Source: Lactobacillus sp.
GTDB lineage: Bacteria; Bacillota; Bacilli; Lactobacillales; Lactobacillaceae
Reading direction: 5' to 3'
NCBI GenBank assembly: GCA_022483245.1
Contig: JAKVNR010000001.1
Coordinates: 620,001 to 684,000 of the forward strand
Length of the DNA: 64,000 bases
Shown: positions 1-64,000 of the stretch, one piece after another
Layout: the number at the start of each line of letters is the position of its first letter
Numbering within the stretch: position 1 is the first letter of the stretch
The notes under the pieces: generated by a model
What the model was told of the DNA's origin: nothing
The model's input: the letters and a program-made list of their open reading frames with translations, nothing else
Databases searched by the model: none
Position numbers and translations under genes: made by a program

Positions 1-434
1 GGTTCAGCCCAAACAACAATTGGCGTCTTGTAAGTTACGCGGGCCGTGCCTTGTAGGTCAAGCACATGTTGGTCACCCTGGTTTGATTTATTGCTAGTAG
101 TTGGAGCAGTTAATGAAGCATCGACAACCTTAATCCATTGATTGCTGCCGACTTTATACCAGCGCACGCCGTGACCATATTGACCTGAAACTTTCCAAGT
201 TGAACCTGCTGGTAGAAAGCGGCTAGTTTTAGTTTCATAAACAGGATCAGAGTAAAGGACAGCACCTTTCGGATTAGTAATTTTAGCAATCGAGCCAGCA
301 GCAACTGGCGTGACGACAGCATCGCGGCTGCTTGGCAAATTATTATTCTGCATCGCTGCAGAAACAGGAGCAGCCACAACAACTGACAGAGCTAATGCAC
401 TAACTGAAGCTAAAGAAATTTTAGTTAATTTAAT
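1..434 (-). CDS. Secreted SLAP-domain surface protein, partial (runs off window start); apparent start ATT at 432-434
   Basis: Manual minus-strand translation gives (I/M)KLTKISLASVSALALSVVVAAPVSA signal peptide followed by SLAP-like repeats (GAVLYSDPVYETKTSRFLPAGSTWKVSGQYGHGVRWYKVGSNQWIKV). Not the frame listed in the ORF track. Confidence 0.7.
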   Translation of the reverse strand, partial: MKLTKISLASVSALALSVVVAAPVSAAMQNNNLPSSRDAVVTPVAAGSIAKITNPKGAVLYSDPVYETKTSRFLPAGSTWKVSGQYGHGVRWYKVGSNQWIKVVDASLTAPTTSNKSNQGDQHVLDLQGTARVTYKTPIVVWAE

Positions 435-519
435 TTTTACGCCTCGCGTGAAATGTTACATTTCTGTTACAAGACTATTATAGCACCATTATGACAGCCT
501 GATAGATTCATCTTCAAAA

Positions 520-560
520 TAAAAACATGGCTTCTGAACCAAGTCAGAAACCATGTTGAT
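520..560. terminator. Hairpin terminator between the adhesin gene and the SLAP gene
   Basis: aaaacatggcttctgaaccaagtcagaaaccatgttg inverted repeat. Confidence 0.5.
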
Positions 561-570
561 GAATTAAAAA

Positions 571-3500
571 CTATTTATGTTGCTTTCTTCTATGCTTTAA
601 ATCCTCGCCTAATCCTAATAATCCTAACCCGGCAAAAATTGAACCGACAATTGCAGCCATTGTGCTTTGATCACTGCTGCCTGTTTGCGGTAATCGTCCA
701 ACGGTTTGCGGATCTTTATTAATTTTAAGACCTGGCTTCGGTTTCCCAATTACAGGTTTATTTTCAGGAATACTGATCAAATCAGCTGGTTCTACCGGTT
801 TTTCTGGCTCTTGAGTAGTATCAGATGGCTCGTCAGTCATTTCTGGCTGATCAGTTGGTGACTGATGATCGTCTCCAGAACCACCACCTGATGGATGATG
901 CTCCTCTTCTCCGCCTTGATCAGTCGTACCGCCACCCTGGGACGTAATAGGTTCATATATGACCTTAATTTTAATATCTGCAGAATCATGAGTGATACCA
1001 GAAATAGCTTCAACGTTATTTTCGTTGTCGCCATGTGCTGAAACTTTCTTGATCTTATAGCCAATCTCTGTTGGTGAAATTACTTTTTCAAATTCTTTTT
1101 TACCGTCTTTCCAATTAATTTTAACTTCATCAGAATTATCCGGATCAACTACTAAAGTATGATTAGTATCATTTAACTTCTTAGCATGAACCATCTTCCC
1201 GGTTACTTTGTCGACATAAGCCATACCTTGGAAGGTTAAGGTTTGGTTGGCATTAGCAGGAACTTTACCAGTAAAAGTAGTTCCATCACTGTTTACGTAG
1301 TTTACAGTCAATTTAACAGCTTTGGTTAAGTCATCTTTAGTAACTTTACTGCCTTCAGGAATATTGTCCGGTGTTACTTCTTTGACACCATGTGTTAGGT
1401 AAACTATGACATTTTGAGCTTTCTTTGGATCAGTATCAAATTTTACTGGTAAATCGGCTTTGCTTACCAACACATATCCATCATTCAAATATGCATTAAC
1501 AACATCTTCATACTTTTGCTTCGTATCTTCTGGAATCTTCGCATTAGATGACCCAGTTGCTAGCACTTTATCTTGGACAAGTTTCTTACCTTCTCCAGCA
1601 CTATCAATATCTGCATCGTCAATGATTGTATAAGTTAATTTTTGACCCGATAGAGGCTCATATGTAACCGTAATTTCAATAGTTTCAGAATTATAGGTAA
1701 TACCAGAAATAGCTTTAACGTTATTATCTTTATCACCATACGGTGTAGGTATAACGCTCTTGATCTGATAGCCAGTCTCTTCTGGTGAACTAACTCCTTC
1801 AAATCCTGTTTTTCCGTCTTTTTCGGTCCAAGTAGGTTCCACTGCAGTCTTATTGTCTGGATCGGCTCCTAGTTTACCGTGAAAGTCTTTTGTATGGACC
1901 ATCTTACCAGTTAATTTGTCGACATAAACCGTACCTTCGAAAGTTAAAGTCTGTTTGGCGTTAGCAGGAACTTCACCAGTAAATGGAGTTCCATCACTGT
2001 TTACGTAGTTCACCGTCAGTGTAACAGTATTGGTTAAGTCATTCTCAGTAATTTGACTGTCCTTTGGGATATTATCCTTTGTTACTTTTTTGACATCATG
2101 TGTAAAGTGAACTTCAAACTTATTGTTATTGTCGTCCTTTTGATATTTAGTTCCTGCCTTGAAATTGTTGCTTACAAGAACATACCCTTTTTGCTCAAGT
2201 TCAGAAATTTTCGTAGTTGGATCAGTCCCAAATTTGATCTCTTGACCGGCCTGTCCGCTAATTTTATTAGGATCTACAATATCTGTATTATCAAAATCGT
2301 CAATGTAGCTTATTTCAGCATTTTGGTCAACTATTGGGGCGGTGCTAATTAACGTAATACTTGCAGCCGAATCCGAATTCTCGCCACCGTGTTCAATTAC
2401 CGCCGTTTTCTGTGAACTAGAAAATGAAATAGCTGATGACAAGTAGCCAGTTAGCCCACTGTGTTTTGTAAAGTCAGGATCTTGTCCCGTAAGAACCACA
2501 CGATAATTGGTATGTTTTGCAAGCGAAGGAATCTTAATCAAAATTGATTTAGCGCTCTTCTGATCCGTATTAAATTTACTAGTATCAGGTGATTTCAGAT
2601 CTGCAGTTTCGTCTGAGTACGAAATGTCTAGATTACTAGTAATATTTTTACCTGTATTGATATTGATAACCTGCAAATCACTTAACTTAAAATCATATTC
2701 TGACCCTGCATAACCGTTACTTGGCAAATTAATTACAGATTGGACATTATCACTTGCCTTGTCGCTACCATTGGCAATTGTCTGAGTAAAAGTTAATGTC
2801 TTATCGCCTGTAACGTCAGATTTACCCTTTTGAAGCGGATGAAGGTCTTGATTTCCTTTGCTCTGCTGAATTTGACCAACGATCTCAGCAGCACTAGTGC
2901 GCCAATCGTCTTGACCAATTAAATAAGCATTTGGATTATCTTGAACATATTGTAATTCTTGTGGATCAGTTACTGGTTTTAGATCTTTTTGTTTAATGTC
3001 ATCGTCAACAAATCTAATCTTATTATTAACCACATAGACCTTATAATGCCCTGTCATCGTAGGAGCATCATTCAAGTTTCTTAAAAACAAATTGGTCTTA
3101 CTACCGATAACTTTACCGCAGCCTGTATAGTCGATCTTAGCTACTCGCTTACCATCGCTCGCCGTAAAAGTTGTAATCTTAGGCATCTCTTTTGTAAATT
3201 TTGATCCTTGCTCCCATTTTGAAGAAAATTTACTAGTGTCTTGGTTTGGACTCACTTCAGCATTATTTGGCAAGACAATATAAAAAACTGTATCTTGCAG
3301 TGCTTCATCCGCCTTACCTGCATCAATTCTAATTGAACCGCCTTCTGCACCAGGTTTATGTCCCTCACTTTCATAGTTCATAGAATTTGGTACGTTTTGC
3401 CAGTTATAGACAGCTATATGTTTTACCTTTTTGTCGGTTACAACAACCTGTTGGGTTGCAGAGTAAGATTTTCCAACATTTGGTGCCTCTTTACTAGTTA

Positions 3501-5427
3501 TGAAAATGGTACTTTTTAAGGTATCTTTAGCTGTTACAGGTGTCGTTCCATCATCATGCTTAGCAGCAACATACCCATTCAACGATAGTCTGCCATCATG
3601 AGGATCCTGCTCCCAGCTTAAGTCACCGGTTGTACCACTAGGCCATTCCGTAGTTGTCACACCTGCGCCTAGAGTTTTAAACGTTAATACGATTTTTCTA
3701 ATATTTTTATCAGCATTAACGGTACCTTCTTTACTAAAAAAGTTTTTAGTTGTGCCATCCGAGTATGTCAAAACACCTTCATAATCGACCTTATCAGTCA
3801 TAGTCGGCAAAACAATACTCTTAGTTACAACCCCATCAGGTACCTCAATCGTCACAGTTGCATTATTAATATCTTGGGGTGTTCCATTACCAAAAACATA
3901 TGAGTAAAGTCTATATGGGGTTGGATTTTTTCCCAGTGGATCCAGCGGAACTGTCTTGTCCTTATATGCCCCGCCTATACCTTGAATATATCCATAATCA
4001 CCCAAAGGATTACCATCCACAGACATTAAAGTATCTTTAAAGGGAGGCAAGGTCCAGGTCTTGCGGGGAATTCCAGAGCCCTCAACATATTCTTGGGTAA
4101 CAGTACCTGGAGCTGCAGTTAATTCTTGCTGGTCCTTAGTCAGATTAGTTTCAAACTTACCTACTAAATAAATCGGTTGACTATAGTCCTCAATAATAGT
4201 ATTTGCTTTCAACAACTGAGAGCTCGATTTAGGAATTGTTATTACAACATCTTGTCCTTTGCCACTCTGGTTAACGGTTACATTCCAAAGAGAGTTATAA
4301 TTAGCCTCCGTCTTGTCTTTATTTAAAACAAAGCTATCTGGTACTGGAATAGTAATTGTTGTCCCAGCATTAATTTGTTTATTTACCCCTGAAACCGTAG
4401 TAGTTGATCCTTTATCAGTATTTAGCCCCGCTTCCTTAAGATTGAACACCCACTTGTAATCAACATTATTAAGAATTTGCCCAACTGAAGTTTGCTTAGG
4501 AACTTCTCTTGAGAACTCTGGTTCCATCTTCGGAGTGATAACTTGCTTAAAGCTGACCTTTCCTATTTCCGTGTTATTTTTCAAAATTTGAATAGGAATC
4601 TCAGTTTCTCCAACTTTTAAGATGTTGTCAATAGCATCAGATTTGTTAATTTTACTAATACTGATGTTTTGTTTAACAGTAGTTGACCCAATATTTCCAA
4701 ATGTGTCAGTAAAAGTAGTCGTATCATTCGTATTTTTAGTTGACTGAGTAGTGCCGAAATCAGGATTTAATGGATCTATATGGGCTTTGAAAGCTCCATT
4801 TCCAATAATAAATTGATATTCATCCTTGTCCTTAGGATCAACAATGTTCACGGCAAAGCCGAAATCATCATTGTCTGTCTGCGGTGAATATGTATCCTTT
4901 TTGGCCGAAATTGTAACATTGTCAAAATGTTCTAAAATAGCCGGCTTTTGCTCATCTGCACGAGCCTGCTTTACTTGTGGGGCCTTAGTTTTTGCGTTTT
5001 TTTCATCTTTAGGTGTTTCACCCTTAGTAGGAGTTGAACCTAATTCGCCTTTACCGCCAATATCTTTTTTCTTATCAGAACCCACTTTTACTAGTTGATC
5101 GCCTTCACTAGAAGGATCTTTCACCCCCCCAGTTTGGGTTTCAGGTTTTGCACCGTCTGGATCTTTCCCTAACTGTACTTGTTTCTTATCTTCAGCTTTC
5201 GGATTAACTTCTACCTGCCCAGGAGTCGGCTCATTCTCAGCTGCTTGCACCGTCTTAGTATTAAAACCGAGCCACATCGTGGTTCCCAGCAGCACTGAAC
5301 AAGTACCAATCGTCAATTTACGAATCGAAAAATGTTGCTCCTTCCGAGCACTTGCTTTCAACCTATTATTAAGGTTCTTGACTGAATTATTCATCTTTTT
5401 GTCCTCTTCATTCCATCTATAAACCAA
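571..5427 (-). CDS. YSIRK-type LPXTG-anchored MucBP/adhesin protein (likely start M at 5394)
   Basis: FSIRKLTIGTCSVLLGTTMWLG signal, C-terminal LPQTG + hydrophobic segment + HRRKQHK tail, repeated MucBP-like segments (VNYVNSDGTPFTGEVPANA...). Confidence 0.9.
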   Translation of the reverse strand: MVYRWNEEDKKMNNSVKNLNNRLKASARKEQHFSIRKLTIGTCSVLLGTTMWLGFNTKTVQAAENEPTPGQVEVNPKAEDKKQVQLGKDPDGAKPETQTGGVKDPSSEGDQLVKVGSDKKKDIGGKGELGSTPTKGETPKDEKNAKTKAPQVKQARADEQKPAILEHFDNVTISAKKDTYSPQTDNDDFGFAVNIVDPKDKDEYQFIIGNGAFKAHIDPLNPDFGTTQSTKNTNDTTTFTDTFGNIGSTTVKQNISISKINKSDAIDNILKVGETEIPIQILKNNTEIGKVSFKQVITPKMEPEFSREVPKQTSVGQILNNVDYKWVFNLKEAGLNTDKGSTTTVSGVNKQINAGTTITIPVPDSFVLNKDKTEANYNSLWNVTVNQSGKGQDVVITIPKSSSQLLKANTIIEDYSQPIYLVGKFETNLTKDQQELTAAPGTVTQEYVEGSGIPRKTWTLPPFKDTLMSVDGNPLGDYGYIQGIGGAYKDKTVPLDPLGKNPTPYRLYSYVFGNGTPQDINNATVTIEVPDGVVTKSIVLPTMTDKVDYEGVLTYSDGTTKNFFSKEGTVNADKNIRKIVLTFKTLGAGVTTTEWPSGTTGDLSWEQDPHDGRLSLNGYVAAKHDDGTTPVTAKDTLKSTIFITSKEAPNVGKSYSATQQVVVTDKKVKHIAVYNWQNVPNSMNYESEGHKPGAEGGSIRIDAGKADEALQDTVFYIVLPNNAEVSPNQDTSKFSSKWEQGSKFTKEMPKITTFTASDGKRVAKIDYTGCGKVIGSKTNLFLRNLNDAPTMTGHYKVYVVNNKIRFVDDDIKQKDLKPVTDPQELQYVQDNPNAYLIGQDDWRTSAAEIVGQIQQSKGNQDLHPLQKGKSDVTGDKTLTFTQTIANGSDKASDNVQSVINLPSNGYAGSEYDFKLSDLQVININTGKNITSNLDISYSDETADLKSPDTSKFNTDQKSAKSILIKIPSLAKHTNYRVVLTGQDPDFTKHSGLTGYLSSAISFSSSQKTAVIEHGGENSDSAASITLISTAPIVDQNAEISYIDDFDNTDIVDPNKISGQAGQEIKFGTDPTTKISELEQKGYVLVSNNFKAGTKYQKDDNNNKFEVHFTHDVKKVTKDNIPKDSQITENDLTNTVTLTVNYVNSDGTPFTGEVPANAKQTLTFEGTVYVDKLTGKMVHTKDFHGKLGADPDNKTAVEPTWTEKDGKTGFEGVSSPEETGYQIKSVIPTPYGDKDNNVKAISGITYNSETIEITVTYEPLSGQKLTYTIIDDADIDSAGEGKKLVQDKVLATGSSNAKIPEDTKQKYEDVVNAYLNDGYVLVSKADLPVKFDTDPKKAQNVIVYLTHGVKEVTPDNIPEGSKVTKDDLTKAVKLTVNYVNSDGTTFTGKVPANANQTLTFQGMAYVDKVTGKMVHAKKLNDTNHTLVVDPDNSDEVKINWKDGKKEFEKVISPTEIGYKIKKVSAHGDNENNVEAISGITHDSADIKIKVIYEPITSQGGGTTDQGGEEEHHPSGGGSGDDHQSPTDQPEMTDEPSDTTQEPEKPVEPADLISIPENKPVIGKPKPGLKINKDPQTVGRLPQTGSSDQSTMAAIVGSIFAGLGLLGLGEDLKHRRKQHK

Positions 5428-5609
5428 CCAGTCAGCGCTTATCCAGGTCTTTAAAAAGTGCGTGCAATAAAGCTGAGCTTATACTCTAATCTTAGCCTTA
5501 TATATATTTTCTAGCAAACTTATCCGCCATTTGTCTTCTAAATTTAATAAAGATCTTTTATTTGTGAATAGCCTAATTCTATGATTTATGAATTGAATGA
5601 TGAGCAGCA

Positions 5610-5648
5610 AAAAAGCACGACTTCTGTTAGTCAGAAATCGTGCTTTAT
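5610..5648. terminator. Terminator downstream of aspS
   Basis: aaaaaagcacgacttctgttagtcagaaatcgtgcttta hairpin. Confidence 0.6.
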
Positions 5649-5662
5649 TAATTTATATCAGC

Positions 5663-7516
5663 TTATTCTTCGTGTGCTTTCACGTCAGCGTCAGCTTCTT
5701 CATTTAGGCGTTCGTTGTATTCTTCCGTGCCCTTCTTCGCCTTCGGCGTAACTTCGATGCCTAATTCTTCCAGCTGTAAATCTTCAACTGGAGCTGGGGC
5801 ATGCATCATTGGTTCAGATGCACTCGAGTTCTTTGGAAAGGCTAAGACGTCTCTGATGTTGTCTTTTTCAGCCAGCATCATGGCAAACCGGTCTAAGCCA
5901 ATTGCCAGCCCGGCGTGTGGCGGGAAGCCCATGTCTAAAGCATCCAGCAGGAAACCGAATTGCTTGTAAGCGCGTTCCTTGCTGAAGCCTAACGCCTTCA
6001 GCATCTTTTCTTGAATCCAGCGTTTGTGAATTCTGATTGAGCCGCCGCCCATTTCGTCACCGTTCATGACAATGTCGTAGCTGCGGGCGTGTGCCTTGTG
6101 CGGATCAGTGTCCAGCAATTTAATGCCTTCATCATCTGGCATCGTGAATGGGTGGTGAGCAGCAATCCATTCGTCATCGCCTTCGTCGTATTCAAACAGT
6201 GGCCAGTCAACGACCCAAACAAAGTCAAAGACGTGAGCTGGAATTAAGCCCATTTCTTTGGCGATCGTACGCCGCAAGTAGTCAAAGGAGTCACAGCAGA
6301 CTTTCCATGGAGCGGCAACAAACAGAATCAGTTCGCCATCAGTTAAGTTAAATTCCTTCTTCAAGCCGGCTTGTTCATCATCGCCCAAGAAGCGGCTGAT
6401 TGGGCCAGTGAACTTGCCATCTTCAAACTTAGTCCAAGCCAGGCCCTTAGCGTGGTAGCGCTTGATGTAGTCTTGCATGGCATCAATCTTCTTGCGTGAG
6501 TATGCTTTAGCGCCGTCTTTCACGCAAATTGCCTTGACGCAGCCGCCATCAGCAATCGCGCCTGAGAAGACCTTGAATTCACTGTCTTTAAAGATTGGGC
6601 TTAAATCATGAATTTCCATTCCAAACCGGGTGTCAGGCTTGTCTGAACCGTAGCGGTTCATGGCATCAGTCCAAGTAATCCGCGGAATTGGCAGCCTCAG
6701 GTCAATGTTCATGACATCTTTCATAACCTTTTGCAGCATCTTTTCGGTGATGTCTTGCACGCCCTTTTCATCCAGGAAGGAAGTTTCCATGTCAATCTGG
6801 GTGAATTCTGGCTGCCGGTCGCCCCGCAAGTCTTCGTCCCGGAAGCAGCGGGCAATCTGGTAGTACTTGTCAAAGCCGGCACCCATCAAGAGCTGCTTGA
6901 AAAGTTGTGGTGATTGCGGCAAAGCGTAGAAAGAACCTGGGTAGATCCGTGATGGAACTAAGTAGTCACGGGCACCTTCTGGGGTGGATTTGCCTAAGTC
7001 TGGGGTTTCAATGTTGATGAAGCCATTTTGGTCAAAGAATTGGTGGATTGATTCAACAATCTTAGACCGCATGATCAAGGCCTTTTGCAAAGTTGGCCGG
7101 CGCAAGTCCAAGTAGCGGTACTTCAACCGGGTTTGTTCGCTGGCGTTTAAGTCATCCTTGATTTCAAATGGCGGGTTTTTCGCTTCATTTAAGACCTTGA
7201 TTTCGCTAGCATCAACTTCTACTTCACCAGTCTTCATGTCTGGGTTGACGGATGAACGCTTAACAACCTTGCCTTTGACTTGCAAAACGTACTCATTGCC
7301 CAGGCTAGTTGCAATATCCATTAATTCTTTGCCTGAGTCTTGGTTGACAACGATCTGCACGATCCCTTCCCGGTCACGCAAATCGATAAAAATCAAATTG
7401 CCCAGGTTGCGGACGCGTTGCACCCATCCGTACAAGTTAACGTTTTGGTTTTCGTATTTCGTGGTAATGTTGCCACAGTAGTCTGTTCTTGTTTCCATTC
7501 TAATTACCTTCGTCAA
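5663..7516 (-). CDS. aspS: Aspartyl-tRNA synthetase
   Basis: Class II aaRS sequence, [31 protein letters not shown]. Confidence 0.97.
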
Positions 7517-7524
7517 TTATGTGT

Positions 7525-8844
7525 TTATTTAAATTGCTCCAGCACCGCTTGCAAATCAGCGGCTTGTTCCAGGTCAAACTGAATTTGCTGGCCATCAGCT
7601 AGCCGTTTGATCGTCAGCTGACCCTTAGCTAAATCCTTAGCACCAACTGTTAAAACATACTTAGCTTGCAAACGGTCAGCCTTGCGGAATTGGCCTTTCA
7701 GCTTCTTTTGGTCGACATCATACATGCAGGAGAAGCCTTGGCCGCGCAAGCTTCGGGCTAGTTCAACGGTCTTTAAGGTTGTGCCTTCACCAATATTAGT
7801 GATGAATACATCAATGCCAGCTGGTGCGAACAAATCTGGATTTTGCTTTTGCAAAACTAGCAAGAGCCGTTCTTCGCCGATTCCAAAACCAACAGCTGGC
7901 GTGTGCGGGCCAGTGAATTCTTCAACCAAGTGGTCGTACCGGCCGCCGCCTAAGATCGTGGTTGGTGAAGCCCACAAATCTTGATCAGCCACCATAAATT
8001 CAAAGATCACGCCGGTGTAGTAATCTAAGCCCCGCACCAAGTCGTTATCTAGAACATACTTAATACCCAAATGATCTAATTGATCAGTAATGGCTTTAAA
8101 GTTGGCTTTAGATTCGTCATCTAAGTAATCGACAATTTTTGGTGCATTTGGCAAAAATTGCTGATCTTCTTCTGCTTTTGAATCCAAAATCCGCAATGGG
8201 TTTAAACCCAGCCGCCGCTGCGAATCTTCTGATAATTGACCTTTCAGCGGAGTGAAATAGTCAACCAACGCATCATGGTAAGCTTGCCGCACTTGCTGGT
8301 TGCCGAGTGAATTGATGTGCAATTCATAGTTTTTCACGCCTAAAGCGGCCAGTAAGTCGTGACCCAGCACGATTGTTTCAACATCAGCTAACGGATTGTC
8401 TGAGCCGAAGCTTTCTACCCCGATTTGGTGGAATTCACGCAGCCGGCCAGCTTGCGGGCGCTCATACCGGAAAGTCGGTTCAATATAGAAGACATTGAAC
8501 GGCTTGACAATTTGCGGGCCATAGAGCTTATCTTCAACATAAGCCCGCACTACCCCAGCAGTGCCTTCAGGCCGCAAGGCGATGTGGCGGCCGCCCTTGT
8601 CGTTGAAATCATACATTTCTTTTTCAACCACGTCGGAAGTTTGGCCACTCGACCGGGAAAAGATTTCGTAATTTTCAAAGGTTGGGGTCCGAATTTCTTG
8701 ATAGCCGGCTAAGGCAAAAAACTTGCGGGCTTGATGCTCAACACGTTCCCACTTGCCAGATTCGCCTGGCAGAATATCGCTAGTGCCTTTTGGTCGTTGT
8801 ACTCTCATCAAATCAAAATCATCCTTTTTCAAATAAAAAAGCAC
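7525..8844 (-). CDS. hisS: Histidyl-tRNA synthetase (likely start at MRVQRPKG, about 8808)
   Basis: [28 protein letters not shown] motifs. Confidence 0.96.
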
Positions 8845-9055
8845 CCTTGAATTTCTTCAAGGGCGCTCTAAACAGCACGGTACCACCTTTTGCTTGCTAC
8901 GATTAACGCTCGCCGCACGAACCATTATCTGTTAAAGGGTCATGATTCTCAAGCAGCCGGCTCTCTCACCACACCAAGCCTTCTCTGGGGACTGCGCTGT
9001 CAAATCTCATTCTTTGTCATCGATAATTCTTGAATAGCTTACTGTGTTTTTAAAA
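8834..9055 (-). promoter_or_regulatory. T-box leader of hisS-aspS
   Basis: Minus strand carries T-box core AAAAGGTGGTACCGTGC (8875-8891) followed by terminator GCGCCCTTGAAGAAATTCAAGGGTGCTTTTTT; specifier could not be assigned confidently (His or Asp expected). Confidence 0.88.
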
Positions 9056-9068
9056 ATTAGTCAAGCAC

Positions 9069-9506
9069 TCAATGGTCATAAACAATCGTAAATGGACCAT
9101 CGTTGACTAAACTGACCGCCATGTCGGCGCCAAACTTACCGGTTTCAACATGGAGCCCGCGGGCACGCAGTTCATCATTGAATTGCTCCCAGAGTTCTTT
9201 GGACTCCGGCGGCCGCATCGCATCAACAAAACTTGGACGGTTGCCCTTTTTAGTATTAGCCAGCAAGGTAAATTGCGACACTGACAAGACTTGTCCGCCA
9301 ACTTGCTTGATATTCAAGTTGGTTTTACCAGCTTCATCAGCAAAAATCCGCATTTTAGCAATTTTATCAGCAGCTTGGGTGACTTGTTCCGTCCCATCGC
9401 CATTTTTCAAACCTACTAACAGCAGCAGGCCCTGCTGAATTTGCCCGACGGTTTGACCGTCAATTGCTACACTAGCTTGTTTAACTCGTTGAATGACTAC
9501 TCGCAT
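9069..9506 (-). CDS. dtd: D-aminoacyl-tRNA deacylase
   Basis: [18 protein letters not shown]...[17 protein letters not shown]. Confidence 0.95.
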
Positions 9507-11737
9507 TAGTTATCTGCCCGCTTTACTTCGTATACATTCGGGATGTCGCGCAACCGGCTGATAATTTGATCGAGGTGGTCAGCATTTTTAACTGCCACGG
9601 TCGTGTAAATATGAGCCATGTTGTTGCTGTCGACTTTACCGGAGATATTATCAATATTTTTCGTCTGGGAGTTTAAAACAGAAATCACGTCGGACAAAAG
9701 CTTCGACCGGTTGTAGCCAAACACTTCGACATCGGCGTTATAAGTCTGCTTGCCGCCTTGGGTATCTTCCCAGTCAACATCAATCAGCCGGCCTTGGGTT
9801 TTGGCCGCACCAGCCAAGTTATGGCAATCAGCCCGGTGAATCGTGACCCCGCGGCCTTGAGTGACGTAACCGACGATTGGGTCGCCTGGCACTGGGTTGC
9901 AGCATTTAGCCAGCCGTAGCATCAAATCTGATACGCCTTGAATTTTAACGCCGTTATCGCTTTGGCCTAAATCGTTTTGACTAGCATTTTCACTAGTTTC
10001 TTCGCTGGCCTGCTGGCCGGCATTCATGATCTTCTCGGTCCGCTCTTTTTCTTTGGCAGCTTCTTCTTGCTTGCGCAAGTCCAAAGTCAACCGGTTAGCC
10101 ACGGTTTGCGCCGATAATTCGCCAAAGCCAACGGCAGCATATAATTCATCCGCGTTGTGGTAGTTAAAATGCTCTAAGACCTTATCAACGTGATCTTTGT
10201 CCATGTAGTCTTTGGGCAGTAAATCAGCCTGCGCCAGGACTTCTTCCACTTCGCTTTGGCCTTTGTCAATATTTTCTGTCCGGCCTTCAGCTCTAAAGAA
10301 GCGCTTGATTTTGTTCCTAGCCCGCGAAGTTTTGACCATGTTGATCCAGTCAGCTGATGGGCGGGCATTAGTCTGCGTCAGCATTTCCACGACGTCGCCG
10401 TTTTTCAGCTGGTAGTCCAGCGGGACAATCTTGCCATTGACCCTGGCCCCAACTGAGTGTGCCCCGACTTCAGAGTGGATCATGTAGGCAAAGTCGATCG
10501 TAATGCTGCCTTTAGGCAGTTCATAAACCTCGCCCTTTGGCGTAAAGACATAAACCCGATCAGAAAAGATATCTGATTGGACGCTCTGCATAAATTCATC
10601 GGCGTTGTTAGTTTCTTCGCCAAGCTCCAAAATCTCCCGGAACATGTCCAGCTTTTTGCCCGAGCTAGTGGCTTCAACGGCGTAATGCATCCCTTCTTTA
10701 TAAGCCCAGTGCGCAGCAACACCATATTCAGCAACTTGGTGCATGTGCTCAGTCCGAATCTGAATTTCTAGCGGCCGGCCACCAGGGCCAATGATTGTCG
10801 TATGCAAGGATTGGTAGCCGTTAACTTTTGGCACAGCAATATAGTCTTTGAACCGTCCCGGCATTGGCTTCCACTTGGTGTGAACTACCCCTAAGACGGC
10901 GTAACAATCACGGACTGTTTGGACAATAACCCGGACCGCGAGCAAGTCATAAATTTCTGAGAATTGCTTATGCTTGTCGCGCATTTTTTTATAAATTGAG
11001 TAAATGTGCTTAGGCCGACCATAGATTTCGTACTTGATCCCTAAGGTATCCAGCTCATCTTTTAACACCGTAATTGCATCAGAAATGTATTTCTCCCGCT
11101 GGCTTCGCTTAGCCTGCATCAGGTTAACGATCCGGTAATATTGCTGCGGGTTCAAGTAGTGCAAACTCATGTCTTCGAGTTCCCACTTGATCGTCCCAAT
11201 ACCTAACCGGTCAGCCAGCGGTGCATAAATATCAAGCGTTTCTGCTGCAATCCGGCGCTGCTTGTCTGGCCGCAGATGGTCCAGCGTATGCATATTATGC
11301 AAGCGGTCAGCCAGTTTAACCATAATGACCCGCAAGTCTTTGGCCATCGCAATCAGCATTTTCCGGTGGTTTTCAGCCAAAAATTCTTCGTGGGACTTGT
11401 ACTTATACTTGCTTAATTTCGTCACGCCGTCCACGATAAACGCTACATCGTGCCCAAAATTCTGCTCAATATCAGCGTTTGTGACTGGTGTATCTTCGAC
11501 CGTATCATGCAAAAAACCGGCTGCTACTGTATCAGCATCCAGCCGCAATTTTGCTAGCGTCCCAGCTACTTGAGTTGGGTGGATAATGTAAGGCTGACCC
11601 GAGGCGCGTTTTTGGTCGCCATGGGCTTTGACCGCGAATTGGTAAGCTTTTTCAACAAAAGCCTGTTGGTCAGGCGTCATGTACTTGGCACACTCCGCCA
11701 TCACCTCTTCGTGGGTCATTTCAACGTATTTCGACAT
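9506..11737 (-). CDS. relA: RelA/SpoT-family (p)ppGpp synthetase/hydrolase
   Basis: HD domain ([31 protein letters not shown]), synthetase, TGS and ACT-like C-terminus. Confidence 0.95.
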
Positions 11738-11743
11738 GCAATA

Positions 11744-12124
11744 TCACCGCGCTTCTTTATAAAAGTGGTCCTGCCACAGACCCAGAACAGCTAAAATCAA
11801 ATAAGCCGCGCACAAAATAAAGTTGTATTTAGCAAAGTGCAGCGCTACCGCACCAGCAAACACTGCTGGCAGTAGCAGTAGCCACCACTTGCTTAAGTTG
11901 CGCTCAGCAATCAAATGACCGAGGTGGTAAGACAGCCAGCCATTATAAATGAAGAAAATCAACCCGATCCGCCAAACTTTTGGCAAGTGCACCAGTCCGC
12001 AGCCAAACCAAAGAATTACGGCGAGCAGGGTCCACCAAATTAAGGGCATGAAGGGGTGCTGGTTCAACCGGTTCACCCACTGGCCTAATTTTGAGCGCTT
12101 GATTTTTTCTAAAAAACTTTTCAT
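11744..12124 (-). CDS. Small multi-span membrane protein
   Basis: Several hydrophobic segments; ORF adjacent to RSH gene. Confidence 0.7.
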   Translation of the reverse strand: MKSFLEKIKRSKLGQWVNRLNQHPFMPLIWWTLLAVILWFGCGLVHLPKVWRIGLIFFIYNGWLSYHLGHLIAERNLSKWWLLLLPAVFAGAVALHFAKYNFILCAAYLILAVLGLWQDHFYKEAR

Positions 12125-12162
12125 CTTACTAATCCTTCAATCTCATGTTCATTTTAGCACTT

Positions 12163-13137
12163 TCAGTCAGCCCGTGAGATGATCATGCCTACCCAGCGTT
12201 TTTGCCGCATGATCAATTCCACTTGTAAGCCAGCTGTTTTTAAGGCTGCTTTAATTTTATCAGTTTGCAAGTAGTCAATACCAGAGAAAATTACCTTGCC
12301 GCCTGGGGCTAAGTGACTTGGCAGCTGCGGGATTAATTCAAGCAGGATCTCTGCCAAAATATTTGCCAAGATCAAATCAAATTGCCCGTCAATTCCGTCT
12401 AGCAAGCTGGCTTGTTTGACTGTGATATTCTGGCAGCCATTTAAATCCATATTTTCCCGAGCAGCGTGCATCGAATCTTCAGAAATGTCTGTCGCTAGGA
12501 CCGATTCAGCACCAAGTTTGCTGGCCGCAATGGCTAAAATTCCCGATCCAGTCCCAACATCAGCCACTTTCATTGGCCGGTCCAAACACCGCTCCATTGC
12601 CAGCATCACTAATTGAGTGGTAATGTGGCCGCCAGTCCCAAAGGCTAGGCCGGGATCCATGATAATTGCCTGCTGGCCTGGCAAAGCCGGTTCAAATGTC
12701 TCCCACTTCGGGACGATCGCTAAATGACGGGAAAAACTAATTGTATGGTAGTATTTCTGCCATTCGGTCCGCCAGTCAGCATCTGCAATATAAGAAGTAG
12801 TGATCTTTTCTTCGCCCGTAGCTAATTGATAGCTTTTCAGCTCAGCGAATTTCGTTTGGAGCGCCTGCTTAATTTGATCAGGATCAGTTTCTTGATCAAA
12901 ATATGCGATTAATTCTAAATCTTTCGGCAAATTTTTAATATCGGCTAGCTCAACCACAGTCGAGTCATGGCGCCAGCCGGCTTCTTCAAAATCGCTGCGC
13001 TTGCGCCCTTCAATCCCAAGCGCCTGCAATTGGTCTTGTAAAAAGACCGTCAGTGCGGCTTCGACTTCATGTGAGGTTTCAATCGTTACTACCAGCAGTT
13101 TCATAATAATCCTTTCTTTGTCAGACCTGGCGGGCAT
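12163..13137 (-). CDS. prmA: Ribosomal protein L11 methyltransferase (likely start at MKLLVVTIETSHE, about 13104)
   Basis: DVGTGSGILAIAASKLGA, ANILAEILLELIP. Confidence 0.93.
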   Translation of the reverse strand: MPARSDKERIIMKLLVVTIETSHEVEAALTVFLQDQLQALGIEGRKRSDFEEAGWRHDSTVVELADIKNLPKDLELIAYFDQETDPDQIKQALQTKFAELKSYQLATGEEKITTSYIADADWRTEWQKYYHTISFSRHLAIVPKWETFEPALPGQQAIIMDPGLAFGTGGHITTQLVMLAMERCLDRPMKVADVGTGSGILAIAASKLGAESVLATDISEDSMHAARENMDLNGCQNITVKQASLLDGIDGQFDLILANILAEILLELIPQLPSHLAPGGKVIFSGIDYLQTDKIKAALKTAGLQVELIMRQKRWVGMIISRAD

Positions 13138-13167
13138 GCTATATTAATAGCGGTAGGTGCATAATAT

Positions 13168-13671
13168 ATGAGTAAGAAAAAGAAACAAAAAGGTTTAAAG
13201 AAAACCCTCGTTGAAAAAATGTTGGACCAGCACAAGATTAAGTATCGGCAAGCCCAGTTCGCCACAAAAATGGACGGCGATGTTGCCCGCATGGATACTT
13301 CTATTCTAGCTAAAGACGAGCACTTGGTCTATAAGACCCTGGTTTGTCAAGGCAATAAAACTGGTATTGTCGTTGGCGTGGTCCCGGTCACAGCCCATTT
13401 AGATATGAAAAAGCTGGCAAAAGCTTCTGGCAACAAGAAGTGTGAACTGCTGCCGCTCAAGAAATTGGAAAAAACCACCGGCTATGTGCACGGGGCAAAC
13501 ACCCCCATTGGGATTTATGAACGGCTGCATTTTCCAATTTATTTAGACGACTCAGTGAATGACGCGGATGAAATTGGCGTTTCAGCTGGCGAAGTCGGCC
13601 GGTCAGTCTTTATCAACCCGCAAGACTTAGCCAAGTTAGTCCAGGCCACAATTGTTGATTTAAAAGAATAA
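13168..13671 (+). CDS. ybaK: YbaK/EbsC-family Cys-tRNA(Pro) deacylase
   Basis: YKTLVCQGNKTGIVVGVVPVTAHLDMKKLAKASGNKKCELL...DDSV. Confidence 0.9.
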   Translation: MSKKKKQKGLKKTLVEKMLDQHKIKYRQAQFATKMDGDVARMDTSILAKDEHLVYKTLVCQGNKTGIVVGVVPVTAHLDMKKLAKASGNKKCELLPLKKLEKTTGYVHGANTPIGIYERLHFPIYLDDSVNDADEIGVSAGEVGRSVFINPQDLAKLVQATIVDLKE

Positions 13672-13678
13672 CAAGCAA

Positions 13679-14876
13679 ATGAACAAGACCCATGAACTTA
13701 ATTGGCACCGCAACCTCATTATTTTAGCGATCGGTGTCTTCATTGGCGGCATCGCCTTTTCTGAAGTCGTCCCTTTTCTGTCGCTGTATATCGATACTTT
13801 AGGTGAATTTAACCACCAACAACTAAACTTCTGGTCGGGCCTAGTTTTTTCAGGCACTTTTATTGTCGGCGCCTTTATTTCGCCGCTCTGGGGCAAATTA
13901 GCTGATAAGCGCGGCCGGAAAACGATTATTTTGATTTCTTCGGCTTCAATGTCAGTCGTCATGACCGGGATGGGACTGGTCACAAATGTGGTCCAGCTCT
14001 TTTTGCTGCGGATGCTGCAAGGTTTTTTTGCCGGTTATATTTCTAATTCCAACGCTTTAGTGGCAACGCAAGTACCAGATAAAGAAAGCGGCAAAGCGCT
14101 AGGTACGATGACGGCGGCTTTTACCGCGGGACAACTGCTTGGGCCGTTCGTCGGCGGGGCAATGTCCTCAGCCTTTAGCTACCGGGTAACTTTCTTCCTA
14201 ACGGGTGCCCTGCTGCTTTATTTTTTCACTGCTTTTTGTGCAAGAAGAATTCCACCCCGTGGCTAGTCAAAAAATGGACAAAACTAGCGACGTGATCAAG
14301 TCCTTGCGTAGCCCGCAGCTGATTTTTGGCTTGCTGCTGACGACAGTGATTATTCAGGCAGCCACAAACTCGATTAACCCAATTGTTTCGCTATATGTGC
14401 GGCAGTTAATGCACGGACGCGGCAACTATGTCTTTATCGCTGGTGTCATCGCTGCCTTGCCCGGGATTGCGACTTTCTTAGCGGCTGCCCGGCTAGGTGC
14501 TTGGGGCGATAAAATCGGAACGCATAAAATCATCCTGCTGGGCATGTACAGTGCAATCGTCTTTTTTGCCCTAACCGCGTTTGTGCAGAACACCTGGCAG
14601 CTGGGCATTTTACGGTTCTTGGTTGGCTTTTCAGATGCCTGCCTCTTCCCGCAGGTGCAGACGATGCTAACGAAAAATACGCCGAGCTATGCCACTGGCC
14701 GGATTTTTTCTTGGAACCAGTCAGCGATGTATATTGGCAATATCTGTGGTCCACTGATCGGATCGACGATTTCAGGGCTGACGAATTACAACTATGTGTT
14801 TCTCGCAACGGCAGCGTTGGTAGTTCTGAACTTAGTTCTGTTCCATGTCAATGTCCTGAAAAACATGCAAAGATAA
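13679..14876 (+). pseudogene. MFS transporter split into two ORFs (13679-14266 and 14205-14876) by a one-base shift at a T6 run
   Basis: GKLADKRGRKTIILIS MFS motif; frame 1 ends ...LLLYFFTAFCARRIPPRG*, frame 2 continues SLLFVQEEFHPVASQ; removing one T at 14221-14226 restores LLLYFSLLFVQEEFH. Confidence 0.85.
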
Positions 14877-14879
14877 CAA

Positions 14880-14922
14880 AAAATACAGCTTACCTGCAAT
14901 CAACAAGTAAGCTGTATTTTTT
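14880..14922. terminator. Bidirectional terminator
   Basis: aaatacagcttac...gtaagctgtatttttt. Confidence 0.65.
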
Positions 14923-16108
14923 ATGCATTCAATAATTGATTAACGTGATGATGTATCGTTTTTCTTTCAGGAATAAAGAAAATAAGAGCTAAGAGCAAAG
15001 CAGTTAAGGAGATAATAAGTCCGCCCCAAATACTTGGATCGCCATAATTGGCTAAAAAACTAATCCCCGACAAGCCAAAGCCCAATAAATCTGTGAGGGA
15101 GTGCAGCACCATCGCTAGCCACAGTTGGCCGGTAGACAGCCACAAAACTAGCCAGAAACCAGCTAAGCCAAAAGTAGATATAACTTGACCAATCACATTA
15201 TTAATTGGTTCGCCACTTGCTAGGTTAATCAAGTGCGTTAACGAGAAAATCAAGCTGGTTAAACCGATGCTCAAGCCAAGTTGATGCTTATGCTGCCTAA
15301 AAGCTGCAAGCAAGATCAGCAAAACTAGTGCTTGTTCTGTTTGTTCTAGCAAACCTGCTTCAATTGCTGTCATCCAATCATCAGCTTGCAAATGTAGGCC
15401 GCCAGCTAATGGCTGTAATAAAATTGCCTGCCCTGGTGTCAGTGAAAAGTATATACAAGCGGCAAACCCACTTAGCCACAAAGACACTAGCAACAGAAGC
15501 ACTAAAGGGACTGGCTGAACGAACTCATTTTTAGATAAACTTGACCCTAACTGTAACTTCAATCTCCAGGACTTGCTTAAACAAATTGCTGCCAAGAAAA
15601 ATGAAATTGCATGTAAGACGCCAAGATTAATTAATTCATACGCCCAGTCGGGCGAAACTCGAGCAAAACTACTGCTGATCATAATTGAAAAGATTAACCA
15701 GTAAACCGACAAGATCTGCCAAATAGTCCCGTTAATTGCATCAGCAGTATAAGCGATGATTGGTATCAAAAATTGAATAATTAAGATAGCGTATAAAATC
15801 AACCAATAGGAACTTTGTTGACTTAAATGACCAAAAGCACTTCCCCAATAGCGATCAATAATAATGGGTAAGCCTAAGAAAATTGCCCGTTTTTGCCAAA
15901 CTTGCCAAGTGGCTGATCTAACCTTGATCAGGGCTACCACCAACAGTAAAAGCATGACCAACTGCAGCCAGCACAAATTAAACCATGAAAGCGAGTAGTT
16001 GTTCGATACCAGCTCTTGGCCACTGATTAAGAAATATAATGCACAAACTATCGTCAGTGCGACTTCTATCATTAACCAAGGCAAATAGATCTTTTGATTA
16101 GTTTTCAT
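14921..16108 (-). CDS. CPBP (CAAX/Abi-like) family intramembrane metalloprotease homologue
   Basis: Multi-span membrane protein with FSLTHLINL and HSLTDLLGF CPBP-like motifs. Confidence 0.75.
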   Translation of the reverse strand: MKTNQKIYLPWLMIEVALTIVCALYFLISGQELVSNNYSLSWFNLCWLQLVMLLLLVVALIKVRSATWQVWQKRAIFLGLPIIIDRYWGSAFGHLSQQSSYWLILYAILIIQFLIPIIAYTADAINGTIWQILSVYWLIFSIMISSSFARVSPDWAYELINLGVLHAISFFLAAICLSKSWRLKLQLGSSLSKNEFVQPVPLVLLLLVSLWLSGFAACIYFSLTPGQAILLQPLAGGLHLQADDWMTAIEAGLLEQTEQALVLLILLAAFRQHKHQLGLSIGLTSLIFSLTHLINLASGEPINNVIGQVISTFGLAGFWLVLWLSTGQLWLAMVLHSLTDLLGFGLSGISFLANYGDPSIWGGLIISLTALLLALIFFIPERKTIHHHVNQLLNA

Positions 16109-16109
16109 A

Positions 16110-16143
16110 ATACACCTTTCAAAAAAAGAACATGATTTTCATC
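16110..16143 (-). terminator. Hairpin between peptide gene and CPBP gene
   Basis: minus strand GGACATGATGAAAATCATGTTCTTTTTTT. Confidence 0.6.
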
Positions 16144-16158
16144 ATGTCCTTCTTTACA

Positions 16159-16398
16159 TTATCCACGCCAAGGATTTTCTCTGTGTCCGCCAAAAAACCA
16201 ATAACCGGGGCCTGATGTTCCTTGACGAGTGATCATTACTTTTTCGCTATTTAGAGACTTTAGATTTTGATCATTTGGTTGATAGGTTGAAATATTTAAT
16301 GTATTGGAATTACTATCAGCTAAAACGGTTGTCGAACTTAAACTGGTTGCACCTAAAAATAAAGCTGCAGCTGGCAAAATTAATAATAATTTTTTCAT
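16159..16398 (-). CDS. Small secreted peptide (79 aa from M at 16398; about 52 aa after signal peptide)
   Basis: MKKLLLILPAAALFLGATSLSSTTVLA signal peptide; SD ggaggc upstream; C-terminus GTSGPGYWFFGGHRENPWRG. Confidence 0.75.
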   Translation of the reverse strand: MKKLLLILPAAALFLGATSLSSTTVLADSNSNTLNISTYQPNDQNLKSLNSEKVMITRQGTSGPGYWFFGGHRENPWRG

Positions 16399-16544
16399 GA
16401 TTGCCTCCCATACTATATAAGTATCCCTACAATTAATAATGTTATCATTTAATTTTAAATAATCAATCGTTATTTTCATTTATTTTTCACAACAAAAAAG
16501 CTCTCCTTTTCAGGAGAGCTTTTTGATTGAACTGAAACTAAGAA

Positions 16545-17474
16545 TTAAAGTTCAACTGAGTCAACTACTTCTTGCATCTTGTCTGCTGAGTAGTTCATCT
16601 TCTTCAATTCTTCGTCTGACAGCTTAGTTTCGATAACATCGGCAATACCGTTGCTGTTAATAACAGCTGGAGTACCTAAGAACAGGTCGTGCTTGATACC
16701 GTATTTGCCTTGAACTGGAGCTGACAGTGGCAGAACCATTTCTTGGTTTTCCAAAATAGCCTTAACGATGTGAGTTAACATTTGAGCAACACCGTAGAAG
16801 GTAGCACCCTTGTTAGCAATGATCTTGCCGCCCTTCTTGCGGACGTCAGTTTGTAATTGTTCCAGAGTGTCGTCGTCCAATTCTGAGTATGAACGTAATG
16901 GCTTGTCAGCAATAGTAGCTTCGTCAAAGTTTTCGAAGGAAGTGTCACCGTGTTCGCCTAATACGTAAGCGTTGATGTCACGAACATCCTTGCCAACCTT
17001 CTTAGCCAAAGCAATCTTGAACCGAGCAGTGTCCAGTGAAGTACCAGTACCGATAACACGGTTCTTAGGGAAGCCTGACAAACGTTGAGTCAAAGTAGTC
17101 AAGATGTCAACTGGGTTAGCTGAAACAACAAAGATACCTTTGAAGCCTGAGTCAACGATTGGCTTTACAATGCTTTCAAGAATTTTAACGTTCTTGCCAA
17201 CTAAGTCCAAACGGGTCATACCTGGCTTACGAGCAACACCAGCAGTGATGACAGCAACGTCAGCATCCTTAGCATCTGCATAAGTACCTGCGTGAACATT
17301 TACTGGGTGGTAGAAGTTAGTAATATCTTCCAAGTCCAGAGCGTCACCGATAGTTAACTTCTCAACAACGTCGCAAATTACTAATTCCTTAACATCAGCA
17401 TTTTGCAGCAAGTCGTTTGCAAAGGTTGAACCTACACGACCGTCACCAACTAATAAAACTTTTCCTTTAGACAT
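16545..17474 (-). CDS. ldh: L-lactate dehydrogenase family protein
   Basis: KVLLVGDGRVGSTFA, VSANPVDILT, GTGTSLDTARF, GEHGDT. Confidence 0.92.
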   Translation of the reverse strand: MSKGKVLLVGDGRVGSTFANDLLQNADVKELVICDVVEKLTIGDALDLEDITNFYHPVNVHAGTYADAKDADVAVITAGVARKPGMTRLDLVGKNVKILESIVKPIVDSGFKGIFVVSANPVDILTTLTQRLSGFPKNRVIGTGTSLDTARFKIALAKKVGKDVRDINAYVLGEHGDTSFENFDEATIADKPLRSYSELDDDTLEQLQTDVRKKGGKIIANKGATFYGVAQMLTHIVKAILENQEMVLPLSAPVQGKYGIKHDLFLGTPAVINSNGIADVIETKLSDEELKKMNYSADKMQEVVDSVEL

Positions 17475-17587
17475 AGAATAATTCTCCCTTCAAAGAAAAA
17501 TCTTTGTTCTTAATTACACAAGACATTATACACCATTTATGTCTGAGATTGCGAATGATTTAGTTTATTTTTTCACGAAGAAGCAAC

Positions 17588-17622
17588 AAAAAAAGCATCC
17601 TCAGGAGAGGATGCTTTTTTAA
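17588..17622 (-). terminator. Terminator after the fumarate reductase gene
   Basis: aaaaaaagcatcctcaggagaggatgctttttt. Confidence 0.7.
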
Positions 17623-17628
17623 TGGTCA

Positions 17629-19110
17629 TTAAGCTTGAGTTGCGCCTGAAGTAGCGTCAGCTGCAGGTTCTTCTTCTTTTTCGTCTTCAAGAACAACTGG
17701 TTCTAACTTCATGCCAGCTGCTTCCAATTGAGCTGCCATTTCCAAACCAGCTTCACGGCCGTTAACAACAGTTTCAGCAATTGAGTTACCACCAATTCTG
17801 TTGTTACCGTGCAGACCACCAGCAACTTCACCAGCTGCGTACAAGCCCTTGATAACGTTACCGTTTTCGTCGATAACTTGGGTCTTGCTGTTAACGTGAA
17901 CACCACCCATAGTGTAGTGGATAGCTGGAGCAATGTGAATTGCGTAGAATGGTCCTTCGATAGGACGTTGCATACCAGTAGTCCGGCCGAATTGTTCATC
18001 CTTGCCAGCCTTAACTGCCATGTTCCACTTCTCAACAGTTTCTTCCAAGGTCTTAGCGTGTTCGTTGTTTTGACCGCCAAGCAAGCCTGCCAAGTCGTCA
18101 CTCTTCTTAACCAGGCCAATTGATTCGTAGAAGTCTAATGACTTAGCGTGGTCACGAGTACCTTGACCAAAGATCAAGAATGCTGAGTGTTCTGGCAAAG
18201 CAGTAATAGCGTTTGAAACGATCTTACGAGTAGTTAATTCGTTTACGAAACGGTGGCCGCGGAAGTCACATAAGATGGCACCTTCACCACGAACAGCTTC
18301 ACCGATTAAGTATGGGTGATCGCCATCTTGGTAAACAGTTGGGTGGATTTGGATTAAGTCCATTTGAGTTAATTGGGCACCACATTCGGTAGCCAACTTG
18401 ATACCGTCACCAGTTGAGCCAGGGCCGTTAGTAGTTTCGTAGTCAACCAGGTCTGGACGGTACTTCTTGATCATGTCCTTGTTGTGACCGAAACCACCTG
18501 AAGCAAGCAGAACAGCCTTAGTAGCAACTTCACGTGGGCCGCCTTCAGTACCAACTAAAACGCCAGTAACGTTGCCGTCTTCGTCTTGTTCGATCTTCTT
18601 AACTTGGCAGTTGTTGAAGATTGAAATATTGTCTGCGTATTTAGCAGCAGTTTCCAGCAAGTGGCTTACTAAGTAACCACCAACAGCTGACATGTCAGCT
18701 GGACGGTGAGCACGAGGCTTAGACATACCACCAGTGATAGTTAAGTCGCTTAAGTCAATCTTGTGGTCAGCTAACCAGTCAATTGCTAATGGAGTGTGGT
18801 TAACGAAGAACCGCAGCATGTCGCGGTCGTTCATGTAGCCACCACCCTTTAAGGTTTCCTTGTAGAAGTCGTCAGCGCTGTCGATCACGCCGTGCTTTAA
18901 TTGAACGTGGGTTTCAGCAGCGTTCATACCTGATGAAGCCTTCTTAGTGTTACCACCAAGTTCGTCTTGCTTTTCAAAAACAGCAACGTGCAAGCCCATT
19001 TCAGCAGCTTGAATAGCAGCAGTTAAGCCGGCACCACCAGCACCAACTACAACTGCATCGTAAGATTCTTCTAATTCAACAAACCATTTTGGTTCATAAT
19101 GAAATGCCAT
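17629..19110 (-). CDS. Fumarate reductase/FAD-binding flavoprotein with C-terminal DATSGAT motif
   Basis: VVVGAGGAGLTAAIQAAEMG, HPTVYQDG, GEAVRGEGAI, GGLHGNNRIGGNSIAETVVNGR; C-term DATSGATQA. Confidence 0.92.
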   Translation of the reverse strand: MAFHYEPKWFVELEESYDAVVVGAGGAGLTAAIQAAEMGLHVAVFEKQDELGGNTKKASSGMNAAETHVQLKHGVIDSADDFYKETLKGGGYMNDRDMLRFFVNHTPLAIDWLADHKIDLSDLTITGGMSKPRAHRPADMSAVGGYLVSHLLETAAKYADNISIFNNCQVKKIEQDEDGNVTGVLVGTEGGPREVATKAVLLASGGFGHNKDMIKKYRPDLVDYETTNGPGSTGDGIKLATECGAQLTQMDLIQIHPTVYQDGDHPYLIGEAVRGEGAILCDFRGHRFVNELTTRKIVSNAITALPEHSAFLIFGQGTRDHAKSLDFYESIGLVKKSDDLAGLLGGQNNEHAKTLEETVEKWNMAVKAGKDEQFGRTTGMQRPIEGPFYAIHIAPAIHYTMGGVHVNSKTQVIDENGNVIKGLYAAGEVAGGLHGNNRIGGNSIAETVVNGREAGLEMAAQLEAAGMKLEPVVLEDEKEEEPAADATSGATQA

Positions 19111-19136
19111 CTTTAATTCTCTCCTATACTACTTAA

Positions 19137-20534
19137 CTAATCCATTGGATCGGTACTGTCGACATTAGTCATGGCAAGCATGTCCATCCACTCATCGTAT
19201 TGCTCAGCGGTTACCTTGCCACTCTTTAAAGCAGCTTCGCGCAATGTGCTGCCAGCCTTGTCAGCAGCTTGTGCGATCTTAGCAGCTGCGTGGTAGCCAA
19301 TGTGTGGTGACAAAGCAGTAACTGTCATCAATGAGTTTTCAAGCAAGTCGTCCATCCGCTCAGCGTTAACAGTTAAGCCGTGGATCATCTTGTCAGCAAA
19401 GCCCTTGATTGTGCCAGCCATCAGGTCAGCTGAGTCAAGGAAGGCTGCAATCATAACTGGCTTGAAGACGTTCATTTCAAAGTTACCTTGTGAGCAGGCA
19501 GCGGTGATGGTCGTGTCGTTGCCAAAGACTTTCAAGGCAGCCATCGTGACAGCTTCAGCCTGAGTTGGGTTGACCTTGCCTGGCATGATTGATGAACCAG
19601 GTTCGTTAGCAGGAATGTTCAATTCGCCGTAGCCAGCCCGTGGACCAGAAGCCAAGAACCGAATGTCTTGTGCAATCTTAAACATATCAGCAGCCAAGCT
19701 CTTTAAAGCACCGTGAACAGTGTTAATGCCTGAGTGGTGAGCTAAGCCGAAGAACTTGTTGGTCTTAACGTTGAATTCGTGACCATAAACCTTGGACAGT
19801 TTTTCAGCGATTCTAGCAGTCATGCCAGGAGCGGCATTCAAACCAGTACCAACAGCAGTACCACCAATAGCCAGTTCATACAGAGTTGGCTTCAGAGTCT
19901 TGATGTAATCTAAGTCATGCTCCAAAGCTGAAACGTAACCAGAAACTTCTTGGCCGAATGTTAATGGCGTAGCATCTTGCAAGTGGGTCCGGCCGACCTT
20001 AACAGTCTTCCAGTACTTCTCTTGCTTAACTTTTAATTCGTCAATCAGGTGTTGAACTTGTGGTTCCAGCTTGTCTAAAGCTTGGACAGCGACAAGGTTC
20101 ATAGCGGTTGGGAAAGTATCGTTAGATGATTGGCCACGGTTAACATCGTCATTTGGCAAAATAGTCAAATCTGGGTGCAGCTTCATTGCCATGTTAGCAA
20201 CGACTTCGTTCGTGTTCATGTTGGTTTGCGTACCTGAACCCGTCTGGTAAACATGAAGCGGGAAGTCCTTGCGCAAATCATCATCGCTTAAAGCTGAAAG
20301 CTTGTCGACAGCTTCGATAATCGCCTCACCTTTATCTTTTGGCTCGTCGCCAACTTCAACGTTTGATTGAGCAGCGGCTTTCTTAATTTGCAATAAAGCA
20401 CGAATAATAGCCAAAGGCATTAACTCACCGGTCGGGAAGTTATTGCGACTTCTCTCAGTCTGTGGGCCCCATAAAGCTTCCTTAGGAATCTTGACTGGGC
20501 CGATAGTATCACTTTCGACACGATATTCCGTCAT
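19137..20534 (-). CDS. fumC: Class II fumarate hydratase
   Basis: GSGTQTNMNTNEV, GSSIMPGKVNPTQAE. Confidence 0.96.
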   Translation of the reverse strand: MTEYRVESDTIGPVKIPKEALWGPQTERSRNNFPTGELMPLAIIRALLQIKKAAAQSNVEVGDEPKDKGEAIIEAVDKLSALSDDDLRKDFPLHVYQTGSGTQTNMNTNEVVANMAMKLHPDLTILPNDDVNRGQSSNDTFPTAMNLVAVQALDKLEPQVQHLIDELKVKQEKYWKTVKVGRTHLQDATPLTFGQEVSGYVSALEHDLDYIKTLKPTLYELAIGGTAVGTGLNAAPGMTARIAEKLSKVYGHEFNVKTNKFFGLAHHSGINTVHGALKSLAADMFKIAQDIRFLASGPRAGYGELNIPANEPGSSIMPGKVNPTQAEAVTMAALKVFGNDTTITAACSQGNFEMNVFKPVMIAAFLDSADLMAGTIKGFADKMIHGLTVNAERMDDLLENSLMTVTALSPHIGYHAAAKIAQAADKAGSTLREAALKSGKVTAEQYDEWMDMLAMTNVDSTDPMD

Positions 20535-20661
20535 TAGATTACCTCCAATTTAGGTAGTTATGTTTAAAAACTTCACAAATACATTATAGCTAATTTTCCA
20601 AAATTCAGAAAGCCCTTTCACTCAATTTTAAGAAAAAAGCTACTAATCCCGCAAGATCAGC

Positions 20662-21366
20662 TTAGCGGCGGCGTTGATGACTAAGCTTTTTAACTAGTAA
20701 ATCCCCGACTAATTGGACTAATAAAATCAAAAGAACAACTAGTAAAGTAGCGACCACTGTGACATCATTCGCAAACCGGTTGTAGCCGTAAGAAATGGCC
20801 GTATTACCTAACCCGCCGGCGCCAACTGCACCAGCCATTGCTGTTAAGCCGATCAGACTAATCAAAGTCACGGTTGAAATCCGGATCAGTTCGCCCCGGC
20901 TTTCCTTTAAATAAACATCAAAAATCAAATCTTTGGTCGTGGCTCCTAAAGCCTGAGCGGCTTCAATTTTACCGGCATCAACGCTTTCTAAGGCGACTTG
21001 TACTTGCCGGGCAAAAAATGGAAACACCCCAACGGTCAGCGGCACTAAGGCAGCCTTCATCCCAATTTGCGTACCGACAATCTTTTGTGTTACCGGGGCA
21101 ATCAAAGCTAGCAAGATAATAAAAGGAATGGCCCGCAAGATTGAGATTAATTTATCAATCACATTATGCCAAAAGCGGTTGGCCAGTACCCCGCCCGGTT
21201 TAGTTAGCACCAGCAGCAGTCCAAAGACGATGCCCAGAAAACCGCCAAAAATTGCTGACCAGAAGGTCATAAATAATGTCTGAAAAATTGCGGTCCCCCA
21301 ACCAGCATCGCCGGTCCAGCCTAAGGCAGCGACATTAGGGAATGTTTTAACAAACCAATTAATCAT
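20662..21366 (-). CDS. metI: Methionine ABC transporter permease
   Basis: MetI-type permease, adjacent to metN and metQ genes and a Met T-box. Confidence 0.9.
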
Positions 21367-22405
21367 CAGTTAAGACCTCCTTGTCCAGTTTCGTAGCCAG
21401 CACGTGCCGGCTAGCTAAAAATTCTTTGGCAGTTTGCTCCTGCTCAGGCGTCAGCGGCAATAAAACCGCTAGCGTTCCGACCGGCTGGCCGCCAATCTGC
21501 TCCACGTTCCCGTATAAAATAGAAGCTTTGGTCCCAATTGCCTGGTCTAGATCGGCTAAAACTGATTGGGTAACATCGGTAATTTGGTAGACCAGCTGCA
21601 CGAGCTGCTCCTGCGGCGCCAAATTCTGGAAGTGGTATTTTTCCAAAATTTCCTGGACTTCCAAGGCCCCGCCGACAAATTCCTGGGTCAATTTTTGTTT
21701 TGGCTGCAGGAACACATCAAGCAGCGGACCCTGTTCAATCACCCGGCCGTTTTTCATGACCGCGATCTTGCTGGCAATTTGTTTAACCGCATCCATTTCG
21801 TGGGTAATCAAAACAATCGTCAGCCCCAATTTTTTATTCAAACGGTACAGCAAGTCCAAAATCTGCTTGGTGGTTTTAGGGTCTAGCGCGCTAGTAGCTT
21901 CATCTGATAACAAAATGTCAGGCTTGTTAGCTAGCGCCCGCGCAATCGCCACCCGCTGCTGCTGACCGCCAGAAAGCTGAACTGGGTAAGCCTCGGCTTT
22001 TGATTGCAAATCAACTAATTCGAGTAAATGATTGACGCGCTGCTCTAATTCATCATCAGGTAAACCGGCATGCTTTAAGGCAAAAGCCACGTTTTCAAAC
22101 ACGGTAGCTTCTTCTAACAAGTTGAAGTTTTGAAAAATCATCCCAATTTTGCGGCGGCTAGCTTGCAGCTGTTTAGCTGACACTTGCTGCTGGCCGTTGG
22201 CAAACAAAACTTGCCCGTTGACTTTAACCGTGCCTTTGCTTGGCTGCTGGAGCAAGTTGATCGTTCTGACCAAAGTCGATTTGCCAGCGCCGGAATAACC
22301 AATCACGCCTAAAATATCACCCTGCTCAATGTCTAAGCTGACATCACGGACAGCATCCTGCCCGGAGAAATCTACTGAAATATGTTTAAGTTCGATTTGT
22401 GCCAT
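21359..22405 (-). CDS. metN: Methionine ABC transporter ATP-binding protein
   Basis: Walker [26 protein letters not shown]-terminal NIL domain. Confidence 0.94.
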
Positions 22406-22417
22406 GAGTTTCGCCTC

Positions 22418-23263
22418 CTAAAATTTACGGTTCCAGGCTGGCAATTGAGTATTGCCGTAGAGCTTGTGATAGAGCTGTTCAGTTTTTTTAGTTTGGTATG
22501 CTTTCACAACGGCCTTAACTGCTTTGTCGTTAGCGTTGCCCTTCCGCGCGACCAATACGTTGACCCATTGCACAGTATCATGGTTGAGCGGTTCAGTGTA
22601 AATAGTCTGCTTGCTGGTCAAGTGCGCTGGCACCGCGTATGTGTTGTTAACGACGCTGGCATCAGCTGAAGATAGCAGACGGGCTGTTTGTTCAGCGGCA
22701 ACTTCTTTAATTTTGTAGTGATGAGGATTGCTGCTAATATCAGCCACGCTGACCAATTTTTTACCAGCCTTTAGCTTAATCAGCCCAGCATTTTTTAAAA
22801 CAAACAAAGCACGCGACTCATTAGACGCATCGTTTGGCACGACGATCGTCGCCCCATCAGGCAGCTGGCTCAGCTTATGGTACTTCTTTGAATACAAACG
22901 AATTGGGGCGATGTAAGTCCGGCCGACTGGGGTTAAAGTTCCGTGGTTAGCCTTGTTCCAAGCATCCAAAAAGGCGTAGTGCTGGAAGCTGTTTAAATCC
23001 AGGTCCCCGTTAGCCAAGGCCTTATTTGGCTGATTATAATCAGTGAAGTTTTTCAGCTTCACGGTGACGTGATATTTATCTTTAGCGGTTTTAATTACCT
23101 GCTGCCAAATTTTTTGATCTTCTTTTGATAAAGAAACCACGCCGACAGTAACAACCGGCTGCTGGTGATGCGGGAGCGGTCCAAAACTCAGCCAGCCTAA
23201 GATAAACAGCGCAACCAGCAGCAAAGTATTAATAATGCGGTGACGCACGATTTTGCGATGCAT
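22418..23263 (-). CDS. metQ: MetQ/NlpA substrate-binding protein
   Basis: NGDLDLNSFQHYAFLDAWNKANHGTLTPVGRTYIAPIRLYSKKYH. Confidence 0.92.
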   Translation of the reverse strand: MHRKIVRHRIINTLLLVALFILGWLSFGPLPHHQQPVVTVGVVSLSKEDQKIWQQVIKTAKDKYHVTVKLKNFTDYNQPNKALANGDLDLNSFQHYAFLDAWNKANHGTLTPVGRTYIAPIRLYSKKYHKLSQLPDGATIVVPNDASNESRALFVLKNAGLIKLKAGKKLVSVADISSNPHHYKIKEVAAEQTARLLSSADASVVNNTYAVPAHLTSKQTIYTEPLNHDTVQWVNVLVARKGNANDKAVKAVVKAYQTKKTEQLYHKLYGNTQLPAWNRKF

Positions 23264-23278
23264 AACGATTACCTCCAG

Positions 23279-23530
23279 AAAAAAAGCATCCGTCCTCGAT
23301 AAGGACGAATGCTTCGCGATACCACCTTAATTTGTCAAAAGTTTGCACTTTTGGCCTCGGTCAGCAGCTAACACTGCTGAGCGTTGTTAACGAGCGCTAC
23401 CCCGTCAAGGCTTGATTATTCAGCCTTGCCTGCGGCCATTGATCCATCTTCAGTTGTTTTAGCTGCCCGCTTGCACCAAACGCGAGCTCTCTGTGAAGCC
23501 AGTCACGACTTACTTAATCAATGCAGTTTT
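23279..23530 (-). promoter_or_regulatory. Met T-box leader of metQNI
   Basis: AAGGTGGTATCGCG T-box core and terminator AAGCATTCGTCCTTATCGAGGACGGATGCTTTTTTT; candidate specifier ATG in GAAGATGGATC at 23445-23447. Confidence 0.88.
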
Positions 23531-23581
23531 ATTATTAAAAAAATATTATAATTTTCTCATGCTTTCGTCAAGCCTTAATTA

Positions 23582-24682
23582 TTAATAATCGTCATCATAA
23601 TCGTCGTAATCATCATCGCTGGTATTAGATTCTTCATCATCTGTGTCATAATCATCGCTGTCATCAGAGTCATCATCACCGCTGTCGGTCCAGCTATCAT
23701 CCTGATAAAGTAAGTCACCAAACTTTTTATCTTTATAAGCTTGCGCCAAAGCGGCCGATTTCCAGTAAACCGTATCCGTCCAAAATTCAGCCCCGCTGCC
23801 TGCCACTAAGACTGTTTGCCCTGCTTCCGTATGCAAACCATAAGCAGCACCAGCGCCGGCGCCTTGGTTAAAAGATTTCACGCCCATGAAATTAATCCCG
23901 CGCAAGGTAAAGGTCCGCACTGACAGCCAGTTAGCCTGCTGCTTTTTCAGCGTTTCAGACTGATCGGCCTGCCATTCTGACTGTGAAAACTTATGCAGGT
24001 ACATTAGCTGCCCATTTTGCTTCATGGTATGCTCGCCAAAAGTCAGGGTAATAATTTTATGCTCGTATTCGTCGTAGCCGTACCAAGTACCGCGCATCCC
24101 TGCCGGCACAATGAACCAATTATCGTCTTCACCAGCAGCTGTTTGCTTACTTGTCGCCTGCTTTGAAAAACTATCCGCCACGTCTAAATTGTCCGCAATC
24201 GTTTGCCAAGCAGCTTTCAGGCGCTTATTCTTGGTCACCACTTGGTACATTTTGCTTAATTTGACTGAGTCTTCTTCGTCCCCGTGGTCACTGACAAAAA
24301 TCTGCGTTTTCTTGGCATCATGACGCTTTTTCACGACAATCGTCACCCCACGGCCCAGGTAATAAATCGGCCGTTCGTGGCTATCGACCTCCTCATCGTC
24401 AAAATGGTACTCGCGGTACTTTTTAACTTTGAGAGTATCATCTTGCGCCTGCTCATAAACAGCCCGGTAATTTTTGTTGTCAGCTTCATCGTGACGCGCA
24501 AAAACCAGCCCCAAGCTAAGCAAGTCCTCAGTTGACAACTTGTCTAATTTGTCAGACAAACTCTCGGTTTTAACTGGCCGGGCTTGATTGTGCTGAGCCT
24601 CGCCACTATAAAATAAAGCTCCTACCAGCGCCAGCGCAATGACAACAATCCCGCCAATGATCAAATCTTTTTTATGCTTCAT
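23582..24682 (-). CDS. Membrane-anchored/secreted protein with Asp-rich C-terminal tail
   Basis: N-terminal TM segment GGIVVIALALVGALFYSG; C-term DDDSDDSDDYDTDDEESNTSDDDYDDYDDDY. Confidence 0.75.
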   Translation of the reverse strand: MKHKKDLIIGGIVVIALALVGALFYSGEAQHNQARPVKTESLSDKLDKLSTEDLLSLGLVFARHDEADNKNYRAVYEQAQDDTLKVKKYREYHFDDEEVDSHERPIYYLGRGVTIVVKKRHDAKKTQIFVSDHGDEEDSVKLSKMYQVVTKNKRLKAAWQTIADNLDVADSFSKQATSKQTAAGEDDNWFIVPAGMRGTWYGYDEYEHKIITLTFGEHTMKQNGQLMYLHKFSQSEWQADQSETLKKQQANWLSVRTFTLRGINFMGVKSFNQGAGAGAAYGLHTEAGQTVLVAGSGAEFWTDTVYWKSAALAQAYKDKKFGDLLYQDDSWTDSGDDDSDDSDDYDTDDEESNTSDDDYDDYDDDY

Positions 24683-24813
24683 CGCTTGCTCCTCGTTTTC
24701 ACTTTCCTCACTTTAGTTATATCTGAATAGTTATTGAAAAGCCAGCTGCAATTGACGACCGGCGGCCGAAAGAATGGTAAAATTTAAGTAAGAAAGCAAA
24801 GGAGGCAACCCTC

Positions 24814-25038
24814 ATGAACAATGAAAATGTCTTTTTTAATCCCGGCGATGCGATTGCGTCTTCGCACGACTTTAAAGAGGCTCGCCGCAGTGCCCAGATT
24901 TACAAGCAAGAAGAAGGCACGACCAAGAAACTGGTCATTGCTAAAAACAAGGACAACGGCATTTACGCGATTTACTACGCAGATAACGTTGTCGATGAGC
25001 AGCACGGCGTCCAGCATGAAATTAAGGACAAGCTGTAA
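24814..25038 (+). CDS. Small hypothetical protein (74 aa)
   Basis: Good SD (aaaggaggcaaccctcATG), terminator at 25068-25101. Confidence 0.7.
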   Translation: MNNENVFFNPGDAIASSHDFKEARRSAQIYKQEEGTTKKLVIAKNKDNGIYAIYYADNVVDEQHGVQHEIKDKL

Positions 25039-25067
25039 TTGCTGTTTTAATCAAATTTTTCACCAAA

Positions 25068-25101
25068 ACAAAAAGACCCGCTTCACGCGGATCTTTTTTT
25101 G
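25068..25101. terminator. Bidirectional terminator
   Basis: caaaaagacccgcttcacgcggatctttttttg. Confidence 0.65.
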
Positions 25102-25118
25102 TGTTTAAAATCAAACAA

Positions 25119-28100
25119 TTAATGATTCTTGCGTCGACGCGACAGAATATCTAGGGTAAGTGTGCCTACACCCAGCGCTAACAGCCCAAGAATTTCAGCA
25201 ACTGAAGTAGTCTTTTCACCCGTTTGCGGCAATGCGGCTTGCTGCTTTTTGCCGGCTAACCGCGGTGAAATAACTGTTTTAGCTTGCTTACGAGCGACGG
25301 TTAAGTGCGTTGGTTTTGCCACATCGATGTCGGTTTTTGCAGGTTCTTCTGTTTCATTATCTGTTCGCTTTTCTGTATCAGTCGGGGTCTTGTCCGGTGT
25401 TTGATCCGGATCACCAGTCGCCGGATTATCTGCTGGATGATCAGGACCTTGGTCACCGCCTGGTTCTTGAGTACCACCGCCTTTATCTCCTGGATCGACT
25501 GGTTGCTGCCCATCTTTAGCGACATGAACTTTGATTTCAGGATCGGTATTTTCATCAAAAGTTATTTCTTTAGGATACTTTTTATCAGTGATGTGCCAGC
25601 CAGCTGGAACTTTGCTGTCAATGTCAGTATTAATTTTATCGCCATCTTTACCTTTTAACAGATAATGGCTGCCTGGAATGGCACTGCCATCTGGATTCTT
25701 AATTTCTTGATCAGATGAATCTACATAGATCACTCTCGTTTCACGATATTTATCTTTAGAAACAATTTCAAAAGTTGCTTCTCCATCCGCGTTCGTAATT
25801 TCTACGTTGCTTTGATCATACTGTTCAAATTTTCCCTTACCGAACTTTTTATCAAGGTCATTTTGTAGTCGGGTAATAATGCTTATCTGATTAAGAGAAA
25901 TTTTATATTTACCAAGAGCCACCGGTGCAGTTGGCGTTCCATCTGCAGTTGTTATTGGTCGCCCATCTTCGGTTGTCCAACTATAGTCCCCATCTTGTAA
26001 AACATAATCCTTTTCAAATGTACTTAAGACTTTTACTTCATCTCCAGGATACGCTGGGGTGGTTGTCAGTTGAACCTTTAATTTAATTGAAATATCGCCG
26101 CCATTGTTAACATCATCAGTAGTTGTAAGATGTCCATCATATTCCTTATAGTTTTTTCCGCTTAATGTAACGGTCCCTGATGCCGGATTAATAGTGTAGT
26201 GTGCACTAACAGAGTCCCATTCACCCCAGTCATAATTTTGTTCATTTTCATCATTAACCAGTTTTTTCATACGTTCTTTAGCACTATCGGAGAAAACTAC
26301 GTCATAGCTTCCTACATTAACAACATTGTTGGTTTCATGAACACCAACCTTGTGACGATTAATCAAAAAAGCTAAATCACTAGGCTGTAAAGTAATTATT
26401 ACAGGGGTTCCATCTGGTTTGTAAAGAGTTATTTGATTAGCATTTCCGGCTCCAAACCCAAAAGAAGTATCAAAGGATTGAGGAAGGTCCCCAGCTGAAT
26501 TAAAAATTTTTTCTGTATTTCCATGTAGGGCAAAATCAACATTGTTTTTGTCAACTTTAACTTTTGCATTATTTATTACATCGCTAAATTCAGGGAAAAT
26601 GTATTGATCAACATACAATTCTTTAATGTGTGTAAATCCGTCTTGAGTTAAAACAACATTATAGCTATCTACACCACCTAATCCGCTCTTATTTTCGTAC
26701 TCTAAATCACCCTCTTGAGGTGTATATATCTGTTTATCATCAGAATTTACTGATGATGTTAATGTGATTCTGAAACTATCTGCTGGAACCTTAGTGCGAT
26801 AATCAACCCAGTCTTTATCTCCGTATAAAATTTCCGGCGTGCCAGAAACCTCAACTGATATCTTATTTTCTACATAGTCAATCGTGACAGCAGCAGGCTT
26901 ATCACCTGGTTTTACAGTTAATTTTTCAGCACGTTTTATAGGCACATATTTTGGAATTTCTGGAGCATCATATGCTGGCAGAACTAACTCATCATGATCA
27001 TAACTAGTGGATTTTTTACCGGTAATTTTATCCTGCATTGTTGTTTTAGTAAAAGTCACAGTTTGATCATGCACTTCAGCTTGATGAGTAATTGGATTAT
27101 TTACTGTAATCTTCCTAGTAACAGTTTCAGTCCTTGTGTCTATAGTATCCATTTGATGTTTTAAGTGAATCTGTACAGTAGTATCAATATCACCAATTTT
27201 TACCTTCTTTGGTAATTCTCTATTTTCCGCAAGTTCATAATTTGTAGGCACAGTTAGACTGACAGTTTGTTCTGTACCAGATTCTCCTGAAACTTTTACA
27301 TTATTGCCGACTTGTTTTTCATTATCATCATCATCTACAAATTGATAAATTACATTGGCCGTTTGGACGCCCTTTTGATAATCAATAGTTACGGTTTCTG
27401 GTTTTATATCATATGGGTTAATTACTTCAGAATCGATACCTGCTGATTCAGGTACACGACTTGTAATTTTATATGCGTAGTTCTTTACTTTAAAAGAATC
27501 CTTATCAAATGCTGGTAAAGTAACTTTCCAATTCTCACTATTAGTGGTTAATGCCATAAATTCGTAGTAATTTTGTTTTGACTGATCATTGTCAAAGTCG
27601 TCAGTTTTTTCATCAAGATAAATACTATGATCACCACTAGGATATAATTGTTCCGGTACATTTCCGCTTTGTTCGCCGTTATTGACATAAGCAGTAATCT
27701 GCGGATTCAAAAGAATATATTTTTTACCATGCAAACCTTTTATTTCTTTATAGTTGGCATCAGCCGAAATATAAATCGATTGAGTAATTTGTTGTGACTT
27801 AGTAGTACCTGGCTCACTGCCTGGTTTATTTAACGTTACAGTACGAACTACTATTGGATCTTCTCTTGTTCCCTTATTAAAAGAATCTGCATGTTCTTTG
27901 ACATTTTTAACTATTTCATCAATTTTAGAAGTTGAAGTTTGATCTTTTTTTGCTGGTACAGCCTTTTGGTTCACACCATTTTTGGCTGCAAGTGAAAGTT
28001 GAACTCCATTAGAGGCTGTTTTACCATGCTGCTTCGCATCTTTTTGCATATCACCTGATTTACCAGCAGTTTGTTGACCATCTTGTTTCTGTTGTTCTTG

Positions 28101-28325
28101 TGAGGTCGGTGTTAAAGCAACTTCTTTGCCCTGAATTGCTTTATGATTCTCATTCTGATCATTCAGGGCAGTCCCAGTTTCACCCTGCGCACCATCATTT
28201 GCGTCAGCGTAAGCAGTATTGCTACTTACCCCCCCATATATCGTCGCACCAATCAGCACCGAGGCTGCGCCAATTGTCAGTTTTCTGATGCTGTAATGGT
28301 TATGCTTGTCTTCGAATTTCTTCAT
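25119..28325 (-). CDS. YSIRK-type LPXTG-anchored adhesin
   Basis: YSIRKLTIGAASVLIGATIYGG, C-term LPQTGEKTTSVAEILGLLALGVGTLTLDILSRRRKNH. Confidence 0.9.
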   Translation of the reverse strand: MKKFEDKHNHYSIRKLTIGAASVLIGATIYGGVSSNTAYADANDGAQGETGTALNDQNENHKAIQGKEVALTPTSQEQQKQDGQQTAGKSGDMQKDAKQHGKTASNGVQLSLAAKNGVNQKAVPAKKDQTSTSKIDEIVKNVKEHADSFNKGTREDPIVVRTVTLNKPGSEPGTTKSQQITQSIYISADANYKEIKGLHGKKYILLNPQITAYVNNGEQSGNVPEQLYPSGDHSIYLDEKTDDFDNDQSKQNYYEFMALTTNSENWKVTLPAFDKDSFKVKNYAYKITSRVPESAGIDSEVINPYDIKPETVTIDYQKGVQTANVIYQFVDDDDNEKQVGNNVKVSGESGTEQTVSLTVPTNYELAENRELPKKVKIGDIDTTVQIHLKHQMDTIDTRTETVTRKITVNNPITHQAEVHDQTVTFTKTTMQDKITGKKSTSYDHDELVLPAYDAPEIPKYVPIKRAEKLTVKPGDKPAAVTIDYVENKISVEVSGTPEILYGDKDWVDYRTKVPADSFRITLTSSVNSDDKQIYTPQEGDLEYENKSGLGGVDSYNVVLTQDGFTHIKELYVDQYIFPEFSDVINNAKVKVDKNNVDFALHGNTEKIFNSAGDLPQSFDTSFGFGAGNANQITLYKPDGTPVIITLQPSDLAFLINRHKVGVHETNNVVNVGSYDVVFSDSAKERMKKLVNDENEQNYDWGEWDSVSAHYTINPASGTVTLSGKNYKEYDGHLTTTDDVNNGGDISIKLKVQLTTTPAYPGDEVKVLSTFEKDYVLQDGDYSWTTEDGRPITTADGTPTAPVALGKYKISLNQISIITRLQNDLDKKFGKGKFEQYDQSNVEITNADGEATFEIVSKDKYRETRVIYVDSSDQEIKNPDGSAIPGSHYLLKGKDGDKINTDIDSKVPAGWHITDKKYPKEITFDENTDPEIKVHVAKDGQQPVDPGDKGGGTQEPGGDQGPDHPADNPATGDPDQTPDKTPTDTEKRTDNETEEPAKTDIDVAKPTHLTVARKQAKTVISPRLAGKKQQAALPQTGEKTTSVAEILGLLALGVGTLTLDILSRRRKNH

Positions 28326-28451
28326 ATTCTGCCTCCGACAGACTACTTAGCTAATTAAATATCCACTTTAGCCCTTTATTAATCCATTCTTATATATCAT
28401 AACGCTATTTATAAAATAATTAAACCGGCTCCATTAATCAAATTTTCCCAA

Positions 28452-28490
28452 AACAAAAAGACCCGCTTGTCGGCGGATCTTTTTTTGTAA
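28452..28490. terminator. Terminator after eno
   Basis: caaaaagacccgcttgtcggcggatctttttttg. Confidence 0.6.
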
Positions 28491-28530
28491 GCGAGAATTT
28501 TAAAATTTAAGATTTAATGATTAACAGAAA

Positions 28531-29883
28531 TTAGTCTAAATCAACGTTGTCTGGGAAAGTGTCCAAACGTTCGCCGTCACCTAATTGCTCTTCGATTCTC
28601 AGCAATTGGTTGTACTTTTCAACACGTTCACTACGTGCTGGAGCACCGGTCTTCAATTGGCCGCCGTTAGTAGCAACTGCGAAGTCAGCAATAAAGGTGT
28701 CGCCAGTTTCACCTGAACGGTGAGAAATCATGGTGTTGTAACCGTTCTTACGTGACAGACGGATAGTTTCCAGAGTTTCAGTTACGGAACCGATTTGGTT
28801 CAGCTTGATCAATGAAGCGTTACCTGCGCCTTCCTTGATAGCCTTAGTCAACAGCTTAGGGTTAGTGCAAATGAAGTCATCCAAAACGATTTGCAGACGG
28901 TCTTTGTGGGTCTTGGTGAAGTTAACCATACCTTCAACGTCGTTTTCGTCGTATGGGTCTTCCATTGAAATTAATTCTGGGAATTCGTCTAACAGCTTGT
29001 CGTAGTAGTCAGATAATTGTTGACCATCTAAGACTTTGCCTTCCAAGTGGTACTTGCCGTCTTCTTTGTTGTAGAAGTATGAAGCAGCACAGTCACAAGC
29101 AATGGCAATGTCTTCGCCTGGCTTGTAGCCAGCCTTGATGATAGCTTCGTGCAGCATCTTCAAAGCTTCTTCTGAACTGTTCAGGTCAGGAGCGAAACCA
29201 CCTTCGTCACCCAAACCAGTAGTGAAGCCAGCATCTTCGATAACTTTCTTCAGAGTGTGGTAAGTGTTAACGATCTTTTCGAAGCCGTCACGGAATGAAG
29301 TCTTCTTAACAGGAGTGATCATGAATTCCTGCATGTCAATGCCGTTGTCAGCGTGTTCACCACCGTTGATAACGTTGTGGAAGGTTTGTGGCATTGATAA
29401 GTCAGTACCGCCCAAGTAACGGTAAAGAGGTTCACCAGCATCTTTAGCAGCTGCACGAGCAGTAGCCATTGAAACGCCCAAAATAGCGTTGGCACCTAAA
29501 CGGCCCTTGTTTGGAGTACCATCCAGCTTGATCATAGTGTTGTCGATCAATGCTTGGTTGTATGGGTCTAAGCCCTTCAAAGCATCGTTGATTTCAGTGT
29601 TAACGTTGTTAACGGCTTTAGAAACACCCTTGCCGCCTAAACGCTTGTCACCGTCACGTAATTCAACAGCTTCGTTTTCACCAGTTGAAGCACCAGATGG
29701 AACTTCAGCGCGGCCCATAATGCCGTTTGATAAAGTAACTTCTGCTTCAACAGTTGGGTTGCCACGTGAGTCAAAAATTTCTCTTGCGTGAACATTTTCA
29801 ATAACTGGTTTGAGCATTAAAAAATCCTCCTTATAAATAGCGGCTACAAGAAAAATAGCCGCGACGCGGACCTTGATCCGCAA
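28531..29883 (-). CDS. eno: Enolase (likely start MLKPVIENVHARE, about 29817)
   Basis: SRGNPTVEAEV, GRLGANAILGVSMATA, SHRSGETGDTFIADFAVA. Confidence 0.97.
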   Translation of the reverse strand: MRIKVRVAAIFLVAAIYKEDFLMLKPVIENVHAREIFDSRGNPTVEAEVTLSNGIMGRAEVPSGASTGENEAVELRDGDKRLGGKGVSKAVNNVNTEINDALKGLDPYNQALIDNTMIKLDGTPNKGRLGANAILGVSMATARAAAKDAGEPLYRYLGGTDLSMPQTFHNVINGGEHADNGIDMQEFMITPVKKTSFRDGFEKIVNTYHTLKKVIEDAGFTTGLGDEGGFAPDLNSSEEALKMLHEAIIKAGYKPGEDIAIACDCAASYFYNKEDGKYHLEGKVLDGQQLSDYYDKLLDEFPELISMEDPYDENDVEGMVNFTKTHKDRLQIVLDDFICTNPKLLTKAIKEGAGNASLIKLNQIGSVTETLETIRLSRKNGYNTMISHRSGETGDTFIADFAVATNGGQLKTGAPARSERVEKYNQLLRIEEQLGDGERLDTFPDNVDLD

Positions 29884-30214
29884 TTTGTTTCCAGAAATAA
29901 TTGTAAGCCAACCAGAAATTCTTGTAAAGAAAGAAAGCGCTTTATTCGCGCCTAAATAATTGCGGCCGTGTTCGCCTCTTGTTCGGCTCGCAGCTGCTTA
30001 TGCGCATAGCGATGAAAAAGCAATGCTCATCACTGTAACATATATTTTTCCTGGTTAGGGTACTTCTGCAGTTTAAAATAGGAAATTTCTGCAATAAATG
30101 TTTAGCTGCAATCCCAAAATTAACTATTTTTTAAAATAGTAACTTTTATAATAGTATTTTTTTAAATAGTAAAATATAATATAGTATAAGCACCTATAGT
30201 AATTTTAAGCAGAG

Positions 30215-31642
30215 GTGAATATAATGCTTCAAAACTATCCATTCGTTGCACGTAAACGCGAACTACAGCGTCTCAACAAAATGTATGAATCCCCTACTTT
30301 TCAAATGGCCGTCATTTACGGGAGACGACGTGTAGGTAAAACTTCTTTAATCAGAGAATTCATAAAAGACAAGCCAGCCATTTACTCACAAGGCATTCAA
30401 ACTGTGGCTAAACAAAATCTTGCTCTGTTTGCTGATGATATTTCCGCCTTCATTAAAGATACCAGCTTAATTCCAAGTCCAGCCAGCTACGCTAATTATC
30501 GCGATGCTTTTACTTATATCGAGACAGTCGCGGGACAGCTCAAGCAGAAATTAATTTTAGTCTTAGACGAGTATCCCTATTTTGCAGAATCAGACCCAGC
30601 AATTAGTTCTGAGTTGCAAACAGTTATCGACCATTTATATAAACAGAAAAACAATATCATGCTCATTCTCTGCGGTTCATCCATGTCATTTATGGAACAT
30701 CAAGTTCTAGGGGAAAAGAGTCCGCTTTACGGTCGAAGAACGGCTCAATTAAAAATTAACCCGTTTACTATTTTTGAAACTAAAGAAATGCTTACCCGGG
30801 TTTCTAATACCGATTTATTAGCCTATTATGGTTTAACCGGAGGGATACCACAGTATTTGGCAGGAATTGACCAAAAGCTAAGCTTTTCACAAAATCTTGA
30901 AGAACTATTTTTGTATCCTGATTCGTTTCTTTTCAATGAGCCCAATATACTGCTAGAACAAGAATTTAATAATCCGACTCTTTATTTTGCAATTCTGTCA
31001 GCAATTGCTAAAGGTAAAACCCGCTTTAACGAAATTTTTGAAGACACTGATCTAAAAAATTCCAGCAATTTGGTGCCACGTTTAAATAATCTGCTCGAAT
31101 TAGGAATTATTGAACAGAAAATACCAATTTTTTCAAAATCTACTCGTAAAGGCATTTACGTCATTAAAGATAATCTGTTCAGATTTTGGTTTCGCTTTAT
31201 CGCCACTCAGCAAAGTGCCATCAATAGCGGCAGAATCGCTGGTTTAGAAAAAAGGATTTTGACACAGCTAGCTGATTTTTTAGGACCTACTTTTGAACAA
31301 GTCAGTAAAGAATGGCTTTGGCAAGCTGATGATTTACCATTAGAACCACGCACAATTGACAACTGGTGGGGTAACAATCCTATACGTAAAAGGCAAGAAG
31401 AAATTGACTTAGTAGCACCTAATTATAACGATACGGAAGCAATTATAGGTGAATGCAAGTGGCGCAATTCAGCCAATTTAAATCATCAAATGATCGATTT
31501 ATTGCAAGAAAGAGCACTACTGCTGCCTAAAATTTCCAAACGCTATTTATTCTTCTTTGCAAAAGATGCCTCCAGAGATTTTATTACGTATGCACACAGC
31601 CGCGGAGTGAGGGTAATTTTATACAATAATTTTTTCAGCTAA
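30215..31642 (+). CDS. AAA ATPase of the ATPase_2/DUF234 type with PD-(D/E)xK-like C-terminus
   Basis: Walker A GRRRVGKTS, Walker B ILVLDEYPY, C-term EIDLVAPNYNDTEAIIGECKW. Confidence 0.85.
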   Translation: MNIMLQNYPFVARKRELQRLNKMYESPTFQMAVIYGRRRVGKTSLIREFIKDKPAIYSQGIQTVAKQNLALFADDISAFIKDTSLIPSPASYANYRDAFTYIETVAGQLKQKLILVLDEYPYFAESDPAISSELQTVIDHLYKQKNNIMLILCGSSMSFMEHQVLGEKSPLYGRRTAQLKINPFTIFETKEMLTRVSNTDLLAYYGLTGGIPQYLAGIDQKLSFSQNLEELFLYPDSFLFNEPNILLEQEFNNPTLYFAILSAIAKGKTRFNEIFEDTDLKNSSNLVPRLNNLLELGIIEQKIPIFSKSTRKGIYVIKDNLFRFWFRFIATQQSAINSGRIAGLEKRILTQLADFLGPTFEQVSKEWLWQADDLPLEPRTIDNWWGNNPIRKRQEEIDLVAPNYNDTEAIIGECKWRNSANLNHQMIDLLQERALLLPKISKRYLFFFAKDASRDFITYAHSRGVRVILYNNFFS

Positions 31643-31645
31643 GTA

Positions 31646-31690
31646 AAAAAGCCATGGGGCACCGACTTCAGTGCCTCATGGCTTCTTTTA
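31646..31690. terminator. Bidirectional terminator
   Basis: aaaaaagccatggggcaccgacttcagtgcctcatggcttctttt. Confidence 0.65.
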
Positions 31691-31695
31691 TGAAA

Positions 31696-32553
31696 TTATT
31701 TACTGTTAATAATGATATCAGTTGGTTTAACTTCCTTGCCAAAGTACGGCTTCAATTCTTGGTTGTAGTCCTTTTCAAAGAAGCCCTTCTTCGACAGCTT
31801 GTTAATCTCCTTATTGGTCCAGTTCAGCAAAGACTTGTTGCCCTTCTTGACCGCTGGGGCGATAAATTGATTTGGCCCTAAGTGCTTAATGCCAACCGTG
31901 TACTTCGGGTTCTTCTTCACCCAAGCGTACAGGTAAGAGTTGTCATCAGCTAAAGCTGCTCCCCGGCCATTCTTAATTGCGTTAAATTGCTGGGTCTTTG
32001 AGTCAAACTTTAACAAATCAACGCCCTTTTGCTTGCTGGTGAAGTAGTTTTCAGCAGTCGTCCCCTTAGTCACGATCACTTTTTTACCATTTAATTGGCT
32101 GACTTTTGTAATCGCCTTATTCTTTGGTGAAACCACGCCAACCGACACCTTCATGTATGGCTTAGCCCAGTCAACGACTTGCTTTCTTTCCGGAGTTTCT
32201 GTGAAGTTAGCCAAAACCAAATCAGCCTTATTCGCATTCAAAGTATCTACCCGGTTGTTAGCGTTAACTTGTACGAACTTGACTTTAACACCTAAGTCCT
32301 TAGCAACTTGGCGGGCCAAACGGACATCGTAGCCGACCCGTTTACCTTGGCTATTAACCCAACCATACGGCGGCAGATCGCCAAAAACAGCAATCTTGAT
32401 CGTTCCGCGCTTTTTAATTGCCGCAACCGAACTTGGATTATTTGAGCTGGATGATGAGCTGCTTTGGCCGCAACCAGTCAGGACCAGCAACCCAGCCATC
32501 AGCAGGCTGGCTCCCAGGACAATTTTCTTCATTAAATTCTTCTTCAGCTTCAT
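31696..32553 (-). CDS. Amino-acid (glutamine/glutamate-type) ABC transporter substrate-binding lipoprotein
   Basis: Lipobox VLTGC; SBP_bac_3-like sequence. Confidence 0.9.
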   Translation of the reverse strand: MKLKKNLMKKIVLGASLLMAGLLVLTGCGQSSSSSSSNNPSSVAAIKKRGTIKIAVFGDLPPYGWVNSQGKRVGYDVRLARQVAKDLGVKVKFVQVNANNRVDTLNANKADLVLANFTETPERKQVVDWAKPYMKVSVGVVSPKNKAITKVSQLNGKKVIVTKGTTAENYFTSKQKGVDLLKFDSKTQQFNAIKNGRGAALADDNSYLYAWVKKNPKYTVGIKHLGPNQFIAPAVKKGNKSLLNWTNKEINKLSKKGFFEKDYNQELKPYFGKEVKPTDIIINSK

Positions 32554-32562
32554 TTTTTCTCC

Positions 32563-33303
32563 CTAAAAATCCATGCTGGCTAAAAAGTCCTTTGCCCGCT
32601 GCGTTTGCGGGTTGGTAAAGAAGTCCTTGCCAGCCGTTTGTTCCAAAATCGTTCCTTCATCCAAGAACAGGACCTGGTCGGCGATCTGCCGGGCAAAATT
32701 CATTTCGTGCGTGACGATGATCATCGTCATATGGTCTTGTTCTGATAATTCCTTAATTAAATCCAGCACGCTGCGGACCATTTCTGGGTCAAGCGAAGCC
32801 GTCACTTCGTCAAACAGCATTAAATCTGGATGCATTGCTAGCGCCCGCGCAATCGCGATCCGCTGCTTCTGTCCGCCCGATAATTCCCGCGGGTAGGCAT
32901 CAGCGTAGTCAGCCAGCTGCACGCGCTTGAGCAATTTCCGTGCTTCGGCTTCAGCTTCCTGCTTGCTGCGTTTTTGCACCTTAATCGGCGCCAGCGTGAT
33001 GTTTTGCAGGACCGTCATGTTCGGGAATAAATCATATGATTGAAACACCATCCCGATTTTTTGCCGGAGCTGCTGCCAATTGGCTGCGCTAGGTTTGATC
33101 GTTTGTCCTTCAAAAACCAGCTCGCCAGTCTGGAAGTCTTCTAAGCCGTTCAAACACCGCAAGAGCGTGCTTTTCCCAATCCCTGACGGACCAAGCATGG
33201 TCATGACTTCACCCTTGTTCAGCGAAAAGTTGATGTCATGCAAGACTTGCTGGTCGCCGTAGGATTTGCTTAAATTTTTAACCTCTAAAATACGCTCAGC
33301 CAT
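32563..33303 (-). CDS. glnQ: Amino-acid ABC transporter ATP-binding protein
   Basis: GPSGIGKST, LSGGQKQRIAIARAL. Confidence 0.92.
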   Translation of the reverse strand: MAERILEVKNLSKSYGDQQVLHDINFSLNKGEVMTMLGPSGIGKSTLLRCLNGLEDFQTGELVFEGQTIKPSAANWQQLRQKIGMVFQSYDLFPNMTVLQNITLAPIKVQKRSKQEAEAEARKLLKRVQLADYADAYPRELSGGQKQRIAIARALAMHPDLMLFDEVTASLDPEMVRSVLDLIKELSEQDHMTMIIVTHEMNFARQIADQVLFLDEGTILEQTAGKDFFTNPQTQRAKDFLASMDF

Positions 33304-33315
33304 AGAAAACCTCCT

Positions 33316-33993
33316 TTAATCTTGTTTCCGGCGCGCTACCTTTTTTGACCACAAAGACAGCGGGTAATCGACGATGAAATACAGTAAAAAGATCAGGCCA
33401 TAAATCCAGAAAACCGCGGTTGGGTGGGACTGGTTGTTGGCTTCGATGATCTGCTGGCCGACATTGATTAGGTCCATGACCGAAATCATCATCAATAGCG
33501 AGGTGGTTTTAATTACCCGAGTCGCTAAATTGATCGTAGCTGGCAGTTCTAATTGGAAAGCCTGCGGAAGCAGCACATAGATAAACAGCTGCCACTTAGA
33601 TAGGCCTAAAGCTAGGCCAGATTCTTGCTGGACTTTTGGCACCGAGATCAAGGCCCCGCGGACAATATCTGAAAATTCAGCTGAGACCCACAAAGCAAAG
33701 GCGATTGTCGCCATGACTGATCCCGGCCAGTTCAGGCCAAATTGACGCGGCAAGATGTAATAGAACAAAAACAACAAGACAACAGTCGGCACGATCCGGA
33801 AGAATTCCAAATAAATCCGGAAAATGGCTCTAACTAGCTTATTTTTGCTCGTCCGTGCAAGGCCTATCAAGGCCCCCAGCAAGAGGCCGAATAATAAAGC
33901 CAAAGCCGCAATCCACACGCTTGTCCAGAGCCCGCCTAATAAACGGACGAAGTTGCGTCCTTGGAATAAAACGCTAATTCCCGAATGTTCCAT
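33316..33993 (-). CDS. Amino-acid ABC transporter permease
   Basis: HisM-like permease, operon context. Confidence 0.9.
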   Translation of the reverse strand: MEHSGISVLFQGRNFVRLLGGLWTSVWIAALALLFGLLLGALIGLARTSKNKLVRAIFRIYLEFFRIVPTVVLLFLFYYILPRQFGLNWPGSVMATIAFALWVSAEFSDIVRGALISVPKVQQESGLALGLSKWQLFIYVLLPQAFQLELPATINLATRVIKTTSLLMMISVMDLINVGQQIIEANNQSHPTAVFWIYGLIFLLYFIVDYPLSLWSKKVARRKQD

Positions 33994-34654
33994 AACGCAC
34001 CCTCTTTTCTAGCCAAGTTAACAAAAGCGACAGCGGAATCAAGATAATCGCATACGCAATCACCAAGACAAATAAGTATTCATTGGACCGGTAATACAGG
34101 CCGATTAAATCTAGCGCCGTATTGGTCAATTCCGGAATTGCAATTACTGAAAAAATTGATGTTTCCTTAATTAAAAAGATAATATTCGCAGCTAGCGACG
34201 GCACAGACAGGGAAAAGCCCTGCGGAAAGACGATATACCGGGCCAGTTGCCAGTTGGACATCCCTAGCGCTTTGCCAGAATCAATTTGGGTCTGGCTTAC
34301 GCCGTCAAAGCCGCCAGTAAAACCTTCAGCCATGTACGCCCCGCCTAAAAAGACCAAACCAATGATCCCGCAGGTGACCGCGCTCATTTTTAAACCCATG
34401 ACCGGAAAAGCGTAGTACAGAGAGAACAATTGAATCAGCAGCGGCGTGTTGCGAAACAGCTCAACATAAACTGACACTAATTGTTTAGCGACGGGAACTT
34501 TAAAGTACTGCAGCAAGCTGCAACACAGGCCCACCACCATCGCTCCAACGATTCCGACAAAGGACAGCCACAGGGTCTCTTGGAACCCCTTGGCAAACTG
34601 CGGCAAGCTTTGTTGAATGATTTGCCAATCCATGTTCTTCCTCCTCTCTATCAA
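33974..34654 (-). CDS. Amino-acid ABC transporter permease
   Basis: HisM-like permease, operon context. Confidence 0.9.
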   Translation of the reverse strand: MIERRKNMDWQIIQQSLPQFAKGFQETLWLSFVGIVGAMVVGLCCSLLQYFKVPVAKQLVSVYVELFRNTPLLIQLFSLYYAFPVMGLKMSAVTCGIIGLVFLGGAYMAEGFTGGFDGVSQTQIDSGKALGMSNWQLARYIVFPQGFSLSVPSLAANIIFLIKETSIFSVIAIPELTNTALDLIGLYYRSNEYLFVLVIAYAIILIPLSLLLTWLEKRVRYGTFGN

Positions 34655-34759
34655 GAAAAGTTCTTATCATATCATAAACTTTTCAAACATCACTTACAAA
34701 TAATAAGTACATTTTTTTGCATACTTTTTTCTGATAGTAATTTAAGCCATTTATGCATA

Positions 34760-34793
34760 TAAAAAGCAGCCCTAAAGGCTGCTCATCTCTTTC
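34760..34793. terminator. Terminator
   Basis: aaaaagcagccctaaaggctgct. Confidence 0.5.
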
Positions 34794-34801
34794 AGTTATT
34801 C

Positions 34802-35341
34802 TTAATAAACCGACCCGCGGTAGAAACGCTTGCGGACTTGGTTGAAGTCATAATCAGCCAGTTCGCTCATCTTGATAAAGTCGTCAGCTACGCCCCATGC
34901 CATCAGGTTAATTGCATCGCCAAATTCATCATCTGGCATCGCTAAGACAATCGGCTTGCCGAGCTGGCGGGCGTAGCCTAGCTCCATGCCCAAGCCTACA
35001 TCTTCTTCGCTAGGAAGATACACACCGAACATCACAGTTGAGATTTTGACACCGAGCAGGTCATCATCGTAAGTGCCTTGGGCCCACTCAATATCATCAG
35101 TCGCGTTATCAGAATGGATTTCGCCGCCGAATTGATTTTCGACCGGGACAAAGGAATTGGCAAAATCGACCGTTGTATTAGCGGCTAACGCCTTCATCGC
35201 ATCATTATAGGCTTTAATTTGCTTGTTGCTGAACCAGCCGGCGCCAAAATACAGGGTTTGGTTGCGGCGGTTAGGATCAAGCTGGTTGTCGACATCGGTT
35301 GAATGAAGTATGTCCATGAACATTGAGACTCTCCTTTGCAA
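34802..35341 (-). CDS. Nucleoside 2-deoxyribosyltransferase
   Basis: YFGAGWFSNKQIKAYNDAM...GVYLPSEEDVGLGMELGYARQLGKPI. Confidence 0.92.
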   Translation of the reverse strand: MQRRVSMFMDILHSTDVDNQLDPNRRNQTLYFGAGWFSNKQIKAYNDAMKALAANTTVDFANSFVPVENQFGGEIHSDNATDDIEWAQGTYDDDLLGVKISTVMFGVYLPSEEDVGLGMELGYARQLGKPIVLAMPDDEFGDAINLMAWGVADDFIKMSELADYDFNQVRKRFYRGSVY

Positions 35342-35515
35342 AAACTGTTGTCTTTAGCTTAGGAGGTCAGCTGGGCATGATCAAGTTAAGACGGTCTATT
35401 TTTCGATAGAAAGCTTTACTGGCTGCGGGCAGCAAATTAGAGACCGGGCACTGCTCTTTTGATACAATTAAGAGCGGCAACTGACAAACGCCTCCCTTGA
35501 AAGGAGGTGAACTCA

Positions 35516-35611
35516 ATGCACGACTTGTTTAAATACGTCATTGCCCCAACAATCGTTGGAATAGCAGTGTCGCTATTTGAATGGTGGCTAGGCCATTTTG
35601 GTAATGATTAA
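35516..35611 (+). CDS. TA1: Fst-like type I toxin, MHDLFKYVIAPTIVGIAVSLFEWWLGHFGND
   Basis: SD aaggaggtg, ATG, hydrophobic IAPxxVG core typical of the Fst family, extended -10 TGATACAAT at 35460-35468, terminator 35663-35696. Confidence 0.88.
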   Translation: MHDLFKYVIAPTIVGIAVSLFEWWLGHFGND

Positions 35612-35659
35612 GTAAGGTTGCCACCTAACCCGCCCGCTTGTTGATCGTAACAAGTGAAA

Positions 35660-35736
35660 AATAAAAGCACTATCTCTGGAACAGATAGTGCTTTTTGCGT
35701 TACTCAATGCATATGAATTGTTTAAATACGTTGCAT
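35660..35736 (-). ncRNA. TA1 antitoxin antisense RNA (converging, shares terminator)
   Basis: Minus-strand extended -10 TGATATACT (35741-35746); DR ACTCAATGCATATGAATTGTTTAAATACG matches toxin start region; terminator 35663-35696. Confidence 0.75.
35663..35696. terminator. TA1 shared bidirectional terminator
   Basis: AAAAGCACTATCTCTGGAACAGATAGTGCTTTTT. Confidence 0.85.
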
Positions 35737-35802
35737 ATTCAGTATATCATAAAGAATAAAATATAATCTATAAGTATGCTTTATAGTTTAAGGATATCAA
35801 AC

Positions 35803-35885
35803 AAAAGCACTACCTCTCGTACAGATAGTGCTTTTTGCGTTGTTTGATGCATAGACCTGATTCAATGCGTCGCATACTTAGTATA
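35803..35885 (-). ncRNA. S1: solo antitoxin unit without adjacent toxin ORF
   Basis: Terminator 35803-35836, DR and -10 (35880-35885); 35821-35937 is identical to 36243-36359. Confidence 0.7.
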
Positions 35886-35937
35886 TCATGAATTGGCTTT
35901 TAAACAATCAAATTAGAGGGGGATCTATTTTGATAAA
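35821..35937. repeat. 117-bp repeat copy 1 (second copy at 36243-36359)
   Basis: Letter-by-letter identical, constant 422-bp offset. Confidence 0.95.
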
Positions 35938-36077
35938 TGTAATACATCTACATTGACTAGATATATTAGTGGTTATATTTATATGCAAATCTCAGCCGAA
36001 CGAGCCCTATACTTATAATTTTGATACAATTAAGAGCGGCAACTGACAAACACCTCCCCTGAAAGGAGGTGAGTTTG

Positions 36078-36176
36078 TTGCACGACCTGATTCATTACGT
36101 CATTGCCCCGATTATTGTCGGTATAGCAGTGTCGCTATTTGAATGGTGGTTAGGCCATTATGGCAATGACAAGTAA
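36078..36176 (+). CDS. TA2: Fst-like type I toxin, (TTG)HDLIHYVIAPIIVGIAVSLFEWWLGHYGNDK
   Basis: SD gaaaggaggtg, TTG start, extended -10 TGATACAAT (36025-36030), same architecture as TA1. Confidence 0.85.
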   Translation: MHDLIHYVIAPIIVGIAVSLFEWWLGHYGNDK

Positions 36177-36221
36177 AGGTTGCCACTTAACCCGCCCGCT
36201 TGTTGATCGTAACAAGTGAAA

Positions 36222-36297
36222 AATAAAAGCACTATCTCTGATACAGATAGTGCTTTTTGCGTTGTTTGATGCATAGACCTGATTCAATGCGTCGCAT
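36222..36297 (-). ncRNA. TA2 antitoxin antisense RNA
   Basis: Minus -35 TTGTTT / extended -10 TGATATACT (36302-36307); DR GATGCATAGACCTGATTCAATGCGTC matches toxin TTGCACGACCTGATTCATTACGTC; terminator 36225-36258. Confidence 0.75.
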
Positions 36298-36363
36298 ACT
36301 TAGTATATCATGAATTGGCTTTTAAACAATCAAATTAGAGGGGGATCTATTTTGATAAAACGC

Positions 36364-38695
36364 TTATTCATGCTTGCGGCGGTTTGTGCCAGCTAAACCA
36401 AGCAGGGCTGACAAACCAGCTGCTAACCAGCCAAAGATAGCGAGGTTATTTCCACCGTTGGTTTGCGGTAACGATTGCTGGCTTTGTGCCTTAACAGTTG
36501 TACCTTGGTGGCCTGGAACTGTTGAAATACCAGTTGGTTGAACAGGATTAGTTTGATCAGTTGAGCCATTATCTTTTGACCCGCCTTGATCGGTCTGATT
36601 ATCACCATCATCAGCCTTGTTCTTGCTGTAAGTAATGGTAATTGTGACGTCTTGCGTATCGTAAGTAACAGTCTGTGCTGCTACTTGGGTAATGCTTGGA
36701 GTGTAGCCGTCGATTGTTGGAGCATCGAATTCAGGCCATTCGCCAGTTGACCAATCGCCCCAAGTTGTTTCGCCTGTAGAAAGGTCCTTAGTCCCAGTTC
36801 TGGTCAAGGTAACTGTTTGTTTGGTAGTGGAAGTTTCACCGGTAATCGGGTCAACCACGTTGATCGTCCGGGTGATAGTTTTTGAATCAGAAACTGGTTC
36901 AGTAGTTGGGGTATCTGGTTCTTGCGGTGTATCCTTTACAGCTTTGATCGAAATCTTCCCGCCTTCTACAGCAGGTAACTGACTTAAAGGCGGAATGAAT
37001 CCAGCACCAGCATAGCCAATCACCGGATTATCTATTTGATAGTCTTCAGTACCTGTGTAAGTATTTAATTTAACATCGTTCAACAAGTAATTTTCATAAT
37101 CTTCTTGTGAACATGGTGCTAAATAGTACTCGTCCTGTTTATACGCAATCGTCTTAAACTTCATGGTCATCCCAGAACCACTGTAAAATGGACTACCATT
37201 CATCCCACTCGCTGAACCATCATTTCCTCCATCTGCGTAGACTACTATTCCAGCACCTTCATAAGTACTATTAGCTAAATCAATCACGTGGTTCACATGC
37301 AAGCCATTACTGGTAGTAGTTTCCAAGTGGTAGCCCTCAGGAAGAGTGAACGATTTTGACCCAAACATTAAGTCCAAATATTGATAAGTACCAAAAGCTA
37401 TCCCTGCTTCTTGATGCTGAGGTGCTAAATAGCCAAATGTATCTGAACTATGGCTGACATCGCTAGGCAGCAAAGACGAAGCAGTATCACTAGTTAAAGC
37501 GTTGCCCCAAACATCAGTGCCCTGGAGTTTTCCTTCGTCAATCAGTTTTTGAATTTGGTTGACCCATTCTTGGTAGGTATTGCCATACATACTAAAGGTG
37601 TTATCAACATCAACGCCATCTGCGCTAATTGAACCATCTTGATTCATCCAAGCAAACATGTATGGAACACCTTGATATTCTTCTTTAAAAATAACATCGC
37701 TAGTTACTTGGTCTTTAATCGCTGTCCCAAAAATCAAGCCATATTGCTGATCAACAAGTGTGGTTTCAGTCCCATCTGGTGCTTGAGCAACAACTTCATA
37801 ATGCTTCCAGGAAGATATTCTAGAATCCTTTAAGTAATCTTGTGTAACATCTTTTTGACCATGAACTAAGCTAACTTTAAACGTATCATTAGCCCAATCA
37901 TCAGTTACAGAAGTATACAGATCTTGCGTCGTCCCATCAGGTTTAACTAAACTCAGCGAACCATTATAACTACTAAAAGTCTGACTGGCAGTTCTGGTTG
38001 AATTGGTTTCATAATCCGTGCTGTAACGCCAACCGTGTTTATATAAGTCATCAGGAATATCAAAATTGCGAGCATTTTCTTCGTTAGATAGTAAGAAGAA
38101 ATTGCCTTTTGCCGCATCAACTGAGCTAGTATCTAATACATTTCCTTCTGAATCAACGAAGTTAATCGGAATATTTACTTTATTAGTATCACTGGCACCT
38201 GCAGCTTTTACTTTAACTTGCTTGTCCTTAGTAGCAACAGCTTTAGAATCACTTAATTCTTTAGTTGCTTTAGCTTTAGTTTGCTCATCTGACTTACTTT
38301 CTTCATCACCAGTAGTATCTTTTTGCACCCCCCCCATTTTCAATTTTCAGTGTAGTTTCAGTATCAGTTGCAGCAGCCTGAGTCTGCTCAGCGTGAGCAG
38401 CTTTTTGTTTTTTAGTGGTAGCATCTGCTGCAACGGTTTCAGTCTCAGCACTAGCTTTGTTCTCTGCAGTAGTCGCTTTACTTGATGGGTCAACAGTTTC
38501 TTTTTTACTTGAAACTGCTGTTTGAGTAACATTTGTCGTAGTGTCTGTTGTCTCAGCCTTAACTTGCCCTGGTCCCGCAACCAAAAAGGTCGTTGCCAGC
38601 GCAACCGATGCTAAACCAACTGACAATTTGCGTAATCCAAAATGTTGAATACCCTCGCTTGTATAAAGCTTAGGTTTATGAAATTTGCTAAACAT
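36364..38695 (-). pseudogene. Adhesin A: YSIRK-like/MucBP protein with LPQTN sorting motif, out of frame at a G8 tract (ORFs 38306-38695 and 36364-38343)
   Basis: FGLRKLSVGLASVALATTFLV signal; C-term LPQTNGGNNLAIFGWLAAGLSALLGLAGTNRRKHE; C8 on + at 38328-38335; G7 would give ENGGVQKDTTGDEES in frame. Confidence 0.88.
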
Positions 38696-38738
38696 GATAG
38701 ATCCCCCCCTAAGATGTTATTCATCCTTTAACTGTAAG

Positions 38739-38757
38739 ATAACATATCAGGTGTTAT
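38739..38757. promoter_or_regulatory. Dyad in the promoter spacer of adhesin A
   Basis: ATAACA-N7-TGTTAT between TTGATA (-35) and TATCTT (-10) on the minus strand. Confidence 0.5.
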
Positions 38758-38886
38758 TTATCAAGGAACAAAGCCGCAGCAAAGCGCTTTTATACATGAC
38801 CCGTGCCATTTGATTTTATAGGGATTTAAAAACATTATAGCTTTATTTCAGCTTAAGCATTTGCCATTTATTAAAGTAATTTTATA

Positions 38887-38990
38887 GCAATGACAAGTAA
38901 ACAATAAAAGCACTATCTATAGGACAGATAGTGCTTTTTGCGTTGTTTGATGCATAGACATAATTATGCGTCGTAGGCGTAATATATCAT
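38887..38990 (-). ncRNA. S2: decayed solo antitoxin/terminator unit with toxin 3' remnant (agcaatgacaagtaa)
   Basis: Terminator 38906-38939 AAAAGCACTATCTATAGGACAGATAGTGCTTTTT; -10 TATATT at 38981-38986. Confidence 0.6.
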
Positions 38991-39031
38991 GAATTGGCTT
39001 TTAAACAATCAAATTAGAGGGGGGGAAATGT

Positions 39032-41451
39032 TTATTCATGCTTGCGGCGGCTAGTGCCAGCTAAAGCAAACAGCGCTGACAAACTAGCTACTAGCCAACC
39101 CAAGATAGCGAAGTTATTTTCACCGTTGGTTTGCGGTAAAGATTGTGCAATTTGCTTGTTAGTAGTTTTGGCCTGACTAGCACCAGCAGCTTTGGCAGCT
39201 TGACCAATATTACCAGCTGACTTGCCATGATGGACGTTGGAAGAACTGCCACCATTCGAGCCGTTGTGACCCGGCTTTTGACCGCCTTGGTCGTCTGTAT
39301 TGCTGCTATTCTTAGTGTAGGTAATGGTAATCGTTACGTCATGAGTATCTGAAGTTACAACTTGATCTGGTACAACAGCTTGACTTGGAGTATAGCCTTT
39401 AAATTCAGGTGCATCGAATTCAGGCCATCCGCCAGTTGACCAATCGCCCCAGGTTGTTTCGCCCGTCGAAAGGTCCTTAGTGCCAGATCTAGTCAAGGTA
39501 ACAGTTTGCTTAGTAGTGGAAACTTCGCCGGTGATTGGATCGACGACGTTAATATTCCGAGTGATGGTTCTTGAATCGGAAACTGGTTCGGTTGTTGGGG
39601 TTGGTGGAACGTCAGTGTCATCTTTAACGTATTTGATGACGATCGTTTGCGAGGCAGGTAGCTTGCTTAGGTCCGGTACGTAGCCATCGCCTTTGTACCC
39701 AGTTAAGACACCAATGCTTGTCGTAAAACTTTGAAGTCCAGCAAGATTTAATAAATAGTTTTCATAATCTTTCTCTGACAATGGGGCCAAATAATAGCCA
39801 CCGTTTGTACCATCATCTTTCTCATAAGATATACGATTAAATTTTAACGTTAAGGATGTAGAGGAACCAGATTGAAATGGTAAGCCTGTATTATTGTTTG
39901 CGGATACTACTATGCCCGTCCCCTCATAACTACTATTTTTTAAATTAATGGTACGATTGACAAATAATCCATTTCCATTAGAAATTTCTGCATGATAGCC
40001 AGCCACTTTAGGAATGGAGAAGGAAGTTGATCCCAGCATTAATTCATTGCAATTACCATTAATAAGAAAACCAGCTTCATGCTTATTACCTTCTGCTAAA
40101 TAATTACCCGATGAATATGTGCCAGAAATCATTTCATCAGCAATTGTTTCGGCTTCTGAGGCCTGTAACGGATCTGAACTCCAGCGACTCGTCCCTTGCA
40201 ATTTTCCATCGCTGACTAATGATTTAATTTGTTGGCCCCAGTTTTGATAACTATTGCCATACATAGAAAAGATATTAGGGATATTCTGAAGATCCACATA
40301 TTTGTGGGTTGTTTCATCGTAGACCTTTAAGCCAAATTGATTTTCCTGTGGATTATCTTGTTCATTAGGATCATAGCCTTTTTGCTTGGTAACCTTGGTA
40401 TCAGGGTTGTTATCAACTAAATCTTCAACTACATTGCCATAGATAATAACAAAATGTTGTTCCTTTAATATTTTATTGCTTCCATTGGGTAATTCAGCGA
40501 TAACTTTGTAATCACGCTTAGCTGCAATCTCCGGGTCGCTATAGTACTGGTCAGTAATATTTTTCTTACCGTGAACTAATTGAACTTTAAAATGATAATT
40601 GTCCCAAGCATCTGAAACAGGTTCGCTACTATAACTGACGTTCGTACCGTCTTCTTTCACCAAACTGACAGATTGCTGATTATTTTTTATTTCTTGACTA
40701 GCTGTATGATACGAAGTTGTCCAATAATCGGTACTATAACGCCAGCCTTCGTCATACAGAGTTTGCGGAATATTAAATTTTGCAGCATATTTTGAATCTG
40801 TTGGATCGAAATTTTCGTTCTTGGTTGCATCTACAGAATTACTATCATCGAGAACATTGTTATCCGAATCCATAAATTGAATTTTAACGTTAACAGTATC
40901 TTGGCTACTTGCTGATAATGCCTTTAAGACCCGTTTTTTGATAAAGCAACAGCCTTCGATCCAGCTAATTGTTCTTTCGAATTAATCTTTTTTTCATTAG
41001 AAGATGATAGGGTATTGACTTTCTCAGCGTCTTTAGAATCACTAGATAGCGCTTTTCTAGAACTATCAAAAATTAAGTCTTTTTGGTTATTTGCTGCAAG
41101 AGTCGTTAATTCGGTCGAACCTTCTTTTTTTAGACCATCATCCTGTTTATTAGAATCATTTGCGGCTCCCCGATTTTCATTAGAAAGAACGGTTGACTTT
41201 TTAGCGATAGAATTTTCTTGATTTGTTTCTGATCCAGAAGCATCTCCAGTTTGTTCATTAGGTACAGCCATTTGACTAACACCAGTTTCTGCAGAAGAAG
41301 CTGTAGTCTCAGCCTTAACTTGCCCTGGTCCTGCTACCAAAAAAGTCGTTGCCAGTGCAACAGACGCTAAACCAACTGACAATTTGCGTAGTCCAAAATG
41401 TTGTACACCCTCGCTTGTCTTGAGCTTAAGTTGAGTATTTTTAGCAAACAT
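39032..41451 (-). pseudogene. Adhesin B: paralogue of adhesin A, LPQTN sorting motif, frame broken at an A6 tract (ORFs 40924-41451 and 39032-40873)
   Basis: FGLRKLSVGLASVALATTFLVAGPGQVKAETT; TCAAAAAACGGGTCTTAA: A7 would read SKKRVLKALSASSQDTVNVKIQFMDSDN in frame. Confidence 0.85.
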
Positions 41452-41497
41452 CGTAAATTCCCCCCTAAGATGTTATTCATCTCTTCAGCTTTAAAAT

Positions 41498-41515
41498 AAC
41501 ACATCATGTGCTGTT
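41498..41515. promoter_or_regulatory. Dyad in the promoter spacer of adhesin B
   Basis: AACACATCATGTGCTGTT between -35 and -10 of the minus promoter. Confidence 0.4.
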
Positions 41516-41645
41516 TGACCAAAATTACTATAAAGTACTTTACATGCCGCTTTCATTTGTTCCTATAATTGATTAAAGAAACGTATAAGGTAATTTTGCC
41601 CTTGCTTTTTTGCAAACAATTCAACAAAACCAACAACGATGAGCA

Positions 41646-41741
41646 GCAATGACAAGTAAAAGCTGCCACTTAACATGCACGTATGTTAATCGCAACTAGT
41701 AAAAAATAAAAGCACTATCTCTAGAACGGATAGTGCTTTTT
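41646..41741. repeat. R3: decayed TA remnant (toxin 3' end plus terminator)
   Basis: agcaatgacaagtaa ... AAAAGCACTATCTCTAGAACGGATAGTGCTTTTT. Confidence 0.65.
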
Positions 41742-41810
41742 GCTTTATTTATACTTTAGAAACGTTAGTAGATTTCAGCAGAACTTGCTGAGCAACTACT
41801 AATACAATAA

Positions 41811-41899
41811 AGGAGAGTACAGGATTTGAACCTGCGCGCCAAGTACAACTTGGTTCGCCGGATTTCGAGTCCGGTGCATTACCACTCTGCCAACTCTCC
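41811..41899 (-). tRNA. tRNA-Ser (anticodon CGA)
   Basis: Minus: GGAGAGTTGGCAGAGTGGTAATGCACCGGACTCGAAATCCGGCG...GGTTCAAATCCTGTACTCTCC; long variable arm; loop CTCGAAA. Confidence 0.93.
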
Positions 41900-42039
41900 G
41901 TAGCAATAATGATTATACACGTTTTCACAGTTAGCGCAAATTCTGATTACCTATTTTAAATAATCGTACTTTTATTTCTTTTTGACAAAAACGCCCCAGA
42001 GAAATTAATATCCGAGGCTTTTTTGTGTTGCTCTATATA

Positions 42040-42118
42040 TTTTCAACTCATCGCACCGATTTTCGTCGGTATAGCACTAAAACTATTTGATTGGTAGCAC
42101 GACAGTCACGCAATAATA
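42040..42118 (+). pseudogene. Decayed Fst-like toxin with in-frame TAG (FQLIAPIFVGIALKLFDW*HDSH)
   Basis: Matches the IAPxxVG core; TGG to TAG relative to paralogues; no SD. Confidence 0.65.
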
Positions 42119-42329
42119 AGTAACAGTTGCCATTTACCCGCACGCTTATCATTGCAAGTTAAGTATACCATGTTTATTTGATTCGATTACCATTCTTAGC
42201 TAAGTATAGTCTAAGAGGTTTTCCAATTTTGACTGTAAATTGCTAGGCTAATAACCTATTGCATCCTATATTTTGATACAATTATTATCGGCATCTGGCA
42301 TACGCCTCCCCGAAAGGAGGTGAACTCGC

Positions 42330-42425
42330 TTGGACTTTTTTCAACATATCGTGGCTCCGATCATTGTCGGTTTAGTCATGCGGCTAATTGATTACTTACT
42401 CAATAATCATGGTCACGATAAGTAA
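42330..42425 (+). CDS. TA3: Fst-like type I toxin, (TTG)DFFQHIVAPIIVGLVMRLIDYLLNNHGHDK
   Basis: SD gaaaggaggtg, extended -10 TGATACAAT (42277-42282), terminator 42474-42507. Confidence 0.85.
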   Translation: MDFFQHIVAPIIVGLVMRLIDYLLNNHGHDK

Positions 42426-42470
42426 CCAGTGCCTTTGAGTACACACGTTTGTACATTGTGACAAGCGAAA

Positions 42471-42541
42471 AATAAAAGCACTATCTCTCAACCAGATAGT
42501 GCTTTTTGTGTGACTCGCTTGGACACTTTTTCAACTTATGA
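42471..42541 (-). ncRNA. TA3 antitoxin antisense RNA
   Basis: Minus extended -10 TGCTATAAT (42546-42551); DR GACTCGCTTGGACACTTTTTCAACTTAT matches toxin AACTCGCTTGGACTTTTTTCAACATAT. Confidence 0.75.
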
Positions 42542-42589
42542 AGTTATTATAGCATGAAAACCAATTAGAAACACAAGTTTGAATTCATT

Positions 42590-42761
42590 ATCTATCAAAC
42601 TCATCTTTATTACGCTCATCGTCGGTTTAGCTTTGCAGCTATTTGATTATTTGCTCAAAAATCATGGCCATGATAAATAGCCAGAGCCTTTGAGCACACA
42701 CGCTTGCAAATTGTAACAAGCGAAAAATAAAAGCACATCTCTAGGACAGATAGTGCTTTTT
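42590..42761 (+). pseudogene. R4: decayed TA copy (frameshifted toxin, no SD, imperfect terminator)
   Basis: ITLIVGLALQLFDYLLKNHGHDK* from 42606-42680; terminator 42729-42761 with one arm base deleted. Confidence 0.65.
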
Positions 42762-42819
42762 GTGTGACTTATGTCATCGACATATGCAAATTTATTACAA
42801 ATTAGGTATACCATGTTTT

Positions 42820-42958
42820 GATATTTATAGCATTAAAATGGATTATTTACTCAATAATCATGGCCACGATAAGTAACCAGTGCCATTGGGTACACACGTT
42901 TGTGCATTAAAGCAAGCGAAAAATAAAAGCACTATCTCTAGTACAGATAGTACTTTTT
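42820..42958 (+). pseudogene. R5: decayed TA copy (only toxin C-terminus MDYLLNNHGHDK)
   Basis: gattatttactcaataatcatggccacgataagtaa plus terminator 42925-42958. Confidence 0.6.
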
Positions 42959-43037
42959 TGTGTAGCTTTATGAATAATTTTTCCAATTATACGTTTATTG
43001 TAACAAGATAAAAATAAAATCATTATTACCTGCATCA

Positions 43038-43073
43038 AAAAAAGGCGCCTCTATAAAGAGACGTCTTTCTTAA
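43038..43073 (-). terminator. Terminator of mub gene
   Basis: aaaaaaaggcgcctctataaagagacgtcttt. Confidence 0.55.
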
Positions 43074-43081
43074 ATTAGGAT

Positions 43082-46000
43082 TTATTCATGTTTTTTGCGG
43101 CGATCAGCACCAGCCAATCCTAACAGGCTAGCACCAATTGCTAAACCAATACCAATTGCTGATTCAGACTCATTGCCAGTTTGCGGCAGTTTATCTTGTT
43201 CAGTATTAGCCTTAGCAGTTTGCTGGTTATTGACTGCATTCGGAGTAGCTATAGTACCAGCCGTGCTTGGAACCTCACCAGGCTGCGAATTAGTATCGCC
43301 AGTTGAGCTTATACCAACAACTTGCCATTGACTGTCGCCATCTGCTTGCCAATTTCCATAAACTGGTTGGTTAGTAACCAAATCAGTTGCCACAGTCCGC
43401 TTAAATGTGACAGTTTGAGTAGTGCGTGTTGTCTCAGTTTGACCAGGAATATGCTCAACAATTGTCCGGGTAACAGTCTTCGTCTGATCAGCTTGTACCT
43501 GCAGTTTGTGCTTCAATTTCAAAGTTACAGTTTGACCTTGATCGCTAGTAAAGGTGTAGCTTTGACCAGGTGCAAGTTCATAGTTAGCTGGCAAAGTAAG
43601 CTGGCTCAAATCGGCTTGCTCGTCGACTGTGCCTTGAATAGTTGCACTGCCACTAACTGATGCATCATGGTTATCAGCATCAATGAACTTCACACTAGCT
43701 GAAACAGATTGACTTTGTTTAGTGTAGGTGATTGTAACTGTTGCGTTGCCAGTTTCAGGAGTAACCGTTTGCTCAGAAACAGTAGAAACAGATGGAGTGT
43801 AGCCTGGCACTGCAGTTGGTGTGTAAGCAGCCCACTTGCCGCCGTTAGTTCCAACGTCCCATGCGCCGTAAGTAGTTTGATTAGTGACCAGATCCTTGGT
43901 TCCAGTTCTGGTAAAGACAACTTCTTGGTCTGTCGTCTTAGGACTCTTACCTGGAATATTCTCAGTAATTGTCCGCTTAACTGTCTTACTATCAGTTACT
44001 GATTCAGTCTTGTGCTTCAGATGAATTGTCTTAGTCTGATTTTCATCAGTAGTAAAGACATAAGTGTTATCACTAGCACTGACTAATTGGTAATTAGTTG
44101 GAATATCGGAACTTAAGTCTAGGCTTGTACCGGCTTGACCATTAATCGTTACAGGTTGTCCAATTTGTTGGCCGCCATTATCGTCATCAACAAAAGTGAT
44201 TTTAGCACTCTTAGCGTTCTGACTGTAAGTGATCGTGACGGTCGTATTCGGTGTGTCTGACGTTACTGTTTGTTCAGCTACACTGTTTTGGCTCGGAGTA
44301 TAACCTGCAACAGCCTTTGGTGTGTATGCGTCCCACTTATCTGATCCGCTGACTGTCCAAACTCCTTGTTTAACCTGATTAGTTACTAAATCAGTATCGT
44401 TATTTTGGACAAATTTAACTGTTTGCGTAATTGTTTCAGGCTGGGTTTGACCAGGAATGTCTAAAACAATTGTCCGACTTATATTCTTAGTGCTTTGAGA
44501 ACTTTGATGCTTATGCGTTAAGTGGACTTCGACTGTTTGATCACTTGCTCCGGTTACTTCGTATGTCCCGGCTTTACTTTCATAGCGATTATCTTGGTAG
44601 GTCGGCAGGGTGATCGACGTGCCTGTCTTACCACTTATCGTGCTGGTCTCACCCACTTGGGCTCCACCAGCATCGTCATCGACATACTTAACTGTGATCG
44701 TCTGATCGTTTGCGGTGTATGTAATCGTCACCGTTTGATTAGTTGCAGTCTTTGGATCAACTTTTTCTGCAGCGATCGTAGTCTGTGATGGTGTGTAACC
44801 TGCAACCGTTGGGACAGTGACTGATTCCCAGCTATCTTTGCCACCTTCTGCTTGCCACTCTGTATAAGTTTTCCTCTCAGTTACTAAGTCTTTGCTACCG
44901 GTTCTAGTAAACTTCACAGTTTGCGTTTGCGTAGTCGCGGTTTCTCCTGGCTTAGTAATGCTGATCGTCCGCGTAATCTCTTTAGTTAACTCGCTTGGAT
45001 CATTGATGGCTTCATGCTTATGCGTTAAGTGGACTTCGACTGTTTGATCACTGTCACTGGTTACTTTGTAAGTTGCGTTTTGGCCAGATGCCAGATCATA
45101 GTTAGTCGGAGTACCCGGCAAATCAATCGTTGCACCAGTCTTGCCACTAATAGTTGCAATTGCACCAACTTGAGCACCACCGGCATCGTCATCGACAAAC
45201 TTAACCTTAATAGTGTGCTCTGCAGGAGTGTAGTTAATCTCAACTGTCTGATCGGTAGCTGTATTCGGATCAACCGTTTCTTCTGCTACCTGAACTTCTG
45301 AAGGGGTATACCCTGCTACTGCCGTTGGTACGTATTCAGCCCACTTATCACTGCCTTCACTAGCTGCAGTCCAAGCACCGTTAATAGTCTGATTAGTAAC
45401 TTTATCTAATTTGGCTGTCCGTTTAAACGTGGCTGTTTGCGTCTTGGTCTGGTCACCACTTGGCTGGTGTTCAATAATTGTCCGCGTGAACGTCTTAGTT
45501 TCATCGGTTAAATCTTCCAGGTGGTGTTTTAAGTGAACTTCGACTGTATTTGCGCCTTCGGCCTTAACAGTATAAGAAATTGTACTGTCCGCTAAATCGT
45601 ACCCGTTCGGTACATTCTTCAGTTGTTCTGCAACATTAATTGTCTGTCCAGTCTTGCCATGGATCGTTTCGTCTTGCGGATGACGTGTGCTGTCATCGTC
45701 ATCGACATAAGTTACTGTGATGTCTTGATCATTAGCAGTGTAAGTGATCGTAACTGTTTGATCAGTTGCAGTTTTTGGATCAACCGTTTCAGCAGCGATC
45801 GTAGCCTGTGATGGCGTGTAACCGGAGACTGTTGGGACACTAACTTCTGCCCAGGTATCGGTACCGTCCGCTTGCCAGTCCGTGTAGCTTGTATCACCAG
45901 TTACTAAGTCCTTGCTGCCAGTTCTGGTAAACTTCACAGTTTGCGTTTGGGTAGTAGCGGCTTTCCCTGGCTCAGTAATATTAATTATCCGCTTAATTTC

Positions 46001-49000
46001 TTTAGTTAACTGGCTTTGATCAGTTATTGCTTGACGTTTATGTACAAGTTTTACTTCTAAGCTATTATCACTAGCTTTAAAAGTATAGCTACTTGGAGTA
46101 TCAGCAGATAATTCATAATTTTCTGGCAGTGACAATTTACCTGCTAAACTAATCGTCTGCCCAGTAGTTCCAGTTATATCTTGGCCAGTCAACTGCTTAG
46201 TCGGATCATCACTGTCAATGTAGCTAATATGCAGCGTTTGATCATTAGCGGCATATGTAACAGTAATTGTTTGATCTGCCATCTCGGCAGTTACGGTTTG
46301 ACTAGCAATTTCGCTTAAAGTTTGCTCGCCATCTTTAATGACAGCTGAATAGCCATCAACGCTTGGTACATTAACTGCGTCCCAAGTATCTGTTCCATCT
46401 GCTTTCCAGTCTGTGTAGCTTGTCTCACCAGTTACTAAGTCTTTACTGCCAGTTCTGGTAAACTTCACAGTTTGCGTTTGGGTAGTAGCAGTTTCGCCAG
46501 GCTTAGTAATACTGATTGTTCGCTTAACTTCTTTAGTTAACTGGCTTTGATCAGTAACATCTTCATGCTTATGGTGAAGCGTGATAGTAATAGTTTGGTT
46601 TGGTTCCGCCGTAAATTTGTAAGTCTTGCTTTGGCTAGCATCTGTTGCATAGTTAGCTGGAATAGCCGGTAAATCAACAGTCTGATCAGTTTGACCAGAA
46701 ATTGTTTGGCCTGAGCCAACTTGTTCATTATTCTTATCACCGTCAACAAAGATAACTGTGGCAGTCTGACTGTTAGCAGTATAAGTAATCGTTACAGAGT
46801 CAGTCAGCTTAGTGTCATTTGGATTAATTGTGTACTTAGCAACAGTATTGCCTGCAACGCCATTGATCTTAGCACTATAACCTGCTGGCACTTGCGCTGT
46901 ATATTCAGCCCAATCTTGAGCAGGACTATCAGTTGCGAGTGTCCAATCACCAGCTGTTGTTGCCCCGCTGACTAAGTCTTTGGTAACTGTACGGGTAAAT
47001 TTAACAACTTGGGTTGTTGTCTTTGAACCAGTTGGCAATTGATCATTAATTGTTCTTGTTACTGTCTTGGTCAAAGACTCAGCTGGATGTTCATTGTTTA
47101 CCAGTTTGTGCTTTAAGTGAATGGTTACCGAATCATTGCCAGTTGCCTTGAATTTGTAGCTGGTTGGAATGGTCTGGCCATCAGCTAATACATAATTAGT
47201 TGGTACTGATACTGAAGTTGATGGGTTAACTATTTCATCAGTCTTACCATTAACAACAATATCTGTTCCGACTGGAGAACCATTATTATCATCATCAACA
47301 AACTTGAAACTAATACTTTGGTCTTTAGCTGTGTAATTAATTTTGATCTTTGGATCAACGTAGCCATCTACAGCTTCTTGAGTTGCTACCGTCGCTTGTG
47401 ATGGTGTATAGCCGTCTACTTTCGGAGCATTAACTGCTGCGAATGTACCCTTTGACCATTCACCATACACAAACTCACCGGTAACCGCGTCTTTGGTTGC
47501 CGTTCTAGTTAACGTTGCCGTTTGTGATAAATCTTGCGCAGTTATTCCACCATTGCCATCTGGCACATTAGCAGTAATGGTTCTCTTTACTTCTTCACTA
47601 AGTTTCGCATGTTTGCCATCTTTATCTGTTGTATTCTCGTCGACGGCATCTTGTCTGTGCTTTAAGTGAATGGTTACTGGCTCATTACCATTGGCCTTGA
47701 ACTTGTAGCTGGTCGGCAGGGTTTCGCCCTCAGTCAAAACATAATTATCTGGTGTTTTCACCTGACTAGAAATATCAACTGTTTCATCAGTTTTGCCAGT
47801 AACAACAATGTCAGTGCCTACTTGCTCGCCATTATTATCATCATCAACGAATTTGTAGCTAATACTTTGATCTTTAGCTGTGTAATTAATTTCGATCTTT
47901 GGATCAACGTAGCCATATACAGCTTCTTGGGCTGCTATCGTCGCTTGTGATGGTGTATAGCCATTTACTTTTGGAGCATTAATTTCTGCGAACGTACCTT
48001 TTGACCATGCGCCGTAAACAAACTCTCCGGTAACAGCATCTTTTGTTGCTGTTCTAGTTAACGTTGTCGTTTGTGACAAATCTTGCGCAGTTGTTCCACC
48101 GTTGCCATCTGGTACATTGGCAGTAATTGTTCTCTTTACTTCTTCACTAAGTTTCGCATGATTGCCATCTTTATCTGTTGTGTTCTCGTCGACGGCAACT
48201 TGTTTGTGCTTTAAGTGAACTACTACTGCTGTTGGGTCAGATTGAGTAAATTCATAGCTAGATGGGATTGTTTGACCATCAGCTAATTCGTAATTTTCTG
48301 GCAAAGCAGCATTCCAATTAACGGTCTTTCCTTGGTGACCATTAATCGTAATAGTTTTACCAACTTGCGCACCATTATCGTCATCATCAACAAAAGTTAA
48401 AGTGTTGCTTTCTTGCTTAGCATAGTAAACATCAACAGTTTCATCGCTATCAGTGGCATTCACCGTTTTCGCAGATACGGAAGAAATATTATTCTTCAAA
48501 GTTTGGTCCGAGTATGGGCCATCATAGCCTTCAACGGCCGAAACAGCTTGTGCATCCCATTGAGCGTGATCACTTGTCCAAGCTTGATCTGCACTAACTG
48601 TCTTGCTGCCATCATTTGGGTCAACCCAAGCCTTAATCTTCTTAGTAACCTTGTCGACGATTGCTGTTCGTTTAAAAGTAACCGTCTGCTGGGTTGGATT
48701 ATGACCAGCAATGGCATTGCCTTGCGCATCAACATAGTTGATCGTTCTTGTTACAGTTTTAGTTAAAGCATCTTGATCAGCTTGTGCAACTCCTGCGTCA
48801 TTCCACTGATTAGGATCACTTACTTGCACAGTTTGATGAATCAGGTGAACTTTCACCGGGGTTTCAGTTTCACCGGTAAATGTGTAATTTGTTGGCAAAC
48901 TTTGCCCTGTTGCTAATTCGTAATTTTCTGGCAAAGCAGCATTCCAATTAACGGTCTGTCCTTGGTGACCATTAATCGGAATAGTTTTACCAACTTGCGC

Positions 49001-50101
49001 ACCATTATCGTCATCATCAACAAAAGTTAAAGTGTTGCTTTGCTTTTTAGCGTAGTACAGTGTCACCGTCTGGTTGTCGGTATCAGCGTTAACAGTTTGC
49101 TCAGCAACCTTCTTTTCAGTTGTTAAAGTATTATCGCTATACGGACCATCATAACCATCAATAGCGGTGTCAGCTGTTGTCAGTGCAGACCATTTTGAAT
49201 CACCATTAGTTGACCAAGCTTTACTTTTATCAGTTATTGTCTTAGTGCTATCGCTCGGATCAACCCAACCGGTAATCTTCTTAGTAACCTTGTCAACGAT
49301 CGCTGTCCGAGTAAAGGTAACTTTTTGCGTAGTTGGATTATGCCCGGCAATAGCGTTGCCTTGCGCGTCAACGTACTTGATTGTCCGGGTGACATCTTTG
49401 CTAAAGACAACCCCTGTGTCAGTTGTATCACCGGCTGCAGTTAAATCATCCTGACTCTTAGCCTGAGTAGTTTGGTGAACCAGCTTAATTTGCACTGGCG
49501 TTTGCGTACCAGCAGTCGGTGTAGTAGTTTCAGCCTTAGATACCTTTAACGACTTAGCAGCTGCTGCTAACTTCTTTGCAGTTTGATCAATCTTTAAAGT
49601 TTGCTTTGTTTCATCTTGAGAAGTTGCGTCCTTGTTAGCATCAGCTTTTTCTGTTTGCGTAGCACCTAAAGCAGCAACTTTCTGATCACCGTCATTAGTT
49701 TGGTCAGTTGCACTCTCAACTTTAGTTTGTGACTGATCTGTCTTCTTTACTGTCTGATCTAATCCAGCAGTAGTTTTTGGCTCAGCCGAAGCAGCAGCTA
49801 ATTTAGCAGCTGCAGTAGTTTGGTTTTCATTAGTCTTAGCTATATCAGCTGTATTCTTATTTGCGGATTGCGTACCAGCATCTGCTGCAACCGTGGTTTT
49901 GGCAGCTTCTGTTTTAGCAGTATCACCAGTTCCGCTATTAGTTGTCTCTTCAGTTACAACCGCACTGCCGCTATCCGTTTTCGAAGTAGCAGCTTGCGCC
50001 GTTCCATTCACGCCTAAAAAAGTCATCCCTAGCAGGACTGATGACAGCCCAACGGTCAACTTTCTTAGAGCCCAGCGTTGTTTTTCGCGTTCGCTTAGCA
50101 T
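43082..50101 (-). CDS. Giant Mub-like MucBP repeat adhesin, LPXTG anchored (2339 aa)
   Basis: WALRKLTVGLSSVLLGMTFLG signal, many MucBP repeats (FVDDDNNG..., TITYTAND...), C-term LPQTGNESESAIGIGLAIGASLLGLAGADRRKKHE. Confidence 0.93.
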   Translation of the reverse strand: MLSEREKQRWALRKLTVGLSSVLLGMTFLGVNGTAQAATSKTDSGSAVVTEETTNSGTGDTAKTEAAKTTVAADAGTQSANKNTADIAKTNENQTTAAAKLAAASAEPKTTAGLDQTVKKTDQSQTKVESATDQTNDGDQKVAALGATQTEKADANKDATSQDETKQTLKIDQTAKKLAAAAKSLKVSKAETTTPTAGTQTPVQIKLVHQTTQAKSQDDLTAAGDTTDTGVVFSKDVTRTIKYVDAQGNAIAGHNPTTQKVTFTRTAIVDKVTKKITGWVDPSDSTKTITDKSKAWSTNGDSKWSALTTADTAIDGYDGPYSDNTLTTEKKVAEQTVNADTDNQTVTLYYAKKQSNTLTFVDDDDNGAQVGKTIPINGHQGQTVNWNAALPENYELATGQSLPTNYTFTGETETPVKVHLIHQTVQVSDPNQWNDAGVAQADQDALTKTVTRTINYVDAQGNAIAGHNPTQQTVTFKRTAIVDKVTKKIKAWVDPNDGSKTVSADQAWTSDHAQWDAQAVSAVEGYDGPYSDQTLKNNISSVSAKTVNATDSDETVDVYYAKQESNTLTFVDDDDNGAQVGKTITINGHQGKTVNWNAALPENYELADGQTIPSSYEFTQSDPTAVVVHLKHKQVAVDENTTDKDGNHAKLSEEVKRTITANVPDGNGGTTAQDLSQTTTLTRTATKDAVTGEFVYGAWSKGTFAEINAPKVNGYTPSQATIAAQEAVYGYVDPKIEINYTAKDQSISYKFVDDDNNGEQVGTDIVVTGKTDETVDISSQVKTPDNYVLTEGETLPTSYKFKANGNEPVTIHLKHRQDAVDENTTDKDGKHAKLSEEVKRTITANVPDGNGGITAQDLSQTATLTRTATKDAVTGEFVYGEWSKGTFAAVNAPKVDGYTPSQATVATQEAVDGYVDPKIKINYTAKDQSISFKFVDDDNNGSPVGTDIVVNGKTDEIVNPSTSVSVPTNYVLADGQTIPTSYKFKATGNDSVTIHLKHKLVNNEHPAESLTKTVTRTINDQLPTGSKTTTQVVKFTRTVTKDLVSGATTAGDWTLATDSPAQDWAEYTAQVPAGYSAKINGVAGNTVAKYTINPNDTKLTDSVTITYTANSQTATVIFVDGDKNNEQVGSGQTISGQTDQTVDLPAIPANYATDASQSKTYKFTAEPNQTITITLHHKHEDVTDQSQLTKEVKRTISITKPGETATTQTQTVKFTRTGSKDLVTGETSYTDWKADGTDTWDAVNVPSVDGYSAVIKDGEQTLSEIASQTVTAEMADQTITVTYAANDQTLHISYIDSDDPTKQLTGQDITGTTGQTISLAGKLSLPENYELSADTPSSYTFKASDNSLEVKLVHKRQAITDQSQLTKEIKRIINITEPGKAATTQTQTVKFTRTGSKDLVTGDTSYTDWQADGTDTWAEVSVPTVSGYTPSQATIAAETVDPKTATDQTVTITYTANDQDITVTYVDDDDSTRHPQDETIHGKTGQTINVAEQLKNVPNGYDLADSTISYTVKAEGANTVEVHLKHHLEDLTDETKTFTRTIIEHQPSGDQTKTQTATFKRTAKLDKVTNQTINGAWTAASEGSDKWAEYVPTAVAGYTPSEVQVAEETVDPNTATDQTVEINYTPAEHTIKVKFVDDDAGGAQVGAIATISGKTGATIDLPGTPTNYDLASGQNATYKVTSDSDQTVEVHLTHKHEAINDPSELTKEITRTISITKPGETATTQTQTVKFTRTGSKDLVTERKTYTEWQAEGGKDSWESVTVPTVAGYTPSQTTIAAEKVDPKTATNQTVTITYTANDQTITVKYVDDDAGGAQVGETSTISGKTGTSITLPTYQDNRYESKAGTYEVTGASDQTVEVHLTHKHQSSQSTKNISRTIVLDIPGQTQPETITQTVKFVQNNDTDLVTNQVKQGVWTVSGSDKWDAYTPKAVAGYTPSQNSVAEQTVTSDTPNTTVTITYSQNAKSAKITFVDDDNGGQQIGQPVTINGQAGTSLDLSSDIPTNYQLVSASDNTYVFTTDENQTKTIHLKHKTESVTDSKTVKRTITENIPGKSPKTTDQEVVFTRTGTKDLVTNQTTYGAWDVGTNGGKWAAYTPTAVPGYTPSVSTVSEQTVTPETGNATVTITYTKQSQSVSASVKFIDADNHDASVSGSATIQGTVDEQADLSQLTLPANYELAPGQSYTFTSDQGQTVTLKLKHKLQVQADQTKTVTRTIVEHIPGQTETTRTTQTVTFKRTVATDLVTNQPVYGNWQADGDSQWQVVGISSTGDTNSQPGEVPSTAGTIATPNAVNNQQTAKANTEQDKLPQTGNESESAIGIGLAIGASLLGLAGADRRKKHE
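47100..48230. repeat. Near-identical tandem MucBP units inside the mub gene
   Basis: DNA of about 47100-47640 closely resembles about 47645-48200 (DENTTDKDGxHAKLSEEVKRTITANVPDGNGG... twice). Confidence 0.8.
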
Positions 50102-50150
50102 TCTTTTTTATTCATGATGAACACACCTCTATGAATCTTCCATAACTAGC

Positions 50151-52952
50151 TTAATCATAACACTTTGTGATTGCTGTTTCAATTCTAGGCGCTGCTAGTC
50201 CAGCAGCTTCTGGCAAGTACCCTGCTACTCGTTTAGCAGTTACTTCTTGGAAGCTGTCTTTACTCTGCCAGTCCTGCCATTCAACTTCATCGGTAACTAG
50301 ATCATGTGTGCCTTGGCGAGTAAAGTTGAGCTCTTGGACCGACTGCGGAGCTACTTCAGTCCCATCAGTCAGGCAAAAAGCAACTTCCCATCTAGCTTGT
50401 GCCTGCTCAGTTAATTTCTTAACTGCATGCTGCAAGTGTACCGTTAAAGTCAGTGGCCCATCAGTGAAGCTGGTTTGCTTGCTCCAATCGGTAGCAGCAA
50501 TTTGATAGCCTTTTTGCATGACTAGAGTTGCAGTTCTTTCAGCTGGCCAAGCAACTTTAGCACCAATTTTACCAGCGCTTTCAATGACAGCTACCTCAGT
50601 TTGCGTTGCATCATCAATAAAGACAAATTTAGCTACCCCAGCTTGCTCACGGTAAATTACTTTTTGCCGCAACTCTAACTGGTTACCGACCACCAATTTT
50701 GACAAATCAACTGCTGGCGGTGCAATGACAGATTTTTCCGGCTTATAACCCGCAATCTTGGGAGCAGGCAAATCCGTTAATTCATGGTTAGCTTGCCACT
50801 TGCCCCAAGTTTGCTTCTTAGTAATCAGGTCTAGTTGACCTTCGCGCTCATAAATGACGGTTTGTTTAGCTGCCGGAACTCCCAGCGAGCTGCCATCTGC
50901 CAGCACAAACTCCACCACACGCAAAACAGAGCTGGTTTGTTTGCCGAGTGACTTGCGCTGGTGGGTCAATTCAACTACGAATTGCTGCGGTTTAGCTAAA
51001 AACTTGACGTCTTCTTGCCAATTAGAGGCTCGCTTAGCCCAACCAGCTTGTTTGAGCTGCTTGAGTTGTTCAACCACCGGCGGCTGAAATTTTATAGTCT
51101 GTCCTAAGACGCCTGTAACTACAGCCGAGGAAAGCGGCCGCTTTTCTTCGGCATCGACAATGGTCAAAACAGCTTGCCCAACCTGTTCACTGTCTCTAGC
51201 GTAGACAAACGTTTTCTCAATTACTCGGGCACTATCAGCAGTTAGCGTTTGCAAATCAATACTTTCTGCATCTAGCCTTGGAATTAGCGACCGATAACCT
51301 GGCAATTTCAGCGCAGATAGCGCAGCAAAATTACGGCCTGTTTCCGGTGTCCAATCCGACAGCCAGTCACGCTGCCCAGTAACTTTATCTTCTAAGTAAG
51401 TCCGGTTAAAGCGCAGTTCACGCTGATCTGGATCCTGCAGCGGCGATCCCATTGTCGAAACATAGTGAATCCGTTCCGTTACTTTAGCCAACACCGTTTG
51501 TTTTTCATGTCGGTGTACAAAGTGCACTGAGTAATTATTAGCTAAGCGGTCAGCCTTAAACTTTGCTCCACCATCTGGCCAGTTGCTTTTAGCTGAATCT
51601 AGCTGGTAGCCTTGCCGCAAGTAGTCAGCAATGCGTGTTTTAGGATCAATTGAAAATGAAACTTTATCGCCAATTGCGCCGTGGATCGAAGCAGCTTCCA
51701 TAATGAGCGGCTTGCCCTGTTCATCATCAAAAAAAGTAATGGCGGCAGCTGTTTGCGCAGCTTTAACAGCAGGATAAACTACCCGCTTGTTAATGACTAG
51801 ATCGCTGCCTGGGCGGTTGAGCCCATCTAAGTCAGCCAGTTCTTGCTGACTGACAGCCACTAGCTGCGTTTCAGGCAGGCTGCTAAAGCCCGCCTTAGGA
51901 CTAGCAAGTTTTGGTGAAACGACAGCTTGCAAGCGCCCCGTTTGTTCCCACTTTTGCCAATGAGCATTGCCAGTTGCCAAATCCTGCCAACCATCACGGC
52001 TGAAAAACATCCGCTGCTGAACAGGTTTAATTCCAGTTGGCGTGCCATCGCCATATTGGTAACTAATTTTTAAAGTTATCGCGGTTGTTTGACGATTTAA
52101 TGCTTGATGTTCATGCTTGAAGTGAACTGCAAATTCATTATTGCCTAAACGATAATGCGGGTTAAGCGGCAAATTCTCGGTCACGAGCAGCAGGTGCTGA
52201 TTCTTAAAAGTTGCTGCGCGTTCATTGATTTCCACTGGAAAATTAATCGGCGCACCAAAGTAGCCCCAAACACGGTCAATTGCCAGGACTTTATTTTCAT
52301 CATCGTCAAAATAAGTCACCGTGGCTTGTTGACGCAAAGCTGGGTAAGTCACATGCTTCAGCTAAGTAGTTTTTTCATCATCGACCAGTTGCAGCTGCAA
52401 ACTAGCCAAATCACTAGCTGTCAGCCAAACCTGTTTTTGATTCGGCTGACCACTAAAGCCAGGAACTGGTTGTTGAATTAGCGGCGAGGCAATTGCTGGC
52501 ATGGCGCCAGTATCTGCATAAGTCCACGCACTCCAAGTTACAGCCTGTGCGGGATCAGTCGCTGCCAAATTGCGTTCTCCCCGGCGCACAAATGGCAAGG
52601 TCAGACTTTTTGACGGGGCAGCAATTTGTCCGCTGCTGTAGTGATAAGTCACCATTAACTTAACTTGGGCAGTCTGGGTAATAGTTTGTATTTGCGGTAA
52701 AAACTGCAAACTGTCTAAGGTCTGGGCAGCTTGCGTAGCTAGTGCTTGTTTAGAAGCTGCCGTCAGCTGATAATGGCGAGTTTCAACAGCCGCAATTGCT
52801 TGCTGCAGCAAGTCAGCCTGTGCTGGAACCGGTTCGTGCACTGGCTGCTCGTGCGTATCCACCAATTTAACCAGCGGCGGCTGTGTTTCCGAACGCTGGT
52901 TATTATTCGGCGGAATAATAATGTTTCCTTTCTGGTTTTGAGCTTTCTCCAT
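50151..52952 (-). pseudogene. MucBP-repeat protein lacking signal peptide and LPXTG, interrupted by in-frame TAG at 52362-52364
   Basis: ORF 52362-52952 ends ...LQLVDDEKTT*; the same frame continues LKHVTYPALRQQATVTYFDDDENK into ORF 50151-52352. Confidence 0.8.
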
Positions 52953-53148
52953 GGTAGCAAACTCCTACATTAACTTCATTAAACGTTATTCTACCACTTT
53001 TAGCACGTTCTTTTGGGTACTGATCACAACAATTCTTAATAATTGCTAAAATTAACTTGCAATTACCACCTGCGCCGGATTTTCAGCTATAATTAGCGCT
53101 GGCATGAACCAATAATTTTTAGAAAGATGCGGACTTGCGCGTTTAACA

Positions 53149-53745
53149 ATGATCACAACTTCTTTGAGCATTTTTATAGCTGCCACGATCGCCTTCACCG
53201 GGCTGACCCTGGGCATAGCCAATTCCAAACATTTTTTAGTGCTCGACCGCCTGCTGCAGCGGCGTTTATTCGTGCGTGATGAAAAACCCATTAGCCATTT
53301 TTTGTCGGTGATTTTAGCGCCGAAAATGCTGGTTCTTTGGGACTTCATCTTAGCGGCTGGGTTAATTTTGCACGGTAAAATTCTCGCCGCTGGCTGGGCG
53401 CTAGCCACCCTTGCCTTTGCGGACTTGTGCGGGATTGCCGTCAAACATCTGATTAAGCGGCAGCGGCCTTACAATCACGCCGATAACAAAACCGGCTGGT
53501 CTTTCCCAAGCGGGCATATTTTGGGCGCCACGACCATGATCATTATCATCTGGATCCTGCTTGGCAGCCAATTACCAGCAGCATTATTAGCCGGCCTGAT
53601 TATTGTCGGATTGACACTAGCTTTTGCCCGGCTGGAAGCTGGTGCCCATTACCCGGCTGATTTACTTGGAGCAGCCTTACTGGCCCTAGCCTGCTGCTCG
53701 ATTTCTGTTTTTTGCTGGACTAATTTACCGATCATTTTTGCCTAA
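53149..53745 (+). CDS. PAP2-family phosphatase
   Basis: KRQRPYNH, SFPSGHILGATT, LEAGAHYPADLLGA motifs. Confidence 0.9.
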   Translation: MITTSLSIFIAATIAFTGLTLGIANSKHFLVLDRLLQRRLFVRDEKPISHFLSVILAPKMLVLWDFILAAGLILHGKILAAGWALATLAFADLCGIAVKHLIKRQRPYNHADNKTGWSFPSGHILGATTMIIIIWILLGSQLPAALLAGLIIVGLTLAFARLEAGAHYPADLLGAALLALACCSISVFCWTNLPIIFA

Positions 53746-53762
53746 ACCAAGCGATTAAATCA

Positions 53763-53796
53763 AAAGCGATTAGTGTATACTAATCGCTTTTTTGTT
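53763..53796 (+). terminator. Terminator
   Basis: aaagcgattagtgtatactaatcgcttttttg. Confidence 0.7.
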
Positions 53797-53886
53797 TTTA
53801 AATTAAAATTGCATTCTCAAATTGATCCTAACAGGTTACACTTAAGATGTGACTAGTAAGTTTTATTTTTTTAGGAGGAACGAACG

Positions 53887-54963
53887 GTGAAGTTCAGTCA
53901 AATTATCAAGGCTTCCGGCATTGTCCTGGCAGCTGGCATGCTATTAACAGCATGTTCAAACAGTTCCAAGTCATCCAAGGGCAAGTCAACCAAGGATTCA
54001 ATTGCGCTGGTTACCAACAACACTGGGGTTGATGACCACTCATTTAACCAATCCGCTTGGCAAGGCTTGAAAGCCTACGGTAAGAAGTACGGCTTGCGTA
54101 AAGGTACTGGCGGCTACAACTACTTTGAATCTAGTTCAGCTTCTGACCACGTGCCAAACATTGAATCAGCCATTAGTGCTAAGTACAAGACCATCGTTGG
54201 TGTTGGGATCGAATTAACTGACCCAATCAGATCTGAATCCAAGAAGCACCCGAAGACCAACTTCTTGCTGATTGATAACGTTGTTAAGCGGCCAAACGTT
54301 GTGTCAGCCACTTTTAAGAGTCAAGACTCTTGTTACTTAGCTGGTTTAGCTGCTGCTTACACGACCAAGACTAATAAAGTTGGTTTTATCGGCGGCGGCC
54401 ACAATGCGGTTATCGACTTGTTTGAAGCTGGCTACCTGGCCGGTGTTAAGGCTGGTGCCAAGGCCCAAGGCAAGAAGATCAAAGTTTACGACGACTATGT
54501 TGGCAACTTCACTGGTGTCGACAAGGCTAAGATCATTGCCAAGAGTATGTACGCTCACGGCGCTGACGTAGTTATGCACGCAGCTGCTACTGCTGGTGAA
54601 GGCCTCTTCCAAGAAGCTAAGGACATTAACCAAAAGCAGCCTGCTGACAAGAAAGTTTGGGCAATTGGTGTTGACTCTGACCAATCAAGCCTGGGCAAGT
54701 ACACAGCTAGCGACAAGAAGAAGTCTAACTTTACTTTGACTTCAGTTATGAAGGGTTGCGACACTGTTTGTGAAGATATTGCCACTAAGGCTCACCAAGG
54801 CAAGTTCCCTGGCGGCAAGCACCTGGTTTACGGTTTGGAGCACAACGGGACTTATGTTCTGAAAGGCAACCAAAGCGACAAGTGCTGGGCAGCTGTTCAA
54901 AAAGCCCGCAAGGATATTATTGCCGGCAAGATCAAGGTACCAACAGATCCTAAATCAAATTAA
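53887..54963 (+). CDS. BMP-family nucleoside-binding lipoprotein
   Basis: Lipobox LLTAC; DHSFNQSAWQGLKAYGKK; GVDSDQSS. Confidence 0.92.
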   Translation: MKFSQIIKASGIVLAAGMLLTACSNSSKSSKGKSTKDSIALVTNNTGVDDHSFNQSAWQGLKAYGKKYGLRKGTGGYNYFESSSASDHVPNIESAISAKYKTIVGVGIELTDPIRSESKKHPKTNFLLIDNVVKRPNVVSATFKSQDSCYLAGLAAAYTTKTNKVGFIGGGHNAVIDLFEAGYLAGVKAGAKAQGKKIKVYDDYVGNFTGVDKAKIIAKSMYAHGADVVMHAAATAGEGLFQEAKDINQKQPADKKVWAIGVDSDQSSLGKYTASDKKKSNFTLTSVMKGCDTVCEDIATKAHQGKFPGGKHLVYGLEHNGTYVLKGNQSDKCWAAVQKARKDIIAGKIKVPTDPKSN

Positions 54964-55009
54964 GTCTAGGTTGACAAATCATTCGGAAACGAGTTTAATC
55001 AAAAGCGGT

Positions 55010-55137
55010 AACTGTTAGCGATGACCTTTAAAATTAGTCCAGTGAGGCTAAGAAGGAAATCTACCGCTTGGCAGGTCTTTGGCCTGCCCATAAGTAGAAA
55101 GACCAACTTGCACACTGGTGCAGGCTGGTCTTTTTTC
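55010..55137 (+). promoter_or_regulatory. PyrR-binding attenuator leader
   Basis: AGTCCAGTGAGGCTAAGAAGGA anti-antiterminator motif; terminator aaagaccaacttgcacactggtgcaggctggtctttttt. Confidence 0.88.
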
Positions 55138-55167
55138 ATGGGTCATCATAGTTAGAAAGGACGAACA

Positions 55168-55707
55168 ATGAGTAAACAAGTTCTAGACGGCCCCGGCATT
55201 AAGCGTGCCTTAATGCGGATGACCTATGAAGTCGTAGAAAGGAATAAAGGCACTGACCAGCTAGCATTGGTCGGGATCAAAACCCGCGGCTGGTATTTAG
55301 CCCAGCGCATGGCAGCCAATTTAGAAAAAATCGAGCAAGTTAAGTTGCCAGTCACTAGCCTCGATATTACCGCCTACCGCGATGACCTGCCCCTGTCTGA
55401 AAAGCAAGCCAACAATCACAAGCAATTTGATTTAGACATTAACGGGAAAAACATCGTCCTAGTCGATGATGTTCTTTATTCCGGCCGCACTATTCGAGCT
55501 GCCATGGATGCCTTAATGGACCACGGCCGGCCGGCGCGGATTTACCTGGCAATTTTAGTTGACCGCGGCCACCGCGAGCTGCCCATCAGACCCGATTTTG
55601 TCGGAAAAAACATCCCAACTTCGAAAAACGAAGACGTGCAAGTTTGCCTGCAAGAAGTTGACCAGCGTGATGGCATCTTTTTAGCTGACGGAAAGGAGCA
55701 AGCATGA
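55168..55707 (+). CDS. pyrR: Bifunctional pyr operon regulator/uracil phosphoribosyltransferase
   Basis: IVLVDDVLYSGRTIRAAMDAL PRPP motif; PyrR leader upstream. Confidence 0.95.
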   Translation: MSKQVLDGPGIKRALMRMTYEVVERNKGTDQLALVGIKTRGWYLAQRMAANLEKIEQVKLPVTSLDITAYRDDLPLSEKQANNHKQFDLDINGKNIVLVDDVLYSGRTIRAAMDALMDHGRPARIYLAILVDRGHRELPIRPDFVGKNIPTSKNEDVQVCLQEVDQRDGIFLADGKEQA

Positions 55708-57026
55708 GCCAAGCAAAACCTTTCCGCAACCCTGACGCCGTCTTAGACGTCTATGAAAAACCCAAACTAGGACAAGGCATCCTGCTATCCTTGCAGCACA
55801 TGTTCGCCATGTTCGGTTCAACCGTCCTGGTTCCAATTTTAATCGGGATCAGCCCAAGCATCGCCCTGCTGTCATCTGGCGTTGGCACGCTGGTCCACAT
55901 GATTTGTACTAAGTTCAAAATCCCAGCTTATCTGGGCTCAAGTTTTGCCTTCGTCGCCACCATGCAAGCGCTCATGAAAATGGACGGTTACCCGGCTGTT
56001 GCTCAAGGCGCGATTGCATCTGGCTTAGTCTATGTTGTTGTCGCTTTGATTATCGGCCGGGTTGGTTCAGACTGGGTGAACAAAGTCCTGCCGCCAATCG
56101 TCGTTGGGCCAATTATCATTGTCATCGGCTTGTCGCTTGCAACAACAGCAGCCAACGACGCTATGCTGCACAATCAAAAGTACGATCTGACTTACTTTGG
56201 CGTGGCAATTTTCACCCTGGTCATGACTTTGATCTTCCAAATGTGCTTCAAGGGCTTCACCAGCTTGGTTTCAATTATGCTCGGCATTATCTGCGGCTAC
56301 TTGCTGTCCTGCCTGCTCGGCATTGTCGACTTCTCGGGCGTTGTTAAAGCCGCTTGGTTTGCTTGGCCGGCCCTGCAAGTGCCTGGCATCACTTACCACT
56401 TCCGCTGGTATCCGGCCGCCATTTTAACCATGGCCCCGATCGCCTTCGTTACTATGACCGAGCACATGGGCCACATCATGGTGCTGAATTCTTTGACTAA
56501 GCGCAACTTCTTTAAAAATCCTGGCCTGCACCGGACACTGCTCGGCGATGGTTTATCAACGATTGTGGCCGGCTTCATCGGCGGCCCGCCAACTACTTCA
56601 TATGGTGAAAATATCGGGGTGCTAGCCATGACCAAAGTTCACTCCGTTTGGGTTTTGGCTGGTGCCGCAGTTTGCGCGATCATCTTTTCCTGTGTCGGCA
56701 AATTGGCAGCCCTGATTGAATCAATCCCGATGCCAGTTATTGGCGGCATTTCCTTCCTATTATTTGGGACGATTGCGGCCAACGGCTTGAAAATCCTGGT
56801 CGATGATCAGATCGATTTTGGTCAAAAACGCAACATGCTGATTGCTTCGGTGATCTTAGTCATCGGCATCGGCGGCGCCTACCTGCAGCTTGGCTCCTTC
56901 CAATTAACCAGCGTGGCTTTATCGACCATCATGGGTATGCTGCTCAACTGGATTTTGCCAAAACAAGCTGCCAGTGAGAAAGCCCTTGACGAAAAGAAAC
57001 AAAAAGAACAAAAATTCTTCAATTAA
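55704..57026 (+). CDS. uraA: Uracil permease (NCS2 family)
   Basis: NCS2 signature, PTTSYGENIGVLAMTKV. Confidence 0.94.
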   Translation: MSQAKPFRNPDAVLDVYEKPKLGQGILLSLQHMFAMFGSTVLVPILIGISPSIALLSSGVGTLVHMICTKFKIPAYLGSSFAFVATMQALMKMDGYPAVAQGAIASGLVYVVVALIIGRVGSDWVNKVLPPIVVGPIIIVIGLSLATTAANDAMLHNQKYDLTYFGVAIFTLVMTLIFQMCFKGFTSLVSIMLGIICGYLLSCLLGIVDFSGVVKAAWFAWPALQVPGITYHFRWYPAAILTMAPIAFVTMTEHMGHIMVLNSLTKRNFFKNPGLHRTLLGDGLSTIVAGFIGGPPTTSYGENIGVLAMTKVHSVWVLAGAAVCAIIFSCVGKLAALIESIPMPVIGGISFLLFGTIAANGLKILVDDQIDFGQKRNMLIASVILVIGIGGAYLQLGSFQLTSVALSTIMGMLLNWILPKQAASEKALDEKKQKEQKFFN

Positions 57027-57046
57027 ACATCTTGCATAAGACAAAT

Positions 57047-57077
57047 AAAAGGCTTGCCTGCATGGGCAAGCTTTTTT
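57047..57077. terminator. Bidirectional terminator
   Basis: aaaaggcttgcctgcatgggcaagctttttt. Confidence 0.7.
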
Positions 57078-57925
57078 CATTGCTGCAAAGAATTGACAAT
57101 CTTTTGACCAAGCGGGCTCAAAGTTTCATCCTTGCGCCAAGCTAGCTGCAACTCTGTTTCCCACCGGCGGGCCCGAATGCGGTATCGATGCAGGGGCACC
57201 GTAGCTGCAACCGAGGCTGGCAAAATCGCTGTCCCCATCTCTTCGCTGGCCCAAACCAGCGTCGAGCGGGCATCATCGCAGACAATCGCAAAATACGGAT
57301 CGAGCCCAGCTTCAGCAAAAGAGTGGCCCAGCAAATGTTCAAACCGGCGGTAAATGATTAGCGGCTGCTGGGCCAGCGCTGGCAAATCAATTTCCGGTTG
57401 ATCAGTGAGCTGGGCTTGGCTGACTGCCACCATCGGCTCTTTTAACAAGGTTACAACGTGCAGGCCACGGTGATTAAACGGCGTCCGCAAAATCGCTAGG
57501 TCGAGCGTCCGGTTGCGTAGCAGGTCAAGTAAGTGATAAGTATTCCCTTCAAAGACGTCCAGTTTTACTTGCGGGTACAAACTGCGCAATCCACGCATTT
57601 GCCGGTTTTGCAAAAATCCATTTGACGACGACACTGTTCCTAAACTCAAGGTCCCAAGTTCTCCCCGGCCAGCCTTAATAACATTATTTTGCGCGGCTTC
57701 TGTCAAATGCAAAATTTGCTGGGCATAGGCGCTCAGCATCTCGCCTGCATTAGTTAATTCTACCCCGTGACTGGTCCGATTAAACAAAGTAACGCCCAGT
57801 TCAAGCTGGAGCTGTTTTAATTCATATGACAAAACCGGCTGACTGATAAACAGACGTTTAGCAGCAGCCGTCACCTGCTTTTCTTCTGCTAAAACGGCAA
57901 AGTAAGACAGTTGTTTTAAATTCAT
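57077..57925 (-). CDS. LysR-family transcriptional regulator
   Basis: MNLKQLSYFAVLAEEKQVTAAAKRLFISQPVLSYELKQLQLELGVTLFNRTSHGVELT. Confidence 0.93.
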   Translation of the reverse strand: MNLKQLSYFAVLAEEKQVTAAAKRLFISQPVLSYELKQLQLELGVTLFNRTSHGVELTNAGEMLSAYAQQILHLTEAAQNNVIKAGRGELGTLSLGTVSSSNGFLQNRQMRGLRSLYPQVKLDVFEGNTYHLLDLLRNRTLDLAILRTPFNHRGLHVVTLLKEPMVAVSQAQLTDQPEIDLPALAQQPLIIYRRFEHLLGHSFAEAGLDPYFAIVCDDARSTLVWASEEMGTAILPASVAATVPLHRYRIRARRWETELQLAWRKDETLSPLGQKIVNSLQQ

Positions 57926-58026
57926 AATTGGCTATTATCTATATTTTTTATATTACTAATCAAAATTATGTATTATCTTTATACTGCCTTTCATGCTAGA
58001 TTATTGGCAGAAAAGGGGCAAGTAAA

Positions 58027-60306
58027 ATGACAGAAATTCATGGTTTAACGCAGGAAACTGCCGAAAAGAAACTGCAGGAAATTGGCTTAAACGCTGTGCC
58101 TGAACCTAAATTCAGCTTTTTCAAGGCATTTATGTCCGGTCTGTGGAACTTGTCAGCTTGGATTCTTGAAGGGGCAATCTTGCTGGAAATTGCCTTAGGC
58201 AAAGGCATTCAGGCTAGCTTCGTCTTAGCAATGCTGCTGTTTGCGGCTTTAAATAGCGCAATTCAGAAAAAGCGTTCGCGCAGAGTCCTCAGCAGCATTT
58301 CCCACCAGCTAACACCAACCGTTGCCGTTGAACGAGACGGCAAGTGGTCGAATATGGATTCTAAATACTTAGTCCCGGGCGACTTGATCAATTTAAAAGC
58401 TGGGGCCGTTTTGCCAGCCGACGTTGAGATCAAAACTGGCAGCCTGACGATCGACGAATCCAGCATTACTGGCGAATCAAAACCGGCAAAGCATTCAGCC
58501 GGCGAGACTGCTTTTGCCGGAACCACGGTCGTAAAAGGCAATAGTTTGGCGATTGTGACGGCTACGGGGGCCAAATCACGCTCAGGCAAAACCATCAATT
58601 TGATTAACAAATCAGCCGCTCCCGGCCACCTGCAGCAGCTGTTAACCCGGATCATTTTTTACCTATGCCTGCTCGACTCAGCCCTGACCTTAATTCTGTT
58701 AATTGCGGCCATTATCCGCCGTGAAAACGTGTTAAGCATGCTGCCATTTTTAGGTATGATGTTTATCGCAGCTATTCCAGTCGCCATGCCGTCAACTTTT
58801 GCCCTGTCCAACTCCTTTGAAGCAACTCGGTTGAGTAAAGAAGGCGTGCTAACTTCCGATTTAACCGGGATTCAGGACGCAGCCAACTTGAACCTCCTTC
58901 TCCTTGATAAAACCGGCACGATCACTGAAAACAAAACCGCGGTAGCCGAGTGGCACGTTTTTAACGAGGCTGACCCTGCCTTGAGCAACGATGAAATCTT
59001 GCAGCTAGCGGCAGCCGCCACTGATACGCGCGGCCAAAGCATTATCGACAGCGCAATCCTAGAATTTTTGCAGACTAAAAAACTGGCCTTGCTTAAACCG
59101 ACAACTTACCAGCCATTTACCCCCGACCGCGGCTACTCAGAAGCCCAAGTTGGCCAACATAATGTTAAGCTCGGCTCTTTTAAACGGCTGAGTTTGATCG
59201 ACGAAACTGCCAACCAGCAGGTGCAAGCGATCGACTTTCAAGCTGGACGCTCAGTTGCGGTTTTAATTGACGATCATCTGGCCGGGGTCTTTATCCTCCA
59301 AGACCAAGTCCGCCCAGACAGCCAAGCCGCCCTCGCTGAGCTTCAGCAGCGCGGGATTAAGCCGGTTATGCTAACGGGCGACAACCAACGGACTGCTGCC
59401 GCAGTGGCTAAACAAGTACGGCTGACCGGGCGCGTTGTTTCGATTAATGACTTTGATGAAAATAGCGAGCCTGATTTAAAGCAGATCGCCGGTATTGCTG
59501 ACGTTTTACCAGAAGACAAACTGGAAATCGTCAAATTTTTCCAAGCGCACGGTTATATCGTCGGTATGACGGGCGATGGCATCAATGACGCGGCCGCTTT
59601 AAAACAGGCCGAAGTTGGCATTGCCGTAGCCAGTGCCGCCGATGTTGCCAAAAGATCCAGCAAGATGGTCCTGCTGGATGAAGGCTTGACGCCAATTCTC
59701 AAAATCTTGGATGCTGGCCACCGCGTTTATGAGCGGATGACGACCTGGTCGCTGACCAAACTAACCCGGACGGCTGAATTGACAACGCTTTTGACCCTCG
59801 GCTACTTAGTCTTTGGCTACTTGCCAATGGTTTTAAACGCGATGGTGATTTACACGATCATGAACAACTTAGTCACGATGATGATTGGGACTGACCGGAC
59901 GCAGATCAGCCACCAGCCGGAAAACTGGGACATGGCCAAATTATCGCGTTTTGCTTTCAGTTTAGCGGCTGGCTGGATCATCGCTGGTTTTGGCTTAGTT
60001 TGGGGCTTAACGGCAAGCGGCTGGCGGCCGGCTTTGATTAAAACCATGATTTACTGCTTTATGGTAATTTCAGGCATGTTGATTTTGCTGATCACCCGAA
60101 CGCGGAAATTTTTCTGGCAGGATTATCCATCGAAGTGGGTGGCTGGGACGCAAATTGCTGATGTGATCGTTACCTGCGGTCTAGCTTTGTTTGGGATTGC
60201 GATGACTAAAATTAGTTTAGGTGCCCTGCTGCTAACGGCTGTAGTGGCTCTAGTTGCCGCAATTATTATCGACTTTATCTATAAAAAGTTCATCTATTTT
60301 GAATAA
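58027..60306 (+). CDS. P-type (H+/cation) ATPase
   Basis: SSITGESKPAK, LLLDKTGTITENK, MLTGDN, MTGDGINDAAALKQAEVGIAV. Confidence 0.93.
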   Translation: MTEIHGLTQETAEKKLQEIGLNAVPEPKFSFFKAFMSGLWNLSAWILEGAILLEIALGKGIQASFVLAMLLFAALNSAIQKKRSRRVLSSISHQLTPTVAVERDGKWSNMDSKYLVPGDLINLKAGAVLPADVEIKTGSLTIDESSITGESKPAKHSAGETAFAGTTVVKGNSLAIVTATGAKSRSGKTINLINKSAAPGHLQQLLTRIIFYLCLLDSALTLILLIAAIIRRENVLSMLPFLGMMFIAAIPVAMPSTFALSNSFEATRLSKEGVLTSDLTGIQDAANLNLLLLDKTGTITENKTAVAEWHVFNEADPALSNDEILQLAAAATDTRGQSIIDSAILEFLQTKKLALLKPTTYQPFTPDRGYSEAQVGQHNVKLGSFKRLSLIDETANQQVQAIDFQAGRSVAVLIDDHLAGVFILQDQVRPDSQAALAELQQRGIKPVMLTGDNQRTAAAVAKQVRLTGRVVSINDFDENSEPDLKQIAGIADVLPEDKLEIVKFFQAHGYIVGMTGDGINDAAALKQAEVGIAVASAADVAKRSSKMVLLDEGLTPILKILDAGHRVYERMTTWSLTKLTRTAELTTLLTLGYLVFGYLPMVLNAMVIYTIMNNLVTMMIGTDRTQISHQPENWDMAKLSRFAFSLAAGWIIAGFGLVWGLTASGWRPALIKTMIYCFMVISGMLILLITRTRKFFWQDYPSKWVAGTQIADVIVTCGLALFGIAMTKISLGALLLTAVVALVAAIIIDFIYKKFIYFE

Positions 60307-60311
60307 AACTA

Positions 60312-60347
60312 AAATAGACCTAATCATTGAAGATTAGGTCTATTTAT
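60312..60347 (+). terminator. Terminator
   Basis: aatagacctaatcattgaagattaggtctattt. Confidence 0.7.
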
Positions 60348-60450
60348 TTACTGTTTATAAAGTTCAAGGAAGTGTCCGATTCAGCTATCTTCTTTGATAT
60401 AATTAACGCTGGCAACTGACATACGCCTCCCTTGAAAGGAGGTGAATTTG

Positions 60451-60549
60451 ATGCATGATATTTTCGTATTCATCGTTGCTCCGCTTTTAGTCGGAATAAC
60501 TCTTAAGTTATTTGACTGGTGGCTCAGCAGTCACGGCAACGATAAGTAA
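60451..60549 (+). CDS. TA4: Fst-like type I toxin, MHDIFVFIVAPLLVGITLKLFDWWLSSHGNDK
   Basis: SD gaaaggaggtg, extended -10 TGATATAAT (60398-60403), terminator 60595-60628. Confidence 0.9.
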   Translation: MHDIFVFIVAPLLVGITLKLFDWWLSSHGNDK

Positions 60550-60591
60550 CGGTTGCCATGAGCCCACACGCTCATAGTTGCATGAGCGAAA

Positions 60592-60668
60592 AATAAAAGC
60601 ACTATCTGCCCACTAGATAGTGCTTTTTGTGTTGTTTGATACAAATGATATTTTCATATCCGTTGCAC
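60592..60668 (-). ncRNA. TA4 antitoxin antisense RNA
   Basis: Minus -10 TATAAT (60673-60678); DR TTTGATACAAATGATATTTTCATATCCGTTGC matches toxin TTTGATGCATGATATTTTCGTATTCATCGTTGC. Confidence 0.75.
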
Positions 60669-60816
60669 CTTTATTATAGATGAACAAGCATAAAAAGCCA
60701 AATCTTAATTAAAACGCGCTACCACAATATAAAATAATAAGCCAATTAATGAGCCTGTTTTGATATAACTAACGCTGGCAGCTGACATAAGCCTCCCTTG
60801 AAAGGAGGTGAATTCA

Positions 60817-60918
60817 ATGTTCCAGGACTTTTTCAAGTTCGTCGCTGCCCCGATTATTGTCGGTATAGCACTTAAGCTATTTGACCGGTGGCACGAAAGT
60901 CATGGCAACGATATGTAG
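60817..60918 (+). CDS. TA5: Fst-like type I toxin, MFQDFFKFVAAPIIVGIALKLFDRWHESHGNDM
   Basis: SD gaaaggaggtg, -10 TGATATAAC (60764-60769), terminator 60966-60999. Confidence 0.87.
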   Translation: MFQDFFKFVAAPIIVGIALKLFDRWHESHGNDM

Positions 60919-60962
60919 CAGTTGCCTTCGGCTCGCACATTCATCAGTTGCGGTGAATGTAA

Positions 60963-61037
60963 AAGAAAAGCACTATCTCTGTAACAGATAGTGCTTTTTG
61001 CGTATTCAGTGCAGAAAATATTTTTAAATTCGTTGCA
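60963..61037 (-). ncRNA. TA5 antitoxin antisense RNA
   Basis: Minus extended -10 TGTTATACT (61043-61048); DR TATTCAGTGCAGAAAATATTTTTAAATTCGTTGC. Confidence 0.7.
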
Positions 61038-61241
61038 TGTTTAGTATAACAGGACAAACGAAAATAAACATAATTAAAATCTGAATTATAATGTTTTTGC
61101 ACTAAATTAAAATTCTCCCTATGTCGGTTGCAGACTAGCCTTATTTGAAATCGCGATGGTTAAAACCAGTTTGAGTGCATGTTGCTTGCTAGTAAGCCAG
61201 ATCCCATATATATTAAGCATATCTTGAAAGGAGAAGTTCCG

Positions 61242-61484
61242 ATGGTTAAAGTCAAAATCATAAAAATTGGTCATTCCAAAGTTCTTCCCGTTCCTAAAGC
61301 ATTCAAAACCATTAGCACTGAATATGAAGCCTTTTTAGGTAGAGATGGTGCGATTACTTTCTTGCCGGTGACTCTCAATCCCTTTGACAATAAAGACTCT
61401 ATTAAAAAATATGGCAAATTCAATGGCGATACTACTTGTTTCATCGACGTTGGGTTTACTGATAAAAAATATGAAGACCTATAA
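61242..61484 (+). CDS. PemI/MazE-like (AbrB-fold) antitoxin, apparently solitary
   Basis: MVKVKIIKIGHSKVLPVPKAFKTISTEYEAFLGRDGAITFLPVTLNPFDN; SD gaaaggag. Confidence 0.75.
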   Translation: MVKVKIIKIGHSKVLPVPKAFKTISTEYEAFLGRDGAITFLPVTLNPFDNKDSIKKYGKFNGDTTCFIDVGFTDKKYEDL

Positions 61485-61558
61485 TGAGAGAGCAAAATTT
61501 TAAAATTACAAGGAGACGGCCGATTCAGCCGCTTTCGACCCGTACCTTCGTCAGTTGA
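61484..61558 (+). pseudogene. Truncated PemK-like toxin remnant MREQNFKITRRRPIQPLSTRTFVS*
   Basis: TAATG overlap with the antitoxin stop as in pemIK operons; N-terminal MRE.../RRP elements only. Confidence 0.4.
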
Positions 61559-61569
61559 GACAAACGTAA

Positions 61570-61645
61570 AAGAAAAGCACTATCTGTAAGAGAGATAGTG
61601 CTTTTTGCGTGTCCAGTGCATAGGACATTTTCAAGTTCGTTGCAT
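61570..61645 (-). ncRNA. S6: solo Fst-type antitoxin unit
   Basis: Terminator 61573-61606; -10 TATACT (61650-61655); DR CCAGTGCATAGGACATTTTCAAGTTCGTTGC; no toxin ORF. Confidence 0.7.
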
Positions 61646-61778
61646 ACTCAGTATAACATGCCACACGAAAATAAGCATAGTTAAAATCTGAATGGGAAAT
61701 TTTTCCTCACCAACCAACAAAAATCCCCCTACATTCATATATGCAGTGGTGTTAAAATGAACTTGTCATTGTGAGGAA

Positions 61779-63146
61779 ATGGAAAGGAAGAATACAATGA
61801 AAAAAGCATCGGCCTTATTAGGCTCTTTGCTGTTCAGTGTTGGTTTGCTGGCAGTCAGCGGTCAAGCTGTTAAAGCGGACACCGTTCAACCTGCACAAAC
61901 AACTGCCACTGAACAAGTCCAAACTACCCAAACCACTGCTGAGCAAACTGCAACTGATCAAACTACTGACCAAGTTGCTACTAACGCTCCAGCAGTTAGT
62001 CAACAGTCAACGACGCAGATCAACTACGTTAAAGGCTACGGCGTTAACCTGTGGCAATTAAACGCTGATCAATCAGTTTCTTGGACTGGCCGCCGTTTAA
62101 CGACTGGCACCAAGTGGAAGACTTTTGGCTACACTGATTTGTCTAAGAGTCAGCAGCGTGTTTACAACTTGGGCGGGAACCAATGGATTTACGCTCAATA
62201 CTTAGTTGACGCTGGTACGAAGCAAAAAGTTGCTGGTTACCAAGCTGCTAGTTCACAGACTAAACCAAGTGGCCAAACGCCTGCGCAAACAACTGACATT
62301 ACCCCAGCTGCTAACGGCACGGTCGGAATTGTTGGCTACCGTCCAAGTTAGGGGACTGTTTTATACAGTTTAAACGGCAATACTGCCACCCCAACTGGCC
62401 GCTTCTTGAAGAACGGGACCGCTTGGAAGATCGTTGGTTCTAAGACCATCAACGGCACTACTTACTACAATTTAGGCGGCAACCAATGGGTTAACGCAGC
62501 TTACATTGTTACTGGTAATGCCAACGGTGCTTACCGCGTTTTAAAGAGCAACCCAAGTTCTCGTGAATACTACACTAGTCAATACAACCCAGTCTTTGCA
62601 CCTTGGGGCTGTGCTTCTTCTGCTTTGTCCATGCTGATGAAGTATGATGGCAACTGGAAGAACGTGCCGGGCAATTCTGAAAAAGCTAAGTTGACCTATA
62701 TGCAAAACCACCTGCCACGCAACAAGGCTAACGGTGGTCAAGACGGTGATCCTTACACTGGTAGAGGCTTCAGCCGCGTAATTCTGTCATACCGGTTAAC
62801 TCAATATGCCCACAGCTTAGGCGACGCAAAGATCGTTGATGTTTCTGGCGTATCTTTGAGCGGAATTATTGATTTGATCAAAGGCGGCAAGCCAGTTCTT
62901 TACTACGGCTGGTCATCATACCAAGCTGGCGGTGCTCGCAACCACTGTAAAGTAATCTTCGGCTACAACGCTCACAATAATACTTTCCTGGTTCACGATC
63001 CGTTGTACCAATACAAGTACTTCTACCGTGGTGGTGGCGGTATGCGTGAAGGCGTCCGCAACGGTTACGACTTAGGCCCAATCGCTTGGGTTTCAGCCCG
63101 CACCATTGCTCGTGAATACGCAGGCAACGCATTAACCATTCACTAA
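61779..63146 (+). pseudogene. Secreted SLAP-domain protein with C39-like peptidase domain, interrupted by in-frame TAG at 62349-62351
   Basis: Signal MKKASALLGSLLFSVGLLAVSGQAVKA; two SLAP-like segments; C39_2-like YNPVFAPWGCASSALSMLMKY...HCKVIFGYN...VHDP; both ORFs in the same frame. Confidence 0.82.
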
Positions 63147-63224
63147 AATTAAATAGTTAATTCTAAAAAATAGACAAGCAGTTTTAAGATTGCTTGTCTA
63201 TTTTTGTTGGATTTTTATCCATAG

Positions 63225-63370
63225 CTATTCATTTTCGGCTTGCAACTTTTCCCATTCTTCTGGAGTTAATCGTTTAGCTGCATACTTAGAATTCATCCCT
63301 GCTCGCAATGCTTGTCTATTTTCATTAGTTGCAAGCAAATAATTTGTCTCTTGCTCTGATTCAGTATATT
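63225..63370 (-). pseudogene. C-terminal fragment resembling Phd/YefM-type antitoxin
   Basis: YTESEQETNYLLATNENRQALRAGMNSKYAAKRLTPEEWEKLQAENE*; upstream stop, no start. Confidence 0.45.
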
Positions 63371-63472
63371 TTTAGAAAAAATCATCTGGTTTTCCCTCGC
63401 TAGTGCTTTTAAGTTAATTATATCTGCTCAAACTAATTTTCTGCTAAAATTTGTTCAGAAAGAGGGAACATT

Positions 63473-64000
63473 ATGCCGAAAAAGCACATCGTTTTAGGAA
63501 TCGTAGCCCATGTTGACGCCGGCAAGACTAGCTTAGCCGAAGCCTTGCTCTATAAAACCGGCCAAGTGCGCCAGCTCGGCCGCGTTGATCAAGGCAGCAG
63601 CCTGCTTGATCCAAGCCAACTAGAAAAGCAGCGCAAAATTACGATTTATTCTCACCAAGCCTTATTGACCAGTGGCGACTTATCGATCACATTGCTCGAC
63701 ACTCCCGGCCACCTGGATTTTGGTCAGCAAACTGAACAAGTGGTTTCAGTTTTAGACTACGCCATTTTGGTCATCTCGGGCACTGCTGGCGTGCAGGCAA
63801 CCACCCTCGCCTTCTGGAATTTACTCAAGCACTATCAGGTTCCAACTTTTATTTTCATTAACCAGCTTGACCGGCCAACGGCTGACTTGCAAACAGTGCT
63901 TAAGCAGCTGCAAACTCAGCTCTCGCCGGCTTGTCTGCACTTTGAGCACCCAAATTTAGATGATGTTGCCGCCCAAGATGATGCAGCGCTGACTGAATTT
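63473..64000 (+). CDS. TetM/EF-G-like ribosomal protection-type GTPase, partial (runs off window end)
   Basis: GIVAHVDAGKTSLAEALLYKTG, LDTPGHLDFGQQTEQV, NQLDRP. Confidence 0.88.
   Translation, partial: MPKKHIVLGIVAHVDAGKTSLAEALLYKTGQVRQLGRVDQGSSLLDPSQLEKQRKITIYSHQALLTSGDLSITLLDTPGHLDFGQQTEQVVSVLDYAILVISGTAGVQATTLAFWNLLKHYQVPTFIFINQLDRPTADLQTVLKQLQTQLSPACLHFEHPNLDDVAAQDDAALTEF

What the first reader, a model, noticed from the sequence alone, without database searches (positions are those of the whole stretch)
35511..36300. Copy-specific covariation between toxin start region and antitoxin repeat
In each intact module the sequence beyond the terminator repeats its own toxin start region. TA1: ACTCAATGCACGACTTGTTTAAATACGTC vs ACTCAATGCATATGAATTGTTTAAATACGTTG. 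TA2: TTGCACGACCTGATTCATTACGTC vs TGCATAGACCTGATTCAATGCGTC. TA3: AACTCGCTTGGACTTTTTTCAACATAT vs GACTCGCTTGGACACTTTTTCAACTTAT. TA4: TTTGATGCATGATATTTTCGTATTCATCGTTGC vs TTTGATACAAATGATATTTTCATATCCGTTGC. These correspond to the DRa/DRb repeats of Fst systems, but the words differ among paralogues, implying parallel, mutually orthogonal addiction systems in one genome.
Basis: seen in the sequence. Interest (0 to 1): 0.85.

Follow-up and report, generated by a model that had tools for sequence, protein, structure and literature searches.

The report
Multiple self-matching Fst-type toxin–antitoxin modules
A Lactobacillus chromosome carries six small membrane-toxin genes of a known type, five of which sit beside a small antisense RNA predicted to silence only its own toxin, while the sixth appears to be matched by a stray antisense RNA further along; this is a large, clear natural example of a system whose principle is already known.

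Summary
All eight quoted strings occur as described. The window holds five Fst-family toxin modules and the genome a sixth. In TA1–TA4 and TA6 the sequence beyond the shared terminator repeats that module's own toxin start region. Predicted binding of toxin mRNA to the 5' part of the antitoxin RNA is −11 to −21 kcal/mol for these own pairs, against −1 to −6 for the 20 swapped combinations among these five. The E. faecalis pAD1/EF0409 pair, for which lack of cross-protection by the pAD1 antitoxin is published, scores the same way (−17/−16 against −2/−4). TA2 also has a spare antitoxin copy (35800–35873). In the nearest sister species the module at TA1's site carries different words in both copies, so the two have changed together. 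Fst family, DRa/DRb mechanism and non-cross-reacting paralogues are published, so this is a new, unusually large set of a known kind. Transcription, toxicity, orthogonality and 'addiction' are inferred, not shown.

The parts
35475..35698 (+). TA1 toxin mRNA (RNA I), predicted; extended -10 TGATACAAT at about 35460-35468
   Evidence: stem-loop hiding the ribosome site (CCUCC..GGAGG) in the fold
35516..35611 (+). TA1 Fst toxin, MHDLFKYVIAPTIVGIAVSLFEWWLGHFGND
   Evidence: NCBIfam NF033608 29.9 bits, cut-off 26
35511..35542 (+). TA1 toxin-side repeat over the start codon
35663..35695 (.). TA1 bidirectional terminator hairpin, loop CTGGAAC
35660..35734 (-). TA1 antitoxin RNA II (75 nt predicted), repeat at 35702-35733, extended -10 TGATATACT upstream
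   Evidence: binding -18.8 kcal/mol to own mRNA
35800..35873 (-). Orphan antitoxin unit: copy of TA2 RNA II with promoter, no toxin
   Evidence: 97% over 139 nt; all 4 differences lie in or just beside the hairpin, none in repeat or promoter
36037..36260 (+). TA2 toxin mRNA (RNA I), predicted
   Evidence: Rfam RF02848 56.2 bits, gathering 54
36078..36176 (+). TA2 Fst toxin, start TTG
   Evidence: NF033608 26.5 bits, cut-off 26
36222..36295 (-). TA2 antitoxin RNA II (74 nt predicted), repeat at 36264-36293
   Evidence: binding -13.9 kcal/mol to own mRNA
38903..38974 (-). Decayed orphan antitoxin unit
   Evidence: no toxin gene, no strong partner
41654..41747 (+). Relic: module 3' end with terminator, no toxin start
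42289..42509 (+). TA3 toxin mRNA (RNA I), predicted
42330..42425 (+). TA3 Fst toxin, start TTG, LDFFQHIVAPIIVGLVMRLIDYLLNNHGHDK
   Evidence: NF033608 29.7 bits
42471..42539 (-). TA3 antitoxin RNA II (69 nt predicted)
   Evidence: binding -21.3 kcal/mol to own mRNA
42580..42964 (+). Two relic modules with decayed toxin bodies and terminators
60410..60630 (+). TA4 toxin mRNA (RNA I), predicted
   Evidence: RF02848 68.8 bits
60451..60549 (+). TA4 Fst toxin, MHDIFVFIVAPLLVGITLKLFDWWLSSHGNDK
   Evidence: NF033608 32.2 bits
60592..60666 (-). TA4 antitoxin RNA II (75 nt predicted)
   Evidence: binding -14.6 kcal/mol to own mRNA
60776..61001 (+). TA5 toxin mRNA (RNA I), predicted
60817..60918 (+). TA5 Fst toxin, MFQDFFKFVAAPIIVGIALKLFDRWHESHGNDM
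   Evidence: NF033608 33.8 bits
60963..61036 (-). TA5 own antitoxin RNA II, poorly matched
   Evidence: binding -4.2, same as shuffled -4.3
61570..61643 (-). Orphan antitoxin RNA II, best match of TA5 toxin
   Evidence: binding -14.0 kcal/mol to TA5 mRNA, duplex -38.6

Best explanation
These are chromosomal type I toxin-antitoxin modules of the Fst (par) family. Each makes a toxin mRNA and a convergent ~70-nt antitoxin RNA that share one terminator. The antitoxin's 5' half pairs with the toxin start region through two short words (DRa over the ribosome site/start codon, DRb over codons about 4-9) and blocks translation. Because both words exist in two copies that change together, each of TA1, TA2, TA3, TA4 and TA6 is predicted to be silenced mainly by its own antitoxin, and paralogues coexist without cross-silencing. 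TA2 has a duplicate antitoxin. TA5's local antitoxin has drifted and its toxin is best matched by an orphan antitoxin 0.6 kb downstream. Shown by sequence: family membership, architecture, repeats, word differences, co-change in the sister species. Inferred: transcription, silencing, orthogonality in vivo, the trans guard of TA5.
For: Toxins score over the NCBIfam Fst cut-off. Own-pair binding is the best entry of its row for 5 of 6 modules in the genome and for 4 of 4 in the sister species. The real pairing of six is the best of 720, and none of 200,000 random pairings of ten reaches it. Same scale as pAD1/EF0409, for which RNA II of pAD1 protects against its own toxin RNA but not against EF0409's (PMC7472228). 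At TA1's site the sister species (MAG JALCDX010000003.1) has a module with different words in both copies. TA1 and TA2 are 88% identical over 257 nt, yet swapped binding is at background (-5.0, -3.7). Repeats differ about twofold more (odds) than the rest of the module in all six comparisons made (p 0.0006-0.009). Base pairs around the start are compensated: at many positions 3-6 pair types occur over 11 modules. Intact modules of other Lactobacillus species show the same own-match rule. Extended -10 sites sit at the same place before the antitoxin RNAs.
Against: No transcript or toxicity data are available here. TA5 does not obey the rule. -35 boxes are weak. Pfam PF13955 is matched below its curated cut-off for TA1 and TA2 (27 bits, cut-off 36). 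Energies ignore the kissing between terminator loops and any RNA chaperone. Own and swapped energies are predictions; in the sister species one swapped pair reaches -13.3. Faster divergence of the repeats may be relaxed constraint rather than selection for new words.
Confidence: 0.85

Rival explanations
1. The own-module similarity is only a trace of how modules arise (local duplication or conversion of the start region into the far side of the terminator) and has no role; the modules are decaying remnants.
For: Several relics and decayed copies lie in the same stretch; the mechanism by which the second copy follows the first is not shown.
Against: Own copies differ in the spacer between the two words while the words match, as in pAD1; the rule holds in intact modules across other Lactobacillus genomes and in pAD1/EF0409; repeat and promoter are kept in orphan 35800-35873 with no change in 102 nt.
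Confidence: 0.07
2. The antitoxins act broadly: the shared identical 13-bp terminator stem and common bases let any antitoxin silence several toxins, so the words are fine-tuning, not a specificity code.
For: Terminator arms are identical in TA1-TA6; a few swapped pairs score above background (TA5 with TA3's RNA -9.6, sister S_d with S_a -13.3).
Against: Terminator loops, the published site of first contact, differ between all six modules; most swapped pairs score as shuffled sequence; pAD1 RNA II does not protect against EF0409 although the architecture is shared (PMC7472228).
Confidence: 0.13
3. Special case for TA5: its own antitoxin still suffices (weak pairing plus perfect terminator-loop kissing), and the orphan at 61573 is a passive remnant of a neighbouring lost module.
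For: Own duplex is still z -2.6 by the simpler duplex score; own loop is perfectly complementary by construction.
Against: With folding counted, own binding equals shuffled RNA (-4.2 against -4.3 +/- 2.2) while the orphan gives -14.0, though one of the 60 orphan shuffles reached -13.3.
Confidence: 0.35

Closest known systems
par locus of Enterococcus faecalis plasmid pAD1 (Fst / RNA I / RNA II) and its chromosomal paralogue EF0409
   Same: Fst toxin, convergent RNAs sharing a terminator, DRa/DRb over the start codon, stem-loop hiding the ribosome site, 5' end pairing with sequence after the stop codon; own-pair binding energies of the same size; paralogue antitoxin does not protect (PMC7472228).
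   Different: Here six modules in one chromosome with orphan antitoxin units and relics; toxin termini and words differ; toxicity and transcription untested.
Lpt locus of Lactobacillus rhamnosus plasmids (PMC5608710)
   Same: Fst-related toxin of 29 aa in a (former) Lactobacillus, 74-nt antitoxin with a 24-nt repeat spanning the start codon; predicted antitoxins here are 65-75 nt.
   Different: Lpt was described as restricted to plasmids; the present set is chromosomal and multi-copy.
SprA1/SprA1AS and SprA2/SprA2AS of Staphylococcus aureus (PMC6393315)
   Same: Two Fst-family paralogues in one genome with no cross-regulation by the antitoxins, in vitro and in vivo; specificity lies in the non-overlapping 5' ends.
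   Different: Two loci rather than six; not compared by sequence here.
ZorO-OrzO / ZorP-OrzP of E. coli O157:H7 (PMC3919570)
   Same: Duplicated type I modules whose antitoxin specificity is set by a few bases of the pairing region, proved by swap and compensatory mutation.
   Different: Unrelated toxin; divergent gene layout.

Membership tests
Fst / par type I toxin-antitoxin family | Toxin peptide matches the curated Fst model | tested here: met
   NCBIfam NF033608 over cut-off 26 for all six (26.5-37.2 bits); Pfam PF13955 matched but below its cut-off for TA1 and TA2
Fst / par type I toxin-antitoxin family | Convergent toxin and antitoxin transcription units sharing one bidirectional terminator | tested here: inconclusive
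   Terminator hairpin present in all six; extended -10 sites on both strands at consistent places, -35 weak; no transcript data
Fst / par type I toxin-antitoxin family | Direct repeats DRa/DRb in both RNAs covering the toxin start region | tested here: met
   for TA1-TA4 and TA6; weak for TA5
Fst / par type I toxin-antitoxin family | Stem-loop hiding the ribosome binding site (5'-SL) | tested here: met
   CCUCC...GGAGG hairpin in the predicted fold of all six toxin mRNAs
Fst / par type I toxin-antitoxin family | 5' end pairs with sequence just after the stop codon (5'-UH) | tested here: inconclusive
   Complementary GGCAAC/GUUGCC-type words in the sequences; formed in the best fold of TA3-TA6, replaced by another pairing in TA1 and TA2
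Fst / par type I toxin-antitoxin family | U-turn (YUNR) in the terminator loop | tested here: inconclusive
   Read from the loops: CUGG, CUGA, CUCA in TA1-TA3; not evident in the toxin RNA of TA4 and TA5; a review says not all homologues have it (PMC7472228)
Fst / par type I toxin-antitoxin family | Toxin expression harms the cell and the antitoxin protects | not testable with these tools
   Needs expression experiments
Set of mutually orthogonal paralogues | Own antitoxin binds best, swapped ones at background | tested here: inconclusive
   Met for 5 of 6 in the genome and 4 of 4 in the sister species, with one strong swapped pair in the sister; TA5 fails with its own antitoxin; in-vivo orthogonality not testable here

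The most novel reading that the evidence does not exclude
Antitoxin units can become detached: TA5 is guarded in trans by the orphan antitoxin RNA at 61570-61643, on the far side of an orphan PemI/MazE-like gene, so that loss of that stretch would unleash TA5; and the recognition words of positional counterparts are replaced wholesale between sister species, so that a chromosome's set of toxin-antitoxin 'passwords' is species-specific.
Probability: 0.35. Interest if true: 0.55.

Novelty: new member of a known kind. Interest (0 to 1): 0.42.

Why it matters
It gives a natural panel of six Fst modules, with identical terminator stems but different loops and different repeat words, in one chromosome, plus four in a sister species, on which the base-pairing code that keeps paralogous antisense antitoxins apart can be measured and its change over short evolutionary time followed. 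It also offers two natural cases of antitoxin duplication (TA2, TA5) for asking what happens to a module once a second antitoxin source exists.

Tried and rejected
First family scans failed because of a wrong frame in my coordinates. Automatic start-site finding misread some modules of other genomes (G005d, G009b, G005b, G020b): their upstream sequence lacks a proper start region (a terminator directly precedes the toxin body in at least G005d and G009b), so they were set aside as truncated. G011/G031 own pairs do not rank first because they and G055 look like the same module in related species. A DNA search with the TA1 locus found no match in 40 relatives at E <= 0.001; the sister MAG was not in that set. 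The second orphan-like unit at G000 ~695.7 kb (L022) has no strong partner among the six toxins (-2.2 to -7.4). The hairpin at G000 1,199,552 has no recognisable module around it. A plasmid search with TA1's toxin found only two distant matches, in Lactobacillus amylovorus plasmids. The founding 2009 paper on the family is not held, so statements about it come from later papers.

Full report
What is there. The window is part of a 1.56-Mb Lactobacillus chromosome (G000:C1:620001–684000). It contains five short genes for Fst-family membrane peptides, TA1 35516–35611, TA2 36078–36176, TA3 42330–42425, TA4 60451–60549 and TA5 60817–60918, and the genome has a sixth, TA6, at about 1,382,260 (L001). 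All six score over the NCBIfam Fst cut-off. Rfam recognises the TA2 and TA4 toxin RNAs as RF02848. Each toxin gene is followed by a hairpin with the same 13-bp stem (AAAAGCACTATCT/AGATAGTGCTTTT) but a different loop, and then by 35–40 bases that resemble a toxin start region, followed by a promoter-like -10 site, mostly of the extended type, reading back towards the hairpin. This is the layout of the pAD1 par/Fst locus. There are also antitoxin units without a toxin at 35803, 38906 and 61573, and decayed copies at 41.7 and 42.6–43.0 kb.

The observation. Every quoted string was found at the expected place. The quoted interval covers TA1 and TA2 only. For TA1–TA4 the local-alignment score between the toxin start region and the module's own far side is 34–42, against 10–23 with other far sides (setting aside the orphan copy of TA2's antitoxin, which scores 34 with TA2); TA6 behaves alike (35 against at most 22). 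Among all 720 ways to pair the six modules the true one is the best, by alignment and by duplex energy. The own duplexes of these five are 4.6–7.7 SD below shuffled antitoxin.

Specificity, with folding counted. The binding free energy between the full toxin mRNA and the antitoxin RNA without its hairpin was computed by partition function. Own pairs: TA1 −18.8, TA2 −13.9, TA3 −21.3, TA4 −14.6, TA6 −11.0. Swapped pairs among the six modules lie between −1.3 and −9.6, most of them near the shuffled level of −3 to −4.6. As a yardstick, the same computation on pAD1 and EF0409 of E. faecalis gives −17.0 and −16.4 for own pairs and −2.3 and −4.2 for swapped pairs; a review reports that RNA II of pAD1 protects from its own toxin RNA but not from EF0409's and attributes this to the differing DRa/DRb words (PMC7472228).

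The exception. Its best partner is the toxin-less antitoxin unit at 61570–61643 (−14.0; duplex −38.6), although one of the 60 shuffles of that orphan reached −13.3. Between the two lies an 80-aa gene weakly matching PemI/MazE antitoxins (27 bits, cut-off 50). In the sister species a similar orphan unit follows a related sequence. A simple account is that a second antitoxin source relaxed the constraint on TA5's own one; this is inference. TA2 likewise has a spare antitoxin at 35800–35873, which over 139 nt differs at four bases, all in or just beside the hairpin and none in the repeat or promoter. One of them would turn an A–U pair into a G·U pair in the antitoxin RNA but an A·C mismatch in the toxin direction, as expected if only the antitoxin strand is used (my reading of the sequence; a single case).

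Evidence that the two copies change together. The closest named relative with the locus, MAG JALCDX010000003.1 (about 80% identical DNA here, with one stretch at 99%), has a module next to the same neighbour genes as TA1, with similar 5' leader and terminator but different words in both copies (toxin ATCTATGTGGA…CTAAAAATATT, antitoxin side GTCTATGTGGA…CTAAAAACTTT). TA3's nearest relative there (79% identical, at another site) also has different words in both copies. All four sister modules prefer their own antitoxin, though one swapped pair is strong (toxin S_d with antitoxin S_a, −13.3). In six module comparisons the two repeat regions differ about twofold more (odds ratio 1.9–2.7, p 0.0006–0.009) than the rest of the module. 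Over eleven modules many positions around the start codon are paired with three to six different base-pair types. Intact modules in other Lactobacillus genomes follow the same rule. Faster change of the words can reflect relaxed constraint; the data show maintained pairing, not selection for difference.

Mechanism. Most likely as in pAD1: first contact at the terminator loops, whose sequences differ between the six modules, then pairing at DRa and DRb, which covers the start codon and stops translation (established for pAD1; inferred here). The predicted stem-loop hiding the ribosome site is present in all six, and the pairing of the 5' end with the sequence after the stop codon appears in the best fold of four.

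Novelty. Fst family, mechanism and non-cross-reacting paralogues are published for E. faecalis (PMC7472228) and S. aureus (PMC6393315), a Lactobacillus plasmid member has a 74-nt antitoxin with a 24-nt repeat (PMC5608710), and word-level specificity was proved by swaps for ZorO/OrzO (PMC3919570). What is added is the number of modules in one chromosome, the turnover of words at a fixed site between sister species, and the orphan antitoxins, one of which appears to be the real partner of TA5. 'Addiction' is neither supported nor refuted by anything here.

Noticed in passing
38306-38695 and 36364-38343 (minus strand): A YSIRK/LPXTG surface protein is split into two overlapping frames at a run of eight G (ATGGGGGGGGTGC), which looks like a phase-variable or frameshifted adhesin gene.
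   Followed up: partly
40924-41451 and 39032-40873 (minus strand): A second, related surface protein is also broken into two reading frames, so two neighbouring adhesins among the modules appear to be off or pseudogenes.
   Followed up: no
61242-61484: An 80-aa PemI/MazE-like antitoxin gene with no toxin gene recognised beside it lies between TA5 and the orphan antitoxin RNA (NF047400, 27 bits, cut-off 50).
   Followed up: partly
17781-20663: This stretch is 99% identical to the sister MAG while most of the surroundings are about 80% identical, suggesting recent exchange or a chimeric MAG contig.
   Followed up: no
36049-36223 and 60411-60593; L097, L098, L126, L128: Rfam Enterococcus sRNA families match Fst modules: RF02848 (RefB11) the toxin RNA of TA2, TA4 and two sister modules, RF02844 (RefA9) the pAD1-type antitoxin, RF02637 the EF0409 locus.
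   Followed up: yes
L022 (G000 694002-697034): A further decayed module and a toxin-less antitoxin-like unit of another terminator type, with an extended -10 site and no strong partner among the six toxins.
   Followed up: partly
L099, L101 (genomes G005, G009): Other Lactobacillus genomes carry Fst toxin bodies directly behind a terminator hairpin, without a start region: truncated modules.
   Followed up: partly

What the first reader, a model, noticed from the sequence alone, without database searches (positions are those of the whole stretch)
60411..60588. Conserved long-range 5'/3' helix and a covarying stem in the toxin mRNAs
The mRNA 5' end pairs with bases just after the toxin stop in every intact copy: TA4 GGCAACTG (60411-60418)/CGGTTGCC (60550-60557), TA5 GGCAGCTG/CAGTTGCC, TA1 and TA2 GGCAAC/GTTGCC, TA3 GGCA(t)CTGG/CCAGTGCC. 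A second stem before the terminator keeps pairing with different sequence: TA1 GCTTGTT/AACAAGT, TA3 CGTTTGT/ACAAGCG, TA4 CGCTCAT/ATGAGCG, TA5 ACATTCATC/GGTGAATGT. Compensatory change is strong evidence for functional RNA structure. The first helix parallels the upstream helix known in fst RNA I.
Basis: seen in the sequence. Interest (0 to 1): 0.75.

Follow-up and report, generated by a model that had tools for sequence, protein, structure and literature searches.

The report
Folded Fst-type toxin messenger RNAs
The two helices are real and belong to the known RNA fold of a bacterial toxin-antitoxin family (Fst/par), but comparing about 100 relatives also reveals a conserved pseudoknot, absent from the public family model, that ties the toxin's coding region to the RNA's tail.

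Summary
Both helices exist at the stated coordinates in all five window copies, and in a sixth elsewhere in the genome. The RNAs are the toxin mRNA (RNA I) of Fst/par-type type I toxin-antitoxin loci: all five toxins pass NCBIfam Fst, and Rfam RF02848 (RefB11) matches all five, two above its gathering score. Both helices are already drawn in RF02848, and the 5'/3' 'upstream helix' is a published conserved feature of par loci, so the finding as written is known.

With 97-101 homologues the pre-terminator stem covaries significantly and the upstream helix is kept through sequence change.

New here: the strongest covariation lies elsewhere. A hairpin late in the toxin gene conflicts with the one drawn in Rfam, and its loop (Trp-Leu codons; TA4 GGCUCA 60521-60526) pairs with the 3'UTR just after the upstream helix (UGAGCC 60559-60564), forming a pseudoknot. 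It is 93-95% paired; own arms beat sister-swapped arms 18:2, and it recurs in most held-out homologues. I infer that it locks the compact, untranslated, stable form of RNA I. SprA1 of S. aureus, an Fst relative, has probed pseudoknots, so the idea is not unprecedented. No expression or probing data exist for these loci.

The parts
60398..60403 (+). TA4 RNA I promoter -10 (TATAAT); inferred start at about 60411
   Evidence: sequence and spacing; start site inferred, not mapped
60411..60418 (+). TA4 upstream helix, 5' arm GGCAACTG at the inferred 5' end
   Evidence: partner 60550-60557
60425..60443 (+). TA4 5' stem-loop sequestering the Shine-Dalgarno (GCCTCC 60425-60430 / GGAGGT 60438-60443)
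   Evidence: pair probability 0.98
60451..60549 (+). TA4 Fst-family toxin ORF, 32 aa (MHDIFVFIVAPLLVGITLKLFDWWLSSHGNDK)
   Evidence: NCBIfam NF033608 32.2 bits, cut-off 26; Pfam PF13955 27.7 bits, below its cut-off of 36
60472..60479 (+). TA4 helix P2, 5' arm ATCGTTGC; partner GCAACGAT 60536-60543
   Evidence: 87% of cells paired, 5 of 8 pairs with double changes; 22:2
60536..60543 (+). TA4 helix P2, 3' arm
60495..60512 (+). TA4 coding hairpin AATAACT/AGTTATT
   Evidence: 93.7% paired; E=0; 21:1
60513..60533 (+). TA4 C-terminal coding hairpin TGACTG/CAGTCA (60513-60518/60528-60533); its loop holds the pseudoknot strand
   Evidence: E=0; 20:1; excludes the hairpin drawn in RF02848
60521..60526 (+). 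TA4 pseudoknot, 5' strand GGCTCA (Trp-Leu codons)
60550..60557 (+). TA4 upstream helix, 3' arm CGGTTGCC, directly after the stop codon
60559..60564 (+). TA4 pseudoknot, 3' strand TGAGCC in the 3'UTR
60569..60588 (+). TA4 pre-terminator stem CGCTCAT/ATGAGCG
60595..60627 (.). TA4 bidirectional terminator shared with the antisense RNA
   Evidence: 13-14 bp stem; A/T tracts on both sides
60590..60666 (-). TA4 antisense RNA II (antitoxin), inferred; -10 at 60673-60678
   Evidence: duplex with own RNA I start region -33.3 kcal/mol; ends inferred
60777..60999 (+). TA5 RNA I: upstream helix 60777-60784/60919-60926, pre-terminator stem 60937-60945/60952-60960
35476..35696 (+). TA1 RNA I: upstream helix 35476-35481/35617-35622, pre-terminator stem 35635-35643/35648-35656, pseudoknot 35586-35591/35625-35630 with one mismatch
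36038..36258 (+). TA2 RNA I: upstream helix 36038-36043/36179-36184, pre-terminator stem 36197-36205/36210-36218, pseudoknot GGTTAG 36148-36153/TTAACC 36187-36192
42290..42507 (+). TA3 RNA I: upstream helix 42290-42298/42426-42433, pre-terminator stem 42446-42452/42461-42467, pseudoknot TACTCAA 42397-42403/TTGAGTA 42435-42441

Best explanation
Each copy is the toxin mRNA (RNA I) of a chromosomal Fst/par-type type I toxin-antitoxin locus. Its 5' end is paired with bases just after the stop codon (upstream helix), which should shield it from 5'-end decay as shown for pAD1 RNA I. The Shine-Dalgarno is held in a 5' hairpin. The coding region folds on itself (P2 and two hairpins), and the loop of the last coding hairpin pairs with the 3'UTR immediately after the upstream helix, forming a pseudoknot. 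A separate stem precedes the bidirectional terminator. Together these make a compact, stable, translation-poor RNA. Antisense RNA II binds across the start region into the P2 5' arm and at the terminator. A ribosome reaching the stop codon must open the pseudoknot and the upstream helix, so the protected state should last only on untranslated RNA. Shown by sequence and covariation: the family, the helices and the pseudoknot. Inferred: protection, translational silence and the effect of the ribosome.
For: Family: NF033608 cut-off met by all five toxins; RF02848 hits to all five with both helices in the model; RNA II complementarity. Structure: 88.5% of cells paired, 420 double-change cells versus 152 in shuffles, slid partners 28-42%. 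R-scape-like tests: every pair at E<0.05 lies in the proposed helices, including stem 2 and the pseudoknot, and so do the top nine pairs. Sister-swap test: pseudoknot 18:2, stem 2 23:4, P2 22:2, hairpins 21:1 and 20:1, four control region pairs flat. Third base of the Leu codon pairs with the 3'UTR base in 85 of 91. Held-out homologues: 14 of 18 keep at least 5 of 6 pseudoknot pairs by alignment column, two more by shifted register. Upstream-helix function in pAD1, and conservation of 5'-end and Shine-Dalgarno sequestration in par homologues: PMC7472228.
Against: No expression, probing or stability data for these RNAs. In pseudoknot-free folds the upstream helix is not the minimum-energy partner in TA1, TA2 and TA5. 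No upstream-helix pair is individually significant in the R-scape-like test, and under a stricter rate-weighted null the best pseudoknot pair falls to E=0.68. Several genus members have imperfect pseudoknot helices. Most homologues were gathered with the Rfam model and could favour its helices, though not the pseudoknot or the revised hairpin, which it lacks.
Confidence: 0.76

Rival explanations
1. Only the Rfam secondary structure is real: the upstream helix, P2, the hairpin UUGACC/GGUUAG drawn in RF02848 and the pre-terminator stem. The pseudoknot is a by-product of conserved Trp-Leu codons and a conserved CUAACC motif.
For: RF02848 draws this hairpin; GGUUAG and CUAACC are each conserved, so even cross pairs form all six pairs 42% of the time.
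Against: The Rfam hairpin is only 74.8% paired, with one of six pairs showing double changes and one pair at 35%. Its replacement and the pseudoknot are 87-95% paired, and all 12 pairs show double changes. Own beats swapped arms 18:2; TA3 (TACTCAA/TTGAGTA), TA4 (GGCTCA/TGAGCC) and L010 (GGCCAG/CTGGCC) compensate fully.
Confidence: 0.1
2. The pseudoknot form and the Rfam hairpin form are two states of a switch. As in timP, slow folding into one state makes the mRNA translatable, and antitoxin binding resets it.
For: The two pairings exclude each other and both are possible in many sequences. A 2024 commentary proposes a conformational switch for fst because no processing has been found (PMC11295053); timP uses a pseudoknot switch (PMC11228461).
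Against: The alternative hairpin shows little covariation; the pseudoknot is far from the ribosome-binding site; nothing here shows two states.
Confidence: 0.2
3. The 3'UTR arms matter mainly as protection against 3' decay or as terminator insulation; the upstream helix has little role at these loci because other pairings win.
For: The pre-terminator stem is predicted at 0.94-0.98 probability in all copies but TA4 (0.47), while the upstream helix loses in TA1, TA2 and TA5.
Against: The upstream helix is present in 100 of 101 homologues and its arms fit each other better than permuted arms; pAD1 data show a 5'-end stability role (PMC7472228).
Confidence: 0.1

Closest known systems
par locus of pAD1 (Fst / RNA I / RNA II), Enterococcus faecalis
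   Same: Convergent toxin mRNA and antisense RNA, bidirectional terminator, direct-repeat complementarity at the start region, Shine-Dalgarno hairpin, upstream helix at the 5' end (PMC7472228).
   Different: Chromosomal, several copies per genome; the pseudoknot and the pre-terminator stem are not mentioned in the passages of the review that were read; function untested.
Rfam RF02848 RefB11 (Enterococcus sRNA B11)
   Same: Same RNA; its model already holds the upstream helix, P2, the first coding hairpin and the pre-terminator stem.
   Different: It draws a different C-terminal coding hairpin and leaves the 3'UTR pseudoknot strand unpaired. TA1, TA3 and TA5 score below its gathering score.
Lpt type I system of Lacticaseibacillus rhamnosus plasmids
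   Same: Fst-type peptide, predicted upstream helix and Shine-Dalgarno hairpin, direct-repeat complementarity (PMC5608710).
   Different: Plasmid-borne; the authors found no chromosomal homology.
SprA1/SprA1AS of Staphylococcus aureus (Fst family)
   Same: An Fst-family toxin mRNA reported to contain two pseudoknots by probing, one opened by the antitoxin (PMC8383071).
   Different: Whether either corresponds to this one is unknown; its sequence was not fetched.
timP/TimR pseudoknot toxin mRNA (enterobacteria)
   Same: Unprocessed type I toxin mRNA in which a pseudoknot matters (PMC11228461).
   Different: There it lies in the 5'UTR and activates initiation; here it joins the coding region to the 3'UTR.

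Membership tests
Fst/par type I toxin-antitoxin | Fst-type toxin peptide | tested here: met
   All five pass NF033608 (26.5-33.8 bits, cut-off 26); PF13955 matches below its cut-off. The signature Trp is replaced by Leu in TA3.
Fst/par type I toxin-antitoxin | Convergent antisense RNA sharing a bidirectional terminator | tested here: met
   Minus-strand -10 boxes and palindromic terminators with A/T tracts; transcription not shown
Fst/par type I toxin-antitoxin | Antisense complementarity at the toxin start region (direct repeats) | tested here: met
   TA1-TA4 own duplexes -33 to -37 kcal/mol versus -7 to -25 cross; TA5's adjacent RNA II is weak (-17.9)
Fst/par type I toxin-antitoxin | Shine-Dalgarno hairpin (5'-SL) | tested here: met
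   Pair probability at least 0.96 in all copies
Fst/par type I toxin-antitoxin | Upstream helix sequestering the 5' end | tested here: met
   not the minimum-energy fold in TA1, TA2 and TA5
Fst/par type I toxin-antitoxin | Toxicity and antitoxin repression | not testable with these tools
   needs experiment
Rfam RF02848 RefB11 | Score at or above the gathering threshold (54 bits) | tested here: inconclusive
   TA4 68.8 and TA2 56.2 pass; TA1 41.0, TA3 40.0 and TA5 34.1 are below it with E of at most 0.0053
Rfam RF02848 RefB11 | Consensus structure including hairpin UUGACC/GGUUAG | tested here: not met
   74.8% paired, no covariation support; replaced by hairpin plus pseudoknot

The most novel reading that the evidence does not exclude
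A conserved pseudoknot between the Trp-Leu codons and the 3'UTR acts as the activation switch of Fst-family toxin mRNAs. It holds RNA I in a stable, silent form and must be opened or rearranged before or during translation, answering how unprocessed Fst mRNAs become translatable.
Probability: 0.22. Interest if true: 0.75.

Novelty: new variant of a known kind. Interest (0 to 1): 0.48.

Why it matters
The two reported helices confirm a known RNA fold in a new host. The added pseudoknot gives a concrete, mutable target for an open question: how Fst-family toxin mRNAs, for which no processing is known, are kept silent and then activated (raised in PMC11295053). It also shows that a public RNA family model used for annotation probably draws one hairpin wrongly, and that part of the toxin's coding sequence is under RNA-structure as well as protein constraint.

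Tried and rejected
An alternative pairing of the pre-terminator loop with the 5' end, seen by eye in TA4 and TA5, was dropped because TA1 and TA2 lack it. TA5's pseudoknot first looked broken by alignment column (4 of 6), but a bulged register gives -9.9 kcal/mol, so that idea was dropped. Programmed frameshifting at the pseudoknot was considered and rejected by eye for lack of a slippery site. The Weaver 2009/2012 and Shokeen 2009 papers are not held. No paper naming RefB11 was found. The pAD1 and S. aureus sprA1 sequences were deliberately not fetched; they are cited only.

Full report
What was checked. The window is G000:C1:620001-684000 of a 1.56 Mb genome. The closest named relatives of a neighbouring ATPase are a Lactobacillus MAG and Limosilactobacillus secaliphilus. 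The five toxin copies all match Rfam RF02848 (RefB11): TA4 68.8 bits and TA2 56.2 exceed the gathering score of 54; TA1 41.0, TA3 40.0 and TA5 34.1 do not, with E of at most 0.0053. A sixth copy lies at G000:C1:1382224-1382401. All five peptides pass the NCBIfam Fst cut-off.

The observation. In the literature the 5'/3' helix is the 'upstream helix' of fst RNA I. It sequesters the 5' end and stabilises the mRNA, and par homologues broadly keep the intramolecular pairing that sequesters the 5' end and the Shine-Dalgarno (PMC7472228); Lpt RNA I has it too (PMC5608710). Caution: in pseudoknot-free folds the helix is the preferred partner in TA3, TA4 and the sixth copy only.

Homologues. RF02848 hits occur in 18 of 75 genomes of the genus, 37 of 401 of the family and 72 of 400 of the order. 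A protein-only search of the genus finds largely the same loci. From these I took 97-101 distinct RNAs with a sequence-only profile and MAFFT.

Own arms pair better than permuted arms: upstream helix -15.9 versus -12.5 kcal/mol (permutation sd 0.24), pre-terminator stem -8.2 versus -5.9 (sd 0.18). A helix of at least 7 bp joins leader and post-stop region in 100 of 101 sequences versus 29% of shuffles. With arms located by sequence alone, 93.6% of upstream-helix cells pair versus at most 90.2% in 2000 permutations. For the pre-terminator stem all six pairs show double changes. Permutations do not respect kinship, so I swapped arms between path-disjoint sister sequences: stem 2 own better 23:4 (p=1.6e-4); upstream helix 17:10 (sign p=0.12, Wilcoxon p=0.003); four control region pairs flat.

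An R-scape-like test (G statistic with APC, null from substitutions re-scattered along a FastTree tree) gives six pairs at E<0.05 on 97 sequences and six on 76 sequences under 90% identical. All lie in proposed helices, and the nine best pairs do too. They mark coding hairpin 135-150, coding hairpin 152-174, helix P2, the pre-terminator stem, and a pair joining the loop of the second hairpin to the 3'UTR (A3 columns 166-228, E=0.02). That loop, GGUUAG in the consensus, covers Trp-Leu codons; the partner CUAACC directly follows the upstream helix 3' arm. It is a pseudoknot: 95.4% of cells paired in the 97-sequence alignment, 92.7% in the tool alignment with double changes in all six pairs, own versus sister-swapped 18:2. 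The third base of the Leu codon, free at the protein level, pairs with its 3'UTR base in 85 of 91. Variants include GGCTCA/TGAGCC (TA4), TACTCAA/TTGAGTA (TA3), GGCCAG/CTGGCC, GGTTAA/TTAACC and GGTGGA/TTCACC. In 18 held-out sequences 14 keep at least 5 of 6 pairs, including a protein-found group with GGCTAA/TTAGCC; two more do so in a shifted register and two lack it. Under a stricter rate-weighted null the best pseudoknot pair falls to E=0.68 while one pair in each coding hairpin and one in stem 2 stay significant, so the pseudoknot rests on the combined tests rather than on one E-value.

Conflict with Rfam. RF02848 pairs GGUUAG with UUGACC in a local hairpin. That helix is 74.8% paired with one of six pairs showing double changes, and one of its pairs is 35% paired. 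The replacement hairpin is 87-88% paired with double changes in all six pairs. The Rfam hairpin is probably wrong or a minor state.

Mechanism. Shown: family membership, helices, pseudoknot, and antisense complementarity of the RNA II of TA1-TA4 to their own start regions (-33 to -37 kcal/mol). Inferred: the outer helix protects the 5' end, the 5' hairpin hides the Shine-Dalgarno, and P2, the coding hairpins and the pseudoknot lock a compact untranslated form. Because the upstream-helix 3' arm and the pseudoknot 3' strand lie within about 20 nt after the stop codon, a ribosome reaching the stop should melt both; protection would then belong to untranslated RNA only. A switch between the pseudoknot and the Rfam-type hairpin is possible, and commentators have suggested a conformational switch for fst (PMC11295053), but the alternative hairpin lacks covariation support.

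Novelty. The finding as stated is known. The loci are new members of a known family. The pseudoknot is a feature not in the Rfam model and not mentioned in the passages I could read on fst or Lpt, but SprA1, an Fst relative, has two probed pseudoknots (PMC8383071), and the key structural papers on fst RNA I were not held, so priority cannot be claimed.

Noticed in passing
window 60777-61704: TA5's adjacent antisense RNA pairs weakly with TA5 RNA I (-17.9 kcal/mol), whereas the apparently orphan antisense RNA starting near 61643 (minus) pairs at -32.8 (shuffled mean -13.5, min -25.1). TA5's best-matching antitoxin seems to sit 600 bp downstream, in the repeat copy 61526-61704, beyond an intervening ORF.
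   Followed up: partly
window 35770-35890: A second orphan antisense unit without toxin, start near 35873 (minus), nearly identical to TA2's RNA II (-34.7 kcal/mol with TA2 RNA I).
   Followed up: partly
window 42038-42091: A decayed Fst toxin fragment (22.5 bits, below cut-off) with no leader, about 250 bp upstream of TA3.
   Followed up: no
L193 and L111: In the MAG with a 91% identical ATPase, a TA copy also lies downstream of the ATPase gene but is TA3-like, not TA4/TA5-like: same position, different module.
   Followed up: partly
window 61239-61484: An ORF of about 80 aa between the TA5 repeat units, by eye reminiscent of a small antitoxin; no Pfam match.
   Followed up: partly
window 61779-63146: A secreted SlpA/C39-peptidase-like protein (second part matches PF13529 and PF03217) is interrupted by a stop at about 62350; likely a pseudogene.
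   Followed up: partly
G044, G047: Two other genomes of the genus also carry five or more Fst loci, some in tandem, suggesting repeated expansion.
   Followed up: no

Follow-up and report, generated by a model that had tools for sequence, protein, structure and literature searches.

Which antisense RNA represses a type I toxin when the one encoded beside it fits it poorly and a detached copy fits it well? The question is raised by the TA5 locus of a Lactobacillus sp., located in a stretch of 64,000 nucleotides that we call the window (bases 620001-684000 of a 1.555-Mb single-contig genome; positions given below are window positions). Fst/par-type type I toxin-antitoxin units form a family scattered across this window, which holds six of the seven matches in the whole genome to the Fst toxin family PF13955, and two matches above threshold to the Rfam family RefB11 fall among its units. 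A two-way terminator, AAAAGCACTATCT-loop-AGATAGTGCTTTTT, closes each unit, the antisense gene entering it from the opposite side. We label the units by their toxins as TA1 (35516), TA2 (about 36078), TA3 (42330), TA4 (60451) and TA5 (60817), and solo antitoxin-like copies as S1 to S6, with terminators at about 35798, 38898, 41700, 42740, 42918 and 61566, respectively.

The units of the window are ordinary members of Fst/par (RNAI/RNAII; pAD1 par, par EF0409, Lpt of L. rhamnosus), with which they share a small hydrophobic peptide, a convergent antisense RNA, a two-way terminator, a direct repeat over the start codon and a 5' stem hiding the RBS. What differs is that S6 is toxin-less and that the best-matching antitoxin of TA5 lies about 0.7 kb off rather than being linked to it. 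At TA4, the antisense RNA gives a sub-threshold match to RefA9 (60596-60657, minus strand) opposite the RefB11 match, and these two Enterococcus sRNA families look like two halves of a single par locus.

TA5 and its linked antisense RNA

60451-60549, plus strand: TA4 toxin ORF, of the adjacent intact pair used for comparison
60762-60769, plus strand: TA5 toxin -10 region GATATAAC, hexamer TATAAC, in which the conserved last T has become C
60817-60918, plus strand: TA5 toxin ORF, Fst-like, 33 aa (PF13955 E 2.6e-7, 30.8 bits, below the curated 36-bit cut-off)
60823-60841, plus strand: predicted target of S6 on the TA5 mRNA, +7 to +25 from the start codon
60961-61038, minus strand: TA5-linked (cis) antisense RNA, with pairing region 61004-61036, -10 hexamer TATACT at 61043-61048 and terminator 60966-60998

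The TA5 ORF is intact and its PF13955 score is the best in the genome, while its RefB11 match (34 bits) is sub-threshold. The toxin -10 hexamer ends in T in 20 of the 21 promoters compared, the sole C being that of TA5. Loss of this last T is generally damaging in sigma-70 promoters, and the TA5 toxin promoter is probably weak. The peptide, for its part, has WH where most relatives have WL, and its C-terminal part is atypical. Since both promoter and peptide look weakened, a strong antitoxin may have become dispensable for TA5.

The linked antisense RNA has an intact promoter and a bidirectional terminator common to it and the convergent toxin gene, across which perfect complementarity is retained. 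Its direct repeat, which reads CAGAAAATATTTTTAAATTCG at 61012-61032, is another matter: whereas the other loci of the genome have a linked repeat that fits the toxin start region in the manner of Fst/par, that of TA5 does not (-20.1 kcal/mol), and we therefore file TA5 as a degenerate or split relative rather than a full member.

S6 as a partner for the TA5 toxin

61242-61484, plus strand: solo MazE/PemI-like protein antitoxin gene adjoining S6 (NCBIfam NF047400 E 2.9e-6, below cut-off)
61566-61645 (approximate), minus strand: S6, solo Fst-type antisense RNA (RNAII-like, par/RNAII), boundaries estimated from sequence, with the start placed 5-7 nt past the -10
61573-61605, minus strand: S6 terminator hairpin, 13 bp, intact, loop GTAAGAG in the sense orientation
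61611-61643, minus strand: S6 pairing region (direct repeat), core 61621-61639
61650-61655, minus strand: S6 -10 hexamer TATACT, extended, intact in sequence, within TGTTATACT

Promoter, repeat region and terminator of S6 stand in RNAII order, and the predicted fold leaves the 5' 18 nt of the RNA unpaired. Over its whole length (61526-61704) the unit shares 78% identity with the antitoxin half of TA5 (60919-61097), and the terminator loops of the two differ. A preliminary description of this DNA had noted that S6 possesses a terminator and an intact -10 hexamer but lacks a toxin, and this holds, no Fst toxin ORF having been found between the upstream MazE-like gene and S6. That gene likewise has no evident toxin gene beside it. 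S6 faces the MazE-like gene and could be taken for its ordinary antisense RNA, but all parts of S6 belong to the Fst repeat family and we reject this assignment.

The same description had claimed that S6 matches the TA5 toxin better than the antitoxin of TA5 itself does, in 17 of 19 positions. Indeed, TAGGACATTTTCAAGTTCG at 61621-61639 differs from TA5 toxin positions 60823-60841 at 2 of 19 bases, where about 0.02 such matches are expected by chance in the window, and the next-best matches to the S6 19-mer across the 1.555-Mb genome have three mismatches. Across a 22-nt core the TA5 toxin shares 20 bases with S6 and 15 with its own repeat, and across the full 33 nt 25 and 22 bases, respectively. 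The further claim, that the linked repeat is the more mismatched one, stands across the core but fails at two sites next to the start codon, which favour the linked copy.

The comparison of energies that the description had proposed favours S6 as well (-35.3 against -20.1 kcal/mol on the TA5 leader). The duplex of TA5 with S6 has 30 bp, including 13 GC pairs, and the predicted pairing, in which the 5' region of S6 covers the toxin leader and codons 3-9, runs as 5 bp, a mismatch and then the longest uninterrupted stretch of 13 bp; the duplex with the linked antitoxin has 29 bp, of which 8 are GC and 5 GU, with a longest run of 8. When the cost of opening the full-length RNAs is included, S6 comes to -10.2 and the linked RNA to +2.0. 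Cofolding of the full-length RNAs reverses the order (-27.9 for the linked pair, -14.0 for S6), because the linked RNA shares the TA5 terminator exactly.

We also modelled each toxin leader against each antisense 5' region and computed all duplex energies. Cognate pairs reach -34.4 (TA1), -35.1 (TA2), -37.3 (TA3), -34.2 (TA4) and -29.9 kcal/mol (a distant chromosomal locus), while non-linked pairs range from -4.5 to -25.5 kcal/mol, if one sets apart S1 with TA2, two units that have the same repeat. TA5 with its own antitoxin thus falls within the non-cognate range, and TA5 with S6 within the cognate one. In a scan of 22 Fst-like loci of the genus, the linked match lies between -28.5 and -40.5 in 21, compared with -21.5 for TA5, and the S6 position gives -37.5. 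In a stricter scan, from which the RBS stem was left out, none of 23 loci has a weaker match than TA5 (-17.9), and TA5 is the only one of the 23 that does not beat its mean local background, a few others exceeding theirs modestly. Of these 23 loci 22 belong to the genus, and the search pattern recovered only one of ten loci taken from other genera, so that the outlier status of TA5 applies almost wholly to loci of the genus.

Pattern searches of the same genome found no target for the S6 19-mer better than TA5, and none elsewhere for the TA5-linked repeat. The TA5 toxin and locus had no match in the plasmid collection, nor S6 in viral contigs; the TA5 toxin stretch had two 18-mer matches in viral contigs, in non-Fst contexts, which we take as chance. 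S6 being a better sequence partner for TA5 than the linked antitoxin is supported quantitatively.

Origin of S6 and decay of the linked repeat

61498-61529, plus strand: putative deletion scar, resembling the sequence ahead of the TA4 toxin promoter (60354-60385) and joined to the 3'UTR relic at CAGC
61526-61565, plus strand: remnant of the 3'UTR of a toxin mRNA, lying upstream of the S6 terminator, which agrees with the TA5 3'UTR at 27/40 positions and has its hairpin broken

The TA5-linked copy and S6 differ at eight sites of the 33-nt repeat. Five of these, all within the core, have the TA5 toxin base in S6, two have it in the linked copy, and at the eighth neither copy matches the toxin; in seven of the eight S6 has G or C where the linked copy has A or T. 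The simplest reading would be that the common ancestor fitted the TA5 toxin and that the linked copy lost the core. The asymmetry in losses (five in the linked repeat, two in S6) is small and not significant alone, and it does not suffice as proof that S6 is under selection.

Upstream of S6, the 3'UTR relic folds at -5.7 and lacks the stem that TA1 to TA5 possess (-9.6 to -13.2). The local alignment of the scar with the TA4 flank scores 17, compared with a maximum of 14 in 500 shuffles. As a TA4-like flank is fused here to a hairpin-less 3'UTR relic, S6 is best read as what remains of a complete toxin-antitoxin pair after its promoter and toxin were deleted, as the scar itself suggests.

A relative (genome G051, contig L015) has a MazE-like gene (2389-2180 of that contig) followed by a toxin-less antitoxin of the Fst repeat family, the two lying, as in the window, between an ATPase gene and a C39-like peptidase gene, and TA4 and TA5 are absent there. 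Its solo antitoxin has a repeat less like the TA5 toxin, a shortened terminator and a flank that groups with TA4; Fst units evidently recombine. A solo protein antitoxin and a solo Fst RNA antitoxin thus lie side by side in both genomes, and a scan of the genome contigs for the MazE-like protein gave no further match beyond this relative. The neighbouring SlpA-domain/C39-like peptidase gene (61797-63146) is broken in the window by an in-frame TAG at 62349-62351, where the L015 copy is open, which reflects either a pseudogene or a sequencing error.

Proposed action in trans and its alternatives

We propose, with about as much reason to accept as to doubt it, that S6 derives from a duplicated Fst/par type I module, of which the toxin was deleted and the antitoxin half remains, and that it would act in trans on TA5. 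The TA5-linked RNAII would have lost its fit to the toxin mainly through GC-to-AT transitions. The S6 RNA, if both genes are transcribed, would bind the TA5 mRNA at the start-codon region, through 13 contiguous bp, one mismatch and 5 more, and would there block ribosome loading, leaving the linked RNA to contribute only via the common terminator. Transcription of S6, binding to the TA5 mRNA and repression are steps that we infer, all three. The broader idea, that antitoxin duty for TA5 has moved from the linked RNA to one about 0.7 kb away, turning a cis pair into a trans pair, is more tentative.

Several precedents bear on this proposal. In the SprA2/SprA2AS pair of Staphylococcus aureus, it is the 5' half of the antitoxin, outside the overlap, that blocks ribosome loading and translation, whereas its overlapping 3' half does not inhibit translation, and SprA1AS, 75% similar to SprA2AS, does not cross-act (PMC6393315). 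Likewise, pAD1 RNAII gives no protection against the EF0409 toxin mRNA, which was blamed on repeat divergence (PMC7472228). If TA5 follows these examples, one would expect repression in trans by S6 and a poor effect of the linked antitoxin. In the unrelated zor/orz family, OrzO pairing over 17 nt with one mismatch is reported to be enough (PMC11264685), a length that the pairing of S6 with TA5 reaches. That the functional antitoxin for TA5 acts in trans from S6, as the preliminary description suggested, is thus plausible. Against it speak the cofolding energies, the unlike terminator loop of S6 and the probably weak TA5 toxin promoter, which possibly makes a strong antitoxin unneeded. Moreover, interaction at both ends is reportedly needed in pAD1, if one goes by the title of a study of that system, and this too counts against trans action.

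It may instead be that TA5 is decaying, having lost promoter strength and perhaps toxicity, so that its linked antitoxin drifts, S6 is a fossil and neither antitoxin matters now. We consider this possible but rather doubtful. The C in the TA5 -10 hexamer and the WH of the peptide do suggest that the module may be dying and S6 a relic, the sequence upstream of S6 has decayed, solo copies S2 to S5 are degenerate, and the five and two losses are compatible with drift of both copies. However, the TA5 ORF is intact, with the top PF13955 score in the genome, S6 retains its -10, its terminator stem and its 13-bp core, and a fossil would not be required to pair at a cognate level.

A linked antitoxin that still works, with S6 redundant, strikes us as unlikely. 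It would act via its complementary 3' overlap, by kissing of the terminators and RNase III cleavage of the TxpA/RatA type, and the more stable full-length cofold, the intact promoter and the two repeat positions adjoining the start codon all agree with this; but the overlapping 3' half of SprA2AS was inactive against translation (PMC6393315), and the strong 5' match kept by other loci of the genus suggests that this match is what selection acts on. Chance or mere paralogy, without functional meaning, is very improbable as the source of the likeness between S6 and TA5. Membership in one repeat family, with halves 78% identical, does lead one to expect some likeness, yet none of 1000 shuffles gave an energy as low as that of S6 with TA5, and other paralogous pairs reach -25.5 kcal/mol or weaker, so that family likeness does not yield pairing at a cognate level.

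The orz-only loci of Escherichia coli (orphan OrzP) are, like S6, type I antitoxin RNA genes without their toxin. They were presented in 2024 as the first report of solo type I antitoxins, they lie beside a full locus in some genomes, and their expression was shown by northern blot; the parts of that report consulted give no case of an orphan that fits a toxin better than the antitoxin of that toxin (PMC11264685). The zor/orz toxins are an unrelated family, and these loci serve here only as a functional precedent for S6. SprA1AS and SprA2AS, of the Fst superfamily, are 3'-overlapping antisense RNAs acting via a 5' domain at the RBS and start codon, as we propose for S6, but each acts specifically on the toxin to which it is linked, without cross-regulation. 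Solo type I antitoxins are already known, whereas a better-than-linked fit, of which we found no description in the searchable open-access literature, appears to be new.

The usual view of multi-copy type I modules is one of insulated cis pairs, and an orphan as the best-matching antitoxin would show how type I clusters rewire; solo antitoxins could persist because they stand in for the decayed antitoxin of a neighbour. Since the 5' repeat and the terminator pairing sites sit in different RNAs, TA5 and S6 also offer a natural test of which of them represses a toxin.

S2 to S5 (38898, 41700, 42740 and 42918) are terminator and antitoxin remnants that lack toxins and whose repeats are degenerate, in effect a graveyard of Fst units; at about 42041 there is also what is left of a toxin, lacking a promoter region of its own. 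A lone Fst-type terminator hairpin, with neither toxin nor repeat, stands between unrelated genes (G000:C1:1199550-1199588, L019) and may have been reused as an ordinary terminator. S1 (35798-35934) matches the TA2 antitoxin region in repeat, promoter and flank (98% over 125 nt, the pairing repeat being identical), differing from it in the terminator loop, and TA2 is thus predicted to have a trans-capable duplicate antitoxin as well.
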